Part shown: one piece after another, positions 1-64,000 of the stretch
Position numbering within the stretch: position 1 is the first letter of the stretch
How the letters are laid out: the number at the start of each line of letters is the position of its first letter
DNA from: Brevibacillus sp.
GTDB taxonomy: Bacteria > Bacillota > Bacilli > Brevibacillales > Brevibacillaceae
NCBI GenBank assembly: GCA_017656235.1
Contig: JACDOF010000001.1
Location: 1,054,001-1,118,000 of the forward strand
Direction: 5' to 3'
DNA length: 64,000 bases
Program-made: the position numbers and the translations under genes
Notes under the pieces: generated by a model
Told to the model about the DNA's origin: nothing
The model's database searches: none
The model's input: the letters and a program-made list of their open reading frames with translations, nothing else

Positions 1-165
1 CACGGGCATGGAGATCTGCCATTTTGCCAATGACCCTTCAAACATACGCATCTCATCAGGCAGAGAGGTCAGTACCTGAAACGGGGTAGAGCTGACGACC
101 AGGGCAGTGATGAGCAATAGCATACTTCCCAACCATTTTTTTTTCTGTTGACGGATCACCAGCAT
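1..165 (-). CDS. spoIVB: SpoIVB stage IV sporulation serine peptidase, N-terminal fragment
   Basis: The reverse strand carries the first 55 codons of an open frame that runs off the left edge. It begins with a basic stretch and one membrane segment (about residues 11-28), followed by a segment with a DEMRMFEG-like motif that resembles the start of the mature SpoIVB ectodomain. SpoIVB is secreted from the forespore and activates pro-sigma-K processing through SpoIVFA/SpoIVFB. Its position directly downstream of recN matches B. subtilis and carries much of the assignment, because the PDZ and peptidase domains lie outside the window. AGGAG lies 9 bases before the GTG at 159 and only 3 bases before the ATG at 165, so the true start may be 159. 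Confidence 0.8.
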   Translation of the reverse strand, partial: MLVIRQQKKKWLGSMLLLITALVVSSTPFQVLTSLPDEMRMFEGSLAKWQISMPV

Positions 166-218
166 TCACTCCTACTTTCCTACCTGCACCTACTGCCACA
201 TCTCCACCTTGCCGTATC

Positions 219-225
219 TATAATG
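219..225 (-). promoter_or_regulatory. possible forespore sigma-factor -10 element upstream of spoIVB
   Basis: The reverse strand reads CATTATA about 60 bases upstream of the spoIVB start, matching the CATnnTA -10 class used by sigma-G. SpoIVB is known to be made in the forespore. No good -35 element sits at the usual distance; the nearest, TTATA, is about 20 bases upstream. The call is therefore tentative. Confidence 0.25.
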
Positions 226-251
226 TTACCGAGCCCTTGCGTGTTTATAAC

Positions 252-286
252 AGTAAAAAAGCTGTCAACGGCTGTTGACAGCTTTT
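252..286 (-). terminator. intrinsic terminator overlapping the recN stop codon
   Basis: A perfect 13-bp inverted repeat (AAAAGCTGTCAAC at 257-269 with its complement at 274-286, 4-base loop) is followed on the minus strand by six T. The recN stop codon lies inside the hairpin, so the last recN codons form one arm. It separates recN from spoIVB. Confidence 0.85.
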
Positions 287-1995
287 CGTTCTTTTCCCAT
301 GAGAATCATTTCACGGGCGTGTTCCATCGTTTTTTCGGTCACTTCCGCACCGCCCAGCATCCGCGACAGTTCGACGACGCGCTCCTCATCGTTGAGCGGT
401 ATGACGCGAGTCGTCGTTTCCTGTTCATTCATCTCTTTGCAAATCAGGAAATGCACGTCCGCCAAGGAGGCAACCTGCGGCAGGTGGGAGATGCAGAGCA
501 CTTGGCGGTGCTGGGCGACCCGAGCCAGTTTTTCCGCAATGGCCTGGGCGGCCCGCCCGCTCACGCCGGTATCCACTTCGTCAAAGATGAGCGTTTCAAC
601 CTGGTCAGTGGAGGCGAGAATCGTCTTGATCGCCAGCATGATGCGGGACAGCTCGCCGCCTGACGCAATCTTGGCCAACGGTCGCAGCGGTTCCCCGGGG
701 TTGGGGGCGATCATAAACTCTACCTGATCGATACCGTTCGCCGTGATCTGCCGCCTGACCCCTTCCACTTCGATCCCCTGTTCATCCGCGACCTGCCTTA
801 CTTCGATGGCAAAGCGGGCCCGCTCCATACACAGCTCCTGCAGCTGCTGCTCAATGGCCGCAGACAGCACTTGGGCCAATTCCCGACGCTTGACGCTCAA
901 CTCCAGTGCCTCTACCGCCAGATCGGCAGCCAGTTCCTTTACGTGCTGCTCCAGCTTTTGCAGGCGATCATCGTAATGTTCCATCTCTTCCAGCTCGTCT
1001 TGAATCATTGCCGCGTACTCCAGGATTTCATCCACCGTTTTCCCGTATTTGCGCTTCAGTCCGGAGATGATGTCGAGCCGCCGCTCTACTGCCTCCAGTT
1101 CGTCCGGCGAAAATTCCAGCTGCTCCCGCACCTGGCGCAAACCATGTACAGCGTCTTCTATCTGGTAATAGGCCGACTGGATTGATTCCACGATCGGAGC
1201 CAGACTGTCATCATACGGCAAGACACGCTCCAATTCACTCATCGCATGGCCCAACCAGTCCAGTCCGTGCTGGTCCCCGGACAGCGCCTGATACGCTCCT
1301 TCAATCCCGGCGAAAACCTTTTCCACATTGCTCCACTTTTTGCGCTGGGCCAGCAGCCGCTCGTCTTCACCGGGTTCAAGCGATGCTGCTTCAATTTCAC
1401 GCAGCTGGTAGTTGAGCAAATCGATTCGCTGCGCCAGCTCTCGCTCGTTTTTGGCCATTCGCTCCAAATCCTGCCTAATCCTGCGGTACGCCTGGTACAG
1501 TTTGGCGTACTCCTGCTTGGTCTGCCGCAGTTCCTGCTCCCCGTATGCGTCCAGCCACTCGATGTGCTTGTCAGCCTGCATCAGACGGTGGGCATCGTGC
1601 TGACCGTGAATCTGTACCAGCCAAGGCCCCAGTTCCCTCAGCATGGCCAACGTCACAAGCTGCCCGTTAATGCGAATGACGTTTTTGCCCGAGAGTGAAA
1701 TGTCGCGCCGCACGACGAGCATGCCATCTTGCTCCACGTGTACGCCAAAACCCTCACAGATGGCAAAAGCCGGCGAGTTTGGCGGCAGTTCAAACAGCCC
1801 CTCCACTTCCGCCCGCTTCTCGCCGTGGCGGACATATTCGGCCGAACCGCGTTCTCCCAAGAGCAGGCCGATAGCGTCGATGATGATCGATTTTCCCGCA
1901 CCGGTTTCTCCGGTTAGAATGTTCAAACCACGGCGAAAGGAAATCGTCACCGCTTTGATGATCGCAAAGTTGCGAATCGTCAATTCGTGCAGCAT
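265..1995 (-). CDS. recN: DNA repair protein RecN
   Basis: This SMC-like ATPase acts early in double-strand break repair in the cytoplasm. The 576-residue product has the usual family length. An N-terminal Walker A motif, GETGAGKS, lies near residue 32, followed by a long central coiled-coil region rich in Glu, Gln and Arg. The C-terminal head has an ABC signature (ASGGELSR near residue 440) and a Walker B motif (LIFDEVDTG). The ATG has a good Shine-Dalgarno (AAGGAGAGA). It is 12 bases downstream of argR and ends in a strong terminator, so it closes a nadK-argR-recN unit. I did not find a clear LexA box. Confidence 0.98.
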   Translation of the reverse strand: MLHELTIRNFAIIKAVTISFRRGLNILTGETGAGKSIIIDAIGLLLGERGSAEYVRHGEKRAEVEGLFELPPNSPAFAICEGFGVHVEQDGMLVVRRDISLSGKNVIRINGQLVTLAMLRELGPWLVQIHGQHDAHRLMQADKHIEWLDAYGEQELRQTKQEYAKLYQAYRRIRQDLERMAKNERELAQRIDLLNYQLREIEAASLEPGEDERLLAQRKKWSNVEKVFAGIEGAYQALSGDQHGLDWLGHAMSELERVLPYDDSLAPIVESIQSAYYQIEDAVHGLRQVREQLEFSPDELEAVERRLDIISGLKRKYGKTVDEILEYAAMIQDELEEMEHYDDRLQKLEQHVKELAADLAVEALELSVKRRELAQVLSAAIEQQLQELCMERARFAIEVRQVADEQGIEVEGVRRQITANGIDQVEFMIAPNPGEPLRPLAKIASGGELSRIMLAIKTILASTDQVETLIFDEVDTGVSGRAAQAIAEKLARVAQHRQVLCISHLPQVASLADVHFLICKEMNEQETTTRVIPLNDEERVVELSRMLGGAEVTEKTMEHAREMILMGKERKAVNSR

Positions 1996-2006
1996 CCCAT
2001 CTCTCC

Positions 2007-2456
2007 TTACAGCATGTCCAAAAATCGCTGTGTTACTTCCTCTGAAGACGCATCGGACCGACAGATGAGCAGGATCGTGTCATCCCCGCCGATTGTTCCC
2101 AGCACTTCCGGCCACTGCAGGTTGTCGATCAAGGCGGCTACCGCCATCGCGTTACCAGGCATCGTCTTCATCACAATCAAATTGTTGGCATAATCGACAC
2201 TGATGAAGCTGTCGATCAGCGCCCGTTTCAACTTTTGCAGCGGGTTGAACTTCTGGTCGGCGGGAAGAGAGTACTTGTACCTGCCGTCGGCAAGCGGCAC
2301 CTTGACCAGGTGCAGCTCCTTGATATCGCGCGACACCGTCGCCTGAGTCACGTTAAAGCCGGCTTCCCGCAGATAGTCGACCAGCTCGTCCTGTGTCTCC
2401 ACCTCGTTGTTCGCGATGATTTCGCGGATCTTGATATGGCGTTGTCCCTTGTTCAT
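2007..2456 (-). CDS. argR: arginine repressor ArgR/AhrC
   Basis: This hexameric DNA-binding regulator of arginine synthesis and catabolism has the expected 149 residues from [10 protein letters not shown] to the C terminus. The N-terminal winged helix contains [12 protein letters not shown], the recognition-helix region. The C-terminal half contains the arginine-binding and oligomerisation segment [11 protein letters not shown] longer in-frame start exists at 2525, but it reads into nadK, and the family start at 2456 has a GGGAG site upstream. The gene sits 8 bases after nadK and just before recN, as in many Bacillales. Confidence 0.97.
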
Positions 2457-2464
2457 TTGCTTTT

Positions 2465-3322
2465 CTACTCCCATTCCCCATGCAGTTTGTTGCGTATCAC
2501 TTGAAAAAAGCTGGCGTCGTTCCATTTAATCAACGGCGTTACATGTGGTGATCGCTTGACGTAAATGATGTCTCCTCCTTCCAGACGGTAGCCAAACTGT
2601 CCATCTATCGACAGTCCCATTTCCTGGTGAACCGCATCCACTTCCACCCGGATTACCTGTTCCGCGGAGAATACCATCGGACGCGCCGTCAGAGAATGGG
2701 GAGCCACCGGCGTCAAGAGCAGCATTTCCACATTGGGTGCCACGATCGGTCCGCCTGCTGACAAGGAGTAGGCGGTAGAGCCGGTCGGACTGGAGACGAT
2801 CACTCCGTCCCCGCTGAAGGTGGCGACGTACTGGTCGTCCAGGTAGACGGCACACTGAATGATCCGGCAAAATGAGCCCTTGGCAATACCGACGTCGTTC
2901 ATCGCTGTATAGGTGGCCAACAGCTCCCCCTTGCGCCACAGTGCGGCTTCCAGCATCATCCTCCGTTCGATCCGATACGCTCCACGAAGCAGGCTGTCGA
3001 CAGCCGTTTGCAGATTTTCCGGCTCCGCTTCGGAAAGAAATCCCAGTGTCCCCAGATTGATGCCCAAAATCGGCAGCGCATGTCCTGCCAATTGTCGAGC
3101 AATTCCCAGCAGGGTTCCATCGCCGCCTAACACGCAAAGCAGTTCGGCGCGTTCAGCAAACTGATTGAGCGGACAGGCGAGATCGGAACGGTCCAATACA
3201 TGGGCGATGCTCTCTTCCAGTACCACCTCTGCTCCCTTCTCTTCCAGCAAGTAGAGCAGTTCGCGCGCCACGATGCGTGCTTCTGGTTTTCCTCTGTTGG
3301 CTACAATTCCGATTCTGTTCAC
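2465..3322 (-). CDS. nadK: NAD kinase
   Basis: This enzyme phosphorylates NAD to NADP using ATP or polyphosphate. The 285-residue protein has the catalytic GGDGT motif ([12 protein letters not shown] near residue 64) and the conserved NAD-binding segment [16 protein letters not shown] near residue 177. In B. subtilis the tlyA-ahrC-recN block has no NAD kinase between tlyA and ahrC, so this placement is a local difference, although nadK next to argR and recN is known elsewhere in the phylum. Start and length fit the family. Confidence 0.96.
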
Positions 3323-3385
3323 GTCGCCACCCCAAGCTCGTCAGGTTGGATTCTTTTATACAAGTATACATCGTTTTATGCAGAC

Positions 3386-3447
3386 AAAAAAAGCCTGTTT
3401 CCGCTCATGAACAGAAAATGCCCGGAACTGCCATGCGAAAAACAGGC
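3386..3447 (-). terminator. intrinsic terminator downstream of tlyA
   Basis: The outer stem GCCTGTTT/AAACAGGC, with partial internal pairing between the arms, ends directly in seven T on the minus strand. It would end transcripts coming through dxs and tlyA, so nadK-argR-recN probably has its own promoter in the 60 bases that follow. A TATACT-like -10 is visible near 3365, but the -35 is weak. Confidence 0.7.
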
Positions 3448-3490
3448 GAATACCCTTGAGCCCACATTTGGAAGCCCGCATAGGCTCAAG
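3386..3490 (-). ncRNA. candidate structured RNA with 3' terminator between tlyA and nadK
   Basis: Read on the minus strand, an 8-bp stem (CTTGAGCC/GGCTCAAG, 3483-3490 with 3455-3462) precedes a longer hairpin. The outer arms of that hairpin, GCCTGTTT and AAACAGGC (3440-3447 and 3393-3400), are followed immediately by seven T (complement of 3386-3392). A TATCCT -10-like hexamer lies at 3494-3499, but its -35 is poor. The region could be a short independent RNA of about 100 nt or simply the terminator region of the dxs-tlyA transcript. I do not recognise the family. Confidence 0.4.
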
Positions 3491-3522
3491 CACAGGATAA
3501 CCTTTTTTTGCGGAGGAAAGTT

Positions 3523-3687
3523 GTGACATATGTATCCTTACACGTTATATCCGTATACGGTGGTCCCCGTCGGTATGGAGATGGGCATGGACATGTACGA
3601 CGAGGGGCGGAGGATCTGATCGCCCGGCAAATTCTTCAGGGAATGGCCGGGGAGTTATCTGGAGGGCTGTATGCGAAGAACAAATAA
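3523..3687 (+). CDS. unrecognised small ORF with two overlapping frames
   Basis: The segment lies in the roughly 400-base gap between nadK and tlyA, on the opposite strand. GGAGG at 3512-3516 precedes a GTG at 3523 by 6 bases; this opens a 54-codon frame ending at 3687 whose last 25 residues (starting EDLIARQIL) look like an amphipathic helix. An ATG at 3530 in another frame opens a 29-codon Tyr/Pro/Met-rich peptide (MYPYTLYPYT...) that stops at 3619. The protein-like character switches from the second frame to the first near GAGGGGCGG (3602-3610), where a -1 shift would join them. I do not recognise either peptide. It may be a frameshifted small spore-type gene or chance. Confidence 0.35.
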   Translation: MTYVSLHVISVYGGPRRYGDGHGHVRRGAEDLIARQILQGMAGELSGGLYAKNK

Positions 3688-3726
3688 GCGCCCCTGGTGG
3701 GGGCAAGACGCGTGGAACACAGCGGA

Positions 3727-4533
3727 CTACAACTGTTCGTGCGCCTCTGCCACCACCTGCTCGATACAGTTGGTCCAGTCGCTGCCCTCCCCTTTTGCGT
3801 CCTTTTTTACATGCAGCAGAAATTCGATATTCCCCTCGCCGCCGGTGATGGGCGAATAACTGATCCCTCTCACCGCGTAGCCAAGTGAGGAGGCGAAGGC
3901 GGTGATCTCCGCAAGCACCTGCTTGTGCACGTCCGGATCACGGACGATACCATTTTTACCCACATTTTCCTTTCCGGCTTCAAATTGTGGTTTTACCAAG
4001 GCAATCACGTCGCCCCCCTCTTTTAAAAAGTGATACAGGACGGGCAAAATCAGCTTGAGTGAGATAAAGGAAACGTCAATCGTGGCGGCGTCCGGACGTT
4101 CGTAGGCAAACTGACCGGGATCGAGATGACGAAAGTTGGTACGCTCCATCACCACCACTCGTTCATCCTGACGCAGGCGCCAAGCCAATTGGCCGTATCC
4201 GACATCAATCGCGTACACCTTGCGGGCGCCATGCTGAAGCGCACAGTCGGTAAAGCCGCCGGTAGAGGCGCCGATGTCCATCATCACCCGACCTGCGAGA
4301 TCAATGTCAAAGATGCGGAGAGCCTTCTCCAGTTTCAACCCGCCGCGGCTGACATAAGGGTGGACATCTCCCTTAACCGTGATTGCCGCATCTTCCGGCA
4401 GTTTTGTGCCAGGTTTGTCGCAGCGTTCGCCGTTGACCATGACCAAACCCGCCATCACCGCCGCCTTTGCCTTCTCCCGTGTCTCATAGAAGCCCCGCTC
4501 GACGAGCAGGACATCCAACCGTTCTTTTTTCAT
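3727..4533 (-). CDS. tlyA: TlyA-family rRNA 2'-O-methyltransferase (YqxC)
   Basis: The 268-residue protein has an N-terminal S4 RNA-binding domain (about residues 3-60, RLDVLLVERGF) followed by an FtsJ-like methyltransferase fold. The SAM-binding motif is MDIGASTGGFTDCAL near residue 86, followed by a conserved VYAIDVGYGQLAW segment. TlyA proteins methylate rRNA ribose in ribosomes; some members have been linked to haemolysis. It lies 4 bases downstream of dxs, almost certainly co-transcribed, and the ATG abuts the dxs stop. Confidence 0.94.
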   Translation of the reverse strand: MKKERLDVLLVERGFYETREKAKAAVMAGLVMVNGERCDKPGTKLPEDAAITVKGDVHPYVSRGGLKLEKALRIFDIDLAGRVMMDIGASTGGFTDCALQHGARKVYAIDVGYGQLAWRLRQDERVVVMERTNFRHLDPGQFAYERPDAATIDVSFISLKLILPVLYHFLKEGGDVIALVKPQFEAGKENVGKNGIVRDPDVHKQVLAEITAFASSLGYAVRGISYSPITGGEGNIEFLLHVKKDAKGEGSDWTNCIEQVVAEAHEQL

Positions 4534-4537
4534 GTTT

Positions 4538-6427
4538 CTACGCCCTCTGTTTTTGCGCCGGGTACAGCGCCTTTACTTTGGCAGCGATGTTGTTGGCAGT
4601 AAGACCAATCTCCTGCCGTTGTTCCTTGACACTGCCGTGTTCAACAAAGTAATCGGGTATACCGATACATTCCACGACCACGTGGTGATAACCGCTCCGG
4701 GCAAAGAATTCCAACACGGCACTGCCAAAACCGCCGGTTACGCACCCTTCTTCTACCGTAACGATGTCATATCCCTCTTGGGCCAAACCAGTCAGAAGCT
4801 CCTCGTCCAAGGGTTTGCAGAAGCGAGCGTTGACCACCGTGGGTACGATCCCGTCTGCTCTGAGCAGTTCTACCGACTGCTCCACAACTTCATACACGTG
4901 GCCAAAGGAAAGGATCGCCACGCGACTTCCTTTCTGGATCACCTCCGCCTTGCCGATCGGCAGCACCTGCAGCTCTTCATCCATCGGCACACCACGTCCG
5001 TTGCCGCGCGGGTAGCGAAAAGCGATTGGTCCGTCGTCGTAGGCGATAGCCGTCTTCATCATGTGCTGCAATTCGTTTTCATCCCGGGGAGCCATGATGA
5101 CCATGTTGGGGATCGCCCGCATAAAGGCGATGTCATACGCCCCCTGGTGGGTTTCCCCGTCTGCGCCCACCAGTCCCGCTCGGTCGACGGCAAATATGAC
5201 GTTTAGCTTTTGCCGGGCCACATCGTGAATCAATTGATCATAGGCACGCTGCAGGAACGTCGAGTAGACAGCAAACACCGGCTTCAGTCCCTGGGTGGCC
5301 AACCCGGCGGCAAAGGTACAGGCGTGCTGTTCGGCGATGCCCACGTCAAACATGCGATCCGGAAAAACCTCTGCGTACTTAACCAGTCCCGAACCACCCG
5401 GCATGGCTGGTGTAACCGCCACTACCCGCGGATCTTCCCGGGTGAGCCGGATCATCGTATCGGCAAAAACACTGGTATAGGCCGGTGCCTTGGACTTCGC
5501 CTTGATTTCCTCGCCTGATTCAATTTTATACGTGCCAATCCCGTGCCATTTGAACGAGTCCGCTTCCGCCGGTGCATATCCTTTTCCTTTTTTGGTCACG
5601 GCGTGTACCAGGATTGGTCCTTTGGTCTGTGAGGCTGTCTTGAAAGCGTCGATCAACAGCTCGATATTGTGCCCGTCAATCGGCCCGATGTAGGTAAAGC
5701 CCAATTCTTCAAACAAAACACCTGAAACCAGCAGGTACTTCATGCTGTCTTTCAAACGCTCCGCCCAATGAGCCAATTTGCCGCCGACGGCCGGAATCGA
5801 TTTGAGCAGGTGTTCCAGTTCGTCCTTGGCCCGGCGGTAGTTGTGCGCGGTGCGCAGTCTGCCCAAATAGTTATGCAGGGCACCGACATTGGGGGCAATC
5901 GACATCTCGTTGTCGTTCAAGACGACAATGACATTCTTGCCTTCGTCACCAATGTGATTCAGGGCTTCAAAGGCCATCCCGCCTGTCAGGGCACCGTCGC
6001 CGATAATGGCGATGACGTGGTGCTTCTCCCCCTTCAAATCGCGTGCAGTTGCCATCCCCATTGCCGCCGACAGCGACGTGCTGCTGTGGCCTGTTTCCCA
6101 TACGTCATGCGGACTTTCGTTCATCTTGGGAAAACCGCACAGTCCCTTGTACTGCCTTAGTGTCGGAAACCGGTCCGCACGGCCTGTCAGGATCTTGTGT
6201 ACATAAGCCTGGTGACCGACGTCCCAAAGCAGCTTGTCCTGGGGACTGTCAAACAGGTAATGAAGGGCCAGCGTCAGCTCCACTACGCCCAGGTTGGAAG
6301 CCAGATGACCGCCGGTTGCGGCCAGGTTCTCCACCAGAAACTGCCGGATTTCCTGCGCCAGTTCCGGCAGTTGGCTTTTCTTCAGTTTTTTTAGATCAGC
6401 CGGGCTTTGTATCGTTTTCAACAACAC
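4538..6427 (-). CDS. dxs: 1-deoxy-D-xylulose-5-phosphate synthase
   Basis: DXS condenses pyruvate and glyceraldehyde 3-phosphate, the first step of the MEP isoprenoid pathway, using thiamine diphosphate. The 629-residue length is typical. The TPP motif [15 protein letters not shown] lies near residue 152, a conserved YIGPIDGHN segment near 256, and the pyrimidine-domain segment with [18 protein letters not shown] near 425. Translation probably starts at GTG 6427 behind GAGGGG. The next gene upstream is ispA, which uses the pathway products, so the two form a metabolic cluster even though a hairpin separates them. Confidence 0.98.
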
Positions 6428-6548
6428 GTTAACCCCTCACTTTCCAGATCAATCGCCGGGAAAACGATTGCGGATCAAACTTGCTTCATTATAAACGTTT
6501 CCGTCAAAAAACTCCACTTTTCCCGGCGAAAAGGGAGAGCAGACGGAA

Positions 6549-6582
6549 CAATCCTAGTCCGCAGACTGCGGCACTAGGATTG
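6549..6582. repeat. near-perfect palindrome between ispA and dxs
   Basis: CAATCCTAGT at 6549-6558 pairs with ACTAGGATTG at 6573-6582, and an inner CCGCAG/CTGCGG stem extends the hairpin to about 16 bp with one bulged base. There is no T-run on either side, so it is not a classical terminator. It may be a weak terminator or a processing signal between ispA and dxs. Confidence 0.6.
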
Positions 6583-6610
6583 CCCTTGTACTACATCTAT
6601 GTGCAAGCTG

Positions 6611-7507
6611 TTAGTGACGGCGCTGAATAATGAAGTCGGCCAGCGGAGCCAGAATGGAATCACCAAGCCCGACAGCCGTCAGCGCCTGTTTCGCTTCATA
6701 GATGAGTTGATTCAGCTTCGCTTTGGACGCTTCCATTCCGATCAGCGCCGGATAAGTGGCTTTCTGCCGCGATTGGTCGCTGCCAGCCGTTTTTCCCAAT
6801 AAAGCGGTATCCCCCTCCACGTCAAGGATATCGTCCTGAATCTGAAAAGCGAGGCCGATGCACAATCCATAACGGGTAAGCGCGTCCAGCATGTGAGGGG
6901 GAGCTTCGGCCAGATAGGCGGCTCCACGCAGAGCCGCCATCAGCAGATCTGCCGTTTTGTGGCGATGGATGTATTCCAATTCTTCCAGTTGGAGCTGGCG
7001 TCCTTCTCCTTCCATGTCGGCGATTTGACCGCCAACCATTCCGGCCGCCCCACATCGTCGCCCCAATTCGGCAATCATCCGCAGCACGTTTTCCGGCTTT
7101 ACCTCCGGATGGTTCAGGTACGCCTCTGCGATACTGCCGAATGCGCGCGTCAAAAGCGCATCGCCAGCCAGGATCGCCGTTGCCTCACCAAATACCTTAT
7201 GGTTGGTTGGCTTGCCGCGGCGCAGATCGTCATCATCCATAGCCGGCAGATCGTCGTGAATGAGCGAATAAGTATGAATCATTTCCAGTGCAACTGCGTA
7301 GGGAATCCCTCGTTCAATTGGCACATCAAGCGACTCCAGTGTCGCCAGAACGAGGATTGGACGAAGCCGCTTCCCGCCGGCCATGAGAGAGTAGGTCATC
7401 GATTCATACAGCTGAACCGGCACTTCTTCTCTCTCCAGAGCGGGCAGCAGATGCTGTTCCACCAGATTGGCCTTATCCCGCAGATAGGCGGCGAGGGACT
7501 GGCTCAT
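6611..7507 (-). CDS. ispA: farnesyl diphosphate synthase (polyprenyl synthetase)
   Basis: This trans-prenyltransferase condenses isopentenyl diphosphate with dimethylallyl and geranyl diphosphate. The 298-residue protein carries both aspartate-rich motifs: LIHDDLPAMDDDDLRRG near residue 81 and FQIQDDILDVEGD near 222. It also has the GGKRLRP substrate motif near residue 45. Its ATG overlaps the xseB stop by 4 bases, so it is translationally coupled to xseB. Confidence 0.96.
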   Translation of the reverse strand: MSQSLAAYLRDKANLVEQHLLPALEREEVPVQLYESMTYSLMAGGKRLRPILVLATLESLDVPIERGIPYAVALEMIHTYSLIHDDLPAMDDDDLRRGKPTNHKVFGEATAILAGDALLTRAFGSIAEAYLNHPEVKPENVLRMIAELGRRCGAAGMVGGQIADMEGEGRQLQLEELEYIHRHKTADLLMAALRGAAYLAEAPPHMLDALTRYGLCIGLAFQIQDDILDVEGDTALLGKTAGSDQSRQKATYPALIGMEASKAKLNQLIYEAKQALTAVGLGDSILAPLADFIIQRRH

Positions 7508-7761
7508 TCCTCCTCCCCCTCAACCTGAAACGGTTTCTTGGTCACCCTTCCGTTTTCCTCCACGAGCTGTACAACCTGAGCTTCAATCGCATCCAGCTTC
7601 TGGGCGCACAGGCGGGATAACTTCATTCCTTCCTGATACAACTGGATTGCTTCCTCCAGTGGTACCTCCCCCTCTTCCAGCCGGCGTACCACTTCTTCCA
7701 GCCGCTGCATGGCCTGCTCAAACGGCAGCTCTTGTACTTGATCAACGTTCTTTTCGGTCAT
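7504..7761 (-). CDS. xseB: exodeoxyribonuclease VII small subunit
   Basis: The 85-residue helical protein has the family core FEQAMQRLEEVVRRLEEGEVP followed by LEEAIQLYQEGMKL. It binds the large subunit XseA to form the exonuclease VII complex that degrades single-stranded DNA. It overlaps the 3' end of xseA by 20 bases and the start of ispA by 4. Confidence 0.96.
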   Translation of the reverse strand: MTEKNVDQVQELPFEQAMQRLEEVVRRLEEGEVPLEEAIQLYQEGMKLSRLCAQKLDAIEAQVVQLVEENGRVTKKPFQVEGEEE

Positions 7762-9109
7762 GCTTATTCTCCTCTCGGGTGATGTCGGTCACGTTTGCGC
7801 GGACAACTCCGTCCTGCAAACGTACCACCACATCGTCCCCTGCGGAAATTTGTTCCGTGTTTTTTACCAACTGAGCATCTTTGTAAACAAGCGCATAACC
7901 GCGCTGCATGACTTTTAGCGGGCTGAGCGCATCCAACTGGCTGATTAGTCTGTGCCACTCTGCACGCGCCTGTTGAAGACGATGCTGCATCGCCTGGCTC
8001 AGCTCGTTTTGGCGGCGGGACAGGGTTTCGCGCTGCTGGTTCAGCCGGTTCGAGAAACGGTATCGCTGCAAGCGGTCCGACAACTGTGCAGCCTGCTCGC
8101 GGCGGCGCCGGACAAGCTGAATCGCGTTCAAACGAAGTCTGTAGATCCATTCGTCCAACTGCTGGCGCGCTTCGTCAATCCGACGCTGCGGACGGCGCAT
8201 GCCGTATGATCCAGTGAGTCTTGCCAGCCGCTGCCGCTGTTCCTGCAGATTGGTCTTCATGACACGGTGCAGCCGGTGTTCCAACTGGCCGATCCGCTCC
8301 ACCCACTCCAGATAGTGGGGCACAGCCAGTTCCGCTGCCGCCGTCGGCGTAGCGGCACGAACGTCAGCGACGAAATCGGCGATCGTGAAATCTGTCTCGT
8401 GTCCGACCGCCGAGATGACCGGAACGCGGGAAGCTGCTATGGCCCGCGCCACCCTTTCATCGTTGAACGCCCACAGCTCTTCGATCGAGCCGCCCCCTCT
8501 CCCAACGATCAGCACATCCACATGGGCCAGATCGTTGCATCTGCGAATGGCTGCCTCGATGGACGCTGGTGCCTCCTCCCCCTGGACAATCGCAGGTACG
8601 ATTGTGATGGCAGCCTGCGGAAAGCGTCTTTTGATCGTGATGACGATGTCGCGTACTGCTGCCCCGGTAGGCGAAGTAACTACGCCAATCGACTGTGGAA
8701 AGGCAGGCAGCGGCCGTTTCCGCTCAGCATCAAACAGCCCCTCTGCCTCAAGTTTTTCCTTCAACTGCTGAAATGCCAGATAAAGCGAACCCAGCCCGTC
8801 TGGCTGCATTTCCCGCGCGTACAGTTGATAATTGCCGTCCCGTTCGTAGACGGAGATGGATCCGCGCACGATCGCCTTGGTCCCGTTCTTGGGAAGAAAG
8901 CGGAGAAAGCGATTGTAACCGGCGAACATCACAACCTTGATTCGCGATTGCTCGTCTTTCAGTGTGAAGTACATATGCCCGCTGGTGTGGTGGGTAAAGT
9001 TGGAAATTTCTCCGCGAACCCATACGTCGGCCAACTCCTCGCGGCGTTCCAAGGTATGTTTCACGAAACGCGTCAGCTGGCTCACCGTCCAGATGTCCGG
9101 CGTACTCAT
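7742..9109 (-). CDS. xseA: exodeoxyribonuclease VII large subunit
   Basis: This is the catalytic and DNA-binding subunit of exonuclease VII. The 455-residue product begins with an OB-fold domain (about residues 5-100, with WVRGEISNFTHHTSGHMYFTLKD). The catalytic domain follows (about 125-340), containing GVVTSPTGAAVRDI, VGRGGGSIEELW and SAVGHETDFTIADFVAD. A long C-terminal coiled coil rich in Arg and Gln precedes a small beta domain. It lies 16 bases downstream of folD in a compact folD-xseA-xseB-ispA unit. Confidence 0.97.
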   Translation of the reverse strand: MSTPDIWTVSQLTRFVKHTLERREELADVWVRGEISNFTHHTSGHMYFTLKDEQSRIKVVMFAGYNRFLRFLPKNGTKAIVRGSISVYERDGNYQLYAREMQPDGLGSLYLAFQQLKEKLEAEGLFDAERKRPLPAFPQSIGVVTSPTGAAVRDIVITIKRRFPQAAITIVPAIVQGEEAPASIEAAIRRCNDLAHVDVLIVGRGGGSIEELWAFNDERVARAIAASRVPVISAVGHETDFTIADFVADVRAATPTAAAELAVPHYLEWVERIGQLEHRLHRVMKTNLQEQRQRLARLTGSYGMRRPQRRIDEARQQLDEWIYRLRLNAIQLVRRRREQAAQLSDRLQRYRFSNRLNQQRETLSRRQNELSQAMQHRLQQARAEWHRLISQLDALSPLKVMQRGYALVYKDAQLVKNTEQISAGDDVVVRLQDGVVRANVTDITREENKHDRKER

Positions 9110-9125
9110 TCGATCATCCTTTCCC

Positions 9126-9986
9126 TTAATCCCCTTTCCGGGTCTGAGCCTTCGCCGCTTTTACCGTGTTGGCCAACAGCATCGTGATTGTCATCGGTCC
9201 TACACCGCCTGGTACGGGGGTAATGTAGCTGGCTACCTCTGCTACTTCGTCAAACCTTACGTCACCGACAAGCTTGCCGTTTTCCAAACGGTTAACGCCC
9301 ACATCTATTACGATTGTCCCGGGGGAGACGTGTTCTTTGCCAATCAGATGCGGTTTCCCCACAGCAACCACAAGAATGTCAGCCTGGCGCGTCAAGTCTG
9401 CCAGGTTGCGGGTGCGGGAGTGGCACAAGGTCACGGTCGCGTTCTCTTGCAGCAGCAATAGCGAAACCGGCTTCCCGACGATATTGCTGCGGCCAATGAC
9501 AACCACGTGCTTCCCGTTCAAGTCTGTTCCCGTCGTTTGAATCAACTTGACAATGCCGTGAGGTGTGCAGGGAAGAAGCGACTCTTTGCCGATCACCATT
9601 TTCCCGACATTTTCCGGATGAAAGCCGTCCACATCTTTCTCAGCCGGGATTAAATCCAGTACCGCTTCCTCAGAGATGTGCGGCGGCAGCGGCAGCTGCA
9701 CCAATATCCCATGAATGTTCGTTTTTTTCTTTATCTGTTCAATTGTCTCATGCAGCTCCGCCTGACTTACCGACTCTTCCAGACAGACCACTTCCGAATA
9801 TATGCCTACCTCTTCACATCCCTTTACTTTTCCTTTCACATAGGAGTGAGAGGCGGGGTCTTGTCCAACCAAAACAACTGCAAGACCAGGATGTATCCCT
9901 TCCTGCTTCAATTGCTCCACTTCCCGGGCGATCTCTTCCCGGATCGATCTGGCTATTGCCTTGCCGTCAATCACCACTGCTGACAT
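9126..9986 (-). CDS. folD: bifunctional methylenetetrahydrofolate dehydrogenase/cyclohydrolase FolD
   Basis: FolD interconverts 5,10-methylene-, methenyl- and 10-formyl-tetrahydrofolate with NADP. The 286-residue protein has the catalytic Lys segment SYVKGKVKGCEE near residue 50, a DVDGFHPENVG segment and VIGRSNIVGKPVSLLLL near residue 165. The C-terminal PVPGGVGPMTITMLL signature is present. An excellent Shine-Dalgarno (AAGGAGG) precedes the ATG. It heads the folD-xseA-xseB-ispA cluster. Confidence 0.98.
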   Translation of the reverse strand: MSAVVIDGKAIARSIREEIAREVEQLKQEGIHPGLAVVLVGQDPASHSYVKGKVKGCEEVGIYSEVVCLEESVSQAELHETIEQIKKKTNIHGILVQLPLPPHISEEAVLDLIPAEKDVDGFHPENVGKMVIGKESLLPCTPHGIVKLIQTTGTDLNGKHVVVIGRSNIVGKPVSLLLLQENATVTLCHSRTRNLADLTRQADILVVAVGKPHLIGKEHVSPGTIVIDVGVNRLENGKLVGDVRFDEVAEVASYITPVPGGVGPMTITMLLANTVKAAKAQTRKGD

Positions 9987-10069
9987 GTGGGTGACAACCT
10001 CCTTCGCTCTGTATGTTCACACCTAGTGTAGCGAGGAGACGCAGGTATGTAAAGACGAAATTTTAACCG

Positions 10070-11041
10070 TTATACATTATCAAATGTTCGGTTTTTGTGC
10101 ATCGCCCACCCCAGCATGGCTACGCCGTAAGCGTTGTCACCCGAGTAGGGCGGATCACAGAAGTACAGCTTCGCCCCTACCGCCGTGTGTTCCAGGCGCT
10201 TGATCAGTCGTTCGCGTATATACTGATTGGCTGCGACACCGCCAACAATCAGAATCTGACGGCCATATCCTTGTTCCACTGACTTTCGCAGCACTTTTTC
10301 CAGCGTATTGGCCAAACACTGTTCCACGGCGCGTGCGATTTCAGCCGGAGGAACCTCCTGACGGGAGATGGCCCGCAGGAGGGCAGCCTCGGGACCGGAG
10401 AAGCTGAAGTTCAACCCGTCTACGGACGAAGCGACGCGGAAGGTACCTGCTGCCTGGCGGGCCAACTCTTCCACGTACGGGCCTGCGGGGAACGGCAGGC
10501 CCAGTGCCACACCCACGCGGTCCACCAGTTGACCGGCATGCAGGTCAATGGATCCTCCAATCTTTTTGATCCGGTAACCACATTCATGGCGGGTACACGC
10601 GAGCAGCTCCGATGTTCCCCCGGACAGATGCACAGCCAGAAACCGATCCCCTTGTGGGCGCTCTGATGCTGAATACTCACCAGCGGCAATATGTCCCTCC
10701 TGATGACTGGTCAGGTAATAGGGGACATCCAGGAAAACGGACAAGCACTTGGCCAGTCCTTCCCCTACTTTAAACACCGGCATGTACGACTCTTCCAGCG
10801 GCCGTGGCTTTTCACTGGCACATACAGCCGCAATCCGCCATTTGTCCAAACGGAGCTGGTCGCTTAATTCCGGCAGGTTCATCACGTGCTGAAAGACGGC
10901 TTCCGATTGCTGCAGTCCCCTTTTTCCTTCTTTTACCTTGAGAAGTTTTCTGGCTTCTGCAACAATCTCACCGTCTTCGCGGGCCAAACAAAGCGATGTC
11001 CGGTAATTGCTGGTATCAATTCCCAGTACGACTTGATCCAT
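10070..11041 (-). CDS. TsaD/Kae1-like ASKHA-family protein (paralogue)
   Basis: The 323-residue protein has the GIDTSNYRTSL phosphate-binding start, the metal-binding HxxxH motif (LTSHQEGHIAAGEY near residue 109), an HLSGGTSEL loop and a C-terminal VGGVAANQYIRERL. These are hallmarks of the TsaD family that forms the t6A base of tRNA. Overall divergence and a position between folD and nusB suggest a Firmicutes paralogue rather than the main tsaD, which usually sits near tsaB/tsaE. Its function is unknown to me. The start at 11041 is chosen because AGGTGA lies 8 bases upstream; an in-frame GTG at 11053 lacks such a site. Confidence 0.8.
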   Translation of the reverse strand: MDQVVLGIDTSNYRTSLCLAREDGEIVAEARKLLKVKEGKRGLQQSEAVFQHVMNLPELSDQLRLDKWRIAAVCASEKPRPLEESYMPVFKVGEGLAKCLSVFLDVPYYLTSHQEGHIAAGEYSASERPQGDRFLAVHLSGGTSELLACTRHECGYRIKKIGGSIDLHAGQLVDRVGVALGLPFPAGPYVEELARQAAGTFRVASSVDGLNFSFSGPEAALLRAISRQEVPPAEIARAVEQCLANTLEKVLRKSVEQGYGRQILIVGGVAANQYIRERLIKRLEHTAVGAKLYFCDPPYSGDNAYGVAMLGWAMHKNRTFDNV

Positions 11042-11091
11042 GATTTCTTTCACCTGATTTCTGCTGTTCGGGCGTACTGATTGCCTTCCCG

Positions 11092-11499
11092 CTACACCTG
11101 CGTCTGTTCCCGAGCCTGCAAGAAACTGGACAGCACCCCGTTGACAAATTTGTACGACTGGTCATCACTGTACAGTTTTGCCAATTCCACGGCCTCGTTA
11201 AGCACGACTTTCTCCGGCAATTCCGGTTCGTACATCAGTTCAAAGAAGGCCAGCCGCAAAATGGCCCGATCCACGTTGGCAATTCGCTCCAACCGCCAGC
11301 CGCGCAGGTATTTTTTCAATTCCTCGTCAATCTGCGGTAAATGCTTCAGCACCCCTTCTACAAGGAACATCATGTAGTCGGGGTCTCCCTGTTCCTGATC
11401 TTCCAGCACCATCGCGACTGCATCGTGTAAGTCCACCTGGGCCATGTCGATTTGAAACAGGCATTGCACCGCTTTTTCTCTTGCTGTTCTACGCTTCAT
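11092..11499 (-). CDS. nusB: transcription antitermination factor NusB
   Basis: The 135-residue all-helical protein binds boxA RNA with NusE (S10) during rRNA antitermination. It begins MKRRTAREKAVQCLFQIDM and ends with the family motif KVVLNEAVELAKLYSDDQSYKFVNGVL, both diagnostic. It follows a DUF2273 gene by 10 bases on the minus strand, the usual asp23-amaP-DUF2273-nusB order. Confidence 0.97.
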   Translation of the reverse strand: MKRRTAREKAVQCLFQIDMAQVDLHDAVAMVLEDQEQGDPDYMMFLVEGVLKHLPQIDEELKKYLRGWRLERIANVDRAILRLAFFELMYEPELPEKVVLNEAVELAKLYSDDQSYKFVNGVLSSFLQAREQTQV

Positions 11500-11509
11500 G
11501 TTCGTTCAC

Positions 11510-11725
11510 CTACTGTTTGAATTTACCAGGCAGGATGCGGTCCAACAGTTCCCGCAGATCTTCTTTTTGATCCAGTTTACGCCCTATATAATATCCGGTC
11601 GCCACCAAGACGATCATCACAAGGGTATCCCAAAATCCGACAAGCAGATAAATGATGCCAAAGAAAAGGCCCGCAATCACTCCCAGACACTTGCCCTTGT
11701 GCTCCCAGAGGATCTCCCATAACAT
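11510..11725 (-). CDS. DUF2273 small membrane protein
   Basis: The roughly 71-residue protein has two hydrophobic segments (GVIAGLFFGIIYLLVGF and TLVMIVLVATGYYIG) followed by a charged tail. This matches the DUF2273 family found between amaP and nusB in Bacillota. No biochemical role is established; the constant linkage to amaP and asp23 suggests the same envelope-associated complex. The ATG at 11725 has AGGTGA upstream; an in-frame GTG lies at 11734. Confidence 0.88.
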   Translation of the reverse strand: MLWEILWEHKGKCLGVIAGLFFGIIYLLVGFWDTLVMIVLVATGYYIGRKLDQKEDLRELLDRILPGKFKQ

Positions 11726-11737
11726 GTGCTTCACCTT

Positions 11738-12301
11738 CTATTCTACCCGCCTGCTCCGGACGGTAACATGGTCTGTCGGCGCCACCTCGACGACCGACAC
11801 CGAAACCTCCGCGATGTCCAGCCCGGTGATCGCTTCCACCCTCGCCTTTACTTCCGCCTGCAGATTTTGGGTTAGTTCCGGCAGGGGGGTCTCTCCGTCA
11901 AACGTCACCCGCAGCGAAATCACATTTCCCAACTCCTGGGTTGAGACATGTGTCTTTAGCTCGCGTACCCCTCTTACCTTGCGCGCTGCACGTTCCGCAA
12001 TGGCGCGAATGGTATCCAGTGAAATGCTGACATGTCCAAAGTCATTCCGCTGGTAGATTGCTTTGTGCTCACGCCCCTGGCGGCGAAATCCGCTGACAAA
12101 AAAACGGACACTGATCGCCAGAAAAATAACCGATACGATCAGATATGGGAGATTGATTGTCGTCGTGCCGTAAATGCGGGAGAAAAACAGTTCCACCCAC
12201 GAGCGATCGATCAAGTTGGAGAATACGCCGATCGCAAGCAGCGAAAGGATGATCAGGACGAGACTGTATACGGATAGGATAAAGCGGTCGAACAGATTCA
12301 A
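11738..12301 (-). CDS. amaP: alkaline shock response membrane anchor protein AmaP
   Basis: The 187-residue protein has two transmembrane segments near the N terminus (about residues 8-30 and 48-69) and a cytosolic Asp23-like domain (about 75-180). This is the AmaP architecture that tethers Asp23 to the membrane. The start is TTG, with GGAGGGG 5 bases upstream. It lies downstream of asp23, separated by a terminator hairpin, and upstream of DUF2273 and nusB with only a few bases between. Confidence 0.9.
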   Translation of the reverse strand: MNLFDRFILSVYSLVLIILSLLAIGVFSNLIDRSWVELFFSRIYGTTTINLPYLIVSVIFLAISVRFFVSGFRRQGREHKAIYQRNDFGHVSISLDTIRAIAERAARKVRGVRELKTHVSTQELGNVISLRVTFDGETPLPELTQNLQAEVKARVEAITGLDIAEVSVSVVEVAPTDHVTVRSRRVE

Positions 12302-12321
12302 ATCGGCCCCTCCTTATGCAG

Positions 12322-12345
12322 AAAATGCCCCCTTGGCTGGGGGCA
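12322..12345 (-). terminator. partial terminator between asp23 and amaP
   Basis: TGCCCCC (12326-12332) and GGGGGCA (12339-12345) form a 7-bp GC stem, followed on the minus strand by four T. It sits between asp23 and amaP and would lower expression of amaP relative to asp23. Confidence 0.7.
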
Positions 12346-12358
12346 CGGTTTAGACGGT

Positions 12359-12784
12359 TCAGCGAACCCTCTGATGCTCTTCCGGCAGGCTCTGCGTATT
12401 GGCCGGCTGCGTTTTTTCTTCGGGACTTAGTTCCACATCGACAATATGTACGTTAACCTCAACGACCGAGAGCCCAGTCATGCTCTCAATCGCAGCACTT
12501 ACACTGTCCTGTAAATTTCGGGCTACTTCCGGAATGCGGTAGCCGTATTTCACGACTATGGACAAATCGACAGCCGCTTCACGAGAACCAACCTCTACGC
12601 GGACGCCGCGGGCCACGTTTTTTCGGCCGAGACGCTCAGCGATGTCGCCGACGAAGCCCCCGCTCATCTGCGCAACACCTTCTACTTCCGAGGCGGCCAT
12701 CCCCGCGATAACCTCCAATACTTCGGGAGCGATCTGGATCTTCCCCAGTTCTGTCTTTTCTGTATCAGCCGTAAATTCCTCCAT
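12359..12784 (-). CDS. Asp23/Gls24 family alkaline shock protein
   Basis: The 141-residue protein has the family core GKIQIAPEVLEVIAGMAAS near residue 15 and a C-terminal MTGLSVVEVNVHIVDV strand. It probably forms a peripheral layer at the membrane with AmaP and is linked to cell-envelope stress. The start at 12784 has GGAGGTG 6 bases upstream; an in-frame GTG at 12793 is poorly placed. A second family member lies at 61150-61491. The position upstream of amaP and downstream of accC matches B. subtilis yqhY. Confidence 0.92.
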   Translation of the reverse strand: MEEFTADTEKTELGKIQIAPEVLEVIAGMAASEVEGVAQMSGGFVGDIAERLGRKNVARGVRVEVGSREAAVDLSIVVKYGYRIPEVARNLQDSVSAAIESMTGLSVVEVNVHIVDVELSPEEKTQPANTQSLPEEHQRVR

Positions 12785-12844
12785 CACACGCACCTCCCTC
12801 TGGGTTTACCTCCCATTATAGCAACGACGCGCCTTTTTTACAAA

Positions 12845-14200
12845 CTACGTTTCATCAAGTTTGAGATCATGCGTCTCCAAAAACTTCGTATCAAACTCTC
12901 CGCTGACAAACTTTTCGTGCTCCAGCACCTTCAAATGGAAGGGAATCGTGGTGGCAATGCCGTCTATCACGAATTCGGAAAGGGCCCGTTTCATTCGCTC
13001 GATTGCTTCGCGGCGGTCTTTGCCCCATACAATCACCTTGGCGATCATCGAGTCATAGAACGGCGGTATCTGGTATCCGGAATAGGCAGCGCTGTCCACG
13101 CGCACTCCAAACCCGCCAGGTGGCAGGTAGTTGGTAATGCGTCCCGGAGAGGGCATGAAGTTTTTGGCCGGGTTTTCCGCATTGATTCGGCATTCGATCG
13201 CCCAACCGTCCAGTTTCACCTGTTCCTGGGTAAAGGAGAGCGGATTGCCGGCAGCCACAAGAATCTGTTCCTTGATCAAATCCTGGCCGCTGATCATTTC
13301 CGTAACCGGATGCTCTACCTGAATGCGCGTATTCATCTCCATAAAGTAAAACTGTCCGTGCCGGTCCAGCAAAAACTCCACCGTGCCTGCTCCGTGGTAA
13401 TGAACCGCTTTGGCTGCCGCCACCGCTGCCTGCCCCATCTGATGGCGCAGTTCCTCACTCAGCGCAGGGGACGGTGCTTCCTCAATCAGCTTTTGGTGCC
13501 GCCGCTGGATCGAACAGTCGCGTTCGCCCACATAGACAACATTGCCGTGCTTGTCGGCCATGATTTGAATCTCAACGTGGCGCGGCCCTTCAACGAACTT
13601 TTCCAGGTATACGCCAGGATTGCCAAAAGCGGTTTTGGCCTCGTTTTGCGCCTGTCGAATCGCCTTTTCCAACTCTTCGTCATCATGCGCAACACGCATC
13701 CCGCGCCCGCCGCCACCAGCGGTTGCCTTTACCATCACGGGGTAACCGATTTGACGGGCGGTTTCAATGGCTTCACCCACGTCATCAATCAGTCCGTCTG
13801 TACCAGGTACGGTTGGCACACCTGCTGCTTTCATCGTTTCTTTCGCGGTTGATTTATCCCCCATCTTGGTGATCGCTTCAGGGTCCGGTCCGATAAACGT
13901 GATGTTGCAAGCGGCGCAGATTTCAGCGAAATCGGCGTTTTCGGCCAGAAAACCGTATCCAGGGTGAACCGCATCAACCCCCACCTTGGTCGCAAGGCTC
14001 ATCAGGTTTGCCATGTTCAAATAACTCTCCTTGGATGCGGTCGGACCAATGCAGTACGCCTCGTCTGCCATCTTGACGTGCAGCGATTCCCGGTCCGCTT
14101 CCGAATAGACGGCGACCGTGCGGATCCCCAATTCGCGGCACGCCCGGATGATTCGCACAGCAATCTCGCCGCGATTGGCGATTAGGATTTTTTGGAACAT
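12845..14200 (-). CDS. accC: acetyl-CoA carboxylase biotin carboxylase subunit
   Basis: AccC carboxylates biotin on AccB using ATP and bicarbonate, the first half-reaction of malonyl-CoA synthesis. The 451-residue protein has the biotin carboxylase N-terminal motif [19 protein letters not shown], the glycine-rich ATP-grasp loop [10 protein letters not shown] near residue 162, and the [15 protein letters not shown] segment near 287. It lies 18 bases downstream of accB, the standard order, and just upstream of asp23. Confidence 0.98.
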
Positions 14201-14218
14201 CCTGGTTCTCCCTCCGTT

Positions 14219-14731
14219 TTACTCTGGCTTGACGAGGAACAGCGGCTGCCCGTACTCAACCAACTGACCGTCTTCCACCAAAACCTTCACGATCTCGCCG
14301 CTCACTTCTGCTTCGATCTCATTGAACAGCTTCATGGCTTCCAGGATACATACCACACTGTTTGGCGTAACCTTGTCACCAGGCTGCACGTATGGCGGTT
14401 TGCCCGGCTCTGGTGCACGATAAAACGTGCCGACCATCGGGGCGGTAATTTTATGTAGGTTGGCTTCATCAGCGACAGCTGCCGCTTCAGCGGGCTTTGG
14501 AGCTTCCGGTTGAGCAGCGGGCTGAACCTCAGGTGCCGAAGAGGTCACCACAGACGCCGGCTGTACGTGAACCGCAGGCTGCGGTGGAGCCACGGTGACC
14601 GGCACTTCAGCCGCAGGGGCCGAAGACTTTTTAATGCTCAGTTTGGAACCTTCCCATTCCAGCTTCAACTCTTGTATGCTCGATTGGTCAATTAACTTGA
14701 TCATTTCACGAATTTCGTGAAGCTTGAACAT
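14219..14731 (-). CDS. accB: biotin carboxyl carrier protein AccB
   Basis: The 170-residue protein has an N-terminal helical segment ([15 protein letters not shown]), a Pro/Ala-rich flexible linker (about residues 35-90), and a C-terminal biotinyl domain. The biotinylation motif [12 protein letters not shown] contains the modified Lys. It carries carboxybiotin between AccC and the carboxyltransferase. The gene starts the accB-accC pair; a terminator of the upstream spoIIIA operon lies about 150 bases before it. Confidence 0.97.
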
Positions 14732-14881
14732 CTTGCGTTCACTCCTTGTTCTTTAGCTCATTGATTCACCGGCACAGGCTTGGCAAAAGCAGATAAACCC
14801 ATAAATAATATGGTAGCTTCTTGGCTGTACAACGTCAAGGAAAGGAATATGTTCGGACGCCGTTTTATAGAATGTGAGCAG

Positions 14882-14908
14882 AAAAAACACCAGGAATCCT
14901 CCCGGTGT
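14882..14908 (-). terminator. terminator at the end of the spoIIIA operon
   Basis: ACACC/GGTGT arms (14887-14891 and 14904-14908) with inner GGGA/TTCC pairing form a hairpin, followed on the minus strand by a run of T. It lies 37 bases after the spoIIIAH stop. The remaining 150 bases up to accB hold no gene and should contain the accBC promoter. Confidence 0.75.
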
Positions 14909-14944
14909 CTTCTGCATTCTTCTTATGGCCCGGCTCCTGCGCGA

Positions 14945-15592
14945 TCACGGTTGGGAACTGACCGTCACCTTATATCCCGGTACATCGAGATGCTGCTTGG
15001 TCAATGCAATGATGTCCACGACCTGCTTGCGATCCAGTTTCTCAGCCTGGACGACCACCTTCACACTGTCGTTTTGGGCGAAGACCACGGCATCTTTGTA
15101 GCCGTCTGCTTTCAGCATCTCCTCCAGCGCCATGATGTTGTTTTGCATCTGCGACAGCTCATCGTGCCGTGCTTTCGCCTCCGCTATCGCCTGCGGGGAG
15201 GCGTCCGGATTGACGATAATCTCCATTTGTTCATCCTTTTGTTTTTCCATCATCGCTTCCCGGTTGATCTTGATTCCCTGGAAGGTCTCGTTGACGGCAT
15301 TGGTGAAAATGGAGCTGCTGCCATCTTCGGGCCATGTGCCCTCCTCTCCCGCCTGCGCATACTCCGACTGGCCGCTTTCGTCGGTCACGTCCTCCACTGG
15401 TGCGGCATCGGGGGCAGGCATGTCGGTTTGTTCCGTCTCTACTTCTACTCCTGACAAGGCATCCTCCTGACCGGCCGGGCTCCCCAGCGCCGGCGTCTGT
15501 TCGCTCGGCCCTTTTACCAGATAGTACCCCGACAATACGACCATTACGGCCAGCATCGTCAACAGCCAAACTGTTTGCTTGCGTACAACCAT
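14945..15592 (-). CDS. spoIIIAH: stage III sporulation protein AH
   Basis: SpoIIIAH sits in the mother-cell membrane and binds SpoIIQ across the intermembrane space, forming part of the channel or feeding-tube complex. The product has one N-terminal membrane segment (about residues 8-25). An acidic linker and a C-terminal domain ending in a YscJ/FliF-like ring-building fold follow. I place the start at ATG 15592, 8 bases after GGAGG; GTG 15598 is possible. It is the last gene of the operon, followed by a terminator. Confidence 0.94.
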   Translation of the reverse strand: MVVRKQTVWLLTMLAVMVVLSGYYLVKGPSEQTPALGSPAGQEDALSGVEVETEQTDMPAPDAAPVEDVTDESGQSEYAQAGEEGTWPEDGSSSIFTNAVNETFQGIKINREAMMEKQKDEQMEIIVNPDASPQAIAEAKARHDELSQMQNNIMALEEMLKADGYKDAVVFAQNDSVKVVVQAEKLDRKQVVDIIALTKQHLDVPGYKVTVSSQP

Positions 15593-15604
15593 CTGCACAA
15601 CCTC

Positions 15605-16237
15605 CTAACCTTTTTTGGGTAATACCGAGATTTTATAGGCGGGAACGTCCAATACTTTTTGGACCGCTTCCAGAATCCACGCTTTTACCTGAATGTTCTC
15701 CGCTCCCTTGGCTACTACCAGCACGCCTCTCACTTTTGGTTTGACCGTCTTTACCACAACCGGATGTTCCTGCTTGGTTCCCTGGACCACGACGACCTGC
15801 TCGTTTCTTGACTGATCGATTTGGTTGCGCGTCGCATTCTCCCTGTCTGTTTCCTTTGTTGTTGCAGAGCGGGTATCACGGTTTTTCTCGACGATGACTT
15901 CGGGTGTTGAATCAAGGTTCACCATCACCTCTACCTGCCCGACGCCGATCACCGCTTCCAGAATCTCAGCCAACTGGGTTTCATAGATATTTTCGTATTC
16001 CTGGATCACGTCACTGCCGACAGAGCTGCCCAGAGCGGGGGCGGCAGGCGGTTCCCCATCCGGTCTGGCAGCGGCGTAATGTTCACTTTCTGCAGGCGGG
16101 TCCCGCTCGACGGATAGAAAATCCGTAAAGATCATCACCGCTGCCCCAATCGATAACAAGAGGATCAAATAGTGAATCGGCTTTAGTTGCTTATCGCCTG
16201 GAGTGTTGCCCAGCAACTGCTTCAGTTTGGACAGCAT
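15605..16237 (-). CDS. spoIIIAG: stage III sporulation protein AG
   Basis: The 210-residue protein has one N-terminal membrane helix (about residues 22-42) and an ectodomain with a ring-building motif. SpoIIIAG of B. subtilis forms a 30-fold ring in the intermembrane space, similar to type III secretion rings. A segment rich in Arg, Thr and Asn near residues 118-150 (DTRSATTKETDREN) corresponds to the variable insertion region. It lies 12 bases before spoIIIAH. Confidence 0.94.
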   Translation of the reverse strand: MLSKLKQLLGNTPGDKQLKPIHYLILLLSIGAAVMIFTDFLSVERDPPAESEHYAAARPDGEPPAAPALGSSVGSDVIQEYENIYETQLAEILEAVIGVGQVEVMVNLDSTPEVIVEKNRDTRSATTKETDRENATRNQIDQSRNEQVVVVQGTKQEHPVVVKTVKPKVRGVLVVAKGAENIQVKAWILEAVQKVLDVPAYKISVLPKKG

Positions 16238-16263
16238 CTACATCCCCCCTTTGCGCCCGTCCA

Positions 16264-16950
16264 TCAGCGTCTCTCTTCCTCCTCCACGCCGGTTACGGTT
16301 ACCACCTCCGGTTTCAGCTGCCACTGCCCGGCGATGTGTGCGGCAATCGCCCGGTTGCGGGTCGTGCGGGCGGAACTGTACGCCGGAAGGCTGTCAACGC
16401 TGTTATCCGCTGCGCTGTTTGCCTGCTCCCTTCCTACCTCAATCCTGATTGGCTCTATCGGCCTCACAGGCGTCTCGTCACGGGTGGCTCCAGCTTCCTC
16501 CGCTGCCCTGTCCACCACCTGCACCATTACCGCATCCACAGTTGGTTGATCCTGATTTGATTGACGAAACCGCACCTCGACGGATGCCACCTCGACCCCA
16601 AACGAAGTGCGCACCTGTTCCCGGATGAGTGATTCCATCTGGGAGCTGACGTACTCTTCCACCTGCCGGTGCTGCTGCCGCAGTACGTTTTCCGCTACGT
16701 TCTTCCACTCCGATTCCGGAGCTGCCCCGGTATCGAACTGCTGCTGATAGCGCAGCAGACGGTGCGCCAGTTCTTCCGGCGGGATGCGAAACAGGGAAAA
16801 AAGCGGCGACATGATGGTCAGCAGAATGATCAAGCCCATCACCATCTTCACATAGCGCTGCAGGGTGGTATTCGGGAGGATCAGGTCGAGAAAGGCTGCC
16901 AACAGGACGAGCAGGATGATTTTTTTCAACCAAAGGGTTAACCATGCCAT
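16264..16950 (-). CDS. spoIIIAF: stage III sporulation protein AF
   Basis: The 228-residue protein has two N-terminal membrane segments (about residues 8-25 and 33-52, with MGLIILLTIMSPL) and a soluble C-terminal domain of ring-building type. It follows spoIIIAE by 11 bases. Its exact place in the SpoIIIA-SpoIIQ complex is less defined than that of AG and AH. Confidence 0.93.
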   Translation of the reverse strand: MAWLTLWLKKIILLVLLAAFLDLILPNTTLQRYVKMVMGLIILLTIMSPLFSLFRIPPEELAHRLLRYQQQFDTGAAPESEWKNVAENVLRQQHRQVEEYVSSQMESLIREQVRTSFGVEVASVEVRFRQSNQDQPTVDAVMVQVVDRAAEEAGATRDETPVRPIEPIRIEVGREQANSAADNSVDSLPAYSSARTTRNRAIAAHIAGQWQLKPEVVTVTGVEEEERR

Positions 16951-16961
16951 GAAGTTCCCAC

Positions 16962-18140
16962 CTACCGAATCATCAACGATAGATTGCCTGCCGTGATGAT
17001 GATGGTGATTGCCAGGAAAAACATCAGTCCCACCGTAGCCAGGGCGGCAAACACGTAGACCAGGCTTCTGCCGATTGTGCCGAGGGCGGCAATGATCGGG
17101 CTGGAGCCGAGCGGCTGCAAAACAGCCGATGAAACGTTGTAAATCAGCGCCAGCACAAGAATTTTGACCGCCGGAAACGCGCAGAGAATCAACAGAATGA
17201 TCACCCCGGCCAGACCAATGGCGTTTTTCACGAGCAGCGTGGCCCCGACTACGGTATCGGCCGCTTCTGAAAACATTCGGCCAACCAGTGGAATAAAGTT
17301 GCCGGTCACGTACTTGGCCGTGCGCAGCGTCACGCCGTCGGTCACCGCTGTCGTTGCCCCCTGAATGCTGACCACCGCCAGAAAGATGGTCAGAAACGAG
17401 CCAAGCGCCCCCATGGCAATGTTGCGCAGCAGCGCAGCCATCTGGGTCACCTGATAGCGTTCCGAAAAGAGGCTGGCGATGGAAAGCATGGCCGAGAGAA
17501 ACAGCAGCGGAAAAATGACCGTGGAGATCAAGATCCCGCTGATGTTGATCATGAAAATAATCAGCGGATGAAACAGCGCAGCTGATGCGAGATTGCCCAT
17601 CGAGGCCAACAAGGCAATCACCAGCGGAATCATGGCCAGCATGAAATCGGACATGTTGGCAATTGCGTCTTTGGCGTAGGTAATGGCCAGATGGAAGCTG
17701 TTCATCGCCAGCACCATCAACACCAGATAGGTGATGGCGTAGGCCACCGTACTGACCGCATTTCGCTCAAAGGCACTCTGCATCGTCTCCAAAATCATGG
17801 CAAAGACCGTGATGATAATGATCGAGCCAAGCAGTTTGCCGTTGGTCAGTACTTCGTGAAAAAAATATTTGAACAAACCGCCCAGCACGCCGGACGCCGT
17901 CAGTTCCCCACCGTTAAACAACAGCTTGAGAAGCCCCGGCGACTGCAGATCAGGCAGGTAACCCTTGTACTCCTGAAGCGTCTTGTACCAGAATTGTTCA
18001 ATCTGCTCGATTCCTATCTGTTCGGCCTGCTGCCGCACCAGTTGATCCAATGGCCCGTCCGAAGATGACCCGTCGTAAGCGGCGGAAACTTGCGGGGCCA
18101 GCATCAGGAAAAGGAAGAGCAGTCCTGTCCAATGTCTCAC
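16962..18140 (-). CDS. spoIIIAE: stage III sporulation protein AE
   Basis: This polytopic membrane protein is about 392 residues long, has a cleavable-looking signal sequence (ending APQVSA), and then at least seven hydrophobic segments. SpoIIIAE is the largest membrane component of the mother-cell channel. The GTG at 18140 has AGGGGG 6 bases upstream. Other in-frame starts at 18146 (ATG) and 18158 (GTG directly after the spoIIIAD stop) cannot be excluded. Confidence 0.94.
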   Translation of the reverse strand: MRHWTGLLFLFLMLAPQVSAAYDGSSSDGPLDQLVRQQAEQIGIEQIEQFWYKTLQEYKGYLPDLQSPGLLKLLFNGGELTASGVLGGLFKYFFHEVLTNGKLLGSIIIITVFAMILETMQSAFERNAVSTVAYAITYLVLMVLAMNSFHLAITYAKDAIANMSDFMLAMIPLVIALLASMGNLASAALFHPLIIFMINISGILISTVIFPLLFLSAMLSIASLFSERYQVTQMAALLRNIAMGALGSFLTIFLAVVSIQGATTAVTDGVTLRTAKYVTGNFIPLVGRMFSEAADTVVGATLLVKNAIGLAGVIILLILCAFPAVKILVLALIYNVSSAVLQPLGSSPIIAALGTIGRSLVYVFAALATVGLMFFLAITIIITAGNLSLMIR

Positions 18141-18158
18141 CGGCATCCCCCTATCCAC

Positions 18159-18548
18159 TCAAGCCGGCAGCAGATCGACAACCGTCTCAATAATAATCTG
18201 GACAATCGGGACGGCCATCACCAGAATCAAGACCTTGCCGGCCAGCTCAATCTTGGCTGCAATCGCCCCCTGACCGGCATCACGGGTAATCTGCGCCCCA
18301 AACTCGGCAATGTAGGCAATACCGATAATCTTCAGAATCGTCTTCAGGAATATCATGTTGAGATCTGCCTGCACGGCCAGTCGTTCCAGAATGCGGATCA
18401 CCTCGGCAATCTTGTCGATCAAAAAAAGAAAGATGATCACACCGGAGACAATCGCCAGCAAAAAGGCAAACATCGACTTTTGTTCATTGATGACCAGTGC
18501 GAGGATGGTAGCCACGATGCCGAGGCCAACGATTTGCACGATTTCCAT
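18159..18548 (-). CDS. spoIIIAD: stage III sporulation protein AD
   Basis: The 129-residue membrane protein has four hydrophobic segments and the family motif IGIAYIAEFGAQITRDAGQ near residue 84. Together with SpoIIIAC and AE it forms the membrane part of the SpoIIIA complex. It is tightly packed between spoIIIAC and spoIIIAE. Confidence 0.95.
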   Translation of the reverse strand: MEIVQIVGLGIVATILALVINEQKSMFAFLLAIVSGVIIFLFLIDKIAEVIRILERLAVQADLNMIFLKTILKIIGIAYIAEFGAQITRDAGQGAIAAKIELAGKVLILVMAVPIVQIIIETVVDLLPA

Positions 18549-18562
18549 GGTCGGCGCCCCCC

Positions 18563-18766
18563 CTAGTTGAACAAAAAGACGCGTTTCACTTCATTAAACA
18601 AGTCTCCCAGGTAGTGCGCCACCATGTACAGCACGATGATGAAACCGACGAGAGTGGCCCAGTGGGCAACGTCCTCTTTGCCAGAAGCTTTCAGTACGGT
18701 GTGAATGATAGCCATGATAAAACCGACCCCGGCGATTTGGAAGACGGGAGTCAAATCGAAACCCAC
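18563..18766 (-). CDS. spoIIIAC: stage III sporulation protein AC
   Basis: The 67-residue protein has two membrane segments and the family start FDLTPVFQIAGVG. The length matches the usual 68 residues if translation begins at GTG 18766, which has GAGG 8 bases upstream; a GTG at 18775 would add three residues. It sits between spoIIIAB and spoIIIAD. Confidence 0.94.
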   Translation of the reverse strand: MGFDLTPVFQIAGVGFIMAIIHTVLKASGKEDVAHWATLVGFIIVLYMVAHYLGDLFNEVKRVFLFN

Positions 18767-18781
18767 TACGAACACCTCGCT

Positions 18782-19300
18782 TTAAAACATGAGGATTACC
18801 AGCAAGAGACCGCCCAAAACACCCAGTGTCCTGTACATCTTCTCGTACTTGTACTGTTCCAGCCGTGCCTCTTCTTCCAGTGTGCGCAGGTGCGTAACGG
18901 CCAATTTCAAGTGTTTCTGCTGGTCTTCACGGTCGGAGCTGCCGAGGACGTACCCCAGGTGCAGCAGTACGTCTTGCTCCTGTTTGCAGAGCGCTGTGTC
19001 CGCCCAGTGCTGCTCGATCGCCGTCTGCCAGCAAACCTGTGTTGTCTGCCCTTCGTGCCTGACAAGCTGCTCGGAAGCGGCCAGAAAAATGCGGCCGACC
19101 TCAGGGGCGACACGGTGCCCGATCTTGACGAAAGCACGATGCAGGGGGGTCGATCCGTAAACGATCTCCGTCTCCAGCATTTGCAGTGCGAGCAAAAGCG
19201 CACGCAGCTGCGCCGATCGATTGGCGTAGGATTTTCCGATGTGCCATCCGGTCATGGTGGCGGAAAAGAGAACGAGAGCAGCCCCGATCAGCTTGACCAT
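18782..19300 (-). CDS. spoIIIAB: stage III sporulation protein AB
   Basis: The 172-residue protein has N- and C-terminal membrane helices flanking a helical cytosolic domain that includes LLLALQMLETEIVYGSTPL, a family motif. It shows a distant similarity to GspF-type platform proteins of type II secretion, which fits the idea that the SpoIIIA complex is a secretion-like machine. The start overlaps the end of spoIIIAA by 13 bases. Confidence 0.94.
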   Translation of the reverse strand: MVKLIGAALVLFSATMTGWHIGKSYANRSAQLRALLLALQMLETEIVYGSTPLHRAFVKIGHRVAPEVGRIFLAASEQLVRHEGQTTQVCWQTAIEQHWADTALCKQEQDVLLHLGYVLGSSDREDQQKHLKLAVTHLRTLEEEARLEQYKYEKMYRTLGVLGGLLLVILMF

Positions 19301-20250
19301 GCGACTTCTTCCCTCTTTAGGGGATGAAGGGCTCCGTCATATATCCCTTCTACCGTTCCCGCTCCACCGGAACGACTGAGCACGATATAACGTTCGAAAG
19401 CCCCCTGCTGGATCAGCTTGCCCAGCATTGGCCGACGGACTGCTTCCGCGAGATCAAACCCATGTGCCGAACATATAACGGATACACCGGCATGAATGGC
19501 CTCCCAGATCGCCTCGCTATCTTCCGCCCTGCCTATTTCGTCGACAATCACCACCTCAGGTGACATCGAGCGGATCATCATCATCATCCCAAGCGCTTTC
19601 GGGCAGGCATCCAGAACATCGGTTCGCGGCCCGACGTCTCGCTGCGGCACGCCGTTGAGACATCCTGCAATCTCTGAACGCTCGTCCACAATTGACACTT
19701 TGCGGCTGGAGGCATGCTGATTGCCGTAACTGATCGAACGGGCCAAATCCCGCAAGAGTGTCGTTTTGCCGCACTGGGGCGGAGAAATGATCAGGGTGTT
19801 CAGCACCTTTCCTCGTTCAAACAGAAACGGCAGCACTTTTTGGGCAACCCCCCGTTTCTCACGGGCAATGCGAATGTTAAAGCTGGTAACCTCGCGAATC
19901 CCCTTCACCTCGCCTCTCTCCAGGACTACCTTGCCTGCCAGTCCGATGCGATGTCCTCCCACGACGGTGATGTATCCCCGCTTCAGCTCTTCCTCAAGCG
20001 CATACAGTGAGTGCTGGCTGATTTGGTTAAGCAGTTTGACTGCATGCTCCTCCGTAAAAATCCAGCCCTGGCGGGAGTTGGCCGTCAGTTGGCCCTTTGG
20101 CGTAACGTAACTGGCCTGCTGGCCGTAGCGTATTTCCAACGGCTGGTTCTGCCGAAGCCTGACTTCTTCAATGCTTTCCAACACTGCCTCCGGCAGAATG
20201 GACAGGACACTGCGGACGGGAGCCGGTAGGATGGCGAGTATTTCTTTCAC
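19288..20250 (-). CDS. spoIIIAA: stage III sporulation protein AA, secretion-type ATPase
   Basis: The 320-residue protein is a hexameric-type ATPase with Walker A PPQCGKTTLLRDL near residue 155 and Walker B VVIVDEIGRAED near 228. It is related to type II/IV secretion ATPases and probably powers the SpoIIIA channel. GTG 20250 (GAGGTGG upstream) is preferred over GTG 20271. The better Shine-Dalgarno of the longer form lies within or upstream of the expected transcription start of the sigma-E promoter at 20286-20316, so it would not be in the mRNA. Confidence 0.95.
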   Translation of the reverse strand: MKEILAILPAPVRSVLSILPEAVLESIEEVRLRQNQPLEIRYGQQASYVTPKGQLTANSRQGWIFTEEHAVKLLNQISQHSLYALEEELKRGYITVVGGHRIGLAGKVVLERGEVKGIREVTSFNIRIAREKRGVAQKVLPFLFERGKVLNTLIISPPQCGKTTLLRDLARSISYGNQHASSRKVSIVDERSEIAGCLNGVPQRDVGPRTDVLDACPKALGMMMMIRSMSPEVVIVDEIGRAEDSEAIWEAIHAGVSVICSAHGFDLAEAVRRPMLGKLIQQGAFERYIVLSRSGGAGTVEGIYDGALHPLKREEVAWSS

Positions 20251-20285
20251 ACACACCACCTCTTTGTCCACTCAGACTTACCTCC

Positions 20286-20316
20286 ATCCTATGCAGCGAT
20301 GGACATGAATTATGCA
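20286..20316 (-). promoter_or_regulatory. sigma-E-like promoter of the spoIIIA operon
   Basis: On the minus strand TGCATAAT (20309-20316) resembles the sigma-E -35 consensus TKMATATT at 7 of 8 positions. CATAGGAT (20286-20293) matches the -10 consensus CATACAAT at 6 of 8, with a 15-base spacer. The spoIIIA operon is known to be sigma-E dependent in B. subtilis. Confidence 0.7.
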
Positions 20317-20378
20317 TGAAAAGGACACCTTCCCCGTACAGCTGTCCGGCGGCGACAGACGCCTGTCCTTTCGGGCGA

Positions 20379-20432
20379 ACAAAACGGACCCGTCATCCCA
20401 AACTCTGTACCGTTTGGGACAACAGGTCCGTT
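20379..20432 (-). terminator. long two-part hairpin terminator after the CD1247-type gene
   Basis: AACGGACC (20383-20390) pairs with GGTCCGTT (20425-20432), and inside it CCCAAAC (20397-20403) pairs with GTTTGGG (20412-20418). On the minus strand the outer stem is followed by TTTTGTT. It lies 18 bases after the stop of the gene at 20451. Confidence 0.75.
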
Positions 20433-20450
20433 GCCGGCTTAATCAAAGCG

Positions 20451-20948
20451 CTAAGTCGGATTGATGACCGTTTCTTCTTGACGTGGCTCAATGACGTAGT
20501 GATGGTATCCTTCGTCATCCGTTCCTTCATGCAAGAACAAGATTTCCTTGCAGGTGGGGCATTCGATTTCATACGTCTGGTCCAAATGTTCCTCTTCGGC
20601 CGCCGTCCGCCTCCCCCTTCTGTCATACAAGTGGGCGTCTTCGCTGTCGTCTAGATCGTAGTATTGGTCAGCCGTCGGCTCCTCCTGATCGGAACGGGCA
20701 TCAACCGTCTCATAAATGGCCTCATCGTCAAACAGCATGTATTCCAAATCGCTCAAGTCTTCATCCACAGCTTCCAGGTACTCTTCCGCTTCCTGCACCC
20801 GCATATGCAGTTCTTTCATTTCGGCAACCAGATCATCGATCACCTGAATGACATCGCTTAGCACTTTTCCTTCGCGACTGGTTTCACTTACGTCGAAGCC
20901 GTCCGACAGACCGCGCAAATACGAGATGCGTTTTTCCAGGTGTTCCAT
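20451..20948 (-). CDS. CD1247 N-terminal-domain-type acidic protein
   Basis: The 165-residue, strongly acidic protein starts with MEHLEKRISYLRGLSDGF, a segment I associate with the CD1247 N-terminal domain family of spore-forming Firmicutes. A coiled-coil-like helix (about residues 25-70), an Asp/Glu-rich linker and a short C-terminal beta segment with one CPTC pair follow. The function is unknown. It precedes the spoIIIA operon and ends in its own terminator. The Shine-Dalgarno GGAGGGG supports the start. Confidence 0.75.
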   Translation of the reverse strand: MEHLEKRISYLRGLSDGFDVSETSREGKVLSDVIQVIDDLVAEMKELHMRVQEAEEYLEAVDEDLSDLEYMLFDDEAIYETVDARSDQEEPTADQYYDLDDSEDAHLYDRRGRRTAAEEEHLDQTYEIECPTCKEILFLHEGTDDEGYHHYVIEPRQEETVINPT

Positions 20949-21031
20949 TGCAACCCCTCCTCGTAGACTACACGTGTATTGTGCCCCGAGGCTGAAAGGT
21001 TACGTAACGAAAAAACTGGTACGGAGGAGAG

Positions 21032-22036
21032 CTAAAAGGCACGCGCATACTGCACTGGCGGTTCGTTTCTGACTCCCAGTGCAGCCGCTGCGTGCAGTGC
21101 CCAATACGGATTGCGCAGCAGCTCCCGGCCGAGAAAGATCAGATCGGCTTGTCCATTTTCCAGGATTTGTTCGGCTTGCTGCGCGACAGTGATTTTTCCC
21201 ACGGCGCCAGTGGCGATGCCGGCCTCTCGCCTGATTTTCTCAGCAAACGGTACCTGATACCCGGGATAGTCGCGAACGGGATACGGCACTACCGCTCCGG
21301 AAGAGACGTCGATCAGATGGACGCCCATCTGTTTTAGCAAGCGGGAATAGTATACGTAATCCTCGATATGATTGCCGCCTTCCGCGTACTCCTCCGCTGA
21401 AAAACGGACAAACAGCGGTCCCTCCCACACTTCGCGTACCGCCGTCACAATCTCCTTAAGCAAGCGGAAGCGACGGTCACGGTCGCCGCCGTATGGATCG
21501 TCTCTGTGGTTGCACAGCGGAGACAGAAACTGATTGATCAAATAACCGTGGGCCGCATGAATTTCAATTACGTCGAAACCTGCCTGCCGGGCCCGCCCCG
21601 CAGCCTGACGGAAATTGGCGACGACGTCATTGATCCCCTCTTGCGACAGCGGGACAGGGGTGGGGAAATCGGCGGAAAAGGCAATTGGAGACGGTGCATC
21701 CAATCTTCCTTCTACCTGGGATTTGCGGCCAGCATGGGCCAATTGAATCCCGATTTTTGCCCCCGCTGCCTGTACCAGCCTGACCACCTCAGACAGCCCT
21801 GCGATGTGAGTATCGTCCCATATGCCCAAATCGCGCGTCGAAATTCTCCCGTTCGGCTGCACAGCAGTGGCCTCCACCATCACCAGGCCGACACCGCCGA
21901 CAGCCCTGCTCGCATAGTGAATGCGATGCCAATCTGTTACCAAGCCCTGTTCGCCAGCGGAATACTGACACATCGGTGACATTACAATCCGGTTTTTTAG
22001 CGTGACTCCTCCCAGCGTAATCGGCTCAAACAGCAT
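21032..22036 (-). CDS. namA: NADPH-dependent old yellow enzyme (YqjM/NamA-like)
   Basis: This FMN flavoenzyme reduces activated alkenes and related compounds with NADPH. The 334-residue TIM-barrel protein has the thermophilic-like OYE marks: Cys and Tyr in SPMCQYS near residue 22, the [10 protein letters not shown] His pair near 164, and the C-terminal [15 protein letters not shown] phosphate-binding segment. I start it at ATG 22036, nine bases after GGAGGGG, which reproduces the YqjM N terminus; ATG 22054 is also in frame. The natural substrate is unknown. Confidence 0.9.
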
Positions 22037-22185
22037 CTGCGTCATCCCCTCCATTACCGACAGCTATAACACCCTTATGCGCCTTTCCGAAACGTATGTA
22101 CGTCATGTACTCTTAAGTCTACCACACCACTTGCGGGGGTCCAACCGAGCCATCGCCTCAGGACATGCTGCCGATGTGCTGTCCA

Positions 22186-22449
22186 TTACTTGCGGATCCC
22201 GATGAGGATACAGGCAACCCCCGCAAAGATCCAGAGCATTTTTGCGAAGCTGATCCGATCCGATATGCCGATCAAGCCGATTGCCGTCGTCGTCAGCAGG
22301 ATAACCGGTCCAACCAATGCCAGTCCCGTATTGACGATCAGCGCCTTTTCCACCTGATTCAGCTTCAAGATGAGCAAGGCGGCCACGATTTCGATTGTTC
22401 CGGACAAAAAACGCAGTGAGGCCATACCAATAATAGCCTTTTCCAACAT
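22186..22449 (-). CDS. yqhV: YqhV-like membrane protein (DUF2619)
   Basis: The 87-residue protein has three hydrophobic segments and starts MLEKAIIGMASLRFLSG, characteristic of YqhV/DUF2619. In B. subtilis yqhV lies immediately upstream of spoIIIAA; here two genes separate it from spoIIIAA. Function is unknown. RBS AAGGAGGGACGAGT precedes the ATG. Confidence 0.85.
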   Translation of the reverse strand: MLEKAIIGMASLRFLSGTIEIVAALLILKLNQVEKALIVNTGLALVGPVILLTTTAIGLIGISDRISFAKMLWIFAGVACILIGIRK

Positions 22450-22616
22450 ACTCGTCCCTCCTTATTTCCACTCTATGCGAATCCCTCCCACTCTAGTCTA
22501 GCCGGTGAAACGGCCTTGTCCTTTGGGCACCACCCACTTCCTCTGTGCGTTTATCACTCCTCCCGCCTGTCCGGCATAGACTGAAGCAAATGCCTAGAAG
22601 AAGAGGGGAAACAAAG

Positions 22617-23459
22617 ATGAGTGGACATGATCCGTCGTTTTGGCCGCAAACCTGGAGCGATCCATCTTTCGAGCGCGCCCGCAAACCCCGTCAGCAAGGT
22701 CTGACGATGGTGATTGACAAGGGACTCGGTCTCCATTCGTTTGAAGATGTGTTGAACGTATCTGCTTCCTATATCGATGTTTACAAATTGGGCTTTGGTA
22801 CATCAGTGCTGTATCCAACCAGTCTGTTGGAGAGCAAGATCGCCCTCGCTCGGATGCACCAGGTGCTGATTATGCCAGGGGGCACGTTTTTTGAAGTAGC
22901 CTGTATGCATGATGAGGTGGAACGCTACATCAACGCTGTCCGGACAATCGGCTTTACCGCGATCGAGATTTCTGACGGGTCCCTCCCGATTACAAGCGAC
23001 CTCCGCAGGCAGGCCATCCAGCTGGCCAAACAGGCAGGCCTTACCGTCTATACGGAATTTGGCAAAAAGACGGCCAACTACACCATTGACCTGGATAAGT
23101 TCATCAGGACGCTGGAAACAGATTTGCTGTCCGGCGCCGACTACGTCATCGTGGAAGCTCGGGAAAGCGGCAACGTGGGTGTGTTTAACGGCAAAGGAGA
23201 AGTGGACCGGTCGTTTCTGCGCGACGTGCATATGTTGGCCGGATCATACGCCTCACGGCTGATTTGGGAGGCCCCCCGCAAGGAACAGCAAGTGGCCTTT
23301 TTGGAGACACTAGGGATACACACCAACCTGGGAAACATAGCGCCAACAGACGTGCTCTCCCTGGAGAGCCTGCGTCGCGGATTACGAGGTGATACCTCTC
23401 GGTGGATCATCCAGGAGGGGAGAAAAGCGACATGCGAGCAGAAGTCGTCGCTTCGTTAG
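22617..23459 (+). CDS. comA: phosphosulfolactate synthase
   Basis: The enzyme adds sulfite to phosphoenolpyruvate to give (R)-phosphosulfolactate. The 280-residue TIM-barrel protein has LTMVIDKGLGLHSFEDVL near residue 25, VYKLGFGTS near 49 and YVIVEARESGNVGVF near 165, all in the family. In archaea the product feeds coenzyme M; in Bacillus spores sulfolactate is a major solute. GAGGGG lies 8 bases before ATG 22617; a longer frame from 22545 lacks support. A CATAGACT box at 22575-22582 resembles a sporulation -10, but the -35 is unclear. Confidence 0.93.
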   Translation: MSGHDPSFWPQTWSDPSFERARKPRQQGLTMVIDKGLGLHSFEDVLNVSASYIDVYKLGFGTSVLYPTSLLESKIALARMHQVLIMPGGTFFEVACMHDEVERYINAVRTIGFTAIEISDGSLPITSDLRRQAIQLAKQAGLTVYTEFGKKTANYTIDLDKFIRTLETDLLSGADYVIVEARESGNVGVFNGKGEVDRSFLRDVHMLAGSYASRLIWEAPRKEQQVAFLETLGIHTNLGNIAPTDVLSLESLRRGLRGDTSRWIIQEGRKATCEQKSSLR

Positions 23460-24148
23460 ATGAAATCCGCCATGACCAGATTGCCAGAAGGACTGTGGTT
23501 GTGATTGACGTCCTGCGCGCCTCCAGTACCATCGTCACTGCGCTGGCACACGGGTTTGCCTTTGTCCAGCCGGTGGAAACGATCGGTCAGGCGTTTGCAT
23601 TGCGCTCAGATACGGCGGTACTGGCAGGCGAACGGCATTCAAAAAAAATTGCGGACTTTCACTGCGACAATTCACCAACCGAACTGCTGAAAACCAATCC
23701 CGCCGGACGACATCTGGTTCTGACGACAACCAATGGCACACGGGCGATCCACAAGGCGGAACGGGCGGAGTTGCTTCTGATCGGCTGCTTTTTAAATGCG
23801 ACAGCCTGCATCGAACAGGCCTTGTGGAAGGGGTTGGACATAACCCTATACTGTGCGGGATCGCGTCAGGTGTTTAGTCTGGAAGATGGCTTGGCGGCCG
23901 GTATGATGATCCACCGGGCCAAACAGCAAAACCCGGGTCTTTCCGTATGTGATCTGGGCCTCATGTTGGAAGCAGGTTACCGGCAGTTTGCCGAACAGCT
24001 TCTGGCAGGCGTGATGATGGGGGTGACCGCCAGGCGGCTTGTCCAGCATGGCTGCTCAGAGGACATCCGCCACTGCTGCCTCGTCGATGCCTATTCCCTG
24101 GTCCCGGCGGTCCGACAGCGACGCATATATCCCTGCCTTGTCTCATAG
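23432..24148 (+). CDS. comB: 2-phosphosulfolactate phosphatase
   Basis: ComB removes the phosphate from phosphosulfolactate, giving sulfolactate. The 238-residue protein has [17 protein letters not shown] near residue 20, the [10 protein letters not shown] segment near 72 and TTTNGTRAI near 97, all diagnostic. The start at ATG 23432 has AGGAGGGG 12-19 bases upstream and overlaps the comA 3' end by 28 bases, so the two are coupled. The pair probably makes the sulfolactate stored in spores. Confidence 0.94.
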
Positions 24149-24185
24149 ATTGAAGGAGGAAGAACAGGGACAGGGGTTCGATCAC

Positions 24186-24656
24186 ATGTCGTTTTGGTCC
24201 GGAGAAGTAATGCTCGTCTTGCTCATCGTGGTCGGATTGGTCGGCCGTTCGCCGATTATCGCCACAGCGGCCAGCATGCTGTTGGTGCTGAAACTGACGT
24301 CACTGGATCGTTTCTTTCCAACGGTTGAGCGGCGCGGCATGGAATTGGGGCTATTGTTTTTGACCATATCCGTGTTGGTCCCGTTTGCCAGTGAAAAAGT
24401 CTCCTGGAAAGAGATTATCCCGCTCTTCACCACGCTGATGGGGGTACTGGCTCTGGCAGGCGGAGCATTGGCCACTTACATGAACGGAAAAGGACTTGAT
24501 CTATTGAAAGCAGAACCGCACATGATTGTGGGACTGGTCATCGGGTCCATCATCGGGATTGTGTTTTTGCGCGGAATTCCTGTCGGTCCGCTGATGGCCG
24601 CGGGCATCACGGCGCTGCTGATCAAGCTGTACGAGTGGATGACCCGCTGGCTCTGA
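24186..24656 (+). CDS. DUF441 family membrane protein
   Basis: The 156-residue protein has four to five hydrophobic segments and the family motifs SPIIATAAS and [14 protein letters not shown], with a [19 protein letters not shown] stretch. DUF441 (YeaL/YtwI) has no known function. It lies 37 bases after comB on the same strand and ends before a bidirectional terminator, so it belongs to the comA-comB transcript. I start it at ATG 24186 behind AGGGG; the frame extends upstream into comB without an RBS. Confidence 0.88.
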
Positions 24657-24666
24657 GTACCATGTG

Positions 24667-24707
24667 AAAAAAGGCGTACCACACGAAACTGGCGGTACGC
24701 CTTCTTT
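24667..24707. terminator. bidirectional terminator between the DUF441 and MFS genes
   Basis: AAGGCGTACC (24671-24680) pairs with GGTACGCCTT (24694-24703). Six T follow on the minus strand and CTTTT on the plus strand. The flanking genes are convergent. Confidence 0.85.
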
Positions 24708-24721
24708 TCCGTATACGGATA

Positions 24722-25978
24722 CTACCGGATCAGCCAAATCTGTCGGTATACCAACATGATCGCGGAAGCGACGACCAGTGCCGTTCCCCCCATCAAAGCT
24801 AGAGCAGCGGCGGCACCGACATGCTCGGCAATAAAGCCGATACCAAGATCTCCAATGGGAGTCAGACCGGCATCGATCATCACGATGCTGAGGATGCGAC
24901 CGCGCAGTTGGTCGGGAATTGCTTCCTGGATAATAACCCGCTCGACGATGCGGTACGCCTGGCTGACCACACCGATGAAAAACATCAACATGAGGGACAG
25001 CCAAAACAGCCGGGAAAACGAAAGCAGGAGCACGCCTCCTCCAAACAACCCGACACAGATAGCAAACAATTTTCCCTTGGGCAGCGGATAACGGCCAAAG
25101 ACCAGGACGAGCGACCCGCAAACCGACCCACAGGCAGCCGTCGACAACAGCAGTCCGAATCCTTGCGGTCCAACGTCCAGTACCTCTTTGGCAAACACCG
25201 GCATCAGCGTCGCATAGGGATAGCAAAAGATCATCGGAACCATGCCAAGCAGAAACACACCGAGTACGAGCGGATGCTGTCGCAAAAATCGAAGGGCTTC
25301 CCCTATTCCGGAAGCGACAGTGAAATCCCCTGTGCTTTCCTGCTGCCCGCTCCTCGATCTGATCAGCAAAAGCGTTCCGATTACAGCAAGGTAGCTGCCT
25401 GCATTGATCAAAATCAGAGTGGACACGCTCCAGACAGTCAGCAGAACCCCAGCGATGGCAGGCCCAGCGATGCGGGCTGTGTTCAGTGTTGCGCTAAAAA
25501 TGGAAACTGCGCTGGTCATCGCCGCAGCAGGCACAAGATTAGGAATGAAGGCGTGGCGAGCCGGTATTTCCAGGGCCAAAAACATGCCGCGCACCAGCAG
25601 TATCGCCAGCAGCACGTACAGGGAACGGACTTCCCACAATACGGCCAGACCAAGCGCTGTCGTGCTGACCATCGCCCCTGCGTGCGTAACGATCAATAGT
25701 TTGCGGCGATCCCACCGGTCGGCGGCCACCCCACCCAACACGCTGAAAAACAGGACGGGAATCAGCCGGGCAAACTCAACCAGGCCAACCGCAAACGGAG
25801 ATTGAGTAAGAGAAAACACAAACCAGTTAAAAGCAACGCGATCAAACCATTCCCCGGTGCGGGAAAGAAAACTTCCCAACAAGAACCAGTTGTAATTGGC
25901 GTAACGAAACGCGTAGACCTCTCCCGCTTCTTCCGCCTGCTCACCAGATACGTACGGATCGTTTGGTTTCATCTTCAT
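24722..25978 (-). CDS. MFS transporter, EntS/YfiS-like
   Basis: The 418-residue protein has twelve predicted membrane segments and the MFS motif A variant GGVAADRWDRRKLL near residue 83. Similarity is to the enterobactin-exporter (EntS-like) and drug-efflux branch of MFS. It follows the iron-siderophore permeases at the end of the same minus-strand cluster, so siderophore or drug export is likely; this is inferred from context. The N-terminal 20 residues are unusually acidic. No strong Shine-Dalgarno is visible. Confidence 0.85.
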   Translation of the reverse strand: MKMKPNDPYVSGEQAEEAGEVYAFRYANYNWFLLGSFLSRTGEWFDRVAFNWFVFSLTQSPFAVGLVEFARLIPVLFFSVLGGVAADRWDRRKLLIVTHAGAMVSTTALGLAVLWEVRSLYVLLAILLVRGMFLALEIPARHAFIPNLVPAAAMTSAVSIFSATLNTARIAGPAIAGVLLTVWSVSTLILINAGSYLAVIGTLLLIRSRSGQQESTGDFTVASGIGEALRFLRQHPLVLGVFLLGMVPMIFCYPYATLMPVFAKEVLDVGPQGFGLLLSTAACGSVCGSLVLVFGRYPLPKGKLFAICVGLFGGGVLLLSFSRLFWLSLMLMFFIGVVSQAYRIVERVIIQEAIPDQLRGRILSIVMIDAGLTPIGDLGIGFIAEHVGAAAALALMGGTALVVASAIMLVYRQIWLIR

Positions 25979-26059
25979 TCACAATCTTTCTCATCCAATG
26001 AGTCTGTGACCGAGTTTTCCTCACCGTTGCAAGACGGCATCCTTGCTGTCCGCCGCAGA

Positions 26060-27034
26060 TCAGCGCAGTGCCTTTCGCAGCAAATAGAGGAAGTACGGCG
26101 CTCCGAAAACAGCGGTAAACACTCCGGCAGGCACTTCCGTCGGCGCAAACAAGGAACGCCCTGCGGTGTCGGCAATCAGCACCAGCAGCCCGCCAGCAAG
26201 TGCGGAGACTGGAAGCATCACCCGGTAATCGGCCCCGGCCCAAAGCCTGACCAGGTGCGGCACGATCAATCCGACGAAACCGATTGTCCCGGCAACAGCC
26301 ACGGCACTGCCGGCCATGACCACGGCCAACAACAACAGGCAGGTCCTGGCAAGCTCCAGCCGCATGCCCAATCCTCTGCTCACCTGATCGCCCAACCGGA
26401 TCACGTTCATCTTTCCGGCAAGCAGCCAGGCCCCCAGCAGGCTGAGGACAGACCACGGCAGCAGGGTAAAAAAGTGATCCCAACCTCTGCCCCACAAGCT
26501 CCCTTTCAGCCAGAGCAGTGCGGCCCCTACCTGGTCGGTTGCTCCGATCATCAGCGCGGTAATGCCCGCGTCAAAAACGGCTCCTACGGCAATTCCGGCC
26601 AACGCCAGCCGAATCGGGCTCATCCCCTTCTTCCATGCCAGCACGTATACGATCGCGGTGGCGAGAATGGCACCGGCGAACGCACTAAGGGGAAGGCCTG
26701 CCACCGGCAGTCCGGGCAAAATGGTCATCATCAGTACCGCCGCAAACCCGGCGCCGTCATTCATCCCGAGGATATTGGTATCCACCAGCGGATTTCGGGC
26801 GATCCCCTGCAGGATCGCACCGGAAACGGCCAGATTGGCCCCTACCAACAGGGCGACAAAGATTCTCGGCATCCGGTATTCCCAGACCAATTTGGCTGCC
26901 AGAGAGTCCTCCAGCATCAAGAGCCCGCTGATCACGTCGCCGAGCGGCATGGCAACACCGCCAAACTTGATTCCGGTCAGCACAGCTCCCACCAACGCGA
27001 TCAGCAGGCCGACAACCAGCATCCTGATTCTCAT
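26060..27034 (-). CDS. FecCD-family iron-siderophore ABC permease (second subunit)
   Basis: The 324-residue protein has nine to ten membrane helices and the BtuC/FecD motifs YRMPRIFVALLVGANLAVSG near residue 53 and GFVGLIVPHLVRLWAG near 260, which includes the ATPase-coupling loop. Start and stop overlap the upstream permease by ATGA, so the two permease genes are translationally coupled and probably form a heterodimer. No ATPase gene follows; the next gene is an MFS exporter. Confidence 0.93.
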   Translation of the reverse strand: MRIRMLVVGLLIALVGAVLTGIKFGGVAMPLGDVISGLLMLEDSLAAKLVWEYRMPRIFVALLVGANLAVSGAILQGIARNPLVDTNILGMNDGAGFAAVLMMTILPGLPVAGLPLSAFAGAILATAIVYVLAWKKGMSPIRLALAGIAVGAVFDAGITALMIGATDQVGAALLWLKGSLWGRGWDHFFTLLPWSVLSLLGAWLLAGKMNVIRLGDQVSRGLGMRLELARTCLLLLAVVMAGSAVAVAGTIGFVGLIVPHLVRLWAGADYRVMLPVSALAGGLLVLIADTAGRSLFAPTEVPAGVFTAVFGAPYFLYLLRKALR

Positions 27035-28032
27035 CGTTCCCGCTCCTTTCTGAGCAGGTAGAGAAAAAACGGACCGCCCAAAAAGGCCGTCAGTACACCC
27101 ACAGGCCACTCCAATGGCTCCCGGATGGTCCGGGCAGCAATGTCTCCGCACACCAACAGACAAGCACCAATAACCGCACTGACCGGTATCAGCACACGAT
27201 GGTCACCACCCACCAGTGCGCGCGTGACATGCGGCACAACCAGCCCGACAAATCCGATCGGCCCCGCAACCGCAACCGCGCTGCCGGCCAGGGCGATCGT
27301 GATCAGTGCAGCGTACAGCCTGGTCTTCTCCAGCGAAATGCCTAGTCCCTGCGCTACTTCGTCACCCAACTGCAGGGCATTCATTCGTTTGGCCAGAGCC
27401 CAGGCGAACAGGAACCCTCCTGCCGCCCACGGCAGAATCATCGACACGTGGGCCCAGTCCCGTCCGGCCAGTCCACCGGCCAACCAGAAGATGACAACTC
27501 CGGCCGTTTCCAGGTCGATTACGAGAATACCCATCATCAGTGCATTGAGAAACAATGAAACAGCGACTCCCGCCAAGGTCAAGCCAATCGGGGTTACGCC
27601 CCGTTGGGATGCCAGCGAATACACCAGCAGCCCGCCTGCGGCAGCTCCGGCCATGGCCACAAACGGTGTCCACTCCGGCGGAAAATCGGGCATCAGCACG
27701 GTCAAAACGACGATAAACAGAGAGGCTCCGGCGGACACCCCGATAATTTTGGGTTCAACCAGCGGATTGCGGGTAATTCCCTGCATCAGCACGCCTGAAA
27801 CAGCCAGACAGGCACCGACCAAAGCTCCCGTCAGCGCCCGGGGCAGACGCAAATCCCAAACAACTGCCCGCTCCACTGTATCTGCCGGCTCCCAGAGGGA
27901 TTGCCAGACGGTTTTCACATCAAGCTGCATCGTACCGGCGAAGGTGCTGTAGATGATCGCAATTACGAGCAGGATTAGGCCGATCACCGCTGTCAGCACG
28001 ACTCGTACCGTGTTTTGCTGAAAGAGCATCAT
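27031..28032 (-). CDS. FecCD-family iron-siderophore ABC permease (first subunit)
   Basis: The 333-residue permease has the same family motifs, DLRLPRALTGALVGACLAVSG near residue 64 and GFVGLVVPHVTRALVG near 270. ATG 28032 is chosen because it gives the family length and follows GGGGGTG; the frame is open to 28104. A hairpin with no T-run precedes it, at 28066-28095, separating it from the binding-protein gene. Confidence 0.93.
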   Translation of the reverse strand: MMLFQQNTVRVVLTAVIGLILLVIAIIYSTFAGTMQLDVKTVWQSLWEPADTVERAVVWDLRLPRALTGALVGACLAVSGVLMQGITRNPLVEPKIIGVSAGASLFIVVLTVLMPDFPPEWTPFVAMAGAAAGGLLVYSLASQRGVTPIGLTLAGVAVSLFLNALMMGILVIDLETAGVVIFWLAGGLAGRDWAHVSMILPWAAGGFLFAWALAKRMNALQLGDEVAQGLGISLEKTRLYAALITIALAGSAVAVAGPIGFVGLVVPHVTRALVGGDHRVLIPVSAVIGACLLVCGDIAARTIREPLEWPVGVLTAFLGGPFFLYLLRKERER

Positions 28033-28065
28033 ATACACCCCCGCAGTTGCACAGAAAAGATCAAG

Positions 28066-28095
28066 CCAAAGCGCCGCAACAGTACGGCGCTTTGG
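28066..28095 (-). repeat. intercistronic hairpin between binding-protein and permease genes
   Basis: CCAAAGCGCCG (28066-28076) and CGGCGCTTTGG (28085-28095) form a perfect 11-bp stem with an 8-base loop. It lacks a T-run. In transport operons such hairpins stabilise the upstream mRNA so that the binding protein is made in excess; that role is inferred here. Confidence 0.75.
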
Positions 28096-28113
28096 CAGCG
28101 ACAAGCGTTTCCG

Positions 28114-29148
28114 TTATTGTTTAAATACTTCTGGATACAACAGCGGAGGAGCCTGCTCCACGATCAGTTTGGCGGCAATTGGCCCGCGGCCGCGCGACCA
28201 AATGTTCCGGTCCACTTCATGGACACGTCCGTTCTGAACTGCATTCAGTTTGGACCAGACCGCGTTTCCTTTCAACTTCTCGCTGATCAGGTCATCTTTG
28301 TTGGACATCAGGAACAGCACCTGCGGGTTTAGCTCAATCAACTTCTCCAGATTCAGTTTGACGAGGCGGCTCTCACTGGCCAGTTCCTTGTTTTCACCGG
28401 CACTCTCTTCGCTGGTCAATTCACTGTATTTCAAGGCGTAATCTGCTCCCAGCGAAGTGAGGATGGAGCCCACGAAGGAATTGTCGAGCCACATCGCATA
28501 TTCGTCACCGATCATGTACATGCCCATCGCACTGACATGACCCGACGCCTTCCCTTTGACCTCATCCAGTTTTGCCTTGAACTCGGAGACGAAGGCCTCC
28601 GCCTCCTGTTTTTTGCCGAGAATGTCCCCCAGCAAGATGTGGTGTTCCATCGCTTCTTCCCAGGAGTTGGCCCGGTACGAAAGGGTTGGCGCAATTTTTT
28701 GCAGTTCATCCTTGATCGCAGCAGAAAAGTTATCCTCCATTACAATCAAATCCGGCTCAAGGGAGAGAATCGTCTCCAGATTGGGTTCGCGGCGATCGCC
28801 CACCGAAGTGGTGTTTTTCAATCCTTCCTGGAGGTACTCCGGCACACCTGTCGGCGGCAGGGCCATTCCTACGGGTTCGACGCCCAGCGCCACCAAGGAG
28901 TCAAGCGATTCGATACTGAGACCGACAACACGCTTGGGAATACCCTTGATGCGAAACTCACCGCCTGGAGTTTGAAAAACGCGCTCTTCTTCTCCACCGT
29001 CCGCATTCGCGTTCGTGCCGGCGGCCTCCCCTCCGGCAGCACCCGCTTCGGGCTGCGATGTGCTTTGACCGCCACATCCGGCCAATAACGCTGCGCCAAC
29101 CAAAAAAACGAGCAGCATTGTCAACCAGAGATTGTTTTGTTTATTCAT
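28114..29148 (-). CDS. iron-siderophore ABC transporter substrate-binding lipoprotein
   Basis: The 344-residue protein has a lipoprotein signal (hydrophobic segment then LLAGCGG, lipidated Cys near residue 25). An Ala/Gly/Glu-rich tether and a periplasmic-binding-protein type III fold follow, with KRVVGLSIESLDSLVALGV and LEPDLIVMEDNF segments. It captures ferric siderophores outside the membrane and delivers them to the two FecCD permeases downstream. Two Fur-like boxes lie upstream, supporting iron regulation. GGAGAGG precedes the ATG. Confidence 0.93.
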   Translation of the reverse strand: MNKQNNLWLTMLLVFLVGAALLAGCGGQSTSQPEAGAAGGEAAGTNANADGGEEERVFQTPGGEFRIKGIPKRVVGLSIESLDSLVALGVEPVGMALPPTGVPEYLQEGLKNTTSVGDRREPNLETILSLEPDLIVMEDNFSAAIKDELQKIAPTLSYRANSWEEAMEHHILLGDILGKKQEAEAFVSEFKAKLDEVKGKASGHVSAMGMYMIGDEYAMWLDNSFVGSILTSLGADYALKYSELTSEESAGENKELASESRLVKLNLEKLIELNPQVLFLMSNKDDLISEKLKGNAVWSKLNAVQNGRVHEVDRNIWSRGRGPIAAKLIVEQAPPLLYPEVFKQ

Positions 29149-29181
29149 CTGTGACCTCTCCTGTCTATGTAGTCTTAATAA

Positions 29182-29196
29182 TAAGAATCATTCTCA
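29182..29196. promoter_or_regulatory. Fur box proximal to the siderophore operon
   Basis: TAAGAAT-C-ATTCTCA is a 7-1-7 inverted repeat; on the minus strand it reads TGAGAATGATTCTTA, close to the TGATAATnATTATCA Fur core. It lies about 35 bases upstream of the binding-protein start. Confidence 0.75.
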
Positions 29197-29259
29197 ACTT
29201 GCCAGTTAAAAAAGAACCATGTTCAAGCTGACACACTGCAGTTTCAGCTGCTATATGGT

Positions 29260-29280
29260 TGATAATGATAATGACTATCA
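29260..29280. promoter_or_regulatory. distal, overlapping Fur boxes
   Basis: TGATAATGATAATGACTATCA contains TGATAAT-G-ACTATCA at 29266-29280, one mismatch from the 7-1-7 Fur core, plus a second overlapping TGATAAT unit. It is about 110 bases upstream of the binding-protein start. Confidence 0.75.
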
Positions 29281-29412
29281 TTTATCAAGACCCACTACAG
29301 ATAATAAACGATGCTTCTGCTGCTGTAAACCCCTTTTTTTCTCGTTGAAAACACTACGACGGACAAAATCAAGGGAAACTTGTACGCTGATTTGTCCAGC
29401 ATCCGCTGCAAC

Positions 29413-29447
29413 GAAAAACCGGCTTCCCGAATTGAAAGCCGGTTTTC
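29413..29447 (-). terminator. terminator after efp
   Basis: GAAAAACCGGCTT (29413-29425) pairs with AAGCCGGTTTTC (29436-29447); on the minus strand five T end the stem. It lies 14 bases past the efp stop and may act weakly in the other direction. Between it and the siderophore operon start the roughly 265 bases hold Fur boxes but no gene. Confidence 0.85.
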
Positions 29448-29460
29448 GCCCCTTGTCATC

Positions 29461-30018
29461 TTACGCACGGGAAACATAAGCTTCCGTACGCGTGTCTATG
29501 ATCAGTTTGTCGCCTTCGTTCACAAACAGCGGTACGTTGACCACGAATCCCGTTTCCAGCACCGCTTTTTTGGTAGCGCCGGTCGCCGTGTCCCCTTTGA
29601 CACCAGGCTCGCACTCCGTTACCACCAGTTCCACGGTGTTCGGCAGTTGAATCCCGATGGTCTCTCCGTTGTACTGCATCACCTGCACGTTCATGTTTTC
29701 CTTGAGGAATTTCAGCTCGCGCTCAATCTGGCTGCGGGTAAAGGTGATCTGTTCAAAGGTCTCCGTGTTCATAAACGTATACTCATCCCCGCTGGAGTAC
29801 AGGTACTGCATGGTGCTGGTTTCGATGCGTGCCGGATTTACCTTTTCACCACCGCGGAATGTCATCTCGGTAATGTTGCCGTTGCGCAGGTTGCGCAGTT
29901 TGGAGCGCACGAATGCCGCGCCCTTCCCGGGTTTTACATGTTGGAATTCGATTACCTGATAAATGTTTCCATCCACTTCAATCGTCAAACCGGTACGAAA
30001 GTCGTTTACGGATATCAT
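29461..30018 (-). CDS. efp: elongation factor P
   Basis: EF-P rescues ribosomes stalled at proline runs. The 185-residue protein has three beta domains and the tip loop [18 protein letters not shown] containing Lys32, which is modified in many bacteria. The start [17 protein letters not shown] follows GGAGG at 6 bases; an in-frame GTG one codon upstream is less likely. It lies downstream of pepQ, as in B. subtilis yqhT-efp. Confidence 0.97.
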
Positions 30019-30058
30019 CACAAGCCTCCTAACAGAACAATAACAGCAATATTATAAA

Positions 30059-31132
30059 TTAGATCGGCAAAATGAGCAACTCTTTCGTCGAGCGGGTCAA
30101 GATCTCGCAGCCGTTCTCCGTGATCAGCACATCATCTTCAATCCGTACCCCGCCAAGGCCGCTGATGTAGATGCCTGGCTCAACGGTTACCAGCATGCCC
30201 GGCGCGAGCACCATGTCGCTATTCATCGCCAAACCGGGGCGCTCATGCACTTCCAGTCCCAGACCGTGCCCGGTACTGTGGCCAAACGCTTCGCCGTAGC
30301 CGGCAGCGGCAATCACGTCGCGGGTCAAGGCATCGGCCTCCCTTCCGGTCATGCCGGCGCGAATCTTTGCCACCCCGTTTTGCTGCGCTTTCTGAACAAT
30401 CTCGTAAATCTTTTTCATCTGCGGATCGGGCTCGCCTACGGCCACTGTTCGCGTGATGTCGGAAGCGTACCCCTGGTATAAGGCACCGAAATCCATCGTT
30501 ACCATTTCCCCGGCCTGTATGACTTTGCCGCTGGCCCGTCCGTGCGGCAGGGCTCCGCGCTCACCCGATGCGACGATGATGTCAAACGCGGCCCCCTCAG
30601 CCCCGTTTTTCTTCATAAAATACTCCAACTCCAGCGCTACATCTCGTTCCCGCACCCCTGGTTTGATGTACCCCAGGATGTGGCTGAACGCCTCATCGGC
30701 AATGCGTACCGCTTCACGGATCACGGCCAGCTCTGACTCGTCCTTGATCATCCGCAGGCGCTCGATCATGCCTACCGTTGGCACCAGTTCAATTCCGTCA
30801 AAATGAGATCGCCACTCTTCATAGACATCAAATGTTACCGCCTGTTTTTCAAAGCCGAGCCGCTTAACCCCCATCGCTTGCAGCTGTCGTAAAATTGCTC
30901 CCTTTTCGTCACGGTGGTGGTTGATCACCTTAAAATCGGGCGCCTCTTCCTGTGCCTGGTCGATGTAGCGGAAATCCGTCAACAGCACGGCGTGATCCTG
31001 CGATACGATGACCAGGCCGGCCGAGCCGGTGAAACCGCTGATGTAGCGGCGGTTAACAGCATGATAGGTAATGATTGCATCAAGCTGCTGTTCCTTGAGC
31101 TCGGTTCGAAGTCGTTCCAATCGCTTCTGCAA
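30059..31132 (-). CDS. M24 family Xaa-Pro dipeptidase/aminopeptidase (YqhT-like)
   Basis: The 357-residue enzyme has a creatinase-like N-terminal domain and a pita-bread C-terminal domain. The metal ligands are visible: VTMDFGALYQGYASDITRT (Asp pair), GHSTGHGLGLEVHE (His), VEPGIYI (Glu) and GVRIEDDVL (Glu). It hydrolyses Xaa-Pro peptides with Mn or Co. The ORF is open upstream to 31264, but TTG 31132 with GGGGAGAGG upstream gives the family length and start (LQKRLERLR). Confidence 0.92.
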   Translation of the reverse strand: MQKRLERLRTELKEQQLDAIITYHAVNRRYISGFTGSAGLVIVSQDHAVLLTDFRYIDQAQEEAPDFKVINHHRDEKGAILRQLQAMGVKRLGFEKQAVTFDVYEEWRSHFDGIELVPTVGMIERLRMIKDESELAVIREAVRIADEAFSHILGYIKPGVRERDVALELEYFMKKNGAEGAAFDIIVASGERGALPHGRASGKVIQAGEMVTMDFGALYQGYASDITRTVAVGEPDPQMKKIYEIVQKAQQNGVAKIRAGMTGREADALTRDVIAAAGYGEAFGHSTGHGLGLEVHERPGLAMNSDMVLAPGMLVTVEPGIYISGLGGVRIEDDVLITENGCEILTRSTKELLILPI

Positions 31133-31218
31133 AATCCTCTCCCCTTTCCATTGTTCCCCTTCCGTCACTGTAATCAGAAAGCCTGCCGCACTCGGGCACT
31201 CGGCTGTTCCTGATGTTC

Positions 31219-31662
31219 CTATCGTTTCTTTTGCAAGTGTCGAACCAGCGCACGCAGCGCCCATTCATAACCGCTGCTGCCCAGTCCGGTGATCTGCCCC
31301 AATGCCACCGGAGCTATGACGGAATGATGGCGAAATGCCTCCCGCGCATGAACATTAGAGAGATGCACCTCAATGGTCGGCAGATTGACGGCGGTAATCG
31401 CGTCCCGAAGCGCATAGCAATAGTGAGTAAAAGCTCCCGGATTGATGATAATCCCGTCGTGCACTCCCCGGGCTGCGTGAATGGCATCAATCAGTTCTCC
31501 TTCGTGATTGGACTGCCGGTGCGTGATGGTGCTGCCAACCTCTTCTGCCACCTTTGACAGGTGCGTCACGATATCGTCCAGCGTTTCATATCCGTACACC
31601 TCCGGCTCCCGTGTGCCCAATAGATTCAGGTTGGGACCATTCAGCACCAACAAGGAAAACAT
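31219..31662 (-). CDS. aroQ: type II 3-dehydroquinate dehydratase
   Basis: AroQ dehydrates 3-dehydroquinate in the shikimate pathway. The 147-residue protein has the active-site motif [32 protein letters not shown] and [22 protein letters not shown] 31662 follows GGAGGG at 8 bases; the ORF is open further upstream to 31734. It leads the aroQ-pepQ-efp operon. Confidence 0.97.
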
Positions 31663-31734
31663 GGTGGAAACCCTCCATTCAAGAGAATTTTTCCAAACCA
31701 TTTTAGCATACCCGACACACGCTTGAACAGGCAT

Positions 31735-32199
31735 TCAGATCTGGTCGTACCGCTCAGCCGTCAAGCTGATTCCGATAAAGAGTCCCAGAGAGAGAAACCA
31801 GGCCAGTTCCGTACTCAACGTGTTTGCATTCCAGCGCCACATCTGCAAAAACTGACCGAACAGCAGAAACAGGGCGCCCCCATACAAAACACCGCCCCAC
31901 CACTGCTGAAAGCGGGAAAATAGGATTCCGTACAGAACAGTCGCCAGCAGGATCAACACAAACAGCACGATGACCCCGAGTACCACGCCCGTGCGCGTTC
32001 CTTCCTCCCCCATTCCCATAAACGGCCGGGAAAAGACGCCATTTCCATACGGAGTGAAGTGAAAGAAACGGGAAATCGCCCGTAAAAACGCCCACAAGAT
32101 TGTAGCCGCCACCGCAACCTCCAACATTTTTGCGAAGCGATGCGGCCGTACAACCATTCCGCTATCACGTACGGCCTGCCTGCTCTTGGTTCCATACAT
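31735..32199 (-). CDS. yqhR: YqhR-like membrane protein
   Basis: The 154-residue protein has four hydrophobic segments and the conserved FLRAISRFFHFTPYGNGV motif near residue 38, matching YqhR of Bacillales. The function is unknown. The ATG at 32199 follows GAGGTGATC; the frame is open upstream to 32277. It is divergent from yqhQ. Confidence 0.88.
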   Translation of the reverse strand: MYGTKSRQAVRDSGMVVRPHRFAKMLEVAVAATILWAFLRAISRFFHFTPYGNGVFSRPFMGMGEEGTRTGVVLGVIVLFVLILLATVLYGILFSRFQQWWGGVLYGGALFLLFGQFLQMWRWNANTLSTELAWFLSLGLFIGISLTAERYDQI

Positions 32200-32326
32200 G
32201 TGCTGATCACCTCGTTGGTAGTATGTGCACAGCCAGTCGTTTTCAGCAGGTCGATTGGAAAAAGCAGCAATCTCCATATAGCAGAAGACTGCGGTTTGCG
32301 CTAAAATGAAAGAGAAGAGGACGGTG

Positions 32327-33271
32327 ATGTTTTTGGCGCAGCAAAACGTACCCAGCTATGGTGGTCAGGCCGTGATCGAAGGTGTCATGTTCGGTGGCAA
32401 ACGTGTGACCATCACGGCGATTCGTAAAAAAAATCAGGAAATCGCATTCTATGAAGAACCACGCAAAGAGAGCAAATGGATCAAACCTCTGAAGAAGATT
32501 CCGTTTATCCGCGGGATTGTCGGGCTGATCGAAGCAAGTGCCAACGGAGCGAAGCACTTGAACTTCTCCACGGAACAGTACAGCATGGATGAGGGCGTTG
32601 AGGGTGATCAGGCAGGGCCGTCCAAGTTGACGCTGATCCTGGGAGTGGCCGTCGTAGGTGTGCTCTCGTTTTTGTTTGGCAAACTGCTGTTCACTGTTGT
32701 TCCAGCGATGATGGCGGGCTTCCTGTTTGGCCAGTGGATTCCCAACGGAATATGGCAAAACCTGGTGGAAGGCGGCATCAAGATCGTGCTGCTGCTTGCC
32801 TATATTACCGCCATCGCTCAGACGCCGCTGATCAAGAGGCTCTTTCAATATCACGGAGCCGAACACAAGGTGATTAACGCCTATGAATCAGGGGTAGAAT
32901 TAACAGTAAAAAACGTGCAGCAATTCTCCACGCTGCACTACCGATGCGGCAGCAGCTTCATCATCTTTACGGTACTCGTCGGCGTGATTGTCTACTCCCT
33001 ATTCGAGTACAACACCATGTGGGAGCGTGTTGTTCAGCGAATTTATCTGCTGCCTGTGGTGATCGGCGTTTCGTACGAAGTGCTGCAGTGGACAAACCGC
33101 TTCCGTGAAACACCTGTCCTGCGATACCTCGGCTACCCCGGATTGTGGCTGCAAAAGATCACGACCCGCGAACCCGACGACAGCCAGGTGGAGGTCGCCA
33201 TTGCCTCTTTTAAAAGGATGCAGGAACGCGACCGGCTCCTTGGCGATACCCCGTTTGCTTCAACCGGTTAG
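32327..33271 (+). CDS. yqhQ: YqhQ-like membrane protein (DUF1385)
   Basis: The 314-residue protein begins with the DUF1385 signature SYGGQAVIEGVMFGGK and has four membrane segments in the middle with a conserved LFQYHGAEHKVINAYESG motif near residue 180 and LHYRCGSSF near 210. Metal or lipid binding has been proposed for the family, but no activity is established. GAGGACGG precedes ATG 32327; an ATG at 32306 lacks an RBS. It is followed 32 bases later by a small membrane gene. Confidence 0.92.
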   Translation: MFLAQQNVPSYGGQAVIEGVMFGGKRVTITAIRKKNQEIAFYEEPRKESKWIKPLKKIPFIRGIVGLIEASANGAKHLNFSTEQYSMDEGVEGDQAGPSKLTLILGVAVVGVLSFLFGKLLFTVVPAMMAGFLFGQWIPNGIWQNLVEGGIKIVLLLAYITAIAQTPLIKRLFQYHGAEHKVINAYESGVELTVKNVQQFSTLHYRCGSSFIIFTVLVGVIVYSLFEYNTMWERVVQRIYLLPVVIGVSYEVLQWTNRFRETPVLRYLGYPGLWLQKITTREPDDSQVEVAIASFKRMQERDRLLGDTPFASTG

Positions 33272-33303
33272 CAAGCTTCCAAATTGTTCGAGGTGAGGCC
33301 TTC

Positions 33304-33639
33304 ATGTCCATGCGCGTTCACCCCATCATCCAGCTTGTACTGCTGTTTGCGGTCATCGGCTTTATTGATCGTCTGGTGACGCAGCCGATTGAAACGCTGT
33401 TGATCATCATCATGACAGCGCTCGTCATCTACCTGGTAAACAATTACATGAAGACAGGCCGCTTCCTGCCCGGCAAGATCACGCCGGCAGCGAAGCGGCA
33501 GCGTCCGTCCGTCCGGGGCAGCATAAAAAAAGGAGCCGCCGGATCGCGCAAGCACTTTCCGTTTCAGGTAATCGACGGGAAAAAAGGTAAAGAAAACGGC
33601 AAGCTGGAAAAGGAGCAAGAACCGAAAACATACCAGTAA
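33304..33639 (+). CDS. SA1362/YqhP-like small membrane protein
   Basis: The 111-residue protein has two N-terminal hydrophobic segments (LVLLFAVIGFID and ETLLIIIMTALVIYLV) and a Lys/Arg-rich tail. The placement after yqhQ and overall form match the SA1362/YqhP family. The identification is by context and pattern. The tail is basic and likely disordered. Confidence 0.65.
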   Translation: MSMRVHPIIQLVLLFAVIGFIDRLVTQPIETLLIIIMTALVIYLVNNYMKTGRFLPGKITPAAKRQRPSVRGSIKKGAAGSRKHFPFQVIDGKKGKENGKLEKEQEPKTYQ

Positions 33640-33657
33640 TCGGATAGGAGAGGATAT

Positions 33658-33688
33658 GGCTTTCCACTAGTGTGGGACAGCCTTTTTT
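33658..33688 (+). terminator. terminator after the yqhQ operon
   Basis: GGCTTTCCAC and GTGGGACAGCC form a hairpin (33658-33682) followed by six T on the plus strand. It lies about 20 bases past the stop at 33639 and separates this operon from the convergent patatin-like gene. Confidence 0.8.
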
Positions 33689-33702
33689 GTTTATGGCGGA
33701 AA

Positions 33703-34692
33703 TCAGCAGCCTCGGCCTGCCCGATCGGATGACTCCCCCCGTTTGATTCCGTTTTGCGAAGGCGGCGTTCGAAACTGTTTTACGTATTGTGTGAAGTCCC
33801 AGGTGGCCAGGAAACGGGATGCGGCGTCACGGCCAGATTGGTACATACGCCTGCGCATCTGTGGAGTGAGCCGAAATTGTGTTGCCCGTATGCCCCGTAT
33901 GGGGATAAATATCGTCCGCACCTTTTGGGCTTTTTCGACATACAGGCGGTCATGGGCTTCCAGCATAGTGGTGACCAGCGCTTTGCTGTACGAGAGAATA
34001 CCGATTATTTTGTTCTCCGTGACAGGCCCATCCTCTCCATCGGGAGGAGGGGCACTCAGCCTGAAACCAAACGTGGGCCAACGCGGCTGAGCCGGCGTAT
34101 CAAACAACCAGACGGGAAAATTGCTTAACAGCCCTCCGTCTACGGTGTAGTGAGCTTCTTTGGTGACCGAATGATGCATGCGGCAGGGTTGAAAGAAAAA
34201 CGGAATTGCGGAACTCATCCGGACGGCACGGGCAATCGGAAACGTGGACGGGTCAATCTGAAAATGTGTCAGATCATCCGGGAGAATCAGCATCCTGTTA
34301 TCAGAAATATCTGACACGATCAGCTTTAATTTTTCCGGGGGCAGGTCGCCAAACGTACGAATCCCTTTGCGCCTGAGCAGACTGTCGATAAACAGTTCCA
34401 GCGGCTGGTTGGAATACAGCCCTTTTTTACACAACAAGGCGCAAGCGGGACCGATCAACGGGAGCCTTGACCATCGGCTTCTGCCAAGCAGGGACTGATA
34501 GTCGAACTCCTCAAAAATCGCCTGCAGTTCGTGACTGGTGTAGCCTGCACTCAACAAGCTGGCAACAATCGAACCGGCAGACGTCCCCGCCAGTCTGTTC
34601 CATCGGTAACCGTGTTCTTCCATGACCTGGAGAGCCCCGATAAAGGCAATCCCTTTTACTCCCCCACCTTCAAAAACAGCGTCCGCATTCAT
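33703..34692 (-). CDS. yqhO: patatin-like phospholipase (YqhO-like)
   Basis: The 329-residue protein has a patatin fold with the glycine-rich oxyanion motif GGGVKGIAF, the catalytic serine in GTSAGS near residue 39, and the DGG motif (VDGGLLSNFP) containing the catalytic Asp near 188. A lipid acyl hydrolase role is inferred; the substrate is unknown. Membership of the yqh block and neighbouring mntR agree with B. subtilis YqhO. The start is ATG 34692 with GGGGGTGAAG upstream. Confidence 0.9.
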   Translation of the reverse strand: MNADAVFEGGGVKGIAFIGALQVMEEHGYRWNRLAGTSAGSIVASLLSAGYTSHELQAIFEEFDYQSLLGRSRWSRLPLIGPACALLCKKGLYSNQPLELFIDSLLRRKGIRTFGDLPPEKLKLIVSDISDNRMLILPDDLTHFQIDPSTFPIARAVRMSSAIPFFFQPCRMHHSVTKEAHYTVDGGLLSNFPVWLFDTPAQPRWPTFGFRLSAPPPDGEDGPVTENKIIGILSYSKALVTTMLEAHDRLYVEKAQKVRTIFIPIRGIRATQFRLTPQMRRRMYQSGRDAASRFLATWDFTQYVKQFRTPPSQNGIKRGESSDRAGRGC

Positions 34693-34756
34693 CACACTTC
34701 ACCCCCTATCTGTATCATAGCGAGTGAAGGGTTTTCCTGTCTCCAGAATTATGCAC

Positions 34757-34792
34757 ATCAAAAAGCCACAGATCCCATCAACCTGTGGCTTT
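34757..34792 (-). terminator. terminator after mntR
   Basis: AAAGCCACAG and CTGTGGCTTT (34783-34792) form a 10-bp stem, with a T-run on the minus strand. It lies directly after the mntR stop at 34801. Confidence 0.8.
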
Positions 34793-34800
34793 CATCACAA

Positions 34801-35229
34801 TTATTCGTCCTTACTCTCATCTTCCTCGCGGATTCGCTTCAGCTCCAGTGCGCGTGCAGGATCTTCCTGGAAGTATTTGACCAGGTACCCAATGCAGGTG
34901 ATCGATTCCCGGCTCAAATGATGCTCGATCCCTTCCACGTCTGCAAAAATGTGCTCCTCATCAACACCGATCAGACGAAGAAACTCTTCCAACAACGTAT
35001 GCCGATCGACCAGGCGCTTGCCGATTTTTTTCCCCTTGGGGGTGAGGACAAGTCCCCTGTATTTTTCGTAAACCAGATATTGATCTTTATCCAGCTTCTG
35101 CACCATCTTGGTCACAGAAGAGGGGTGCACTTCCAGTGCTTCGGCAATATCGGAGACTCGGGCGTATCCTTTTTCTTCGATTAAACTGTAGATTCTTTCC
35201 AGATAATCTTCCATGCTGGGCGTCGGCAC
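34801..35229 (-). CDS. mntR: manganese-dependent regulator MntR
   Basis: The 142-residue DtxR-family protein represses Mn uptake genes when Mn is plentiful. The N-terminal winged helix contains [16 protein letters not shown], and metal ligands Asp8 and Glu11 sit in [17 protein letters not shown] near residue 99 holds further ligands. Length and start (GTG 35229, GAGGG upstream) match the family. MntR-controlled transport genes are not in this window. Confidence 0.96.
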
Positions 35230-35358
35230 ACGTCATCCCTCGTTTCTATCAACCAATCTTCACCAATACAGTATGCTCACTTATCATACCGCGCGAAGTG
35301 GCTCTGATGCAAGGAAAACCTGTCCTTCTTGCAAAAATTGTCGAATCGTGACTGATTT

Positions 35359-37635
35359 TTACCACTTCCACAAACGCATACTGTTTCCAATGACCAGCAG
35401 GGCGGCGCCGGTATCACTGAGAACGGCAATCCACAGAGTCAGCCAATCCGGCAGGATCAACAGTAAGGCGATCGCTTTGATGCTGATTGAAAACCAGATA
35501 TTCTGCTTGATAATCGCCAGGGCCTGCCGGCTGAGGGAACCCAGTTCAGGCAGTCTCTCGATCGAATCGGCCATCAGCACGACGTCGGCAGTCTCCATCG
35601 CCGTGTCGGTACCCGCGGCTCCCATTGCCACCCCCAAATCGGCTGCAGCCAGGGCGGGCGCGTCGTTAATTCCGTCGCCAATCATCGCCACCGTTCCTTT
35701 CTGCTTCAACCGCCTGATTTGCTCCAGCTTTTGTTCGGGCAGCAGGTTGGCCTTAAAGTGGAAAATACCCAACTGGCGGGCCACACGCTCTGCCGTTCCT
35801 TCGTGATCACCGGTTAACATCACCGACTGAATGCCGCTACGCTTCAGCTGCCGCACGGTTTCGGCACTGGCCGGTCGTACCGTGTCGGCAGCGGCTATCA
35901 TTCCCAGCAGCCGTCTGCCGCTGCCGATCAACACAATTGACCATCCCTCCTGACGCCATTGGGTCAGGACGTCCTGTACGGCCGTGAGGTCAATCCCCAA
36001 CTCGTGAGACAGGCACATGTTCCCCGCATAATAGTTCGTTCCGTCCAGTACGGCGCTGGCACCTTTTCCACTGATCGCCTGATGGCGGGTGGCCTCTGCC
36101 CAGGTGATGCCCTGTTCACGGGCGTACTGGACGATGGCCCGTGCAATCGGATGCTGTGAGTGTTCCTCAATGGCGGCTGCAACACCCAGCAGTTGGCTGA
36201 GGGGGACATCACCCACCGTCTTTACTGCAACCACCTGCGGCTCTCCTCTGGTCAATGTACCGGTTTTATCAAAGGCAACATGGGTCAGGCGGCCTGCTGT
36301 CTCCAGCGCCGCTCCACCCTTGATCAGCACTCCCTGTTTGGCGGCATGTCCGATTGCCGAGACGACTGCTACGGGCGTGGAGATGACAAGTGCACAGGGG
36401 CAGGCGATCACCAGCAGCTCCAGGCCGCGATAAAACCAGGTCTCCCAGTCGCCGGTGACCAGTGATGGAATGGAGATTACAGCAGCCGAAAAGGCAACCA
36501 CTACCGGGGTATAGAGGCGAGCAAAGCGGTCAACAAGCTGCTCGGTGGGTGCCTTGTTCTCCTGTGCTTCCTCTACCAGGTGAACGATCCGGGAAATCAT
36601 GGCAGCAGAAGCGGGTTTGGTCACTTTCACTTCCAATACTCCACTTTCATTTACCGTTCCAGCGTAAACTTCATCGCCAGGCCGCTTCTCCACCGGCAGC
36701 GATTCCCCTGTGAGCGGGGCCTGATTAACATCAGAGCTGCCACGTGTGACGACACCGTCCAGGGGAATTCGTTCCCCCGGTTTCACCAGGATGATTTCAC
36801 CGGGAACAATATTGTTCACCTTTCTCCTCTGCCACCCCTGCGCTGTCCAAACTGATGCATCCGCAGGGGCAAGCTGCATCAGCTTGCGGATCGACTGGCG
36901 TGTCCGGGAGATTGATCCCGACTGCAGCGCGCTCCCCAGCGCAAACAAGAAGACAACAGTCGCCCCTTCTGCCCATTCTCCGATTGCAGCCGCGCCTGCT
37001 GCGGCCAGCGTCATCAGCACGTTCATGTCAAGTGATCGACTCTTTAGCGCATACCAGGCATTCCGAGCTGCCTTGCCACCGGCGACAAGCATCGCCAGGA
37101 CGTAAAATGGCGCAGCCAGTTGAGCGGTTGAGTCCGCATGGAGAAAAGACAACAAATATCCTGTCAACAGGAAAAGACCCGACAGCGCCGTAGTACGCAA
37201 ATTCGGAATAATCCACCTCGAATCGGCTTCGGCTTGGCGCGACACTCTTCCGCTCGTATCAGCAGGAACAGCCCGATAACCTGCTCGCTCCACTACCCTC
37301 ACAACAGTTTCCACGGGTCCGTCGTAAGCTAATTTCATCTTGGCCGTGTGAAAGTTAATAGACACATCGCGGATTCCCAGTTCATGTCTGACGTGTTTTT
37401 TCAACGCCTCTGCACAGGAAGCGCAGTCCATTCCTTCGATCAAGTATACCTGAATGGATGAGTTTTCCTGAGTTCCGGTGATTTCGTCATAGATCACAGT
37501 ATCTGACTTTGACTCAGCGGTGGTTTCGTTAACGGTACGTTTTTTGGGAGAAGTACCGTCCTGCATGAATGATGCACGTGTTGCACTGTTGTCGCAGCAT
37601 GGGCCAGAGCGGAATTGGGTCGGCTTGTGATTCAT
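35359..37635 (-). CDS. cadA: Zn/Cd/Pb-exporting P1B-type ATPase
   Basis: The 758-residue protein has an N-terminal heavy-metal domain with GMDCASC near residue 70. A transport-site CPC motif (IACPCALVIST), DKTGTLT phosphorylation site, SQHPIA motif and GDGINDAPALAAADLG hinge follow. CPC with an ArsR-family CadC next door points to Zn/Cd/Pb export. The first 60 residues carry extra His and Cys (NHKP, GPCCDN) before the metal domain. An operator overlaps the promoter at 37668-37710. Confidence 0.94.
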   Translation of the reverse strand: MNHKPTQFRSGPCCDNSATRASFMQDGTSPKKRTVNETTAESKSDTVIYDEITGTQENSSIQVYLIEGMDCASCAEALKKHVRHELGIRDVSINFHTAKMKLAYDGPVETVVRVVERAGYRAVPADTSGRVSRQAEADSRWIIPNLRTTALSGLFLLTGYLLSFLHADSTAQLAAPFYVLAMLVAGGKAARNAWYALKSRSLDMNVLMTLAAAGAAAIGEWAEGATVVFLFALGSALQSGSISRTRQSIRKLMQLAPADASVWTAQGWQRRKVNNIVPGEIILVKPGERIPLDGVVTRGSSDVNQAPLTGESLPVEKRPGDEVYAGTVNESGVLEVKVTKPASAAMISRIVHLVEEAQENKAPTEQLVDRFARLYTPVVVAFSAAVISIPSLVTGDWETWFYRGLELLVIACPCALVISTPVAVVSAIGHAAKQGVLIKGGAALETAGRLTHVAFDKTGTLTRGEPQVVAVKTVGDVPLSQLLGVAAAIEEHSQHPIARAIVQYAREQGITWAEATRHQAISGKGASAVLDGTNYYAGNMCLSHELGIDLTAVQDVLTQWRQEGWSIVLIGSGRRLLGMIAAADTVRPASAETVRQLKRSGIQSVMLTGDHEGTAERVARQLGIFHFKANLLPEQKLEQIRRLKQKGTVAMIGDGINDAPALAAADLGVAMGAAGTDTAMETADVVLMADSIERLPELGSLSRQALAIIKQNIWFSISIKAIALLLILPDWLTLWIAVLSDTGAALLVIGNSMRLWKW

Positions 37636-37667
37636 CGGTTGCTCATCCTTTCTCTCTACTTATGGTT

Positions 37668-37710
37668 AGGATACCACCCTCACCCTATACATTCAAACAT
37701 TTTTTTGAAT
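37668..37710 (-). promoter_or_regulatory. cadA promoter with overlapping CadC-type operator
   Basis: On the minus strand TTGAAT (37691-37696) and TATCCT (37668-37673) are spaced by 17 bases. The inverted repeat ATTCAAA-6-TTTGAAT (37691-37710) overlaps the -35. CadC operators in the literature contain TCAAAT/TTTGA half sites, so repression of cadA by CadC here is likely. Confidence 0.7.
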
Positions 37711-37807
37711 ATAAGAGCAACTTCCCCTCTTTCCGCTGCTGCAATTCCTTTCCTCGTCCTGTGCAAACAGCTATAATAGCAGGTAGACGCTTATCGGAAA
37801 CATCACG

Positions 37808-37822
37808 AATGATCATATCATT
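37808..37822. promoter_or_regulatory. palindrome in the cadC leader
   Basis: AATGAT-CAT-ATCATT lies between a TATAAT box (37772-37777) and the cadC RBS. It is a possible second operator for autoregulation. Its -35 partner is poor, so the promoter is uncertain. Confidence 0.4.
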
Positions 37823-37834
37823 GGGGGGATCGCC

Positions 37835-38197
37835 ATGCCGGGCCAGGCAAGAGACGATGTATGCGAAATCCAGTGCTTTGACGAATCCAAGGTACAGCGG
37901 CTCAAGCCGGCTGTGCGTGACGCAGACGGTGTAGCGAAGATTTTTAAGGCTTTGGCTGATGATACCCGGGCGAAAATCATCTACGCGTTGGCCTTGGAAG
38001 AAGAGCTTTGTGTCTGTGATGTGGCAGCGGTAATCGGTGGCACGACGGCTACCGCTTCCCATCATTTGCGATTATTGCGCAACATGGGTCTGGCCAAGTA
38101 CCGTAAGGAAGGAAAACTGGTCTTCTACTCGCTTGACGACGAGCATGTCCGCCACTTGATCATGGCTGGGGTGGAGCACGCCCGGGAATTGAGCTAG
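37835..38197 (+). CDS. cadC: ArsR/SmtB-family metal sensor CadC
   Basis: This dimeric repressor senses Cd/Pb/Zn and releases DNA on metal binding. The 120-residue protein has the CadC N-terminal Cys pair (DVCEIQC near residue 9), a LCVCDVA motif near residue 57 carrying the other two metal-binding Cys, and a winged helix with TATASHHLRLL. All four Cys of CadC alpha-3N sites are present. It is divergent from cadA with an operator between them. Confidence 0.94.
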   Translation: MPGQARDDVCEIQCFDESKVQRLKPAVRDADGVAKIFKALADDTRAKIIYALALEEELCVCDVAAVIGGTTATASHHLRLLRNMGLAKYRKEGKLVFYSLDDEHVRHLIMAGVEHARELS

Positions 38198-38341
38198 AAA
38201 AACCCGCTCTTCGCATGAGCAAATTGGCGGGGCTTGTTGCTGTCCAGGGCCGGCAGAATGGTGATTGACCCTTTATGATCCATCTGATATGTTGGTTGCA
38301 TGTAGAGACAAACCATCTTTTGCCTCAGGGGAGGAATAGCC

Positions 38342-39178
38342 ATGTATTACGTAGACGGCAAATGGATCGAACCGGGAGAAGCGGCGGTTCATCCGGAAGA
38401 TAGAGGGTATCAGTTCGGAGACGGTATTTACGAAGTCTTCCGAATCTATCAGGGGAAGATCTACCAATGGGATTCGCACTTCGCCCGCTTGCAAAGAAGC
38501 GCAAACGAACTGCAGTTGGCGTTACCGTGGACAAACAGTGAACTGAAGGCGATTGCTGAACAATTGATGGAAAAGAATGGGATAGGCGGTTCTGATGACG
38601 CCATCCTCTACATGCAGGTCACGCGGGGCGCCGCTCCCCGTCAGCATGAATACCCGGATAACCAGCGTCCGGTTTTGTCAGCTTTCGCCAGACATAAAGA
38701 GCGGCCGCATGCTGAACTTAAAAGCGGCATCAGCGCCGCCCTTGTACCCGACATTCGCTGGCTGCGCTGTGACATCAAGAGCCTGAACTTGTTGGGAGCA
38801 GCAATGGCCAAACAGCAAGCCAAACAAAGCGGCGCCTTTGAAGCGATTCTGCACCGGGACGGCATCGTCACGGAAGGGAGTGCGTCCAATCTGTTTGCCG
38901 TGAAAGACGGTGTACTCCACACCCACCCGGCCAATCACCTCATCCTGCATGGCATTACGCGGCAGATTGTGATCGAGCTGGCCCAAACGCTGTCTTTAGA
39001 AGTACGGGAAAAAGCGTTTCGTACTGAGTTTTTGCGGCAAGCAGACGAGTTGTTTTTCACGGGGACGACGGTGGAAGTCATGCCTGTCATTTCGGTTGAC
39101 GGGCAGCAAGTGGGAAGCGGTCGGGTAGGAGAGGTAACCCGCAAGCTGCAGGTAGCGTTTGAAGCGACGATTGCCTGA
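38342..39178 (+). CDS. dat: D-amino-acid aminotransferase
   Basis: This PLP enzyme makes D-alanine and D-glutamate from keto acids for the cell wall. The 278-residue class IV protein has the RGYQFGDGIYEV motif near residue 21, the PLP lysine in RCDIKSLNLL near 140 and the TEGSASNLF loop near 176. It has its own RBS (GGGGAGGAATAGCC) and no partner gene; the next gene is convergent lipM. Confidence 0.95.
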   Translation: MYYVDGKWIEPGEAAVHPEDRGYQFGDGIYEVFRIYQGKIYQWDSHFARLQRSANELQLALPWTNSELKAIAEQLMEKNGIGGSDDAILYMQVTRGAAPRQHEYPDNQRPVLSAFARHKERPHAELKSGISAALVPDIRWLRCDIKSLNLLGAAMAKQQAKQSGAFEAILHRDGIVTEGSASNLFAVKDGVLHTHPANHLILHGITRQIVIELAQTLSLEVREKAFRTEFLRQADELFFTGTTVEVMPVISVDGQQVGSGRVGEVTRKLQVAFEATIA

Positions 39179-39335
39179 GCGCGAAACCTAGACGCAGGCA
39201 TGGTATCGTCAAAACATCGAGGCGGCAGCGGAGTGGCTCTCTTGGCCCCGCTCCCGCCATATCGTTATCGTGCGCGTGACAACCCGGGGAAGGCGGCGGA
39301 CTGCCGGTTTGGAAAACGCCTCCCCGAGCGGTTTG

Positions 39336-40166
39336 TCAGCGGCGGAAGTTCCACTCCCGCGTCGCGTAGCGGGTGCGGACCAACTCCTCTGCCAAGGCCA
39401 TTTCCTCATCCGTCAACGACTGTGTGACCAATTGCACATCCAGCCCGGAAGCGAACCCTTGCTTGAAGGCTTCGATGGCCTGATCCAGGCTGACCGGTGT
39501 ACTTCTCACCTCATTGATGGTCACCGCCTTTTGCCGGAAACTCTCCACCATTCGCTGTTTCACCCGTTCGGACGGAAAGCGCAGCAGGGAGAAGAGCAAA
39601 TCGACGTCCATGTCAAGCAGAATGGATCCGTGCTGCAAGATGACCCCCTTCTGCCGGGTTTGGGCACTGCCGGCCACTTTTTTTCCCTCCACCACCAGCT
39701 CGTACCAGGAAGGTGAGTCAAAACAGGCCGACGACCCTGGCGAACTGTACTTGGCTTTCTCCTCCTCCGTCGCCAGCGATACCATCTCCGCCTTGAGGCC
39801 GAGCTGCTGAAAGCCGTGCAGCAGTCCCATGCTGATCACCTTGTATGCCTCGGTGACGCTGCCGGGCATTTTGGGATGGCTTTCGGAAACGATCACACTG
39901 TAAGTCAGCTCCTGATCATGCAGGACTGCCCGGCCGCCGGTAGGACGCCGCACAAATCCCAATCCATGGCGCTCCACAGCGGCAACGTCGATCTCCTTTT
40001 CTGCTTTTTGAAAATAGCCAATGGAAAGCGTTGCCGGCTCCCACGTGTAGAACCTTACCGTAGGCGGCACGCTTCCTTCGCTGTGCTTGATCAAAATGGC
40101 CTCGTCAATGGCCATGTTCATCGCCGGTGACAACCCCTGGGTGAGCACATACCGCCATTGTTCCAT
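39336..40166 (-). CDS. lipM: octanoyltransferase LipM
   Basis: LipM transfers octanoyl from ACP to GcvH or lipoyl domains, the start of lipoate synthesis in Bacillus-type pathways. The 276-residue protein has [18 protein letters not shown] near residue 75 and the catalytic Cys in [23 protein letters not shown] (split here: [11 protein letters not shown] near 148, [11 protein letters not shown] near 160). It lies beside the glycine cleavage genes, whose H protein is lipoylated. ATG 40166 follows GGGGGATGG; the frame is open to 40214. Confidence 0.92.
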
Positions 40167-40308
40167 TTCCCATCCCCCTGTGTGATACGAGTGGGTTTCC
40201 AACCACAACGTCACGATCGATCCTTGGTATCCCGCACAACTTTTTTACCTGCCTGTCCATTGTACGGCGAACCAACGACTTCAGGCAAGGGCGGCAGCAC
40301 ACTGCCGG

Positions 40309-40351
40309 AAAAATAAAAAAGAAGCCGTGTTACATTGGATGCAGCACGGCT
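40309..40351 (-). terminator. terminator after gcvPB
   Basis: AGCCGTG (40323-40329) and CACGGCT (40345-40351) form a stem followed on the minus strand by a long T-rich run. It lies about 50 bases past the gcvPB stop. Confidence 0.8.
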
Positions 40352-40399
40352 CTTACGTTTGTTTTCAGGGAAGTTCTGCAATCGTCTGGTTGGAACTGG

Positions 40400-41866
40400 T
40401 CAGCGCTCTGGCATATACCGCAAGATTGGCTTGCGGGCAGCCGTCGCTTCGTCCAGCCGCTTTACCACGGTGGTGTGAGGCGCTTCCTGGACGACCTCCG
40501 GTGTCTCCTCACACTCGCGGGCAATTCTCAGCATGACCTCCGCAAATTCATCCAGCGTCTCTTTGGTCTCTGTTTCGGTCGGTTCAATCATCAGGCACTC
40601 CTCCACGATCAACGGGAAGTAGATCGTCGGCGGATGATAGCCAAAGTCAAGCAGCCGCTTGGCAATATCAAGCGTCCGTACCCCCTGTTTTTTCTGCCGG
40701 ATCCCAGACAGGACGAATTCGTGCTTGCAGACGCGGTCATATGGCAGTTCATACGCTCCAGCCAAACGACGCATCAGGTAGTTGGCATTCAGTACGGCGT
40801 TTTGCGAGACCTCCAGCAGCCCTTCTGCTCCCATCGTGCGGATGTAGGTGTAAGCTCGCAGCAGGATGCCAAAGTTGCCGTAGTACGCCTTGACCCGGCC
40901 GATCGAATGCGGCTTGTCGTAATCAAGGCGGAAGCGTCCGTCCTCATCCTTGGTCACGATCGGCGCGGGCAAAAACGGCAGCAGCGACGCTTTTACCCCT
41001 ACCGGACCGGCCCCCGGCCCGCCACCGCCGTGCGGCCCTGTAAAGGTTTTGTGCAGGTTGAGATGAACCACGTCAAAGCCCATGTCCCCCGGACGGGCAA
41101 TCCCCAAAATCGCATTGGCATTGGCCCCGTCATAATAAAGCAGGCCACCCGCCTCATGGACAATCCGGGCCATTTCCACTATATCCTCTTCAAACAGACC
41201 AAGCGTATTGGGATTGGTCAGCATCAGTCCGGCCGTGTCTGGTCCAACGGCGGCACGAAGCGCTTCAATGTCAACCAATCCTCGCTCATCGGACGGAATC
41301 GTTACCGTCTCCAAGCCGGCCACATTGGCCGATGCCGGGTTGGTTCCGTGTGCCGAGTTGGGGACGATGACCTTGGTTCTCTTCTCGCCGCGGCTCTCGT
41401 GATACGCGCGAATCATCATCAGTCCGGTGAATTCACCTGCTGCACCCGCTGCCGGCTGAAGCGATACGGCATCCATCCCGGTGATTTCGGCCAGGTCCTG
41501 CTGCAAGTTGTACATCACTTCCAGCGCCCCCTGCACCGTCTCGTCGGGCTGGTAAGGGTGGATGGACGAAAAACCGGGATAACGGGCCACGTCTTCGTTG
41601 ATCTTGGGATTGTATTTCATCGTACACGACCCAAGCGGATAAAAACCGGAGTCTACACCATGGTTGCGGTTGGACAGCTCCGTGTAATGGCGCATCAACT
41701 GCAGTTCCGATACTTCCGGCAGCTCAGCCGGTGTCTCTCGAAGCAAATGCTTGGGCAGCAATGCTGCTACGTCCACTTCCGGGACATCCAGATCAGGCAG
41801 GCTGTAACCGACACGTCCCGGTTGGCTGATCTCAAAGATGAGGGCTTTTTCCTTCTGGTTATGCAT
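40400..41866 (-). CDS. gcvPB: glycine dehydrogenase (decarboxylating) subunit 2
   Basis: This is the PLP-binding half of split P protein of the glycine cleavage system, which decarboxylates glycine and passes the aminomethyl group to lipoyl-GcvH. The 488-residue length equals that of the B. subtilis protein. The PLP Lys is in [20 protein letters not shown] near residue 275. The ATG at 41866 overlaps the end of gcvPA by 8 bases, so they are coupled. The terminal gene of the gcvT-gcvPA-gcvPB operon, followed by a terminator. Confidence 0.97.
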
Positions 41867-43214
41867 GAGCGATCGCCTCCAATTCTTGCGCCAGAGCATC
41901 AATCTCCGCTTTCGTTCGCAGTTCCGTGACAGCGATCAGCATGTGTCCCGCCAATTCGGGGTAGCTGCGCCCCAGGTCATACCCGCCAATGATGCCAGCC
42001 TGAAGCAGTGCGGCGTTTACTTCGGCCACCGGTTTCGGCAGTTTGACGACGAACTCATTAAAGATTGGCGCTGTAAAGACGACGTCAAGGCCATCTTTTC
42101 CGGCAATCGTCTGTTTGGCGTAATGGGCCTTTTGCAGGTTCATCATCGCCATCTGCTGCACCCCCTGCTTGCCCAGCGCACTGAGGGCGACGGCGGCAGC
42201 CAGGGCATTGAGGGCTTGATTGGAACAGATGTTGGAGGTGGCTTTCTCCCGGCGGATATGCTGCTCACGCGCCTGCAAGGTGAGGACGAAACCGCGTTTG
42301 CCTTCTTCGTCCTTGGTCTGGCCGACAATCCGCCCCGGCATTTTGCGCATCAGTTTGGTGGTGGTGGCGAAGTAGCCGCAATGCGGCCCCCCGTACGAAG
42401 CATGAATGCCAAACGGCTGCATGTCACCGACGACGATGTCGGCCCCAAGCTTGCCAGGTGCCTCCAACACGCCCAGACTGACGGGATTGGCCATCACGAT
42501 CAGCAGCGCACCGGAAGCGTGTGCCAGCCGCTCGATTGCAGCCAGGTCCTCGATACTGCCGAAAAAGTTTGGATACTGTACGATGACGCCCCCTGTCTGA
42601 TCGGTCAGTTCCGCCTCCAACTGAGCCAGGTCAGTCGTACCTTCGGCCGTGTAACCGACTTCGACGACCTCCACATTCTGACCGTAGGCATAGGTTTGTA
42701 AAATTTGACGTGCTTCAGGGTGCACGGCACGGGAAACGATCATTCGCTTTTTGCCGGTATGACCGGCTGCCATCATCGCCGCTTCCGCCATCGCCGTCGG
42801 ACCGTCGTACATGGAGGAATTGGCTACTTCCATACCGGTCAGTTCACATACCATGGTCTGGAACTCGAAGATGGCCTGCAGTTCCCCCTGGCTGATCTCC
42901 GGCTGGTACGGTGTATAAGCCGTGTAAAATTCAGACCGGGAAATAACGTGGTTGACCACACTAGGCACGTAGTGCTGGTAAACACCCGCACCCAGAAAAC
43001 AAACATGCGTGTCAAAGTTGACGTTTTTGCTGGCCAGTTTTTTCATGTAGGCGGTTAATTCCGGCTCGGACAGCGCTTTGGAGATGTTCAGCTTCCTGTT
43101 GAGCCGCACTTCCCGGGGAATGTCTGAAAACAACGCTTCTATCGAATCGACACCAAGCGCTTCCAGCATGGCGCGCTTGTCTTGATCGGTCTGAGGCAAG
43201 TAGCGGAACTTCAC
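41859..43214 (-). CDS. gcvPA: glycine dehydrogenase (decarboxylating) subunit 1
   Basis: This is the N-terminal half of the split P protein. The 451-residue protein has [21 protein letters not shown] at its start and conserved [15 protein letters not shown] near residue 66 and [16 protein letters not shown] near 92, diagnostic of GcvPA. Translation begins at GTG 43214 with GGAG upstream. It lies between gcvT and gcvPB and is required with GcvPB for activity. Confidence 0.97.
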
Positions 43215-43257
43215 CTTGTAACTCCTCCTTGCAGTGGCGTGGTAATCAAAGTGGGAC

Positions 43258-44361
43258 TCAATTTTTGTCGCGCTTGTAAAACGGGGTGGGTACTACCTTT
43301 GCCTTTAATCGCTTGCCGCGTATTTCTACTTCCACTTCGGTGCCGATAGCGGTGTACGCTTTGTCCAGGAGGGCCAGACCCACGTTTTTTTTCAGCGTGG
43401 GCGACTGTGTACCGGTCGTCACTTCGCCGACGTGTTTGTCACCGACGTAGACCGGATAGTGCGTACGCGGGATACCCCGGTCGATCATCTCGATCCCGAC
43501 CAGCTTTCGCGGCGCTCCCTGCTCTTTTTGCTGCTTCAACACCTCGCAGCCGATAAACGGGACACCTTTGTCTGTCTTTACGGCAAAACCAATCCCCGCT
43601 TCAATCGGAGTAATTTTTTCGCTTAATTCCTGGCCGTAGAGAGGCAGCCTGGCCTCAAAGCGGAGCGTGTCGCGAGCGCCCAATCCGCAAGGAATCAGGC
43701 CGTCTTCACGTCCCGCGGCGAGCAGTTTCTCCCACAACGGTATTGCCTGCTCTCGGTCGACATACAGCTCAAAGCCGTCTTCACCCGTGTATCCGCTGCG
43801 GGAAACGAATGTCTTGATGCCGTCCAGACTAACATCTCGCTGAAAATGGAAGAAGCCGATTTCGGACAGATCGGTATCGGTCAACCGCTGCAGAATGGTT
43901 TCGGCCAACGGTCCCTGAAGGGCCAATTGGGCGATCCGGTCTGAGATGTTTGTCACTTTCACGCCTTCCGTCAGGTGCTGGTTCAGCCAAGCCAGGTCCT
44001 TCTCGATGTTGGCCGCGTTGATCACCAGCCAGTAGCGATCCTCTTCCAGTTTGTATACCAACAGATCGTCCACCGTTCCCCCGTCCGGGTAGCACATGAC
44101 GCTGTACTGGGCCTGCCCCGCGGCCAGCTTCGCGACATCGTTGGTGGTGAGCCGCTGCAAGTACGGCAGCGCTCCTTCTCCGGCGACCTCCACCTCTCCC
44201 ATGTGGGAGACATCAAACAGGCCCGCTTTGGTTCGGACAGCTTCGTGTTCCTGGGAAATGCTCGTGAACTGCACCGGCAGTTCCCATCCGCCAAAGTCGA
44301 TCGTCTTGGCACCGTAACGGGCATACACGGGAAACAAAGGAGTTCGTTTCAATTCACTCAC
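43258..44361 (-). CDS. gcvT: aminomethyltransferase GcvT
   Basis: GcvT transfers the methylene group from aminomethyl-lipoyl-GcvH to tetrahydrofolate, releasing ammonia. The 367-residue protein has [10 protein letters not shown] near residue 25, SHMGEVEV near 51 and the [18 protein letters not shown] signature near 226. The GTG start at 44361 has GGAGGTG 8 bases upstream; the open frame extends into the riboswitch region without support. It is the first gene of the riboswitch-controlled operon. Confidence 0.97.
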
Positions 44362-44429
44362 GTGCCCTGCACCTCCTGAATGTTCCTTTTTACCATTTCC
44401 GCTTGCCTGCCTGTTCATGACTGGATGAC

Positions 44430-44497
44430 AAAAAAAGACAGAGCTAAGGGAGAAGTAAACAGACACAATGCGTGTCCTCTTCTCCCCTTCTCTGTCC
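44430..44497 (-). terminator. riboswitch-controlled terminator upstream of gcvT
   Basis: GACAGAG plus downstream pairs (44437-44455) and the complementary CTTCTCCCCTTCTCTGTC (44479-44496) form a long stem followed on the minus strand by seven T (44430-44436). The upper arm begins at the 3' end of the second aptamer, so glycine binding should prevent its formation. It lies about 70 bases before the gcvT start. Confidence 0.85.
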
Positions 44498-44660
44498 TTG
44501 GTACCTGAGAGTTGCCCTGCCATACCGGCAGGTTTCCCCTTGGGTGGCTCCTTACACGAGCTCTCTCCAGAGATGCGTCCGGCAGCGGTACTTTTGCCTG
44601 AGAGATTCACCGTTTCCCGGTTTGCTCCTTCGGCGCCGCAATCGCGGTCTCTCCCTGCTG
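44486..44660 (-). promoter_or_regulatory. tandem glycine riboswitch
   Basis: Two consecutive glycine aptamers are visible on the minus strand. Aptamer 1 starts GGAGAGACC near 44654 and contains CGCCGAAGGAGCAA and TCTCTCAGGCAAAAGTACC. Aptamer 2 begins TCTGGAGAGAGC near 44580 and has GGAGCCACC and AACTCTCAGGTACCAAGGACAG. The GGAGAG/CTCTCAGG pairs are the family hallmark. A TATAAT box lies at 44676-44681 just upstream. The platform is the terminator at 44430-44497; glycine would switch gcvT-gcvPA-gcvPB on. Confidence 0.95.
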
Positions 44661-44817
44661 CCATCATTCGCACGGATTATACATAACTTGTCATCGTTGT
44701 TCTCATACTAACGTATACCATGTAAGCAGTTTCCGTTCTTATCCTACCATGTTCGGCGAAAAGTTGAAAGCCATTTTTTCATTCCGAAAGCGTCTGTTTG
44801 GGGAAGGAGGCTTCTCG

Positions 44818-46524
44818 ATGCCCAAAACTCCGGTCACCTTTGATCGTTCCTGGCTGCCCGAGTTTAACCGATTGATCGCTGACGACGGCCCGTGGCACAA
44901 GTGGGAGCTGTTCCAACTGGCGCTGGAGGCGGAAGAAGCATTGGCAGTTAAGAATTTTGACCAACTGCAGGCACTCAAGTTCCTGCCCAGCCTGAAACCC
45001 TATCCACATCAGCTTGCCACTGCCGAAAAGGTGCTGAACGAGATGCGCGGAAGGGCGATTCTCGCCGACGAAGTGGGACTGGGCAAAACCATTGAGGCCG
45101 GCCTGATCCTCAAAGAATACATGGTCAGGGGTTTGGCCAAAAAAGTGCTGATCCTCGTCCCCGCATCTTTGGTCATCCAGTGGACCAAGGAGTTAAACCA
45201 AAAGTTCGGCATCCCTGCTGTCGCCCAAAAAAAGGAGTACATGTGGAGGCAGTACGACGTTGTGGTCGCTTCCATTGACACTGCAAAGCGTGACCCTCAT
45301 CGCCGTCACGTGCTCTCAATCGACTACGACATGCTTGTGATCGACGAGGCGCACAAGCTGAAAAACAAGCGGACGCGCAACTACCAGTTTGTGCGAGAAA
45401 TAAAGAAAAAATATTGTCTGCTGCTGACGGCAACCCCGATTCAAAACGAGATGGAAGAATTGTACAACCTGATCAATCTGCTGCGCCCCGGACATCTCGG
45501 TCACACCGAGGCCTTTGCCTCCACCTACGTGGAAGGGAAACGGCAGGCCAAAAACAACGATCAACTACGTCAGGAAATCAGCAAGGTTATGATCCGCAAC
45601 CGCAGAAGTGACGGCGGCATCCGCTTCACCCAGCGCCGCGTCCAATCCGTACCCGTGGAGCTCTCGCCGGAGGAATGGGCGCTGTATGACGGCGTGACCC
45701 GTTTCGTGCGCGAGCATTACCGTTCGCAGGCAGGAGGGTTCAACGCGCTGGCCTTGATCACCTTGCAGCGGGAAGTTTGCTCCAGCCGGGAAGCGGCGTT
45801 TATGACTCTGTACAACATGCATCAACGCGCCCCCGAAGGCTCCCCGACGCAGCAGGCGATCCAGGAGTTGGTCGATTTGATCAAACGGATCGAGACCCAC
45901 TCCAAAGCGGCCAAAACGGCCGAACTGATCAAACGAATCAACGACAAGGTGATCATCTTTACCGAGTATCGCGCCACCCAAAACTACTTGCAGAAGTACC
46001 TGAGCGAACACGGGATCACCTCCGTTCCTTTTCGCGGAGGGTTCAAGCGGAGCAAGAAAGACTGGATGACCGACCTGTTTCAAAACCGGGCCCAGGTGCT
46101 GATCGCCACCGAAGCAGGCGGAGAAGGGATCAACCTGCAGTTTTGCAATCAAGTCATCAACTACGACATGCCCTGGAATCCGATGCGGGTGGAACAACGA
46201 ATCGGTCGGGTACACCGCCTCGGCCAGGAACGGGACGTACACATCTACAACTTGTCGACAAAAGGAACGATTGAGGAACATATTTTGCACTTGCTCTATG
46301 AGAAGATCGATTTGTTTGAGATGGTGATCGGCGAATTGGATGAGATCGTGGAACGAATGTCACTCGGCAAATCGTTGGAGCAAAACGTGATCGACATCAT
46401 CATGGACTCCCAATCGGAGCGTGAAATGGCTTTAAAGCTGGACAATATGGGCAAAGTTATTCGGGCGATGCGGCAGTGTGTCAGCCCGAACCTAAGCCCG
46501 ACACAATCGGAGGCTTCCCGCTAA
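44818..46524 (+). CDS. yqhH: SNF2-family DNA helicase (YqhH-like)
   Basis: The 568-residue protein has the SNF2/Rad54-type motifs: motif I DEVGLGKTIEAGL, motif II VIDEAHKLKN, LTATPIQNEMEEL, and C-terminal helicase motifs with GGEGINLQFCNQVI and RIGRVHRLGQ. It is a dsDNA translocase; no substrate is known. ATG 44818 has GGAAGGAGG upstream, and the frame opens at 44749. It is followed by yqhG, the B. subtilis order. Confidence 0.93.
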   Translation: MPKTPVTFDRSWLPEFNRLIADDGPWHKWELFQLALEAEEALAVKNFDQLQALKFLPSLKPYPHQLATAEKVLNEMRGRAILADEVGLGKTIEAGLILKEYMVRGLAKKVLILVPASLVIQWTKELNQKFGIPAVAQKKEYMWRQYDVVVASIDTAKRDPHRRHVLSIDYDMLVIDEAHKLKNKRTRNYQFVREIKKKYCLLLTATPIQNEMEELYNLINLLRPGHLGHTEAFASTYVEGKRQAKNNDQLRQEISKVMIRNRRSDGGIRFTQRRVQSVPVELSPEEWALYDGVTRFVREHYRSQAGGFNALALITLQREVCSSREAAFMTLYNMHQRAPEGSPTQQAIQELVDLIKRIETHSKAAKTAELIKRINDKVIIFTEYRATQNYLQKYLSEHGITSVPFRGGFKRSKKDWMTDLFQNRAQVLIATEAGGEGINLQFCNQVINYDMPWNPMRVEQRIGRVHRLGQERDVHIYNLSTKGTIEEHILHLLYEKIDLFEMVIGELDEIVERMSLGKSLEQNVIDIIMDSQSEREMALKLDNMGKVIRAMRQCVSPNLSPTQSEASR

Positions 46525-46546
46525 CAGCAGGCAAGGAGGCGTAGCG

Positions 46547-47608
46547 ATGAATCAAGCGGAAGTGCGCCGTTTTGCGGAAAGGTACTTCGCCGCCTTTTCC
46601 TCACATGTACTGGAGTCTCATCCGGCCTATTTTACTGTGAAGCTGCCGGAAGAGGTTGACAAAGATATCGGAAACCGCCCCTTTTACTGGACATGGATCG
46701 AAAAAATGAATATCCCTCCGCAGCCGCTGGTGATCACCTTCACGTTCGATCCAGAGCAAAAACCGGAAGGGCTTCGCAGTGAATATCTCCACTTCGGCTC
46801 CGGCCGACTGCAGCAGATCTTCCAATCGACACGCAGACACGGCCGGTTTGTCTGTCTGTATGAACAAATGGAAGAACCGTCTCAGCGACGAGGAGCGAAA
46901 CGTCGATCCACCGTGCCTCTTACCCCCTGGCTCAACTTGAATCTGAAAATATCGTTCATCTGTGACAAAAAGCGGGACGTGCTGCTGTATCTCGGAATCA
47001 ATCTGTATCATCCCCAGGTGGTGCACGACTTTTATTTGTTCGCCCGTTCCTTGAGACTGGGTCCGTCCATCCCCGATTATGCCTACACGCTGGAGCGACG
47101 TCTAGGCATAGAGAAGGCGTCCGAGTTGGCGGAACGGGAAGTGTCCAAGATCATCGCCCAGCAGGACGATGGATGGGCAGAAGAAGCGCGAACACGGTTG
47201 GCTGAGGAAATTGAGATCTTGACGTCGTACTATGACCGAATCGCTGACCAAACAGCAGGCGGCGAGCCGGACAACTCGTGCGATCCAAAACCGACGCTAG
47301 AGAGCGAAACCGCTGCTTCCCGGACGGCGGAGAAGGACGTTTTGCTTACGATTGACGAGCATACTGCCCGCGGCGGCAGGATTCTTGACTTCCTCCGCGT
47401 TCACACCATTCCCGAGACGCCCAGGGAGGAGATCGATCAAAGCAGTTGGAAGCAAAGCACCCCGGCAGAAGAGAAAGAGCGGCGAATTGCCGAATTGAAG
47501 TGGCAGTATGAACCGCGTATCGAGATTTCGCTCATCAATGGCGGACTTTTTTACCTGTATACTCAACCTGCCTCTGCCGGCAGCCACACAGATGGTAGAA
47601 ATATGTAA
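46547..47608 (+). CDS. yqhG: YqhG family protein, extended C-terminus
   Basis: The 353-residue protein begins MNQAEVRRFAERYFAAF and has a conserved segment with FHFGSGRLQQIFQS-like YLHFGSGRLQQIFQST and WLNLNLKISFICDKKRD, matching YqhG, which neighbours yqhH in B. subtilis. The length is greater than the roughly 260-270 residues I recall for the family. A charged region (about residues 225-300) may be an insertion. Function is unknown. RBS GGAGG precedes the ATG. Confidence 0.85.
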   Translation: MNQAEVRRFAERYFAAFSSHVLESHPAYFTVKLPEEVDKDIGNRPFYWTWIEKMNIPPQPLVITFTFDPEQKPEGLRSEYLHFGSGRLQQIFQSTRRHGRFVCLYEQMEEPSQRRGAKRRSTVPLTPWLNLNLKISFICDKKRDVLLYLGINLYHPQVVHDFYLFARSLRLGPSIPDYAYTLERRLGIEKASELAEREVSKIIAQQDDGWAEEARTRLAEEIEILTSYYDRIADQTAGGEPDNSCDPKPTLESETAASRTAEKDVLLTIDEHTARGGRILDFLRVHTIPETPREEIDQSSWKQSTPAEEKERRIAELKWQYEPRIEISLINGGLFYLYTQPASAGSHTDGRNM

Positions 47609-47778
47609 AACGACTGCGAGAAAAAATGGGGTTTGCCTGACAATTTGCAACAAATCTTTTCCCTGCGACTGGTTACAATAAGAAAAGCTTCGTCATACAT
47701 CTGCTGACTCATTGGCCATACTGGTTGAATGAGCATTCGGATAGAGTGTAACTAACGCAAAAGGGAAGGTGCTTTCAC

Positions 47779-48666
47779 GTGAACATACGATATTGGACGT
47801 TATGTCTGCTGGTAGGGATCGGGATGATTTGTTCGCATGCACATGCTGCCCCCGACGAAGCAGAACATGACTGGAGCGAGCAATTCCAGCGGCAGGTCGC
47901 CGCGTGGATTGAGAATTTGTCGGCCAAAGATGAGCAGTTTACCGAATGGAATGGGGCCAAAACAGAAGTGGAAGCTCTTGGTGTCAATTCCCACCAGTGG
48001 CTTGTCCGGTTGCGAAAAGATGGGACGTACGTCGGGTATTTGGTGGTGGGTGAAGTACCAACCGAGGCGGTGACCCGACCCCGGTCGTCCACACAAGGCG
48101 TTCCCAAAGCGAAGCCCTCGTTTGTTCTTCTGGAGTACGGTTTGGGCGAATTCATCCTGTTCCACGACGCATTTGCTCCGCTGCAGCTGTCTGCCGAACC
48201 TGTCTACGACGGCTTTGCTTCCCACTGGCAGGTGGCCCTGGATGACCAGCATCGCCAATATATTGACGCGAAGACAGGAGAAAAGTACCCGGCCACTGTC
48301 CAGTCCCTTGACCGCCCTATCATGTCCACCCTTTCTGTCCGTGAAGTGGTTGGATCAAACGGACAGTTGACGCGGCAGCGGATCGTCTCCCGCGTGGAGA
48401 CGGACCCTTTTGATCGAATCGACTGGTTGAAAGCCGTCCCCCTCTCCCCGCTGGACGAGGAGGTTACCCGAAAACTTTGGCAGGAGAATTACGAGCGGAT
48501 TGTCATCTCTTGCTCGCTGTTTGGAGATCAGGTGATGGCTCCGTTTGTCGTTGGTTCAATCCATCTCTGGAATGATTCGCTTACTTACATCGGCGTGTGG
48601 GATGAAGGCCTGCGATACGTGCCGCTTCCCTACGTGAACAAGGTGGGCAAGGTGATCATCCCTTAA
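47779..48666 (+). CDS. secreted protein of unknown function
   Basis: The 295-residue product has a signal peptide with a hydrophobic core (LCLLVGIGMIC) and likely cleavage after HAHA near residue 23. The rest is soluble with no recognised domain; it ends in a VPLPYVNKVGKVII strand. It starts at GTG 47779 behind GGAAGGTG. It lies about 170 bases after yqhG with no clear terminator between, so it may be its own transcript. I do not recognise it. Confidence 0.75.
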   Translation: MNIRYWTLCLLVGIGMICSHAHAAPDEAEHDWSEQFQRQVAAWIENLSAKDEQFTEWNGAKTEVEALGVNSHQWLVRLRKDGTYVGYLVVGEVPTEAVTRPRSSTQGVPKAKPSFVLLEYGLGEFILFHDAFAPLQLSAEPVYDGFASHWQVALDDQHRQYIDAKTGEKYPATVQSLDRPIMSTLSVREVVGSNGQLTRQRIVSRVETDPFDRIDWLKAVPLSPLDEEVTRKLWQENYERIVISCSLFGDQVMAPFVVGSIHLWNDSLTYIGVWDEGLRYVPLPYVNKVGKVIIP

Positions 48667-48726
48667 AGACGGCCCCTGTCCATACGTAATCCTGCATGTC
48701 AATTGGACAAGGTTTCACCCGGAACG

Positions 48727-48761
48727 CAAAAAACGGCGGGCATGTTTGCACCACCGTTTTT
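48727..48761 (-). terminator. terminator after the ykuS-like gene
   Basis: AAAAACGGCGGG (48729-48740) and CCACCGTTTTT (48751-48761) form a hairpin that ends in T on the minus strand. It abuts the stop of the ykuS-like gene. Confidence 0.75.
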
Positions 48762-49013
48762 CTAATGATGTCGCGTCGGCGACAGGCGTTCGTGCACCTT
48801 GTGGAAAACCTCCTGCGCCGTCAAGCCGCTGGCGGAAATGACGGGTGCTCCCGAAATCGACTTGCTCTGGTCGCCCAGTACGTTGACGTCTTGACCAGTG
48901 ATCACGACGGCATCCACCATTTGCTGCCAGTTACCCAATTCAACCACGTCGTACCCGTTGCTGCGCAACAAGCGGACAACCTCGCTGAGTGATGGTTCTA
49001 CTGCTACTCTCAT
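48762..49013 (-). CDS. YkuS family protein (UPF0180)
   Basis: The 83-residue protein begins MRVAVEPSLSEVVRLLRSNGYDVV and has GQDVNVLGDQSKSISGAPVISA, the UPF0180/YkuS pattern. The function is unknown. It is the last gene of a four-gene run M1 peptidase-aroK-yqzE-ykuS with gaps of 13, 20 and 25 bases, followed by a terminator. GGAGGTAGCG precedes the ATG. Confidence 0.88.
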   Translation of the reverse strand: MRVAVEPSLSEVVRLLRSNGYDVVELGNWQQMVDAVVITGQDVNVLGDQSKSISGAPVISASGLTAQEVFHKVHERLSPTRHH

Positions 49014-49038
49014 CGCTACCTCCGAAATGCGGGATGTA

Positions 49039-49200
49039 CTACTTGCGCCAAAGCATCTTGATCGACATCGGAATCACACCAAACCAGCGAGCTGACCACG
49101 CCTCACGGGCCGCTTTCAGTCTTCTCCGCTCTTCACCCGGCGTCTCAAGGTATTCCAAAAAACGCTTGACCATGAATCGAAGGTACTCCTGAAACGACAT
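49039..49200 (-). CDS. yqzE: YqzE-like small basic protein
   Basis: A 53-residue frame begins MSFQEYLRFMVKRFLEYL and ends WFGVIPMSIKMLWRK, a pattern I associate with YqzE, which lies next to aroK and comG in B. subtilis. It has a basic middle and a short hydrophobic C-terminal stretch. The start at 49200 has a GAGGGGG Shine-Dalgarno. It lies between aroK and the ykuS-like gene. The function is unknown. Confidence 0.8.
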   Translation of the reverse strand: MSFQEYLRFMVKRFLEYLETPGEERRRLKAAREAWSARWFGVIPMSIKMLWRK

Positions 49201-49220
49201 GACAGATTCCCCCTCAGAAG

Positions 49221-49742
49221 TTATTCTCCCCGGAAATCCGTCTGTTCAGTCATCTTTGTCATGATTTCATCAACAATCTCTTCGATGTCTCGGCCAGTCG
49301 TATCAACCTGCAATGGCGCAAAATCGTACATGCCGGCCCGCTCTGCCAGAAGCCGATGCACCCGCTCCGTCACATCTCCGGCCAGCAGTGGACGACCTTG
49401 ATCAGTAGAGACGCGGCGGATGATCTCTTCCGGTGCTGCCTTCAGGGCAATCACCAGCCCCCCCGCCTGCATGGCAAGCACGTTTTGTCGACGCAGCACC
49501 ACGCCCCCGCCGGTGGTGATCACCTGCTTGCCGGATTGCAGCACCTCCGCCAACAACTCCGATTCGATCTGCCGAAAACGAGCTTCTCCCTCGCTGGCAA
49601 ATATGTCTGCGATGCTCCGCTTTTCCCGCTCAGCAATGTACTGATCGAGATCGAGATGCGGCCAGTTCAGTCGCGCGGCCAATGCCTTGCCCACCGTTGT
49701 CTTTCCCGTACCCATGAACCCGATCAAGATCACATTGTTCAT
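49221..49742 (-). CDS. aroK: shikimate kinase
   Basis: AroK phosphorylates shikimate with ATP in aromatic amino acid synthesis. The 173-residue protein has Walker A GFMGTGKTTVGKAL near residue 7, the shikimate-binding segment HLDLDQYIAE and GEARFRQIES, and the glycine-rich TTGGGVVLR loop near 76. ATG 49742 is 9 bases after GAGGG; an ATG two codons upstream is close to the RBS. The second shikimate gene (aroQ) lies at 31.2 kb. Confidence 0.96.
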   Translation of the reverse strand: MNNVILIGFMGTGKTTVGKALAARLNWPHLDLDQYIAEREKRSIADIFASEGEARFRQIESELLAEVLQSGKQVITTGGGVVLRRQNVLAMQAGGLVIALKAAPEEIIRRVSTDQGRPLLAGDVTERVHRLLAERAGMYDFAPLQVDTTGRDIEEIVDEIMTKMTEQTDFRGE

Positions 49743-49754
49743 CCACATTCTCCC

Positions 49755-51602
49755 TCATTTGCTCGGTACTGTTATCCGTACTCTTTTGGCTGCCGCGTCG
49801 TACTCCACCTGGTAGCGCAGCACCTGCTGAAAGAACGAGAGCGGAGCCATTGTCCGGTCCTCCACTTCGATCAGGGCGTGGGGCAGGCGGTACTGTTTGC
49901 CGTTGAAGCGGACGTCCGCCGAATGTTCGGTAAGGATCAGTTCTTTTTCCGCTGTACGGAGCCGGATCGCCCCCTCTTCATCCCCCCACGTCACCTCAAA
50001 GCCGAACCGTTCCATTACCTCACGGAGCGGTACGTACACCGTATCACCCACTTCACGAGCCGGGACCTGCGGGTAGAAGGGTGCCCCGTTGAGAACCGTG
50101 TTCACATAGTGTTGGATGTGAGCAGAGGCAATCCCATCCCGGTTGGCCCGATTGAGGTTGCGCGCAAAGTATTCGGCGTTGCCATTCAACGTCTGCCCCA
50201 AGGCCTGATCAAGGTGCTCAGGGCCGATCACTTTTCCGTGATAATCGCGCTGTACCTGTTTCAGAAAACGGGCAAACGGCTGCTCACCAATCTGCTTGCG
50301 CAGTTGGTCGTAGAGAACGGCTCCTTTTGAGTACCAGGTCCAGTCAAACTCGTAATAATCACGGAACTGACGCAGCGTCTTGCCCAGGTTGCCGTCCGGA
50401 TAGCGCTGTTTCAACTGCTCCATCTCACGTTGATATTCACCCATTACCGTATCAGCCATCGCCTGTCCATGCCGCTTCTTCATGTAGTGGTAGACGCTCC
50501 ACTCCACCAGCCCTTCGTCAATCCAGCCGGTTTGAGCTTCCAGGGTGGAAACGCTGTTGTACCACCATAAATGGGCAATCTCATGAGGGAGCCAGTGATT
50601 CACCTCGTTGTTGGCGTACATGTTTTTGGAGAAAATCGCCAGGTTGGCGTACTCCATTGCATAGGTATGTCCCGTCTCGGCAATTGCCACATACGGGTAC
50701 GGAAGCTCGCCGTACAGCTCGGAATAGGCGGAAAACGCCGCTTCCGCAATCGCCTTCACTTGCGGGATGTTCTTCTTGTCGCTGACAGCTATGTCCACCG
50801 TCAGGCTGCCGACGCGCATCTGTTCAAGGTGATAAAGTGGACTGCCCACCAGTGAAAAGTTTAACAGCCTTTTCCCCTGGTAGCGAATCTCCTGCTGTCC
50901 CCCTGCCACGTGAATTCGCTGCCCTCTCCCCCCGGAGGTTACCCACTTGTACCCTTCCGGTGAAAGAAAGCGGACGTCGTAATCAGCGTAGTGGTAGACA
51001 AAGGGATCACCGTAGCCGACCGGTCGAGGAGGTTCGTACCAACGTGATAGTTGGTCCAGTGCGCCAAGCATCGGATACCAGTTGGTCAACGTCCACACAT
51101 CGTCTTTTGTACCGAAGCGGGTGCCGCTGCGCGGGACAGCGGTCTCAAACTCAATCGTCAGCGAGATGCGTTTGTCGGCCGGAAAGTTGTTGGGTATGCT
51201 GACGACACTGCCCCGCCGCACAAATGACACCTTCTTCTGCCCGTCGCGAATGGAGTGCACTTTCAGCGGACTCCAACCGTAATCGTAAACGTACAGATGA
51301 ATCTCATCCGTACCCGGATTGTCAAACTGAATCGTTTCTTTCCCCACTATTCGTGCCTGGTTCGTTTTCAGTTCAGCCTGAATTGCATAGGTGGGCTTCA
51401 AATCCCTGACCAACGACGGCAGCGGGGGCTCGTAACGGAATGGATCGGCTGTTCCCGCCACCGATGTGATTGGTACCGATTTACTGGTTGTTTTTTGCAA
51501 ATAGCCGGAAATATCCGGCCATTTGGCAATCAGTGTAATCGCTCCGGCGACGAAAAAAATCGTCAGACAAAGGAGCATGCTTGTCCTCTGTATCTGGTTC
51601 AT
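49755..51602 (-). CDS. M1-family metallopeptidase fused to a copper amine oxidase N-like domain
   Basis: The 615-residue protein starts with one N-terminal membrane segment (about residues 8-27). The M1 core has YAMEYANLAIF (GAMEN-type), and the HEIAH zinc motif near residue 340 with the second Glu 19 residues after (DEGLVEWS). The C-terminal roughly 100 residues (VGDTVYVPLREVMERFGF) match the copper amine oxidase N1-type domain found in cell-wall-associated proteins of Bacillota. It is probably membrane-anchored and extracellular. Substrate unknown. It leads the run into aroK. Confidence 0.88.
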   Translation of the reverse strand: MNQIQRTSMLLCLTIFFVAGAITLIAKWPDISGYLQKTTSKSVPITSVAGTADPFRYEPPLPSLVRDLKPTYAIQAELKTNQARIVGKETIQFDNPGTDEIHLYVYDYGWSPLKVHSIRDGQKKVSFVRRGSVVSIPNNFPADKRISLTIEFETAVPRSGTRFGTKDDVWTLTNWYPMLGALDQLSRWYEPPRPVGYGDPFVYHYADYDVRFLSPEGYKWVTSGGRGQRIHVAGGQQEIRYQGKRLLNFSLVGSPLYHLEQMRVGSLTVDIAVSDKKNIPQVKAIAEAAFSAYSELYGELPYPYVAIAETGHTYAMEYANLAIFSKNMYANNEVNHWLPHEIAHLWWYNSVSTLEAQTGWIDEGLVEWSVYHYMKKRHGQAMADTVMGEYQREMEQLKQRYPDGNLGKTLRQFRDYYEFDWTWYSKGAVLYDQLRKQIGEQPFARFLKQVQRDYHGKVIGPEHLDQALGQTLNGNAEYFARNLNRANRDGIASAHIQHYVNTVLNGAPFYPQVPAREVGDTVYVPLREVMERFGFEVTWGDEEGAIRLRTAEKELILTEHSADVRFNGKQYRLPHALIEVEDRTMAPLSFFQQVLRYQVEYDAAAKRVRITVPSK

Positions 51603-51747
51603 GTCCGGTCTCCCATATGTACTGCTCTTTATCTGATAGCGTCATACTTCATATTGTAACAAATCTCACGTCCGGTGAGTACCAGCGATGAGGAGATTTC
51701 TTCCTTTTTTCAGGTTCTTGCAGGTTGCAAACAACGTGTCGTGAACA

Positions 51748-51794
51748 CGAGTGGGGCGTTTTTCGCGCTCGCTGGCGAAAAATCGCCCCACTCG
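51748..51794. repeat. long imperfect palindrome of unknown origin
   Basis: CGAGTGGGGCGTTTTTCGC (51748-51766) pairs with GCGAAAAATCGCCCCACTCG (51775-51794) with a single bulged base and an 8-base loop, giving 19 pairs. There is no T-run on either side. It lies in the 340-base gap between pxpA and the M1 peptidase. Confidence 0.8.
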
Positions 51795-51817
51795 TCCCAA
51801 ATGATTTTGCCCTCGCC

Positions 51818-51840
51818 CCCGCGGATCGTTTCGCCGCGGG
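51818..51840. repeat. second, GC-rich palindrome in the same gap
   Basis: CCCGCGG (51818-51824) and CCGCGGG (51834-51840) form a 7-bp stem with a 9-base loop, 23 bases from the first palindrome. The two stems together may belong to one structured element. The rest of the gap up to pxpA shows no gene that I would call. Confidence 0.6.
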
Positions 51841-51941
51841 CAGTCGCACATCTTTGCATGCCAGGCAACAGTTCGCGCAGGACTTTTGTCCCCTTCGGTA
51901 CACTTTACCTGCACGCTGAAAGGGCTGCCAGGTCCTTGTCT

Positions 51942-52703
51942 TCAATCGCCGCAAAACGGCTCCAGCAAAACAGCGTTCTGAGCCGCCCACCGGTGCAATT
52001 CCATCAGAAACGGCACGATGTCGGGGCTATCCATGTGAACACAGAGGGTATCGGCAACCAGTTCGATGTGACCGCCGTCCACTGTACGTACGCGCTGTTC
52101 CAGGACGAGCTGCCGGGTTTGCTCCAGCTGCTCGTCCTTGCTGATCAGAACGCTCCCTTCCAGATCACGCGGCGCCAGTCGTCCGTTGGGTAAATACGCC
52201 CGGTCCGCAAATACTTCCTCCGCCACCCGCAAGCCGTGTTCCAGACAGACATGAACCAGCGCACTGCCGGAGAGTGCGTAAATAATCAGCTCTTCATCGA
52301 TGTCAGAGACGGCCTGCACCACAGCCTCCGCCAGCTCTGGCCGTTCAGCCGCTTCGTTGTACAGCGCCCCGTGCAGCTTGACATGATGCAGTTTTCCCCC
52401 AAGCGCCTTGGTGATTCCGTTCAGTGCCGCCACCTGATACAGCACCAGTTCGTATACATCCTTAGGTGAAAGGTTCATCGAACGTCGGCCGAATCCCTGG
52501 ATGTCAGGATAGCCCGGATGAGCCCCCACATTCACGTTCTGCTGCAGTGCTGCCTCCACCAGACCACAGATGACATGAGGATCGCCCGCGTGAAACCCGC
52601 AAGCGATATTGGCAGACGTAACCCATTTCAGGATGCCAACGTCTTCTCTTAGGCGATAGCGCCCAAACCCTTCCCCCATATCACAGTTGATGTCCAGCTT
52701 CAT
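51942..52703 (-). CDS. pxpA: 5-oxoprolinase subunit A (LamB/YcsF family)
   Basis: PxpA with PxpB and PxpC hydrolyses 5-oxoproline using ATP. The 253-residue protein has DINCDMGEGFG at the start, VTSANIACGFHAGDP near residue 30 and VGAHPGYPDIQGFGRR near 58. No pxpB or pxpC homologue is within the window, so partners must lie elsewhere, or the enzyme acts on another substrate. ATG 52703 follows AGGAGGTG. Confidence 0.93.
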   Translation of the reverse strand: MKLDINCDMGEGFGRYRLREDVGILKWVTSANIACGFHAGDPHVICGLVEAALQQNVNVGAHPGYPDIQGFGRRSMNLSPKDVYELVLYQVAALNGITKALGGKLHHVKLHGALYNEAAERPELAEAVVQAVSDIDEELIIYALSGSALVHVCLEHGLRVAEEVFADRAYLPNGRLAPRDLEGSVLISKDEQLEQTRQLVLEQRVRTVDGGHIELVADTLCVHMDSPDIVPFLMELHRWAAQNAVLLEPFCGD

Positions 52704-52842
52704 CTCCCCCGCACCTCCTCCTGAATAGAGAAAACGCAATCATTTCCAGATTTGTTTTCTATTATCGATCATACCACAGAGAGCAGGGAATCCGTAAAGG
52801 CAAAAATCCCAAGGGATCTGACAACAGACGCTTCAACACATC

Positions 52843-52876
52843 AAAAAAGGTCAACCGGTTTTGTACCGGCTGACCT
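52843..52876 (-). terminator. terminator after ylbG
   Basis: AGGTCAACCGGT (52848-52859) and ACCGGCTGACCT (52865-52876) form a 12-bp stem with one wobble pair and a run of T on the minus strand. It lies 20 bases after the ylbG stop. Confidence 0.85.
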
Positions 52877-52895
52877 CATGAGCAATCCTTCGTGA

Positions 52896-53252
52896 TCAGC
52901 GTCCGGAAGGAGCGGCTGCCTGATTGCTCTTGCTGCCCGAATCTGATAGGAGCGATTCCGTCAGGGCCATCAGCTGGGACTTTTCCAGACGGTAATCAAA
53001 CTCTTTTGCCTTGTCTGGTCGAGCGTTGTTGTATTCGGTCGGAATCTCGTGACGATGGGATCGCTCTACCTTGGTAACAAAATGCAGTCGTTCGATCATA
53101 CGAATGGTTTCGTCGATTCGCTCCGCATCTACATACATAGAGACGTAGTTTAACCGTTTGGAAATGTAGTGGATCGTGCCGAACTTGCGCAGATTTTTTG
53201 CCGCGCGAACGTTTTTCACCCAAACAGCCAATCCAAGTCGTCTATCCCTCAT
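52896..53252 (-). CDS. ylbG: YlbG family protein (UPF0298)
   Basis: The 118-residue protein has LRKFGTIHYISKRLNYVSMYVD near residue 25 (split: LRKFGTIHYISKRLN then YVSMYVD) and ARPDKAKEFDYRLEK, the UPF0298 pattern. YlbG lies next to ylbF in B. subtilis; here they flank a 103-residue convergent gene. Function unknown. The ATG at 53252 is the better of two starts; a TTG at 53264 is close to an AAGGAG. Confidence 0.85.
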   Translation of the reverse strand: MRDRRLGLAVWVKNVRAAKNLRKFGTIHYISKRLNYVSMYVDAERIDETIRMIERLHFVTKVERSHRHEIPTEYNNARPDKAKEFDYRLEKSQLMALTESLLSDSGSKSNQAAAPSGR

Positions 53253-53333
53253 GCTCCCATCCAATCTCCTTCCCTCTATCGGTACTATGGTACCACGCTT
53301 TTCCTACGTGTACAAGATAGAGTGCCTTCGCGA

Positions 53334-53363
53334 TTGGTCGAATCAACGGTAAACCGCTATTAT
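53334..53363 (+). promoter_or_regulatory. possible promoter of the gene at 53432
   Basis: TTGGTC (53334-53339) and TATTAT (53358-53363) are spaced by 18 bases, with an AGGAGG and a GTG about 60-70 bases downstream. The match to sigma-A is fair. Confidence 0.45.
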
Positions 53364-53431
53364 ATTAGTAAACGACAGGAAGACGAATCGACACAACGTC
53401 TCTTCACCATGGTCGAGCAGGAGGTTTCCTC

Positions 53432-53743
53432 GTGATTGACGCACTCTATTCAAGGCTTGCCGCCCAACTCAAAAGCCACACGGGTATTGGCCGGGTTGAC
53501 TGGCGTGAATACGCAGGGCAGCGCTTTTTGTATATAACCGGCTCCCTTGCGGCAAATGAACTCCTTGCCGTAATCCAACAGACGGGCGAACACCTGGCCA
53601 GCGGAACGAGGTTGCGGGTGCAGTGCAACCACGTGCGTTCGGATGCCAGGCACGAAGTATTTCGGTTTCGCTTTCTGGTTCCGGAAGAAAAGATGTTTTG
53701 CTGTGGAAACCAATGTACCGATTGTGTGCTCCACCGAAAATAA
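53432..53743 (+). CDS. small protein with a C-terminal Cys cluster, unrecognised
   Basis: The 103-residue frame starts at GTG 53432 with AGGAGG 7 bases upstream and a possible promoter at 53334. The C terminus has Cys residues in the pattern FCCGNQCTDCVL, a CC-x4-C-x2-C cluster that could bind metal or an iron-sulfur cluster. This resembles the CC...C..C of oxidoreductase-like families. It is convergent with ricF, whose stop is 5 bases away, and divergent from ylbG. I do not recognise the family. Confidence 0.7.
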   Translation: MIDALYSRLAAQLKSHTGIGRVDWREYAGQRFLYITGSLAANELLAVIQQTGEHLASGTRLRVQCNHVRSDARHEVFRFRFLVPEEKMFCCGNQCTDCVLHRK

Positions 53744-53747
53744 CCGC

Positions 53748-54206
53748 TCACCTGTTTTTCCGTTTGCTGGCACACCCACAACTCCCGCCTGAGCCGCAGC
53801 CTGCGCTTTTGGCCTCCAGGAAGGGATTGTTGCTGGGAACCTTGATCGACGTCGAAACGGCGTCGGCAATCGTCCGGCTCACTTCGTAAAGCAGGTCGTC
53901 AAGTCTGTTTTCGGCCCGTTTGAACGCCTGCACGGAATCCAGCATTTCCAGTGCCCGTTTGGCTTCGCGCACTTCGGCGGAAATACGGGTGAAATCAGGG
54001 TGGTACTTCCCGAAGCGCTGCACTTCTTCGTACTGTTCCTTTTTCTGCTCAAACAGGCGGCGCAGCCGCTGCGCTTCTGCATCCTGCTCCATCCGCTGTT
54101 TGGCCTCCAGGTACTCCGCCACTTCTTGTGATTCGTTGATCATCCGGGCCAGCAAATAGGCTTCATCAATCAAGACGGCCATGTCCAAGGTGTCTGTCGC
54201 AATCAT
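53748..54206 (-). CDS. ricF: YlbF/RicF family regulator
   Basis: The 152-residue helical protein ends with three Cys in AGCGSGGSCGC, the region that contributes to the Fe-S cluster of the RicA-RicF-RicT complex in B. subtilis. That complex modulates RNase Y activity, competence, sporulation and biofilm formation. The start at ATG 54206 has GGGGGG 6 bases upstream. The 103-residue Cys-rich gene converges on it, which may be significant. Confidence 0.88.
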   Translation of the reverse strand: MIATDTLDMAVLIDEAYLLARMINESQEVAEYLEAKQRMEQDAEAQRLRRLFEQKKEQYEEVQRFGKYHPDFTRISAEVREAKRALEMLDSVQAFKRAENRLDDLLYEVSRTIADAVSTSIKVPSNNPFLEAKSAGCGSGGSCGCASKRKNR

Positions 54207-54247
54207 CCTCATCCCCCCTACATCCGAATGGCAGGGCTGCTTGTACC

Positions 54248-56194
54248 TCAGGACATCTCCCCTACATAGTCAGGGAGCAGCAGCCGTACTCGTTTTATGT
54301 GATCCAGTCTTACTTTTTGTGTCTTCTGTTCCACTTCCATTGTAATCGACCAGTAGCCCATTTCAACCTCTAATTTTCTGGGTGTGCCTTCCCACTCCGA
54401 GCCATCAATTGTTTCGATGCGCACGCCAAGCTTCAACTCCTGGGCTCGTTTGAACAGATCACGCATGGTCTGCGGATGGTACGGCTGGAAGTGTCGGGTC
54501 CACATGCGCGGCAGGGATGCGAGCTCCGGCATTGCCTCCAAGCGGTCAGGAAATCTGCTTATTGGTTGGTAGGAGTACCATGGGGGGGAAATGGGAAACA
54601 ATCCGCTCCGGGTTTCCACGGTGACTGCTTCCTGCTGCCTTTGCCACTCACCGGCTTGAGGCTGGTTTCGAATGTTCAGCGTCTCGTCCAGTTGCGGCTG
54701 ATAACCGCACTGTTTGAGTGCAGACAGAAGATCCGCCTGTCTTGACAGCGGAAAGAGAAAGTCCGTTTCCGAGACGGTCTCCCAGATATAAGGCCGAATC
54801 AATGGAATACTGCTCAATTCTTCCAACATCCCCCTGTCGGCCGTTCGCACTCTGCCCCAGGCCTCAATGCAAATCCGTCCAGCTTGCGCGATCCACCCCG
54901 CAAGCTGATTGCGCAGTCCGTTTGGCAGCGGATACGGACATCTGGATGTAAGAAATCGTTCGATCTCAGTCATGCTGCCCCCTGCAAGGACAAAGGCCTG
55001 CACGCGGTCCGCCGCGAGTGTACAGCGGAACAACTCGCCTTCGAAGCAGAGCAGCCCCAGTTTGCTTAGCGTCCACAGTTCTGCAAGCGAAACGAAAGGT
55101 GGCCCGATCACGTCTCCCGTTGGCTCCACATACCATGCTGTTCTCTGCACTTCGGCTTCATCGCCTGCCTGCTGCCAGCGCCACCACCACTCTCCCGCTT
55201 CGTCCCGGCACAAATGCAGCCAGCCTAACCCGAGCAGCGGATACAACCATTCCGCCAACGCTCGTTCCACCGCCTTTTCGGGGACGGGAAAACCTGCCCG
55301 TACCAAGGTACGAATCGCAGCGTTCAGGGATACCCATCGATCCGTCCCGCTGTTTTCCATTTTCAAAACCAAGACTTCCAGCCATGACTCATTCGGCAGG
55401 TAGCAGGATGTCAGCATCTTCATGAGCTGCTGTCGCTGATCGGATACGGGCTGGGCCAGCCAGTCAGCAACCGCTTCTTCTGCCAGCACGAGCTGATTGT
55501 CGGTAATGCAAACCAGCCCCAACCGCAGGGCCAGGTCTAGTACCACTGCCAAGCCTGGTTGATAGACGTTTTTGACATCGATTGGGAACAGGCGGTCAAA
55601 CCAGGCTTTGACATACTGGTCGTCGCAGGAGATCAAGGGTGTCAACTTGTGGAGTACGCGGCGATGAATCGTCTGCTGTCGGGTTATCGGCACCTCCTGA
55701 TCGCGCACATACGTGAGCAATGAAAAAAGATCCAGGTGAATTCCACGACCACCTGTAGTATAATGAAATAGCTTTTCGTCTTTCGACGGGCAGGTACTCT
55801 CTCCTGCTTCCTCAAGCAGCATCCGCAGCAAACGTTGACGTACCTCATAAGGCATGACATAGCCAATCTCGCTCCATCGTTTGCGCCCGGTCAGCACAAA
55901 ACCGATGCGGTTGAGACCGGTCAGCCCTATCGGCAGATGGGCATGAATATGATCCGCCATTTCCATCCATTGTTTTCGAGTCAGGAATCCCTGTCCGGCA
56001 TGTAACAGAAAACAGCGAGCCGCAGTCTGCTCGATTTCGTTCAATGACTGCCACATCCGATCGACAAGGCGCGGATCACACAGGCGCGATTCAGCCGTAC
56101 CCGGCAGCTTCTCCCCCGCCCGATGCTCCTGCTCCGCCGCGATCGCTCGTCTTGTTTTTTCATCCAGCAGTCGATAGCAGTCGTAAACACGCAT
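54248..56194 (-). CDS. helicase-associated (XPB/Ssl2-like N-terminal type) protein without helicase motifs
   Basis: The 648-residue protein has no Walker or helicase motifs. Its Trp/Leu-rich helical middle and a helical C terminal segment (RTADRGMLEELSSIPLIRPYIWE then SETDFLF, and YVEPTGDVIGPP near residue 350) resemble the helicase_C_3-type domain that normally precedes XPB-like helicases. A C-terminal beta domain (GVRIETIDGSEWEGTPRKLEV) follows. Role unknown. It lies alone, upstream of ricF, with opposite direction to the PrcB gene. Confidence 0.6.
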   Translation of the reverse strand: MRVYDCYRLLDEKTRRAIAAEQEHRAGEKLPGTAESRLCDPRLVDRMWQSLNEIEQTAARCFLLHAGQGFLTRKQWMEMADHIHAHLPIGLTGLNRIGFVLTGRKRWSEIGYVMPYEVRQRLLRMLLEEAGESTCPSKDEKLFHYTTGGRGIHLDLFSLLTYVRDQEVPITRQQTIHRRVLHKLTPLISCDDQYVKAWFDRLFPIDVKNVYQPGLAVVLDLALRLGLVCITDNQLVLAEEAVADWLAQPVSDQRQQLMKMLTSCYLPNESWLEVLVLKMENSGTDRWVSLNAAIRTLVRAGFPVPEKAVERALAEWLYPLLGLGWLHLCRDEAGEWWWRWQQAGDEAEVQRTAWYVEPTGDVIGPPFVSLAELWTLSKLGLLCFEGELFRCTLAADRVQAFVLAGGSMTEIERFLTSRCPYPLPNGLRNQLAGWIAQAGRICIEAWGRVRTADRGMLEELSSIPLIRPYIWETVSETDFLFPLSRQADLLSALKQCGYQPQLDETLNIRNQPQAGEWQRQQEAVTVETRSGLFPISPPWYSYQPISRFPDRLEAMPELASLPRMWTRHFQPYHPQTMRDLFKRAQELKLGVRIETIDGSEWEGTPRKLEVEMGYWSITMEVEQKTQKVRLDHIKRVRLLLPDYVGEMS

Positions 56195-56298
56195 GTTCCG
56201 TCACCTCATCCTGTTCGAACCGGTCAAGTCCATATGAGAGCTTGTCCGGCCGCTCGTTGGCGCAGCCTCGAAATTGGGAAACATGGAGGTGGTAACTG

Positions 56299-56721
56299 AT
56301 GAATGGATATGCAGCTTTGTTCCTTTCTCTAACCATCATTCTGACGGGAGGATTGTCGCCGATGCCTGAACAGCCCCCAATCGATCAACGTGAATCCGCC
56401 GCCATGCAAATCATTTCTCCACCTTATCCCCAAACAGTGGAAAAGGCATACCAGGCAATCCGTACGGAAGGCGGTTATCAGGTGATCACTGACGTGGGAA
56501 CCCGTTACGTCGTAATCAGTGCCGGCCAGCGTCCGACTGGTGGTTACAGCTTGTACATTGACCGCGTGGAACGTGAAAAAGGGAAGACAATCGTCTATGT
56601 TGGCGAGAAAAAGCCGGCGCCAACAGCCATGACCACGCAGGCCCTCACCTATCCGACGATTGTCGTGGCGCTGCCCGACAACGATGAGAACATTGACGTC
56701 GTCTTTCTCACTGGCCAATAA
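56299..56721 (+). CDS. secreted protein with PrcB C-terminal-like domain
   Basis: The 140-residue protein has a hydrophobic N terminus (ALFLSLTIILTGGL) and a domain with YVVISAGQRPTGGYSLYIDRVE near residue 70, characteristic of the PrcB C-terminal family. This type of domain is found in secreted proteins of spore formers; its role is unclear. GGAGGTGG precedes the ATG at 56299. Confidence 0.8.
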   Translation: MNGYAALFLSLTIILTGGLSPMPEQPPIDQRESAAMQIISPPYPQTVEKAYQAIRTEGGYQVITDVGTRYVVISAGQRPTGGYSLYIDRVEREKGKTIVYVGEKKPAPTAMTTQALTYPTIVVALPDNDENIDVVFLTGQ

Positions 56722-56726
56722 CGGGC

Positions 56727-56759
56727 AAAAAGCAGAGGGTTCCGCCTCTGCTTTTCCTT
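56727..56759 (+). terminator. terminator after the PrcB-like gene
   Basis: AAAAGCAGAGG (starting near 56728) and CCTCTGCTTTT (ending near 56755) form a hairpin followed by CCTTTT on the plus strand. It is also read in reverse downstream of the gene at 56791. Confidence 0.75.
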
Positions 56760-56790
56760 TTCCCGCGGCGGCACCTGCGGCTCGGGGAAA

Positions 56791-57186
56791 CTAGTTTACT
56801 TCAACTGCAAATGACTGTTTCACACCGTACGATTCGTGGTTGTTGTGGGCCAGTTCGACCACCACCTGATGACGGCCTGGCGGGAGGTCGCGGTAGACAA
56901 AGTGTCGATCAAAAATTTTCGCCACTTTTTTTCCGTCTACGTACAGATGGGCATGTCCTTCTCCCTGCTTGTTCTGTTTGCCCATGTTCTCCAGTGAAAA
57001 AGAAAAACCAGATACAGACAGCTGAAGGTGCAAGTCCTTTCCCTTTACCTCATGCTTTACCTGCAGCTCAGGCATCGACTGCTGCTCTTCCACCGTTTGC
57101 ACAGACTCTACCGTGTAGGCCGCCACTTCTGCACAGACGGCAATGGCGAGCAGGATGAGCAAACGAGTCAGCCATTTTGCGCTCAC
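56791..57186 (-). CDS. secreted small beta-rich protein of unknown function
   Basis: The 131-residue protein has a signal-anchor (LLILLAIAVCAEVAAY) and a beta-rich domain containing GEGHAHLYVDGKKVAKIF and a tail with AHNNHESYGV. The His residues in GHAH and HNNH could bind metal, but this is inference. No family is recognised with confidence. The start is GTG 57186 with GGAGGGGG upstream. Confidence 0.7.
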   Translation of the reverse strand: MSAKWLTRLLILLAIAVCAEVAAYTVESVQTVEEQQSMPELQVKHEVKGKDLHLQLSVSGFSFSLENMGKQNKQGEGHAHLYVDGKKVAKIFDRHFVYRDLPPGRHQVVVELAHNNHESYGVKQSFAVEVN

Positions 57187-57285
57187 GGGATGAACCCCCT
57201 CCTCCTCGTGCTTTCTTATACAGGGTTCCCCAGACGAGCAAAAAATAACCGCGGCATTACCGACTGGCTGTCAGGTACAATTGAT

Positions 57286-57384
57286 TCAATCCCGATCGTT
57301 AAAGAACAAGAGGAAAAGGACGACGACAACCACAATAATCCACAGCAGTTCCTCATTATCCCGATTAAAATCCAACAAGCCCAT
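57286..57384 (-). CDS. 32-residue hydrophobic peptide
   Basis: A 32-codon frame begins MGLLDFNRDNEELLW, then a run of Ile, Val, Leu and Phe, and ends NDRD. The Shine-Dalgarno GGAGG lies 7 bases before the ATG. It looks like a single-helix membrane peptide, similar to small sporulation membrane peptides. It lies between the secreted-protein gene and the MerR-methyltransferase gene, on the same strand. Confidence 0.55.
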   Translation of the reverse strand: MGLLDFNRDNEELLWIIVVVVVLFLLFFNDRD

Positions 57385-57438
57385 ATTGGATCCTCCTTTC
57401 CGTTTACGCTACAGCCTATGCCGCTTACGGGGTAAATG

Positions 57439-58542
57439 TCAGCGGGGATCAAGCCCAAAACGGATCGGAGTCGGTGGTTCAAAGTCTGTGCTGCTGTTTC
57501 TCGTGGCGTAAACCAGATGCAGATAGGTCGTAAGCTGTTCCGCACGTGGTGAAAACCCCAGTTCCCGCAGTCCCTTGATCAAGATCGAACGATCAGCGTA
57601 GTACTCGTCTTCGATCCTCTCCACGTCCGCCACACGGCCTTCCGCGCGCAGTTGTCGCAAATGGTGCTCGCGATCCTTTGTGTCGGGGAACATCAGATCG
57701 GCGATGACCAACCTGCCGTTCGATTTTAGCACCCGCTCAAACTCGGCCAACGCCAGCAGTTTCTGTTCATCGGTCAAGTGGTGCATGGCGTAGCTGGTGA
57801 CCACAAAGTCAAAGGAGCGATCAAGATAGGGAATAGCCAATAAATTGCCCCGTTTCGTCTCCGCCTTTGGATTTTTTTGCTTGCACCTCTTTAACATTTC
57901 GGCTGATTGATCCAGCGCACATATCATTCGGCAGCGGTCAACCAAGCGGTTGGCCAGATTTCCGGTCCCCGTGCCCGCATCCAAACCGACCTCGTGCGGC
58001 AGCGGTTCAAGCACCTCTACCACCCGATCCAACACCTTGTCGTAATCTTCATGCGGATTAAATCCGCTGTCACCCCGTTTAACCAGCTCGTCATAATGGG
58101 CGGCTTGCTGATCGAAGTTCCAACGGTCCACCCACTCTTGTCTGGTCTGTCTTAGCCGCCTGTTGGCTTCAGCCAGCTCATAGAGAGAGGACGGGTCAAG
58201 CGAACACTGCTGTTTGAGCCGCTCGATCATCTGTTCCAGTGTCTGGATCACCGCCTTTAACTCGACCCAGCGGTCATACATACAGGCGAGCTGCAGCTCC
58301 AGGTAAGCAAGGACCTCTTCACGGCCGTGCTCAAGCTGCGACAGCAGCTGGCGGATTGCCTCGATCGGCACCCCCACCTCACGCAGGGCAATAATCGTCT
58401 GCAGCCGCCACGCATCTTGTTCGTTGAAGCGGCGGTAGCCGGACTCCGGATCCTTACATGGCGAAATCAGCCCTTTCTCTTCGTAAAAGCGGATGGCGCG
58501 GGGTGTCGTCTGCAAGTATTCGGCCAGTTCCTTGATCTTCAT
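57439..58542 (-). CDS. MerR-family regulator fused to a SAM-dependent methyltransferase
   Basis: The first roughly 75 residues are a MerR winged helix (MKIKELAEYLQTTPRAIRFYEE). A coiled helix (to about 145) follows, then a class I methyltransferase with VGLDAGTGTGNLANRLVD near residue 186 and VTSYAMHHLTDEQKLLALAEF near 250. Its own promoter at 58575-58605 has the 19-base spacer typical of MerR control and a dyad in it. Target and ligand are unknown. ATG 58542 follows GGAGG at 6 bases; GTG 58545 is in frame. Confidence 0.85.
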   Translation of the reverse strand: MKIKELAEYLQTTPRAIRFYEEKGLISPCKDPESGYRRFNEQDAWRLQTIIALREVGVPIEAIRQLLSQLEHGREEVLAYLELQLACMYDRWVELKAVIQTLEQMIERLKQQCSLDPSSLYELAEANRRLRQTRQEWVDRWNFDQQAAHYDELVKRGDSGFNPHEDYDKVLDRVVEVLEPLPHEVGLDAGTGTGNLANRLVDRCRMICALDQSAEMLKRCKQKNPKAETKRGNLLAIPYLDRSFDFVVTSYAMHHLTDEQKLLALAEFERVLKSNGRLVIADLMFPDTKDREHHLRQLRAEGRVADVERIEDEYYADRSILIKGLRELGFSPRAEQLTTYLHLVYATRNSSTDFEPPTPIRFGLDPR

Positions 58543-58574
58543 CACGTACCTCCTTCCTTCATGGTGTTGATTAG

Positions 58575-58605
58575 ATTGTAAACTCTTCCGTTACGTAAAA
58601 GTAAA
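58575..58605 (-). promoter_or_regulatory. MerR-type promoter and operator of the fusion gene
   Basis: On the minus strand TTTACT (58600-58605) and TACAAT (58575-58580) are spaced by 19 bases, longer than usual and typical of MerR-regulated promoters. The spacer holds the imperfect dyad ACTTTTACGTAACGGAAGAGT (ends at 58582 and 58602; only 20 bases quoted in parts: ACTTTTACGT and AACGGAAGAG). Autoregulation is likely. Confidence 0.65.
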
Positions 58606-58611
58606 GAAATG

Positions 58612-58637
58612 AAAAAAATCCGGAGCGAAGCTCCGGA
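58612..58637 (-). terminator. strong terminator ending the structured element
   Basis: TCCGGAGC (58619-58626) and GCTCCGGA (58630-58637) form an 8-bp stem with a 3-base loop, followed on the minus strand by seven T. It lies upstream of the MerR promoter, so it ends transcripts from the structured element at 58639-58743. Confidence 0.9.
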
Positions 58638-58638
58638 C

Positions 58639-58743
58639 CAGACTGCAGACAAACCCCGTTTTCCATGAAAGGGTGCCTATTGTCCGTGACCAACAACGCG
58701 AGCAGGACAATAGACCCATTCGGAACCCTTTGTCTGCGGTCTG
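58639..58743 (-). ncRNA. candidate structured non-coding RNA of unknown family
   Basis: On either strand the outer arms CAGACTGCAGACAAA (58639-58653) and TTTGTCTGCGGTCTG (58729-58743) are near-perfect complements. Inside, GGGT-GC-CTATTGTCC (58671-58685) pairs with GGACAATAG-ACCC (58705-58717), with a 19-base loop. A second ACCC at 58725-58728 could compete for GGGT, so two folds are possible. On the minus strand it is followed at once by a strong terminator and preceded by the terminator of the CBS gene. No promoter is visible for the minus-strand transcript. I do not recognise the family. Confidence 0.55.
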
Positions 58744-58748
58744 ACGTC

Positions 58749-58779
58749 AAAAAAAGAAACGGCGCAGGTCGGCCGTTTC
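58749..58779 (-). terminator. terminator after the CBS-domain gene
   Basis: GAAACGGC (58756-58763) and GCCGTTTC (58772-58779) form an 8-bp stem, followed on the minus strand by seven T (complement of 58749-58755). Confidence 0.85.
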
Positions 58780-58794
58780 CTGTTGAATATCAAA

Positions 58795-59235
58795 TCAGGT
58801 GCGATTCGGTTCGGAGATTTGGTACAGTGCCTCGCTCGCTTCATCTTGGTGTGCCTGACGCACAGCCATGTCCGCAAGCGCGACGATGCCGACCAGTTTT
58901 CCGTTTTCCACTACAGGGAGACGGCGAATTTGGTGCTGGGCCATAATTTTGGCCGCTTCATCAACCGTCATATCCGGACGGCCAAGCACAATATCGCGGG
59001 TCATGACCTCGCTTACCGCAGCGGAACCTTCGCGTTTTTCCGCGATGCCGCGAATGACGATGTCACGGTCGGTGATAATGCCGATCACATCGTTTTTCTC
59101 ATCGACGACCGGGATCACGCCTACGTTTAAGTCCCGCATTTTGACGGCAACTTCGTACACGTTGTCCTTCAAGGTGACCGTTGCCACGTCCCTGGTCATG
59201 ATTTGCTGCAGGGTGCGATTTTCAGCCTTTGCCAT
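58795..59235 (-). CDS. two-CBS-domain protein (YhcV-like)
   Basis: The 146-residue protein has two CBS repeats (about residues 8-62 and 73-130), each with the GVIPVVDEKNDVIGIITDRDI or RRLPVVENGKLVGIVALADM pattern. It probably binds an adenosine nucleotide and acts as a sensor, as in YhcV. No partner gene. It ends in a terminator at 58749-58779. Confidence 0.88.
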   Translation of the reverse strand: MAKAENRTLQQIMTRDVATVTLKDNVYEVAVKMRDLNVGVIPVVDEKNDVIGIITDRDIVIRGIAEKREGSAAVSEVMTRDIVLGRPDMTVDEAAKIMAQHQIRRLPVVENGKLVGIVALADMAVRQAHQDEASEALYQISEPNRT

Positions 59236-59353
59236 TCAAGTCCCCTCCTTCCTGATGAACAGTTGTAGTCTGTGCAGCGAAGAATGGTTTCATACGGCAC
59301 AGGCGGCATGAGCGGCAAAATCGTGACGTCTTCCTAACAAATCCTTTTTTTCA

Positions 59354-59382
59354 TTGCGTGAAACAGAAAAACCTACTATCAT
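59354..59382 (+). promoter_or_regulatory. sigma-A promoter of the YugN gene
   Basis: TTGCGT (59354-59359) and TATCAT (59377-59382) are spaced by 17 bases. The roughly 85-base leader before the ATG at 59476 holds two small hairpins (CAGTC/GACTG at 59396-59408 and GGGC/GCCC near 59416-59427) of unknown use. Confidence 0.6.
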
Positions 59383-59475
59383 AAGAAAAGATGGGCAGTC
59401 CCGGACTGATGAGTTGGGCGCACGCCCGCAGATTGGAGCAAAATTGACGTTGTTTTGGTCAAAGGAGGAAGCAAC

Positions 59476-59817
59476 ATGGTAATCGAAGGTACGGGCATCG
59501 CCGGTACAGAGATTCACTTGTATGAACTGGACAAGATGATGAATGAAATTGGGTTTATACGTTGGGCATGGGATTACGAGCATGCCACTTACGATTACAA
59601 GATCGAAGAGAAAGAGTCGGTTTTCTTCGTGCGTGTGCAGGCCAATGCCGTCGAGGGCGCACTGGAAGACCCCGATACCCTGTTGAGACTGGAGGAGCCC
59701 TATATCGGCAAGCATTTGTTCCCGCACGGGCTGGACTACGAAGCGCCCGTCCCGGACAAGGTGATGGCGAAAGCCAAGGAGGCGCTCAGCAGGCTGAAAC
59801 ATAAGCTTTCACACTAA
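59476..59817 (+). CDS. YugN-like family protein
   Basis: The 113-residue protein has GTGIAGTEIHLYELDKMM near residue 5 and ATYDYKIEEKES, with VEGALEDPDTLLRLEEPYIGKH (split: VEGALEDPDTLLRL, EEPYIGKHLF), matching YugN of Bacillales. Function unknown. ATG 59476 follows AAAGGAGG at 7 bases. Confidence 0.88.
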   Translation: MVIEGTGIAGTEIHLYELDKMMNEIGFIRWAWDYEHATYDYKIEEKESVFFVRVQANAVEGALEDPDTLLRLEEPYIGKHLFPHGLDYEAPVPDKVMAKAKEALSRLKHKLSH

Positions 59818-59838
59818 TCGTCAATAACCTGACCGGCC

Positions 59839-59866
59839 AACAGAGAGGAATTCCGCCTCTCTGTTT
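59839..59866 (+). terminator. hairpin between yugN and the FtsW-type gene
   Basis: AACAGAGAGG (59839-59848) and CCTCTCTGTT (59856-59865) form a 10-bp stem. The following T-run is only three bases, so termination may be partial. Confidence 0.55.
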
Positions 59867-59887
59867 GACGTCAAGGGGGTCGCTGCG

Positions 59888-61054
59888 ATGAAAACACGGG
59901 GCGTGCCGGACTTTCTGCTGCTGTTTTTGACCGCATTGCTGATCGGCTTCGGGATTACGATGGTACTCAGTTCAAGTTCCATTTTTGCCTACGCGGGGGA
60001 GTTTACCAGTCGTGGATGCCAGTACTGCGGCGGGGATGAACTGTACTTTGTGAAGAAACAGCTAACGTGGGTGGGAATCGGTGCGGTTGGCATGCTGACC
60101 GCCATGAACATTCCCTATTCCTTTTACAAGCGTCATTTTCTTCTGATCAGCCTGATCAGCTTCCTTCTGCTGGTGGTTGTTTTGCTTCCCGGTTTGGATA
60201 CGGAGGTAAACGGTTCCCGTTCCTGGATAAAGCTGGGGCCCGCCAGTCTGCAAACGTCAGAGATTGCCAAGCTGGGGCTGATCATCTACCTGGCCGCGAT
60301 CATCTCCAAAAAAGGAGAACAATTTCGTCAATTTAAAACGGGATTGATTCCGCCGCTCGTCATGACCGGCCTGTTCTTCCTGCTGATTGCCCTGCAGCCC
60401 GATCTGGGTACGGCGGTCATACTGATGGGAACGGCCGGAGTGATGATGATATGCGGCGGCGCCAATATCAAGCACCTGTTTTTGCTGACGTTTCCTCCTT
60501 TTGCCCTTTTTCTGTTAAGCTACATCACGCTGAAACCCCATGCGGAGCAGCGCATCCAGTCTTTTCTCGACCCATGGAGCGCGCCGTTGGAAGGCGGCTG
60601 GCAGCTTTCTCAGTCGTATTATGCCTTGGCCCGCGGCGGCCTGTCCGGCACTGGCTTTGGACAAGGCATTCAAAAGTATCTGTACCTGCCGGAAGCCCAT
60701 ACGGATTTTATTTTTGCCGTAATAGGAGAAGAACTCGGTTTTATCGGAACGACGATCTTTCTCTTGGTTTATCTCTCCTTTTTGCTGCGCGGTCTCTACA
60801 TCTGCCTGAAATCCAAGGACACCTTTGCCAAGTTGACCGCTATCGGCATCGTGACAATGATCGGTTTGCAAGCACTGATCAACATGGGCGGAGCCACGGG
60901 CAGCATCCCGATTACCGGCGTACCGCTGCCGTTTATCAGCTACGGCGGATCGTCGCTGTTGGTCTGCATGGTTGGCACCGGAATCCTTTTGAGCATCTCC
61001 CGGGAAGTGAATCGTCAGAAAACGCTGGAGCTGTTGCAGGCAAGGAGCCCTTGA
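59888..61054 (+). CDS. FtsW/RodA/SpoVE-family cell-shape or division protein
   Basis: The 388-residue protein has ten membrane segments and the SEDS motifs: NGSRSWIKLGPASLQTSEIAKLGLI (split: NGSRSWIKLG, LQTSEIAKLG) near residue 107 and GVPLPFISYGGSSLL near 350. It polymerises peptidoglycan together with a class B PBP. The first extracellular loop has an unusual CxxC (GCQYCGGDELYF) near residue 46. It is alone, so ftsW, rodA and spoVE cannot be told apart by context; ftsW-like is my preference. Confidence 0.85.
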   Translation: MKTRGVPDFLLLFLTALLIGFGITMVLSSSSIFAYAGEFTSRGCQYCGGDELYFVKKQLTWVGIGAVGMLTAMNIPYSFYKRHFLLISLISFLLLVVVLLPGLDTEVNGSRSWIKLGPASLQTSEIAKLGLIIYLAAIISKKGEQFRQFKTGLIPPLVMTGLFFLLIALQPDLGTAVILMGTAGVMMICGGANIKHLFLLTFPPFALFLLSYITLKPHAEQRIQSFLDPWSAPLEGGWQLSQSYYALARGGLSGTGFGQGIQKYLYLPEAHTDFIFAVIGEELGFIGTTIFLLVYLSFLLRGLYICLKSKDTFAKLTAIGIVTMIGLQALINMGGATGSIPITGVPLPFISYGGSSLLVCMVGTGILLSISREVNRQKTLELLQARSP

Positions 61055-61090
61055 TCCGCCTGAGCAGCGAGACTTCGGATCCGAAAGCAC

Positions 61091-61127
61091 AAACAGACCT
61101 TTTGCATGGGCAAAAGGTCTGTTTCTC
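61091..61127 (+). terminator. terminator after the FtsW-type gene
   Basis: AAACAGACCTTTTGC (61091-61105) and GCAAAAGGTCTGTTT (61110-61124) form a perfect 15-bp stem, ending in T-rich sequence on the plus strand. It sits between convergent genes. Confidence 0.85.
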
Positions 61128-61149
61128 TGTTTGGCTGCGCTGTTGTGCA

Positions 61150-61491
61150 TCACGCCGGTTTGATCCCTTCCACGCGAATATTGACCTCTCTGACGTCCAA
61201 CCCGGTCATCCGCTCGACCAGTTCCTTTACCTTTTCCTGCAGGGACATGCACACCCGATCGATTTTTTGTCCATAGGCCACAATCACGCGCATGTCAATC
61301 GTCACTTCGTCTTCCACAACTTTCACCATCACGCCTTTCGCTGCCCCGTGACCACTGACGCGCTTGCTCAGATCTTCGTAAAAGCCGCCAGCCATCGCGA
61401 CGATTTCCTTGCATTCCTGGGCAGCCATGCCGGCAATCATTGCGATAACGTGGTCGGCGATCTTCACTTTTCCCCTTCTGCCTTCCTCCAT
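61150..61491 (-). CDS. second Asp23/Gls24 family protein
   Basis: The 113-residue protein has GKVKIADHVIAMIAGMAAQ near residue 7 and ends MTGLDVREVNIRVEGI, the same family as the asp23 gene at 12.4 kb but shorter and without amaP nearby. GAGGGAGG precedes the ATG. A sigma-A-like promoter lies at 61575-61603. Confidence 0.88.
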   Translation of the reverse strand: MEEGRRGKVKIADHVIAMIAGMAAQECKEIVAMAGGFYEDLSKRVSGHGAAKGVMVKVVEDEVTIDMRVIVAYGQKIDRVCMSLQEKVKELVERMTGLDVREVNIRVEGIKPA

Positions 61492-61574
61492 ACACCCTAC
61501 CTCCCTCGGGATCGCAAGCCTGCGCTTCTCCTGCCGTATGCCGAAGCGAACAGAAGCATCACTGATTTTTATTT

Positions 61575-61603
61575 ATTATATCGGGATTATGCTTGGGTTT
61601 GAA
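61575..61603 (-). promoter_or_regulatory. possible promoter of the second Asp23-like gene
   Basis: On the minus strand TTCAAA (61598-61603) and TATAAT (61575-61580) are spaced by 17 bases, overlapping the 3' end of the frameshifted enzyme gene. The -10 is perfect and the -35 poor. Confidence 0.5.
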
Positions 61604-63222
61604 GAGAGAAAAACGTTTTTCGCTCGGATAGTGTCGGACCTGTACATCTTACGTCGACCAATGTCGGACCTTCGATGGCGACCGCTTCACGCAAGGTATC
61701 CGCCAACTGGGCAGCCTTTTCCACCCGGAAACCCGTTAGGCCAAAGGCGTTTGCCAGGTTGGCGAAGTCAGGGTTGTTCAACCTTGTGCCAAACGGGGAG
61801 AGACCTTCCCACTTCATCTTTGCTTCCTCCAGACCGAGTGAGTGGTTGTTGACCACAACTACCGTCACATGCAGTTTGTGATCCGCGAGGGTCATCAACT
61901 CCCCCGCATTCATCAGCAAGCCGCCATCTCCCACCAGCACGACCACTTGCCGTTCCGGCACAATCAGCTTGGCAGCAATGCCGGCAGGAAGGGCAAAGCC
62001 CATTGTCCGCCACTTGCCCGAGAACAGAGGAAGCTGACGGGAGGCCCGAAACATCCGGTTAAACCAGACCGTGTGCTCCCCCGTATCCAAGACCATGACG
62101 GCATCTTCGCTGACAAGCTGCTCCAAACTGCGGATAAGCGTCTCCGGTCGAACAGCATCTTGTCCGTCCTGCACATGTAGTTCCGTCTCCCGCCAATAGG
62201 CACGGTGCAGTTCTTCAACCCGCTGAATCCACTGCCTGTTTCCAACCCGCCGCTCCTCCAACTGCTTTATCCAGCGCGGCAGGACATCTTCCAGATTGGC
62301 CAAAACCGGCAGCAGCGGTGAATGGGCGTGAAACGCTTCCGGCTTCGTCCACCTGAACGATGCGAATGCCATCAGGGAAAAAGCGGCGCGGAAACCAGGT
62401 GGCCCCCAGAATGATCAGGAGATCAGCTTCTGCAAGCGTCACGAGGGCTGCTTCGCTTCCACCCGTTCCCACCCCCCCAACCACGTGCGGGTGAGAATCA
62501 GCCAGTACCCCTTTGGCGCCCAAGGACAGGATGACAGCAGCTCCCGTCTTTGCCGCAAATTGTGCCACATAGGGACCAACCCGTCTGGCTCCTGCACCCA
62601 CCAACAGAACGGGCCGCTTTGCCTCGTTAATCCATTCCAGGCCCTGTTCCAGCTCAAGACGATCCCAACGAAGCTGACGCGCTGGCCTTGGCAGCTCATC
62701 TGCCTGCATCGCCGCCGTCGATTTGAGAAACACGTCCCTACAGATGGAGAGATGGCTTACCCCCCTTCTCTCGATCGATGTCGCAAACGCTTTTTGCAAA
62801 ACCGTGCCAATCGCGTCGGGATTGGCCACCAGGGTGGTATAGTGCGAAAGCGAGGACAGCAACGTTTGCTGTCTGAGGTCCTGTTTGTACCCAGTTCCCA
62901 GCTTATGTGTTTCTACCTGCCCGGTGATGGCAATTACCGGAACCCTGTCAATCTGGGCATCCGCCAATCCGTTCAGCAGATTGACCGTTCCCGGGCCGCT
63001 GGTGGCCGCACAAACGGCAGGTCGGCCGGTCAGCTTGGCCTCAGCCGATGCCATCATGGCCGCCGCCGCTTCGTGTCGACAGGGCACGTAACGGATGTCT
63101 TGCTGTTTGCCCAGTTGATCAAGCCAAGGCAGGATAGCGTCACCGGCCACACCGTATATTCGCTTAATCCCCCACCTGGCCAATTGCTGCGTTACATAGG
63201 CTGCTACCGTCATCGTACGCAT
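61587..63222 (-). pseudogene. thiamine-diphosphate enzyme (acetolactate synthase/pyruvate oxidase type), frameshifted
   Basis: The N-terminal part (ATG 63222) has the catalytic Glu in CRHEAAAAMMAS, GPGTVNLLNGLADA, and GGVGTGGSEAAL. The C-terminal part in another frame has the TPP motif GDGGLLMNAGELMTLADHKLHVT...NN (split: GDGGLLMNAG; TVVVVNNHSLG) near the end. The two frames meet near 62341-62350 where PEAFHAHSPL follows VQVDEA; a one-base deletion or insertion explains it. The enzyme lacks a FAD-specific mark that I can see. It may be inactive in this strain, or the shift may be a sequencing error. Confidence 0.8.
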
Positions 63223-63363
63223 TCAACTCTTCCTTTCCTTGTCCATTCACTCAGCCGTGGATAGTTTGTGCTGTTTCTCCAACATTTAACTCCTCTCTTT
63301 TTACGTAAATAATTGTCATCCCGGACAAACTAGGCCAAGAGCAGATAAGGAGGAGAACATGCG

Positions 63364-64000
63364 ATGAAGACAAGAAAGCCTGTATTCGTACTGCTTGTCA
63401 CCATACTCGTCTCTGTCATTGCCTTGACGGCTCCCCTTCAAGATGCCGCCGACGCCTTTAGCAAGCAGATCGTGAAAGTGGGCATGACCGGGAAAGATGT
63501 TCGGGAGATGCAGGGGCGCCTCAAACTGCTCGGCTTTTATACCGGAGAGGTGGACGGCGTGTTTAGCTGGCGAAGTTACTGGGCGCTGCGCAACTTTCAG
63601 TACGAGTTTGGCCTGAAAGTAGACGGTGTGCTCGGCCCCAAGACAAAGCTGAAACTGTACAATGCTACCAAGCATTATCGACCTACCGCTGAAGAGCTGG
63701 GCCAAACCGCATCTCCACCGGCACAGAATCAACAACCGACACGCAGTGTACATTCAACCGGTTACTCCACCAACGACCTCAAGCTGATGGCCAACGCCGT
63801 ATACGGAGAAGCACGCGGCGAACCTTATGTCGGGCAAGTGGCGATCGCTGCCGTCATCTTGAACCGCGTGAAAAACCCCAACTTTCCCAATACACCGGCC
63901 GGCGTCATCTTTGAGCCGCGCGCGTTTACAGCGGTAGCCGACGGACAGATATGGCTAACACCCAACCAGACAGCCAAGAAAGCGGTACAAGACGCATTGA
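63364..64000 (+). CDS. sleB: spore cortex-lytic enzyme SleB, N-terminal part
   Basis: The window shows 212 codons and the frame runs off the right edge. It has a signal peptide (VFVLLVTILVSVIAL), a peptidoglycan-binding domain with KVGMTGKDVREMQGRL and EVDGVFSWRSYWALRNFQ, a Ser/Thr/Gln-rich linker, and the start of the cell-wall hydrolase domain with LMANAVYGEARGEPYVGQVA. SleB degrades the spore cortex during germination. ypeB would be expected downstream. GGAGG lies 10 bases before ATG 63364. Confidence 0.95.
   Translation, partial: MKTRKPVFVLLVTILVSVIALTAPLQDAADAFSKQIVKVGMTGKDVREMQGRLKLLGFYTGEVDGVFSWRSYWALRNFQYEFGLKVDGVLGPKTKLKLYNATKHYRPTAEELGQTASPPAQNQQPTRSVHSTGYSTNDLKLMANAVYGEARGEPYVGQVAIAAVILNRVKNPNFPNTPAGVIFEPRAFTAVADGQIWLTPNQTAKKAVQDAL

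Follow-up and report, generated by a model that had tools for sequence, protein, structure and literature searches.

Segment 58639-58743 of the window (the whole 64,000-nucleotide stretch of Brevibacillus sp. DNA analyzed here) is very probably a non-autonomous MITE of the IS1182 type that inserted beside an intrinsic terminator between a CBS-domain protein gene and a MerR-like regulator gene, possibly by a hairpin-duplicating transposition in trans, and later lost its core. Taken by itself this copy is a decayed and ordinary member of its family, which is the more interesting object. The features of the locus, together with a second decayed copy elsewhere in the window, are as follows.

57439-58545, minus strand: MerR-like regulator whose C-terminal part resembles a methyltransferase, located downstream of the element (ORF; domain call by eye)
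58617-58639, minus strand: terminator hairpin TCCGGAGCTTCGCTCCGGA with T7, adjoining the left TIR (terminator scan; hairpin-TIR spacing as in related copies)
58639-58743, no strand assigned: very probable internally deleted IS1182-type MITE, with 105 of about 255 bp remaining (TIRs at both ends; both halves match dispersed copies)
58639-58653, plus strand: left TIR CAGACTGCAGACAAA, then C as in complete IS1182 left ends (0 mismatches to CAGNNTGNAGACAAA)
58677-58713, no strand assigned: inner helix CTATTGTCC/GGACAATAG with its loop (homologous to the outer portion of the full-copy stem)
58690-58691, no strand assigned: internal-deletion junction (break point of all own-genome matches; intact copies aligned)
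58729-58743, minus strand: right TIR CAGACCGCAGACAAA, then GG (1 mismatch to the TIR pattern)
58754-58781, minus strand: CBS-gene terminator, flanking the element on its opposite side (terminator scan; comparison with relatives)
58795-59235, minus strand: CBS-domain protein gene, upstream of the element (ORF; orthologues 81-90% identical in seven relatives)
51721-51918, no strand assigned: another element of this TIR superfamily, also decayed (two TIRs, each with 2 mismatches; match to full copies, C1:1105806-1105919)

The nested hairpin at 58639-58743 is genuine and folds far above chance. The predicted RNA fold of 58590-58765 reaches -65.4 kcal/mol (plus-strand z -7.1, minus-strand z -5.2), a value matched by none of 200 shuffles. 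The initial annotation had described this structure accurately: its near-complementary 15-nt closing arms (58639-58653 and 58729-58743) pair at 14 of 15 positions, its bulged 13-bp inner hairpin consists of a perfect 9-bp helix (58677-58685/58705-58713) that extends to 13 pairs across the bulge, and the GGGT at 58671 does have two possible ACCC partners, the optimal one at 58714 (-46.0 kcal/mol) and a second at 58725 (-40.1 kcal/mol) that costs about 6 kcal/mol. It had also placed the segment outside both genes and between two minus-strand terminators, and a terminator scan recovered both of them (58639-58617 and 58781-58754), flanking the element. As it had noted, no sigma-70-like promoter was found at the element. 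The proposed span of 58612-58743 was partly right, since the element occupies 58639-58743 and the remainder takes in the neighboring terminator at 58617-58639. ORFs over the element are mechanical only; it carries no gene and thus does not encode the DDE transposase of an autonomous IS1182 element. The Rfam covariance-model scan that had been suggested gave nothing near a gathering score for the window region or for full MITE copies, and blastn against a plasmid collection found no match to the element.

Of the origins initially considered, the transposon-derived palindrome proved to be the right one. Related sequences occur at tens of dispersed places in the genome of origin (G000; 3.6 Mb in 31 contigs), a copy number obtained by searching and to be read as a minimum. 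Both the left half (query 31/40-91) and the right half (92-145) match dispersed copies, and the alignments with the window copy are interrupted at query 91/92, corresponding to 58690/58691. In an intact copy on contig C4, for instance, the halves lie at 19691-19749 and 19900-19951, and the core absent from the window copy is the roughly 150 bp at 19750-19899. Since intact copies have about 150 bp more between their halves, the window copy derives from an element about 255 bp long by internal deletion. A full copy folds over its entire length into one long imperfect stem (fold z -6.6), of which the inner helix at 58677-58713 is, by homology, a remnant. The ends of the family share the terminal repeat CAGNNTGNAGACAAA, and the TIR pattern with up to 2 mismatches gave 775 matches versus 364 for a reversed control. 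The element is short (105 bp, in a family of about 255 bp), non-coding and present in many dispersed copies, as MITEs are. Copies with the same ends and different, mosaic interiors also exist: at L091, L096, L099, L103, L106 and L109 of the same genome, interiors are assembled from shared modules whose set and order vary, and the decayed copy at 51721-51918 has a shortened, mosaic interior. In another member of the Bacilli (G146, family f17), 70 exact CAGNNTGTAGACAAA ends were counted over the whole genome versus 0 in the reversed control.

The terminal repeat CAGNNTGNAGACAAA likewise bounds full IS1182-family insertion sequences in a genome of the same genus (G001), so that the focal MITE shares its TIRs with an autonomous element. 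The complete G001 elements are 1545 bp long, start with CAGATTGCAGACAAAC and, read from outside, have the right end CAGCCTGTAGACAAAG; those of a genome from another family of the same class (G048) are 1548 bp long with near-identical ends. All start with CAG and finish with CTG, their TIR being the same as, or nearly identical to, that of the MITEs, and the difference between GACAAAC at the left end and GACAAAG at the right end is common to MITEs and insertion sequences. The left TIR of the window copy (58639-58653) recurs as the end of the complete IS1182 copies L135, L144, L151 and L156. The transposases of the complete elements score approximately 478-492 bits against NF033551 (cut-off, 270), those of G001 reaching up to 492 bits. 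In the genome of origin, a draft in 31 contigs, no intact IS1182 transposase was recognized; three weak matches to NF033551 lie on one contig without TIRs, where the ORFs look, by eye, like remnants of other transposases, and the DNA of the G001 insertion sequence found no match. The window copy is probably inert, because it has lost its core, has a hairpin at the foot of one TIR only and resides in a genome without a recognizable intact IS1182 transposase.

Elements of this family adjoin intrinsic-terminator hairpins in their own genome as well as in G001, G007, G011 and G048. A stem with a score of at least 7 ending no more than 4 nt from the TIR was found at 67 of 95 ends versus 4 of 615 random positions drawn from the same loci, which is the insertion at palindromes or hairpins expected of IS1182. 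Hairpin-adjoining ends made up 11/24 in the own genome, 20/26 in G011, 30/34 in G048 and 6/11 among insertion sequences; at the threshold used, a strong neighboring hairpin is lacking at about half of the own-genome ends with an exact TIR. Many copies, the best-preserved ones in particular, carry one and the same hairpin on both flanks. In 15 two-sided cases, hand-picked for a hairpin on both sides from the list of 95 ends and the own-genome copies, the flanking hairpins are direct duplicates of 16-34 bp, 12 of them perfect and 3 with one mismatch. The same duplication flanks five of the seven complete insertion sequences inspected (L144, L151, L136, L145 and L152), and in the last four of these the T-run after the right-hand hairpin is clearly longer than the T-run before the element. 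In none of these 15 picked cases or five insertion sequences was the stem-loop deleted without duplication, as in replacement of the IS1272 type. Dispersed copies with target duplications, which had been set beforehand as an observation that would speak against an RNA function, are thus what the family displays. Since copies of one identical insertion sequence, in G001 and likewise in G048, are flanked by different hairpins, the hairpin belongs to the target. Tandem arrays in G011, in which the MITE alternates with the same terminator hairpin (three units at L162:314-1346 and two at L167:131-831), look as if one hairpin had been hit repeatedly.

At the focal site, four relatives (G001, G007, G008 and G011) have the MerR-like gene immediately after the CBS gene, with one terminator and no element between them. 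The conservation in close relatives for which the initial annotation had asked is therefore lacking, and the second terminator hairpin is likewise missing from the gap in all four. The window retains the CBS terminator and has the element and the second terminator hairpin between it and the MerR gene, the hairpin adjoining the left TIR as in other copies. The hairpin at 58617-58639 is likely the target hairpin or its surviving copy. The target duplication that is clear in sister copies is not visible here: no second copy of this hairpin was seen at the foot of the right TIR, where the unrelated CBS terminator stands. Loss of one side, tandem ancestral terminators or a replacement event could each have left the one-sided arrangement.

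A scan of GTDB for a 22-mer from the own-genome family, excluding the genome of origin, found no match, and a looser core pattern retrieved two relatives, Anoxybacillus sediminis PCH 117 (G011) and Brevibacillus sp. SYP-B805 (G007), whose core copies again adjoin terminator hairpins. Own-genome copies hardly vary in the stem and have 2 compensated pairs. When these are aligned with G011 copies, 98.8% of cells in 46 predicted pairs are paired, compared to 37-43% in slid controls, and 10 pairs are changed on both sides; with G007 included, 31 pairs are left, 6 of them with two-sided changes. These counts draw on few independent lineages and on a structure derived from the same alignment, and they indicate that the pairing of the stem has been kept. 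As the core is common to three genomes and carries compensatory stem changes, the fold of the MITE may itself be maintained. Possible causes are selection acting on the DNA fold or on an RNA, or palindrome correction by template switching.

Such compensatory core-stem changes among three genomes would also be expected if the MITE had been exapted, at least in its full copies, so that the conserved long stem acts as an RNA structure in 3′ untranslated regions, stabilizing mRNA or serving as a processing site; the duplication, moreover, leaves the element upstream of the T-tract and hence probably transcribed. However, the core has been lost from the window copy, copies adjoin unrelated genes in both orientations, and DNA-fold selection for transposition or template switching at a quasi-palindrome could yield the same compensation, making exaptation an unlikely, if conceivable, explanation. 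The hairpin-MITE-hairpin-MITE-hairpin arrays of G011 (L162 and L167) could instead suggest that the paired hairpins on the flanks travel with the element or arose by tandem duplication and are not target duplications. Yet the hairpin sequence differs from copy to copy while the element stays constant, and the identical insertion sequences of G001 and G048 carry different hairpins, which renders this reading improbable.

The other two initial proposals were a small RNA and an attenuator-like switch. A functional RNA of either kind between the CBS and MerR genes would fit the strong fold on both strands, the minus-strand terminator directly after the element and the two alternative pairings. The lack of any Rfam match or promoter-like site, the absence of the element from the same intergenic region of four relatives and the energetic cost of the alternative pairing all argue against either form of regulation, and the repeat family already accounts for the segment; we consider such a role very improbable. 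Short, palindromic, intergenic and interspersed repeats also recall REP- or PATE-like elements of the IS200/IS605 (HUH) class, but true TIRs and long target duplications are present and the ends match the DDE-type IS1182. To our knowledge, long target duplications are not made by HUH single-strand transposition, and we see next to no chance of such an origin.

Group IIC (bacterial class C) introns insert after intrinsic-terminator hairpins. They resemble the present family in this choice of site and differ from it in lacking the TIRs and target duplications seen here. Neither the window region nor full copies gave a match to any intron RNA family and the elements are only approximately 100-400 bp long; a group IIC intron was rejected. 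Closer to the IS1182-type MITE favored here are IS1272 and TnSha1 of staphylococci, which belong to the IS1182 family and target hairpins, including intrinsic terminators, without a primary sequence target (PMC4923244, PMC5678879). In both, the target stem-loop is deleted or replaced and no target duplication remains (PMC4923244, PMC5678879), whereas the stem-loop is duplicated here and the focal element is non-coding. Duplication of the whole stem-loop, through joining to an extruded cruciform at its 5′ feet, has been drawn as a possible pathway (b) without a case (PMC5678879), and the hairpin duplications described above fit it. Like other bacterial MITEs, the family is short, non-coding, TIR-bounded, intergenic, stem-loop forming and derived from an insertion sequence (PMC10969869), and it differs in having a terminator stem-loop as target and a palindromic duplication of 16-34 bp. 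That review does not mention IS1182; it calls SPRITE rho-independent terminator-like (PMC10969869). SPRITE, BOX and RUP of Streptococcus pneumoniae are likewise interspersed structured repeats, but in the present family the terminator is part of the target and not of the element. In the open-licence literature we found no IS1182-type MITE with hairpin duplication, and long palindromic duplications may have been noticed earlier; within that scope, the behavior of the family is a new form of IS1182 hairpin targeting.

We propose that an IS1182 DDE transposase acting in trans would bind the CAGNNTGNAGACAAA ends and join them at the two feet of a cruciform formed when a terminator stem-loop is extruded. 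Both single strands would then be filled in by repair, placing a direct duplicate of the entire stem-loop on either side of the element, with the T-tract remaining at the distal hairpin copy. With the hairpin copied and not destroyed, termination would presumably persist beyond the element and the neighboring genes would be spared, the element probably joining upstream 3′ untranslated regions. Most insertions are expected to be mild because the hairpin and T-tract are kept beyond the element. The focal copy may have arrived by the same route. It is doubtful, taken as one combined proposition, that some IS1182 transposons and MITEs of Bacilli transpose by such terminator-sparing stem-loop copying and that the covarying MITE core is in addition a functional structure, either a DNA fold for mobilization or a 3′ untranslated region RNA on many transcripts.

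Published IS1182 cases destroy the hairpin, and the exact duplication seen here supports a route that had previously only been sketched. It illustrates how a transposon could spread through gene-dense DNA and still have a terminator on its far side. In these genomes, a long folded insert may consequently precede the working terminator at many 3′ ends, and such inserts should be allowed for in the prediction of terminators and small RNAs.
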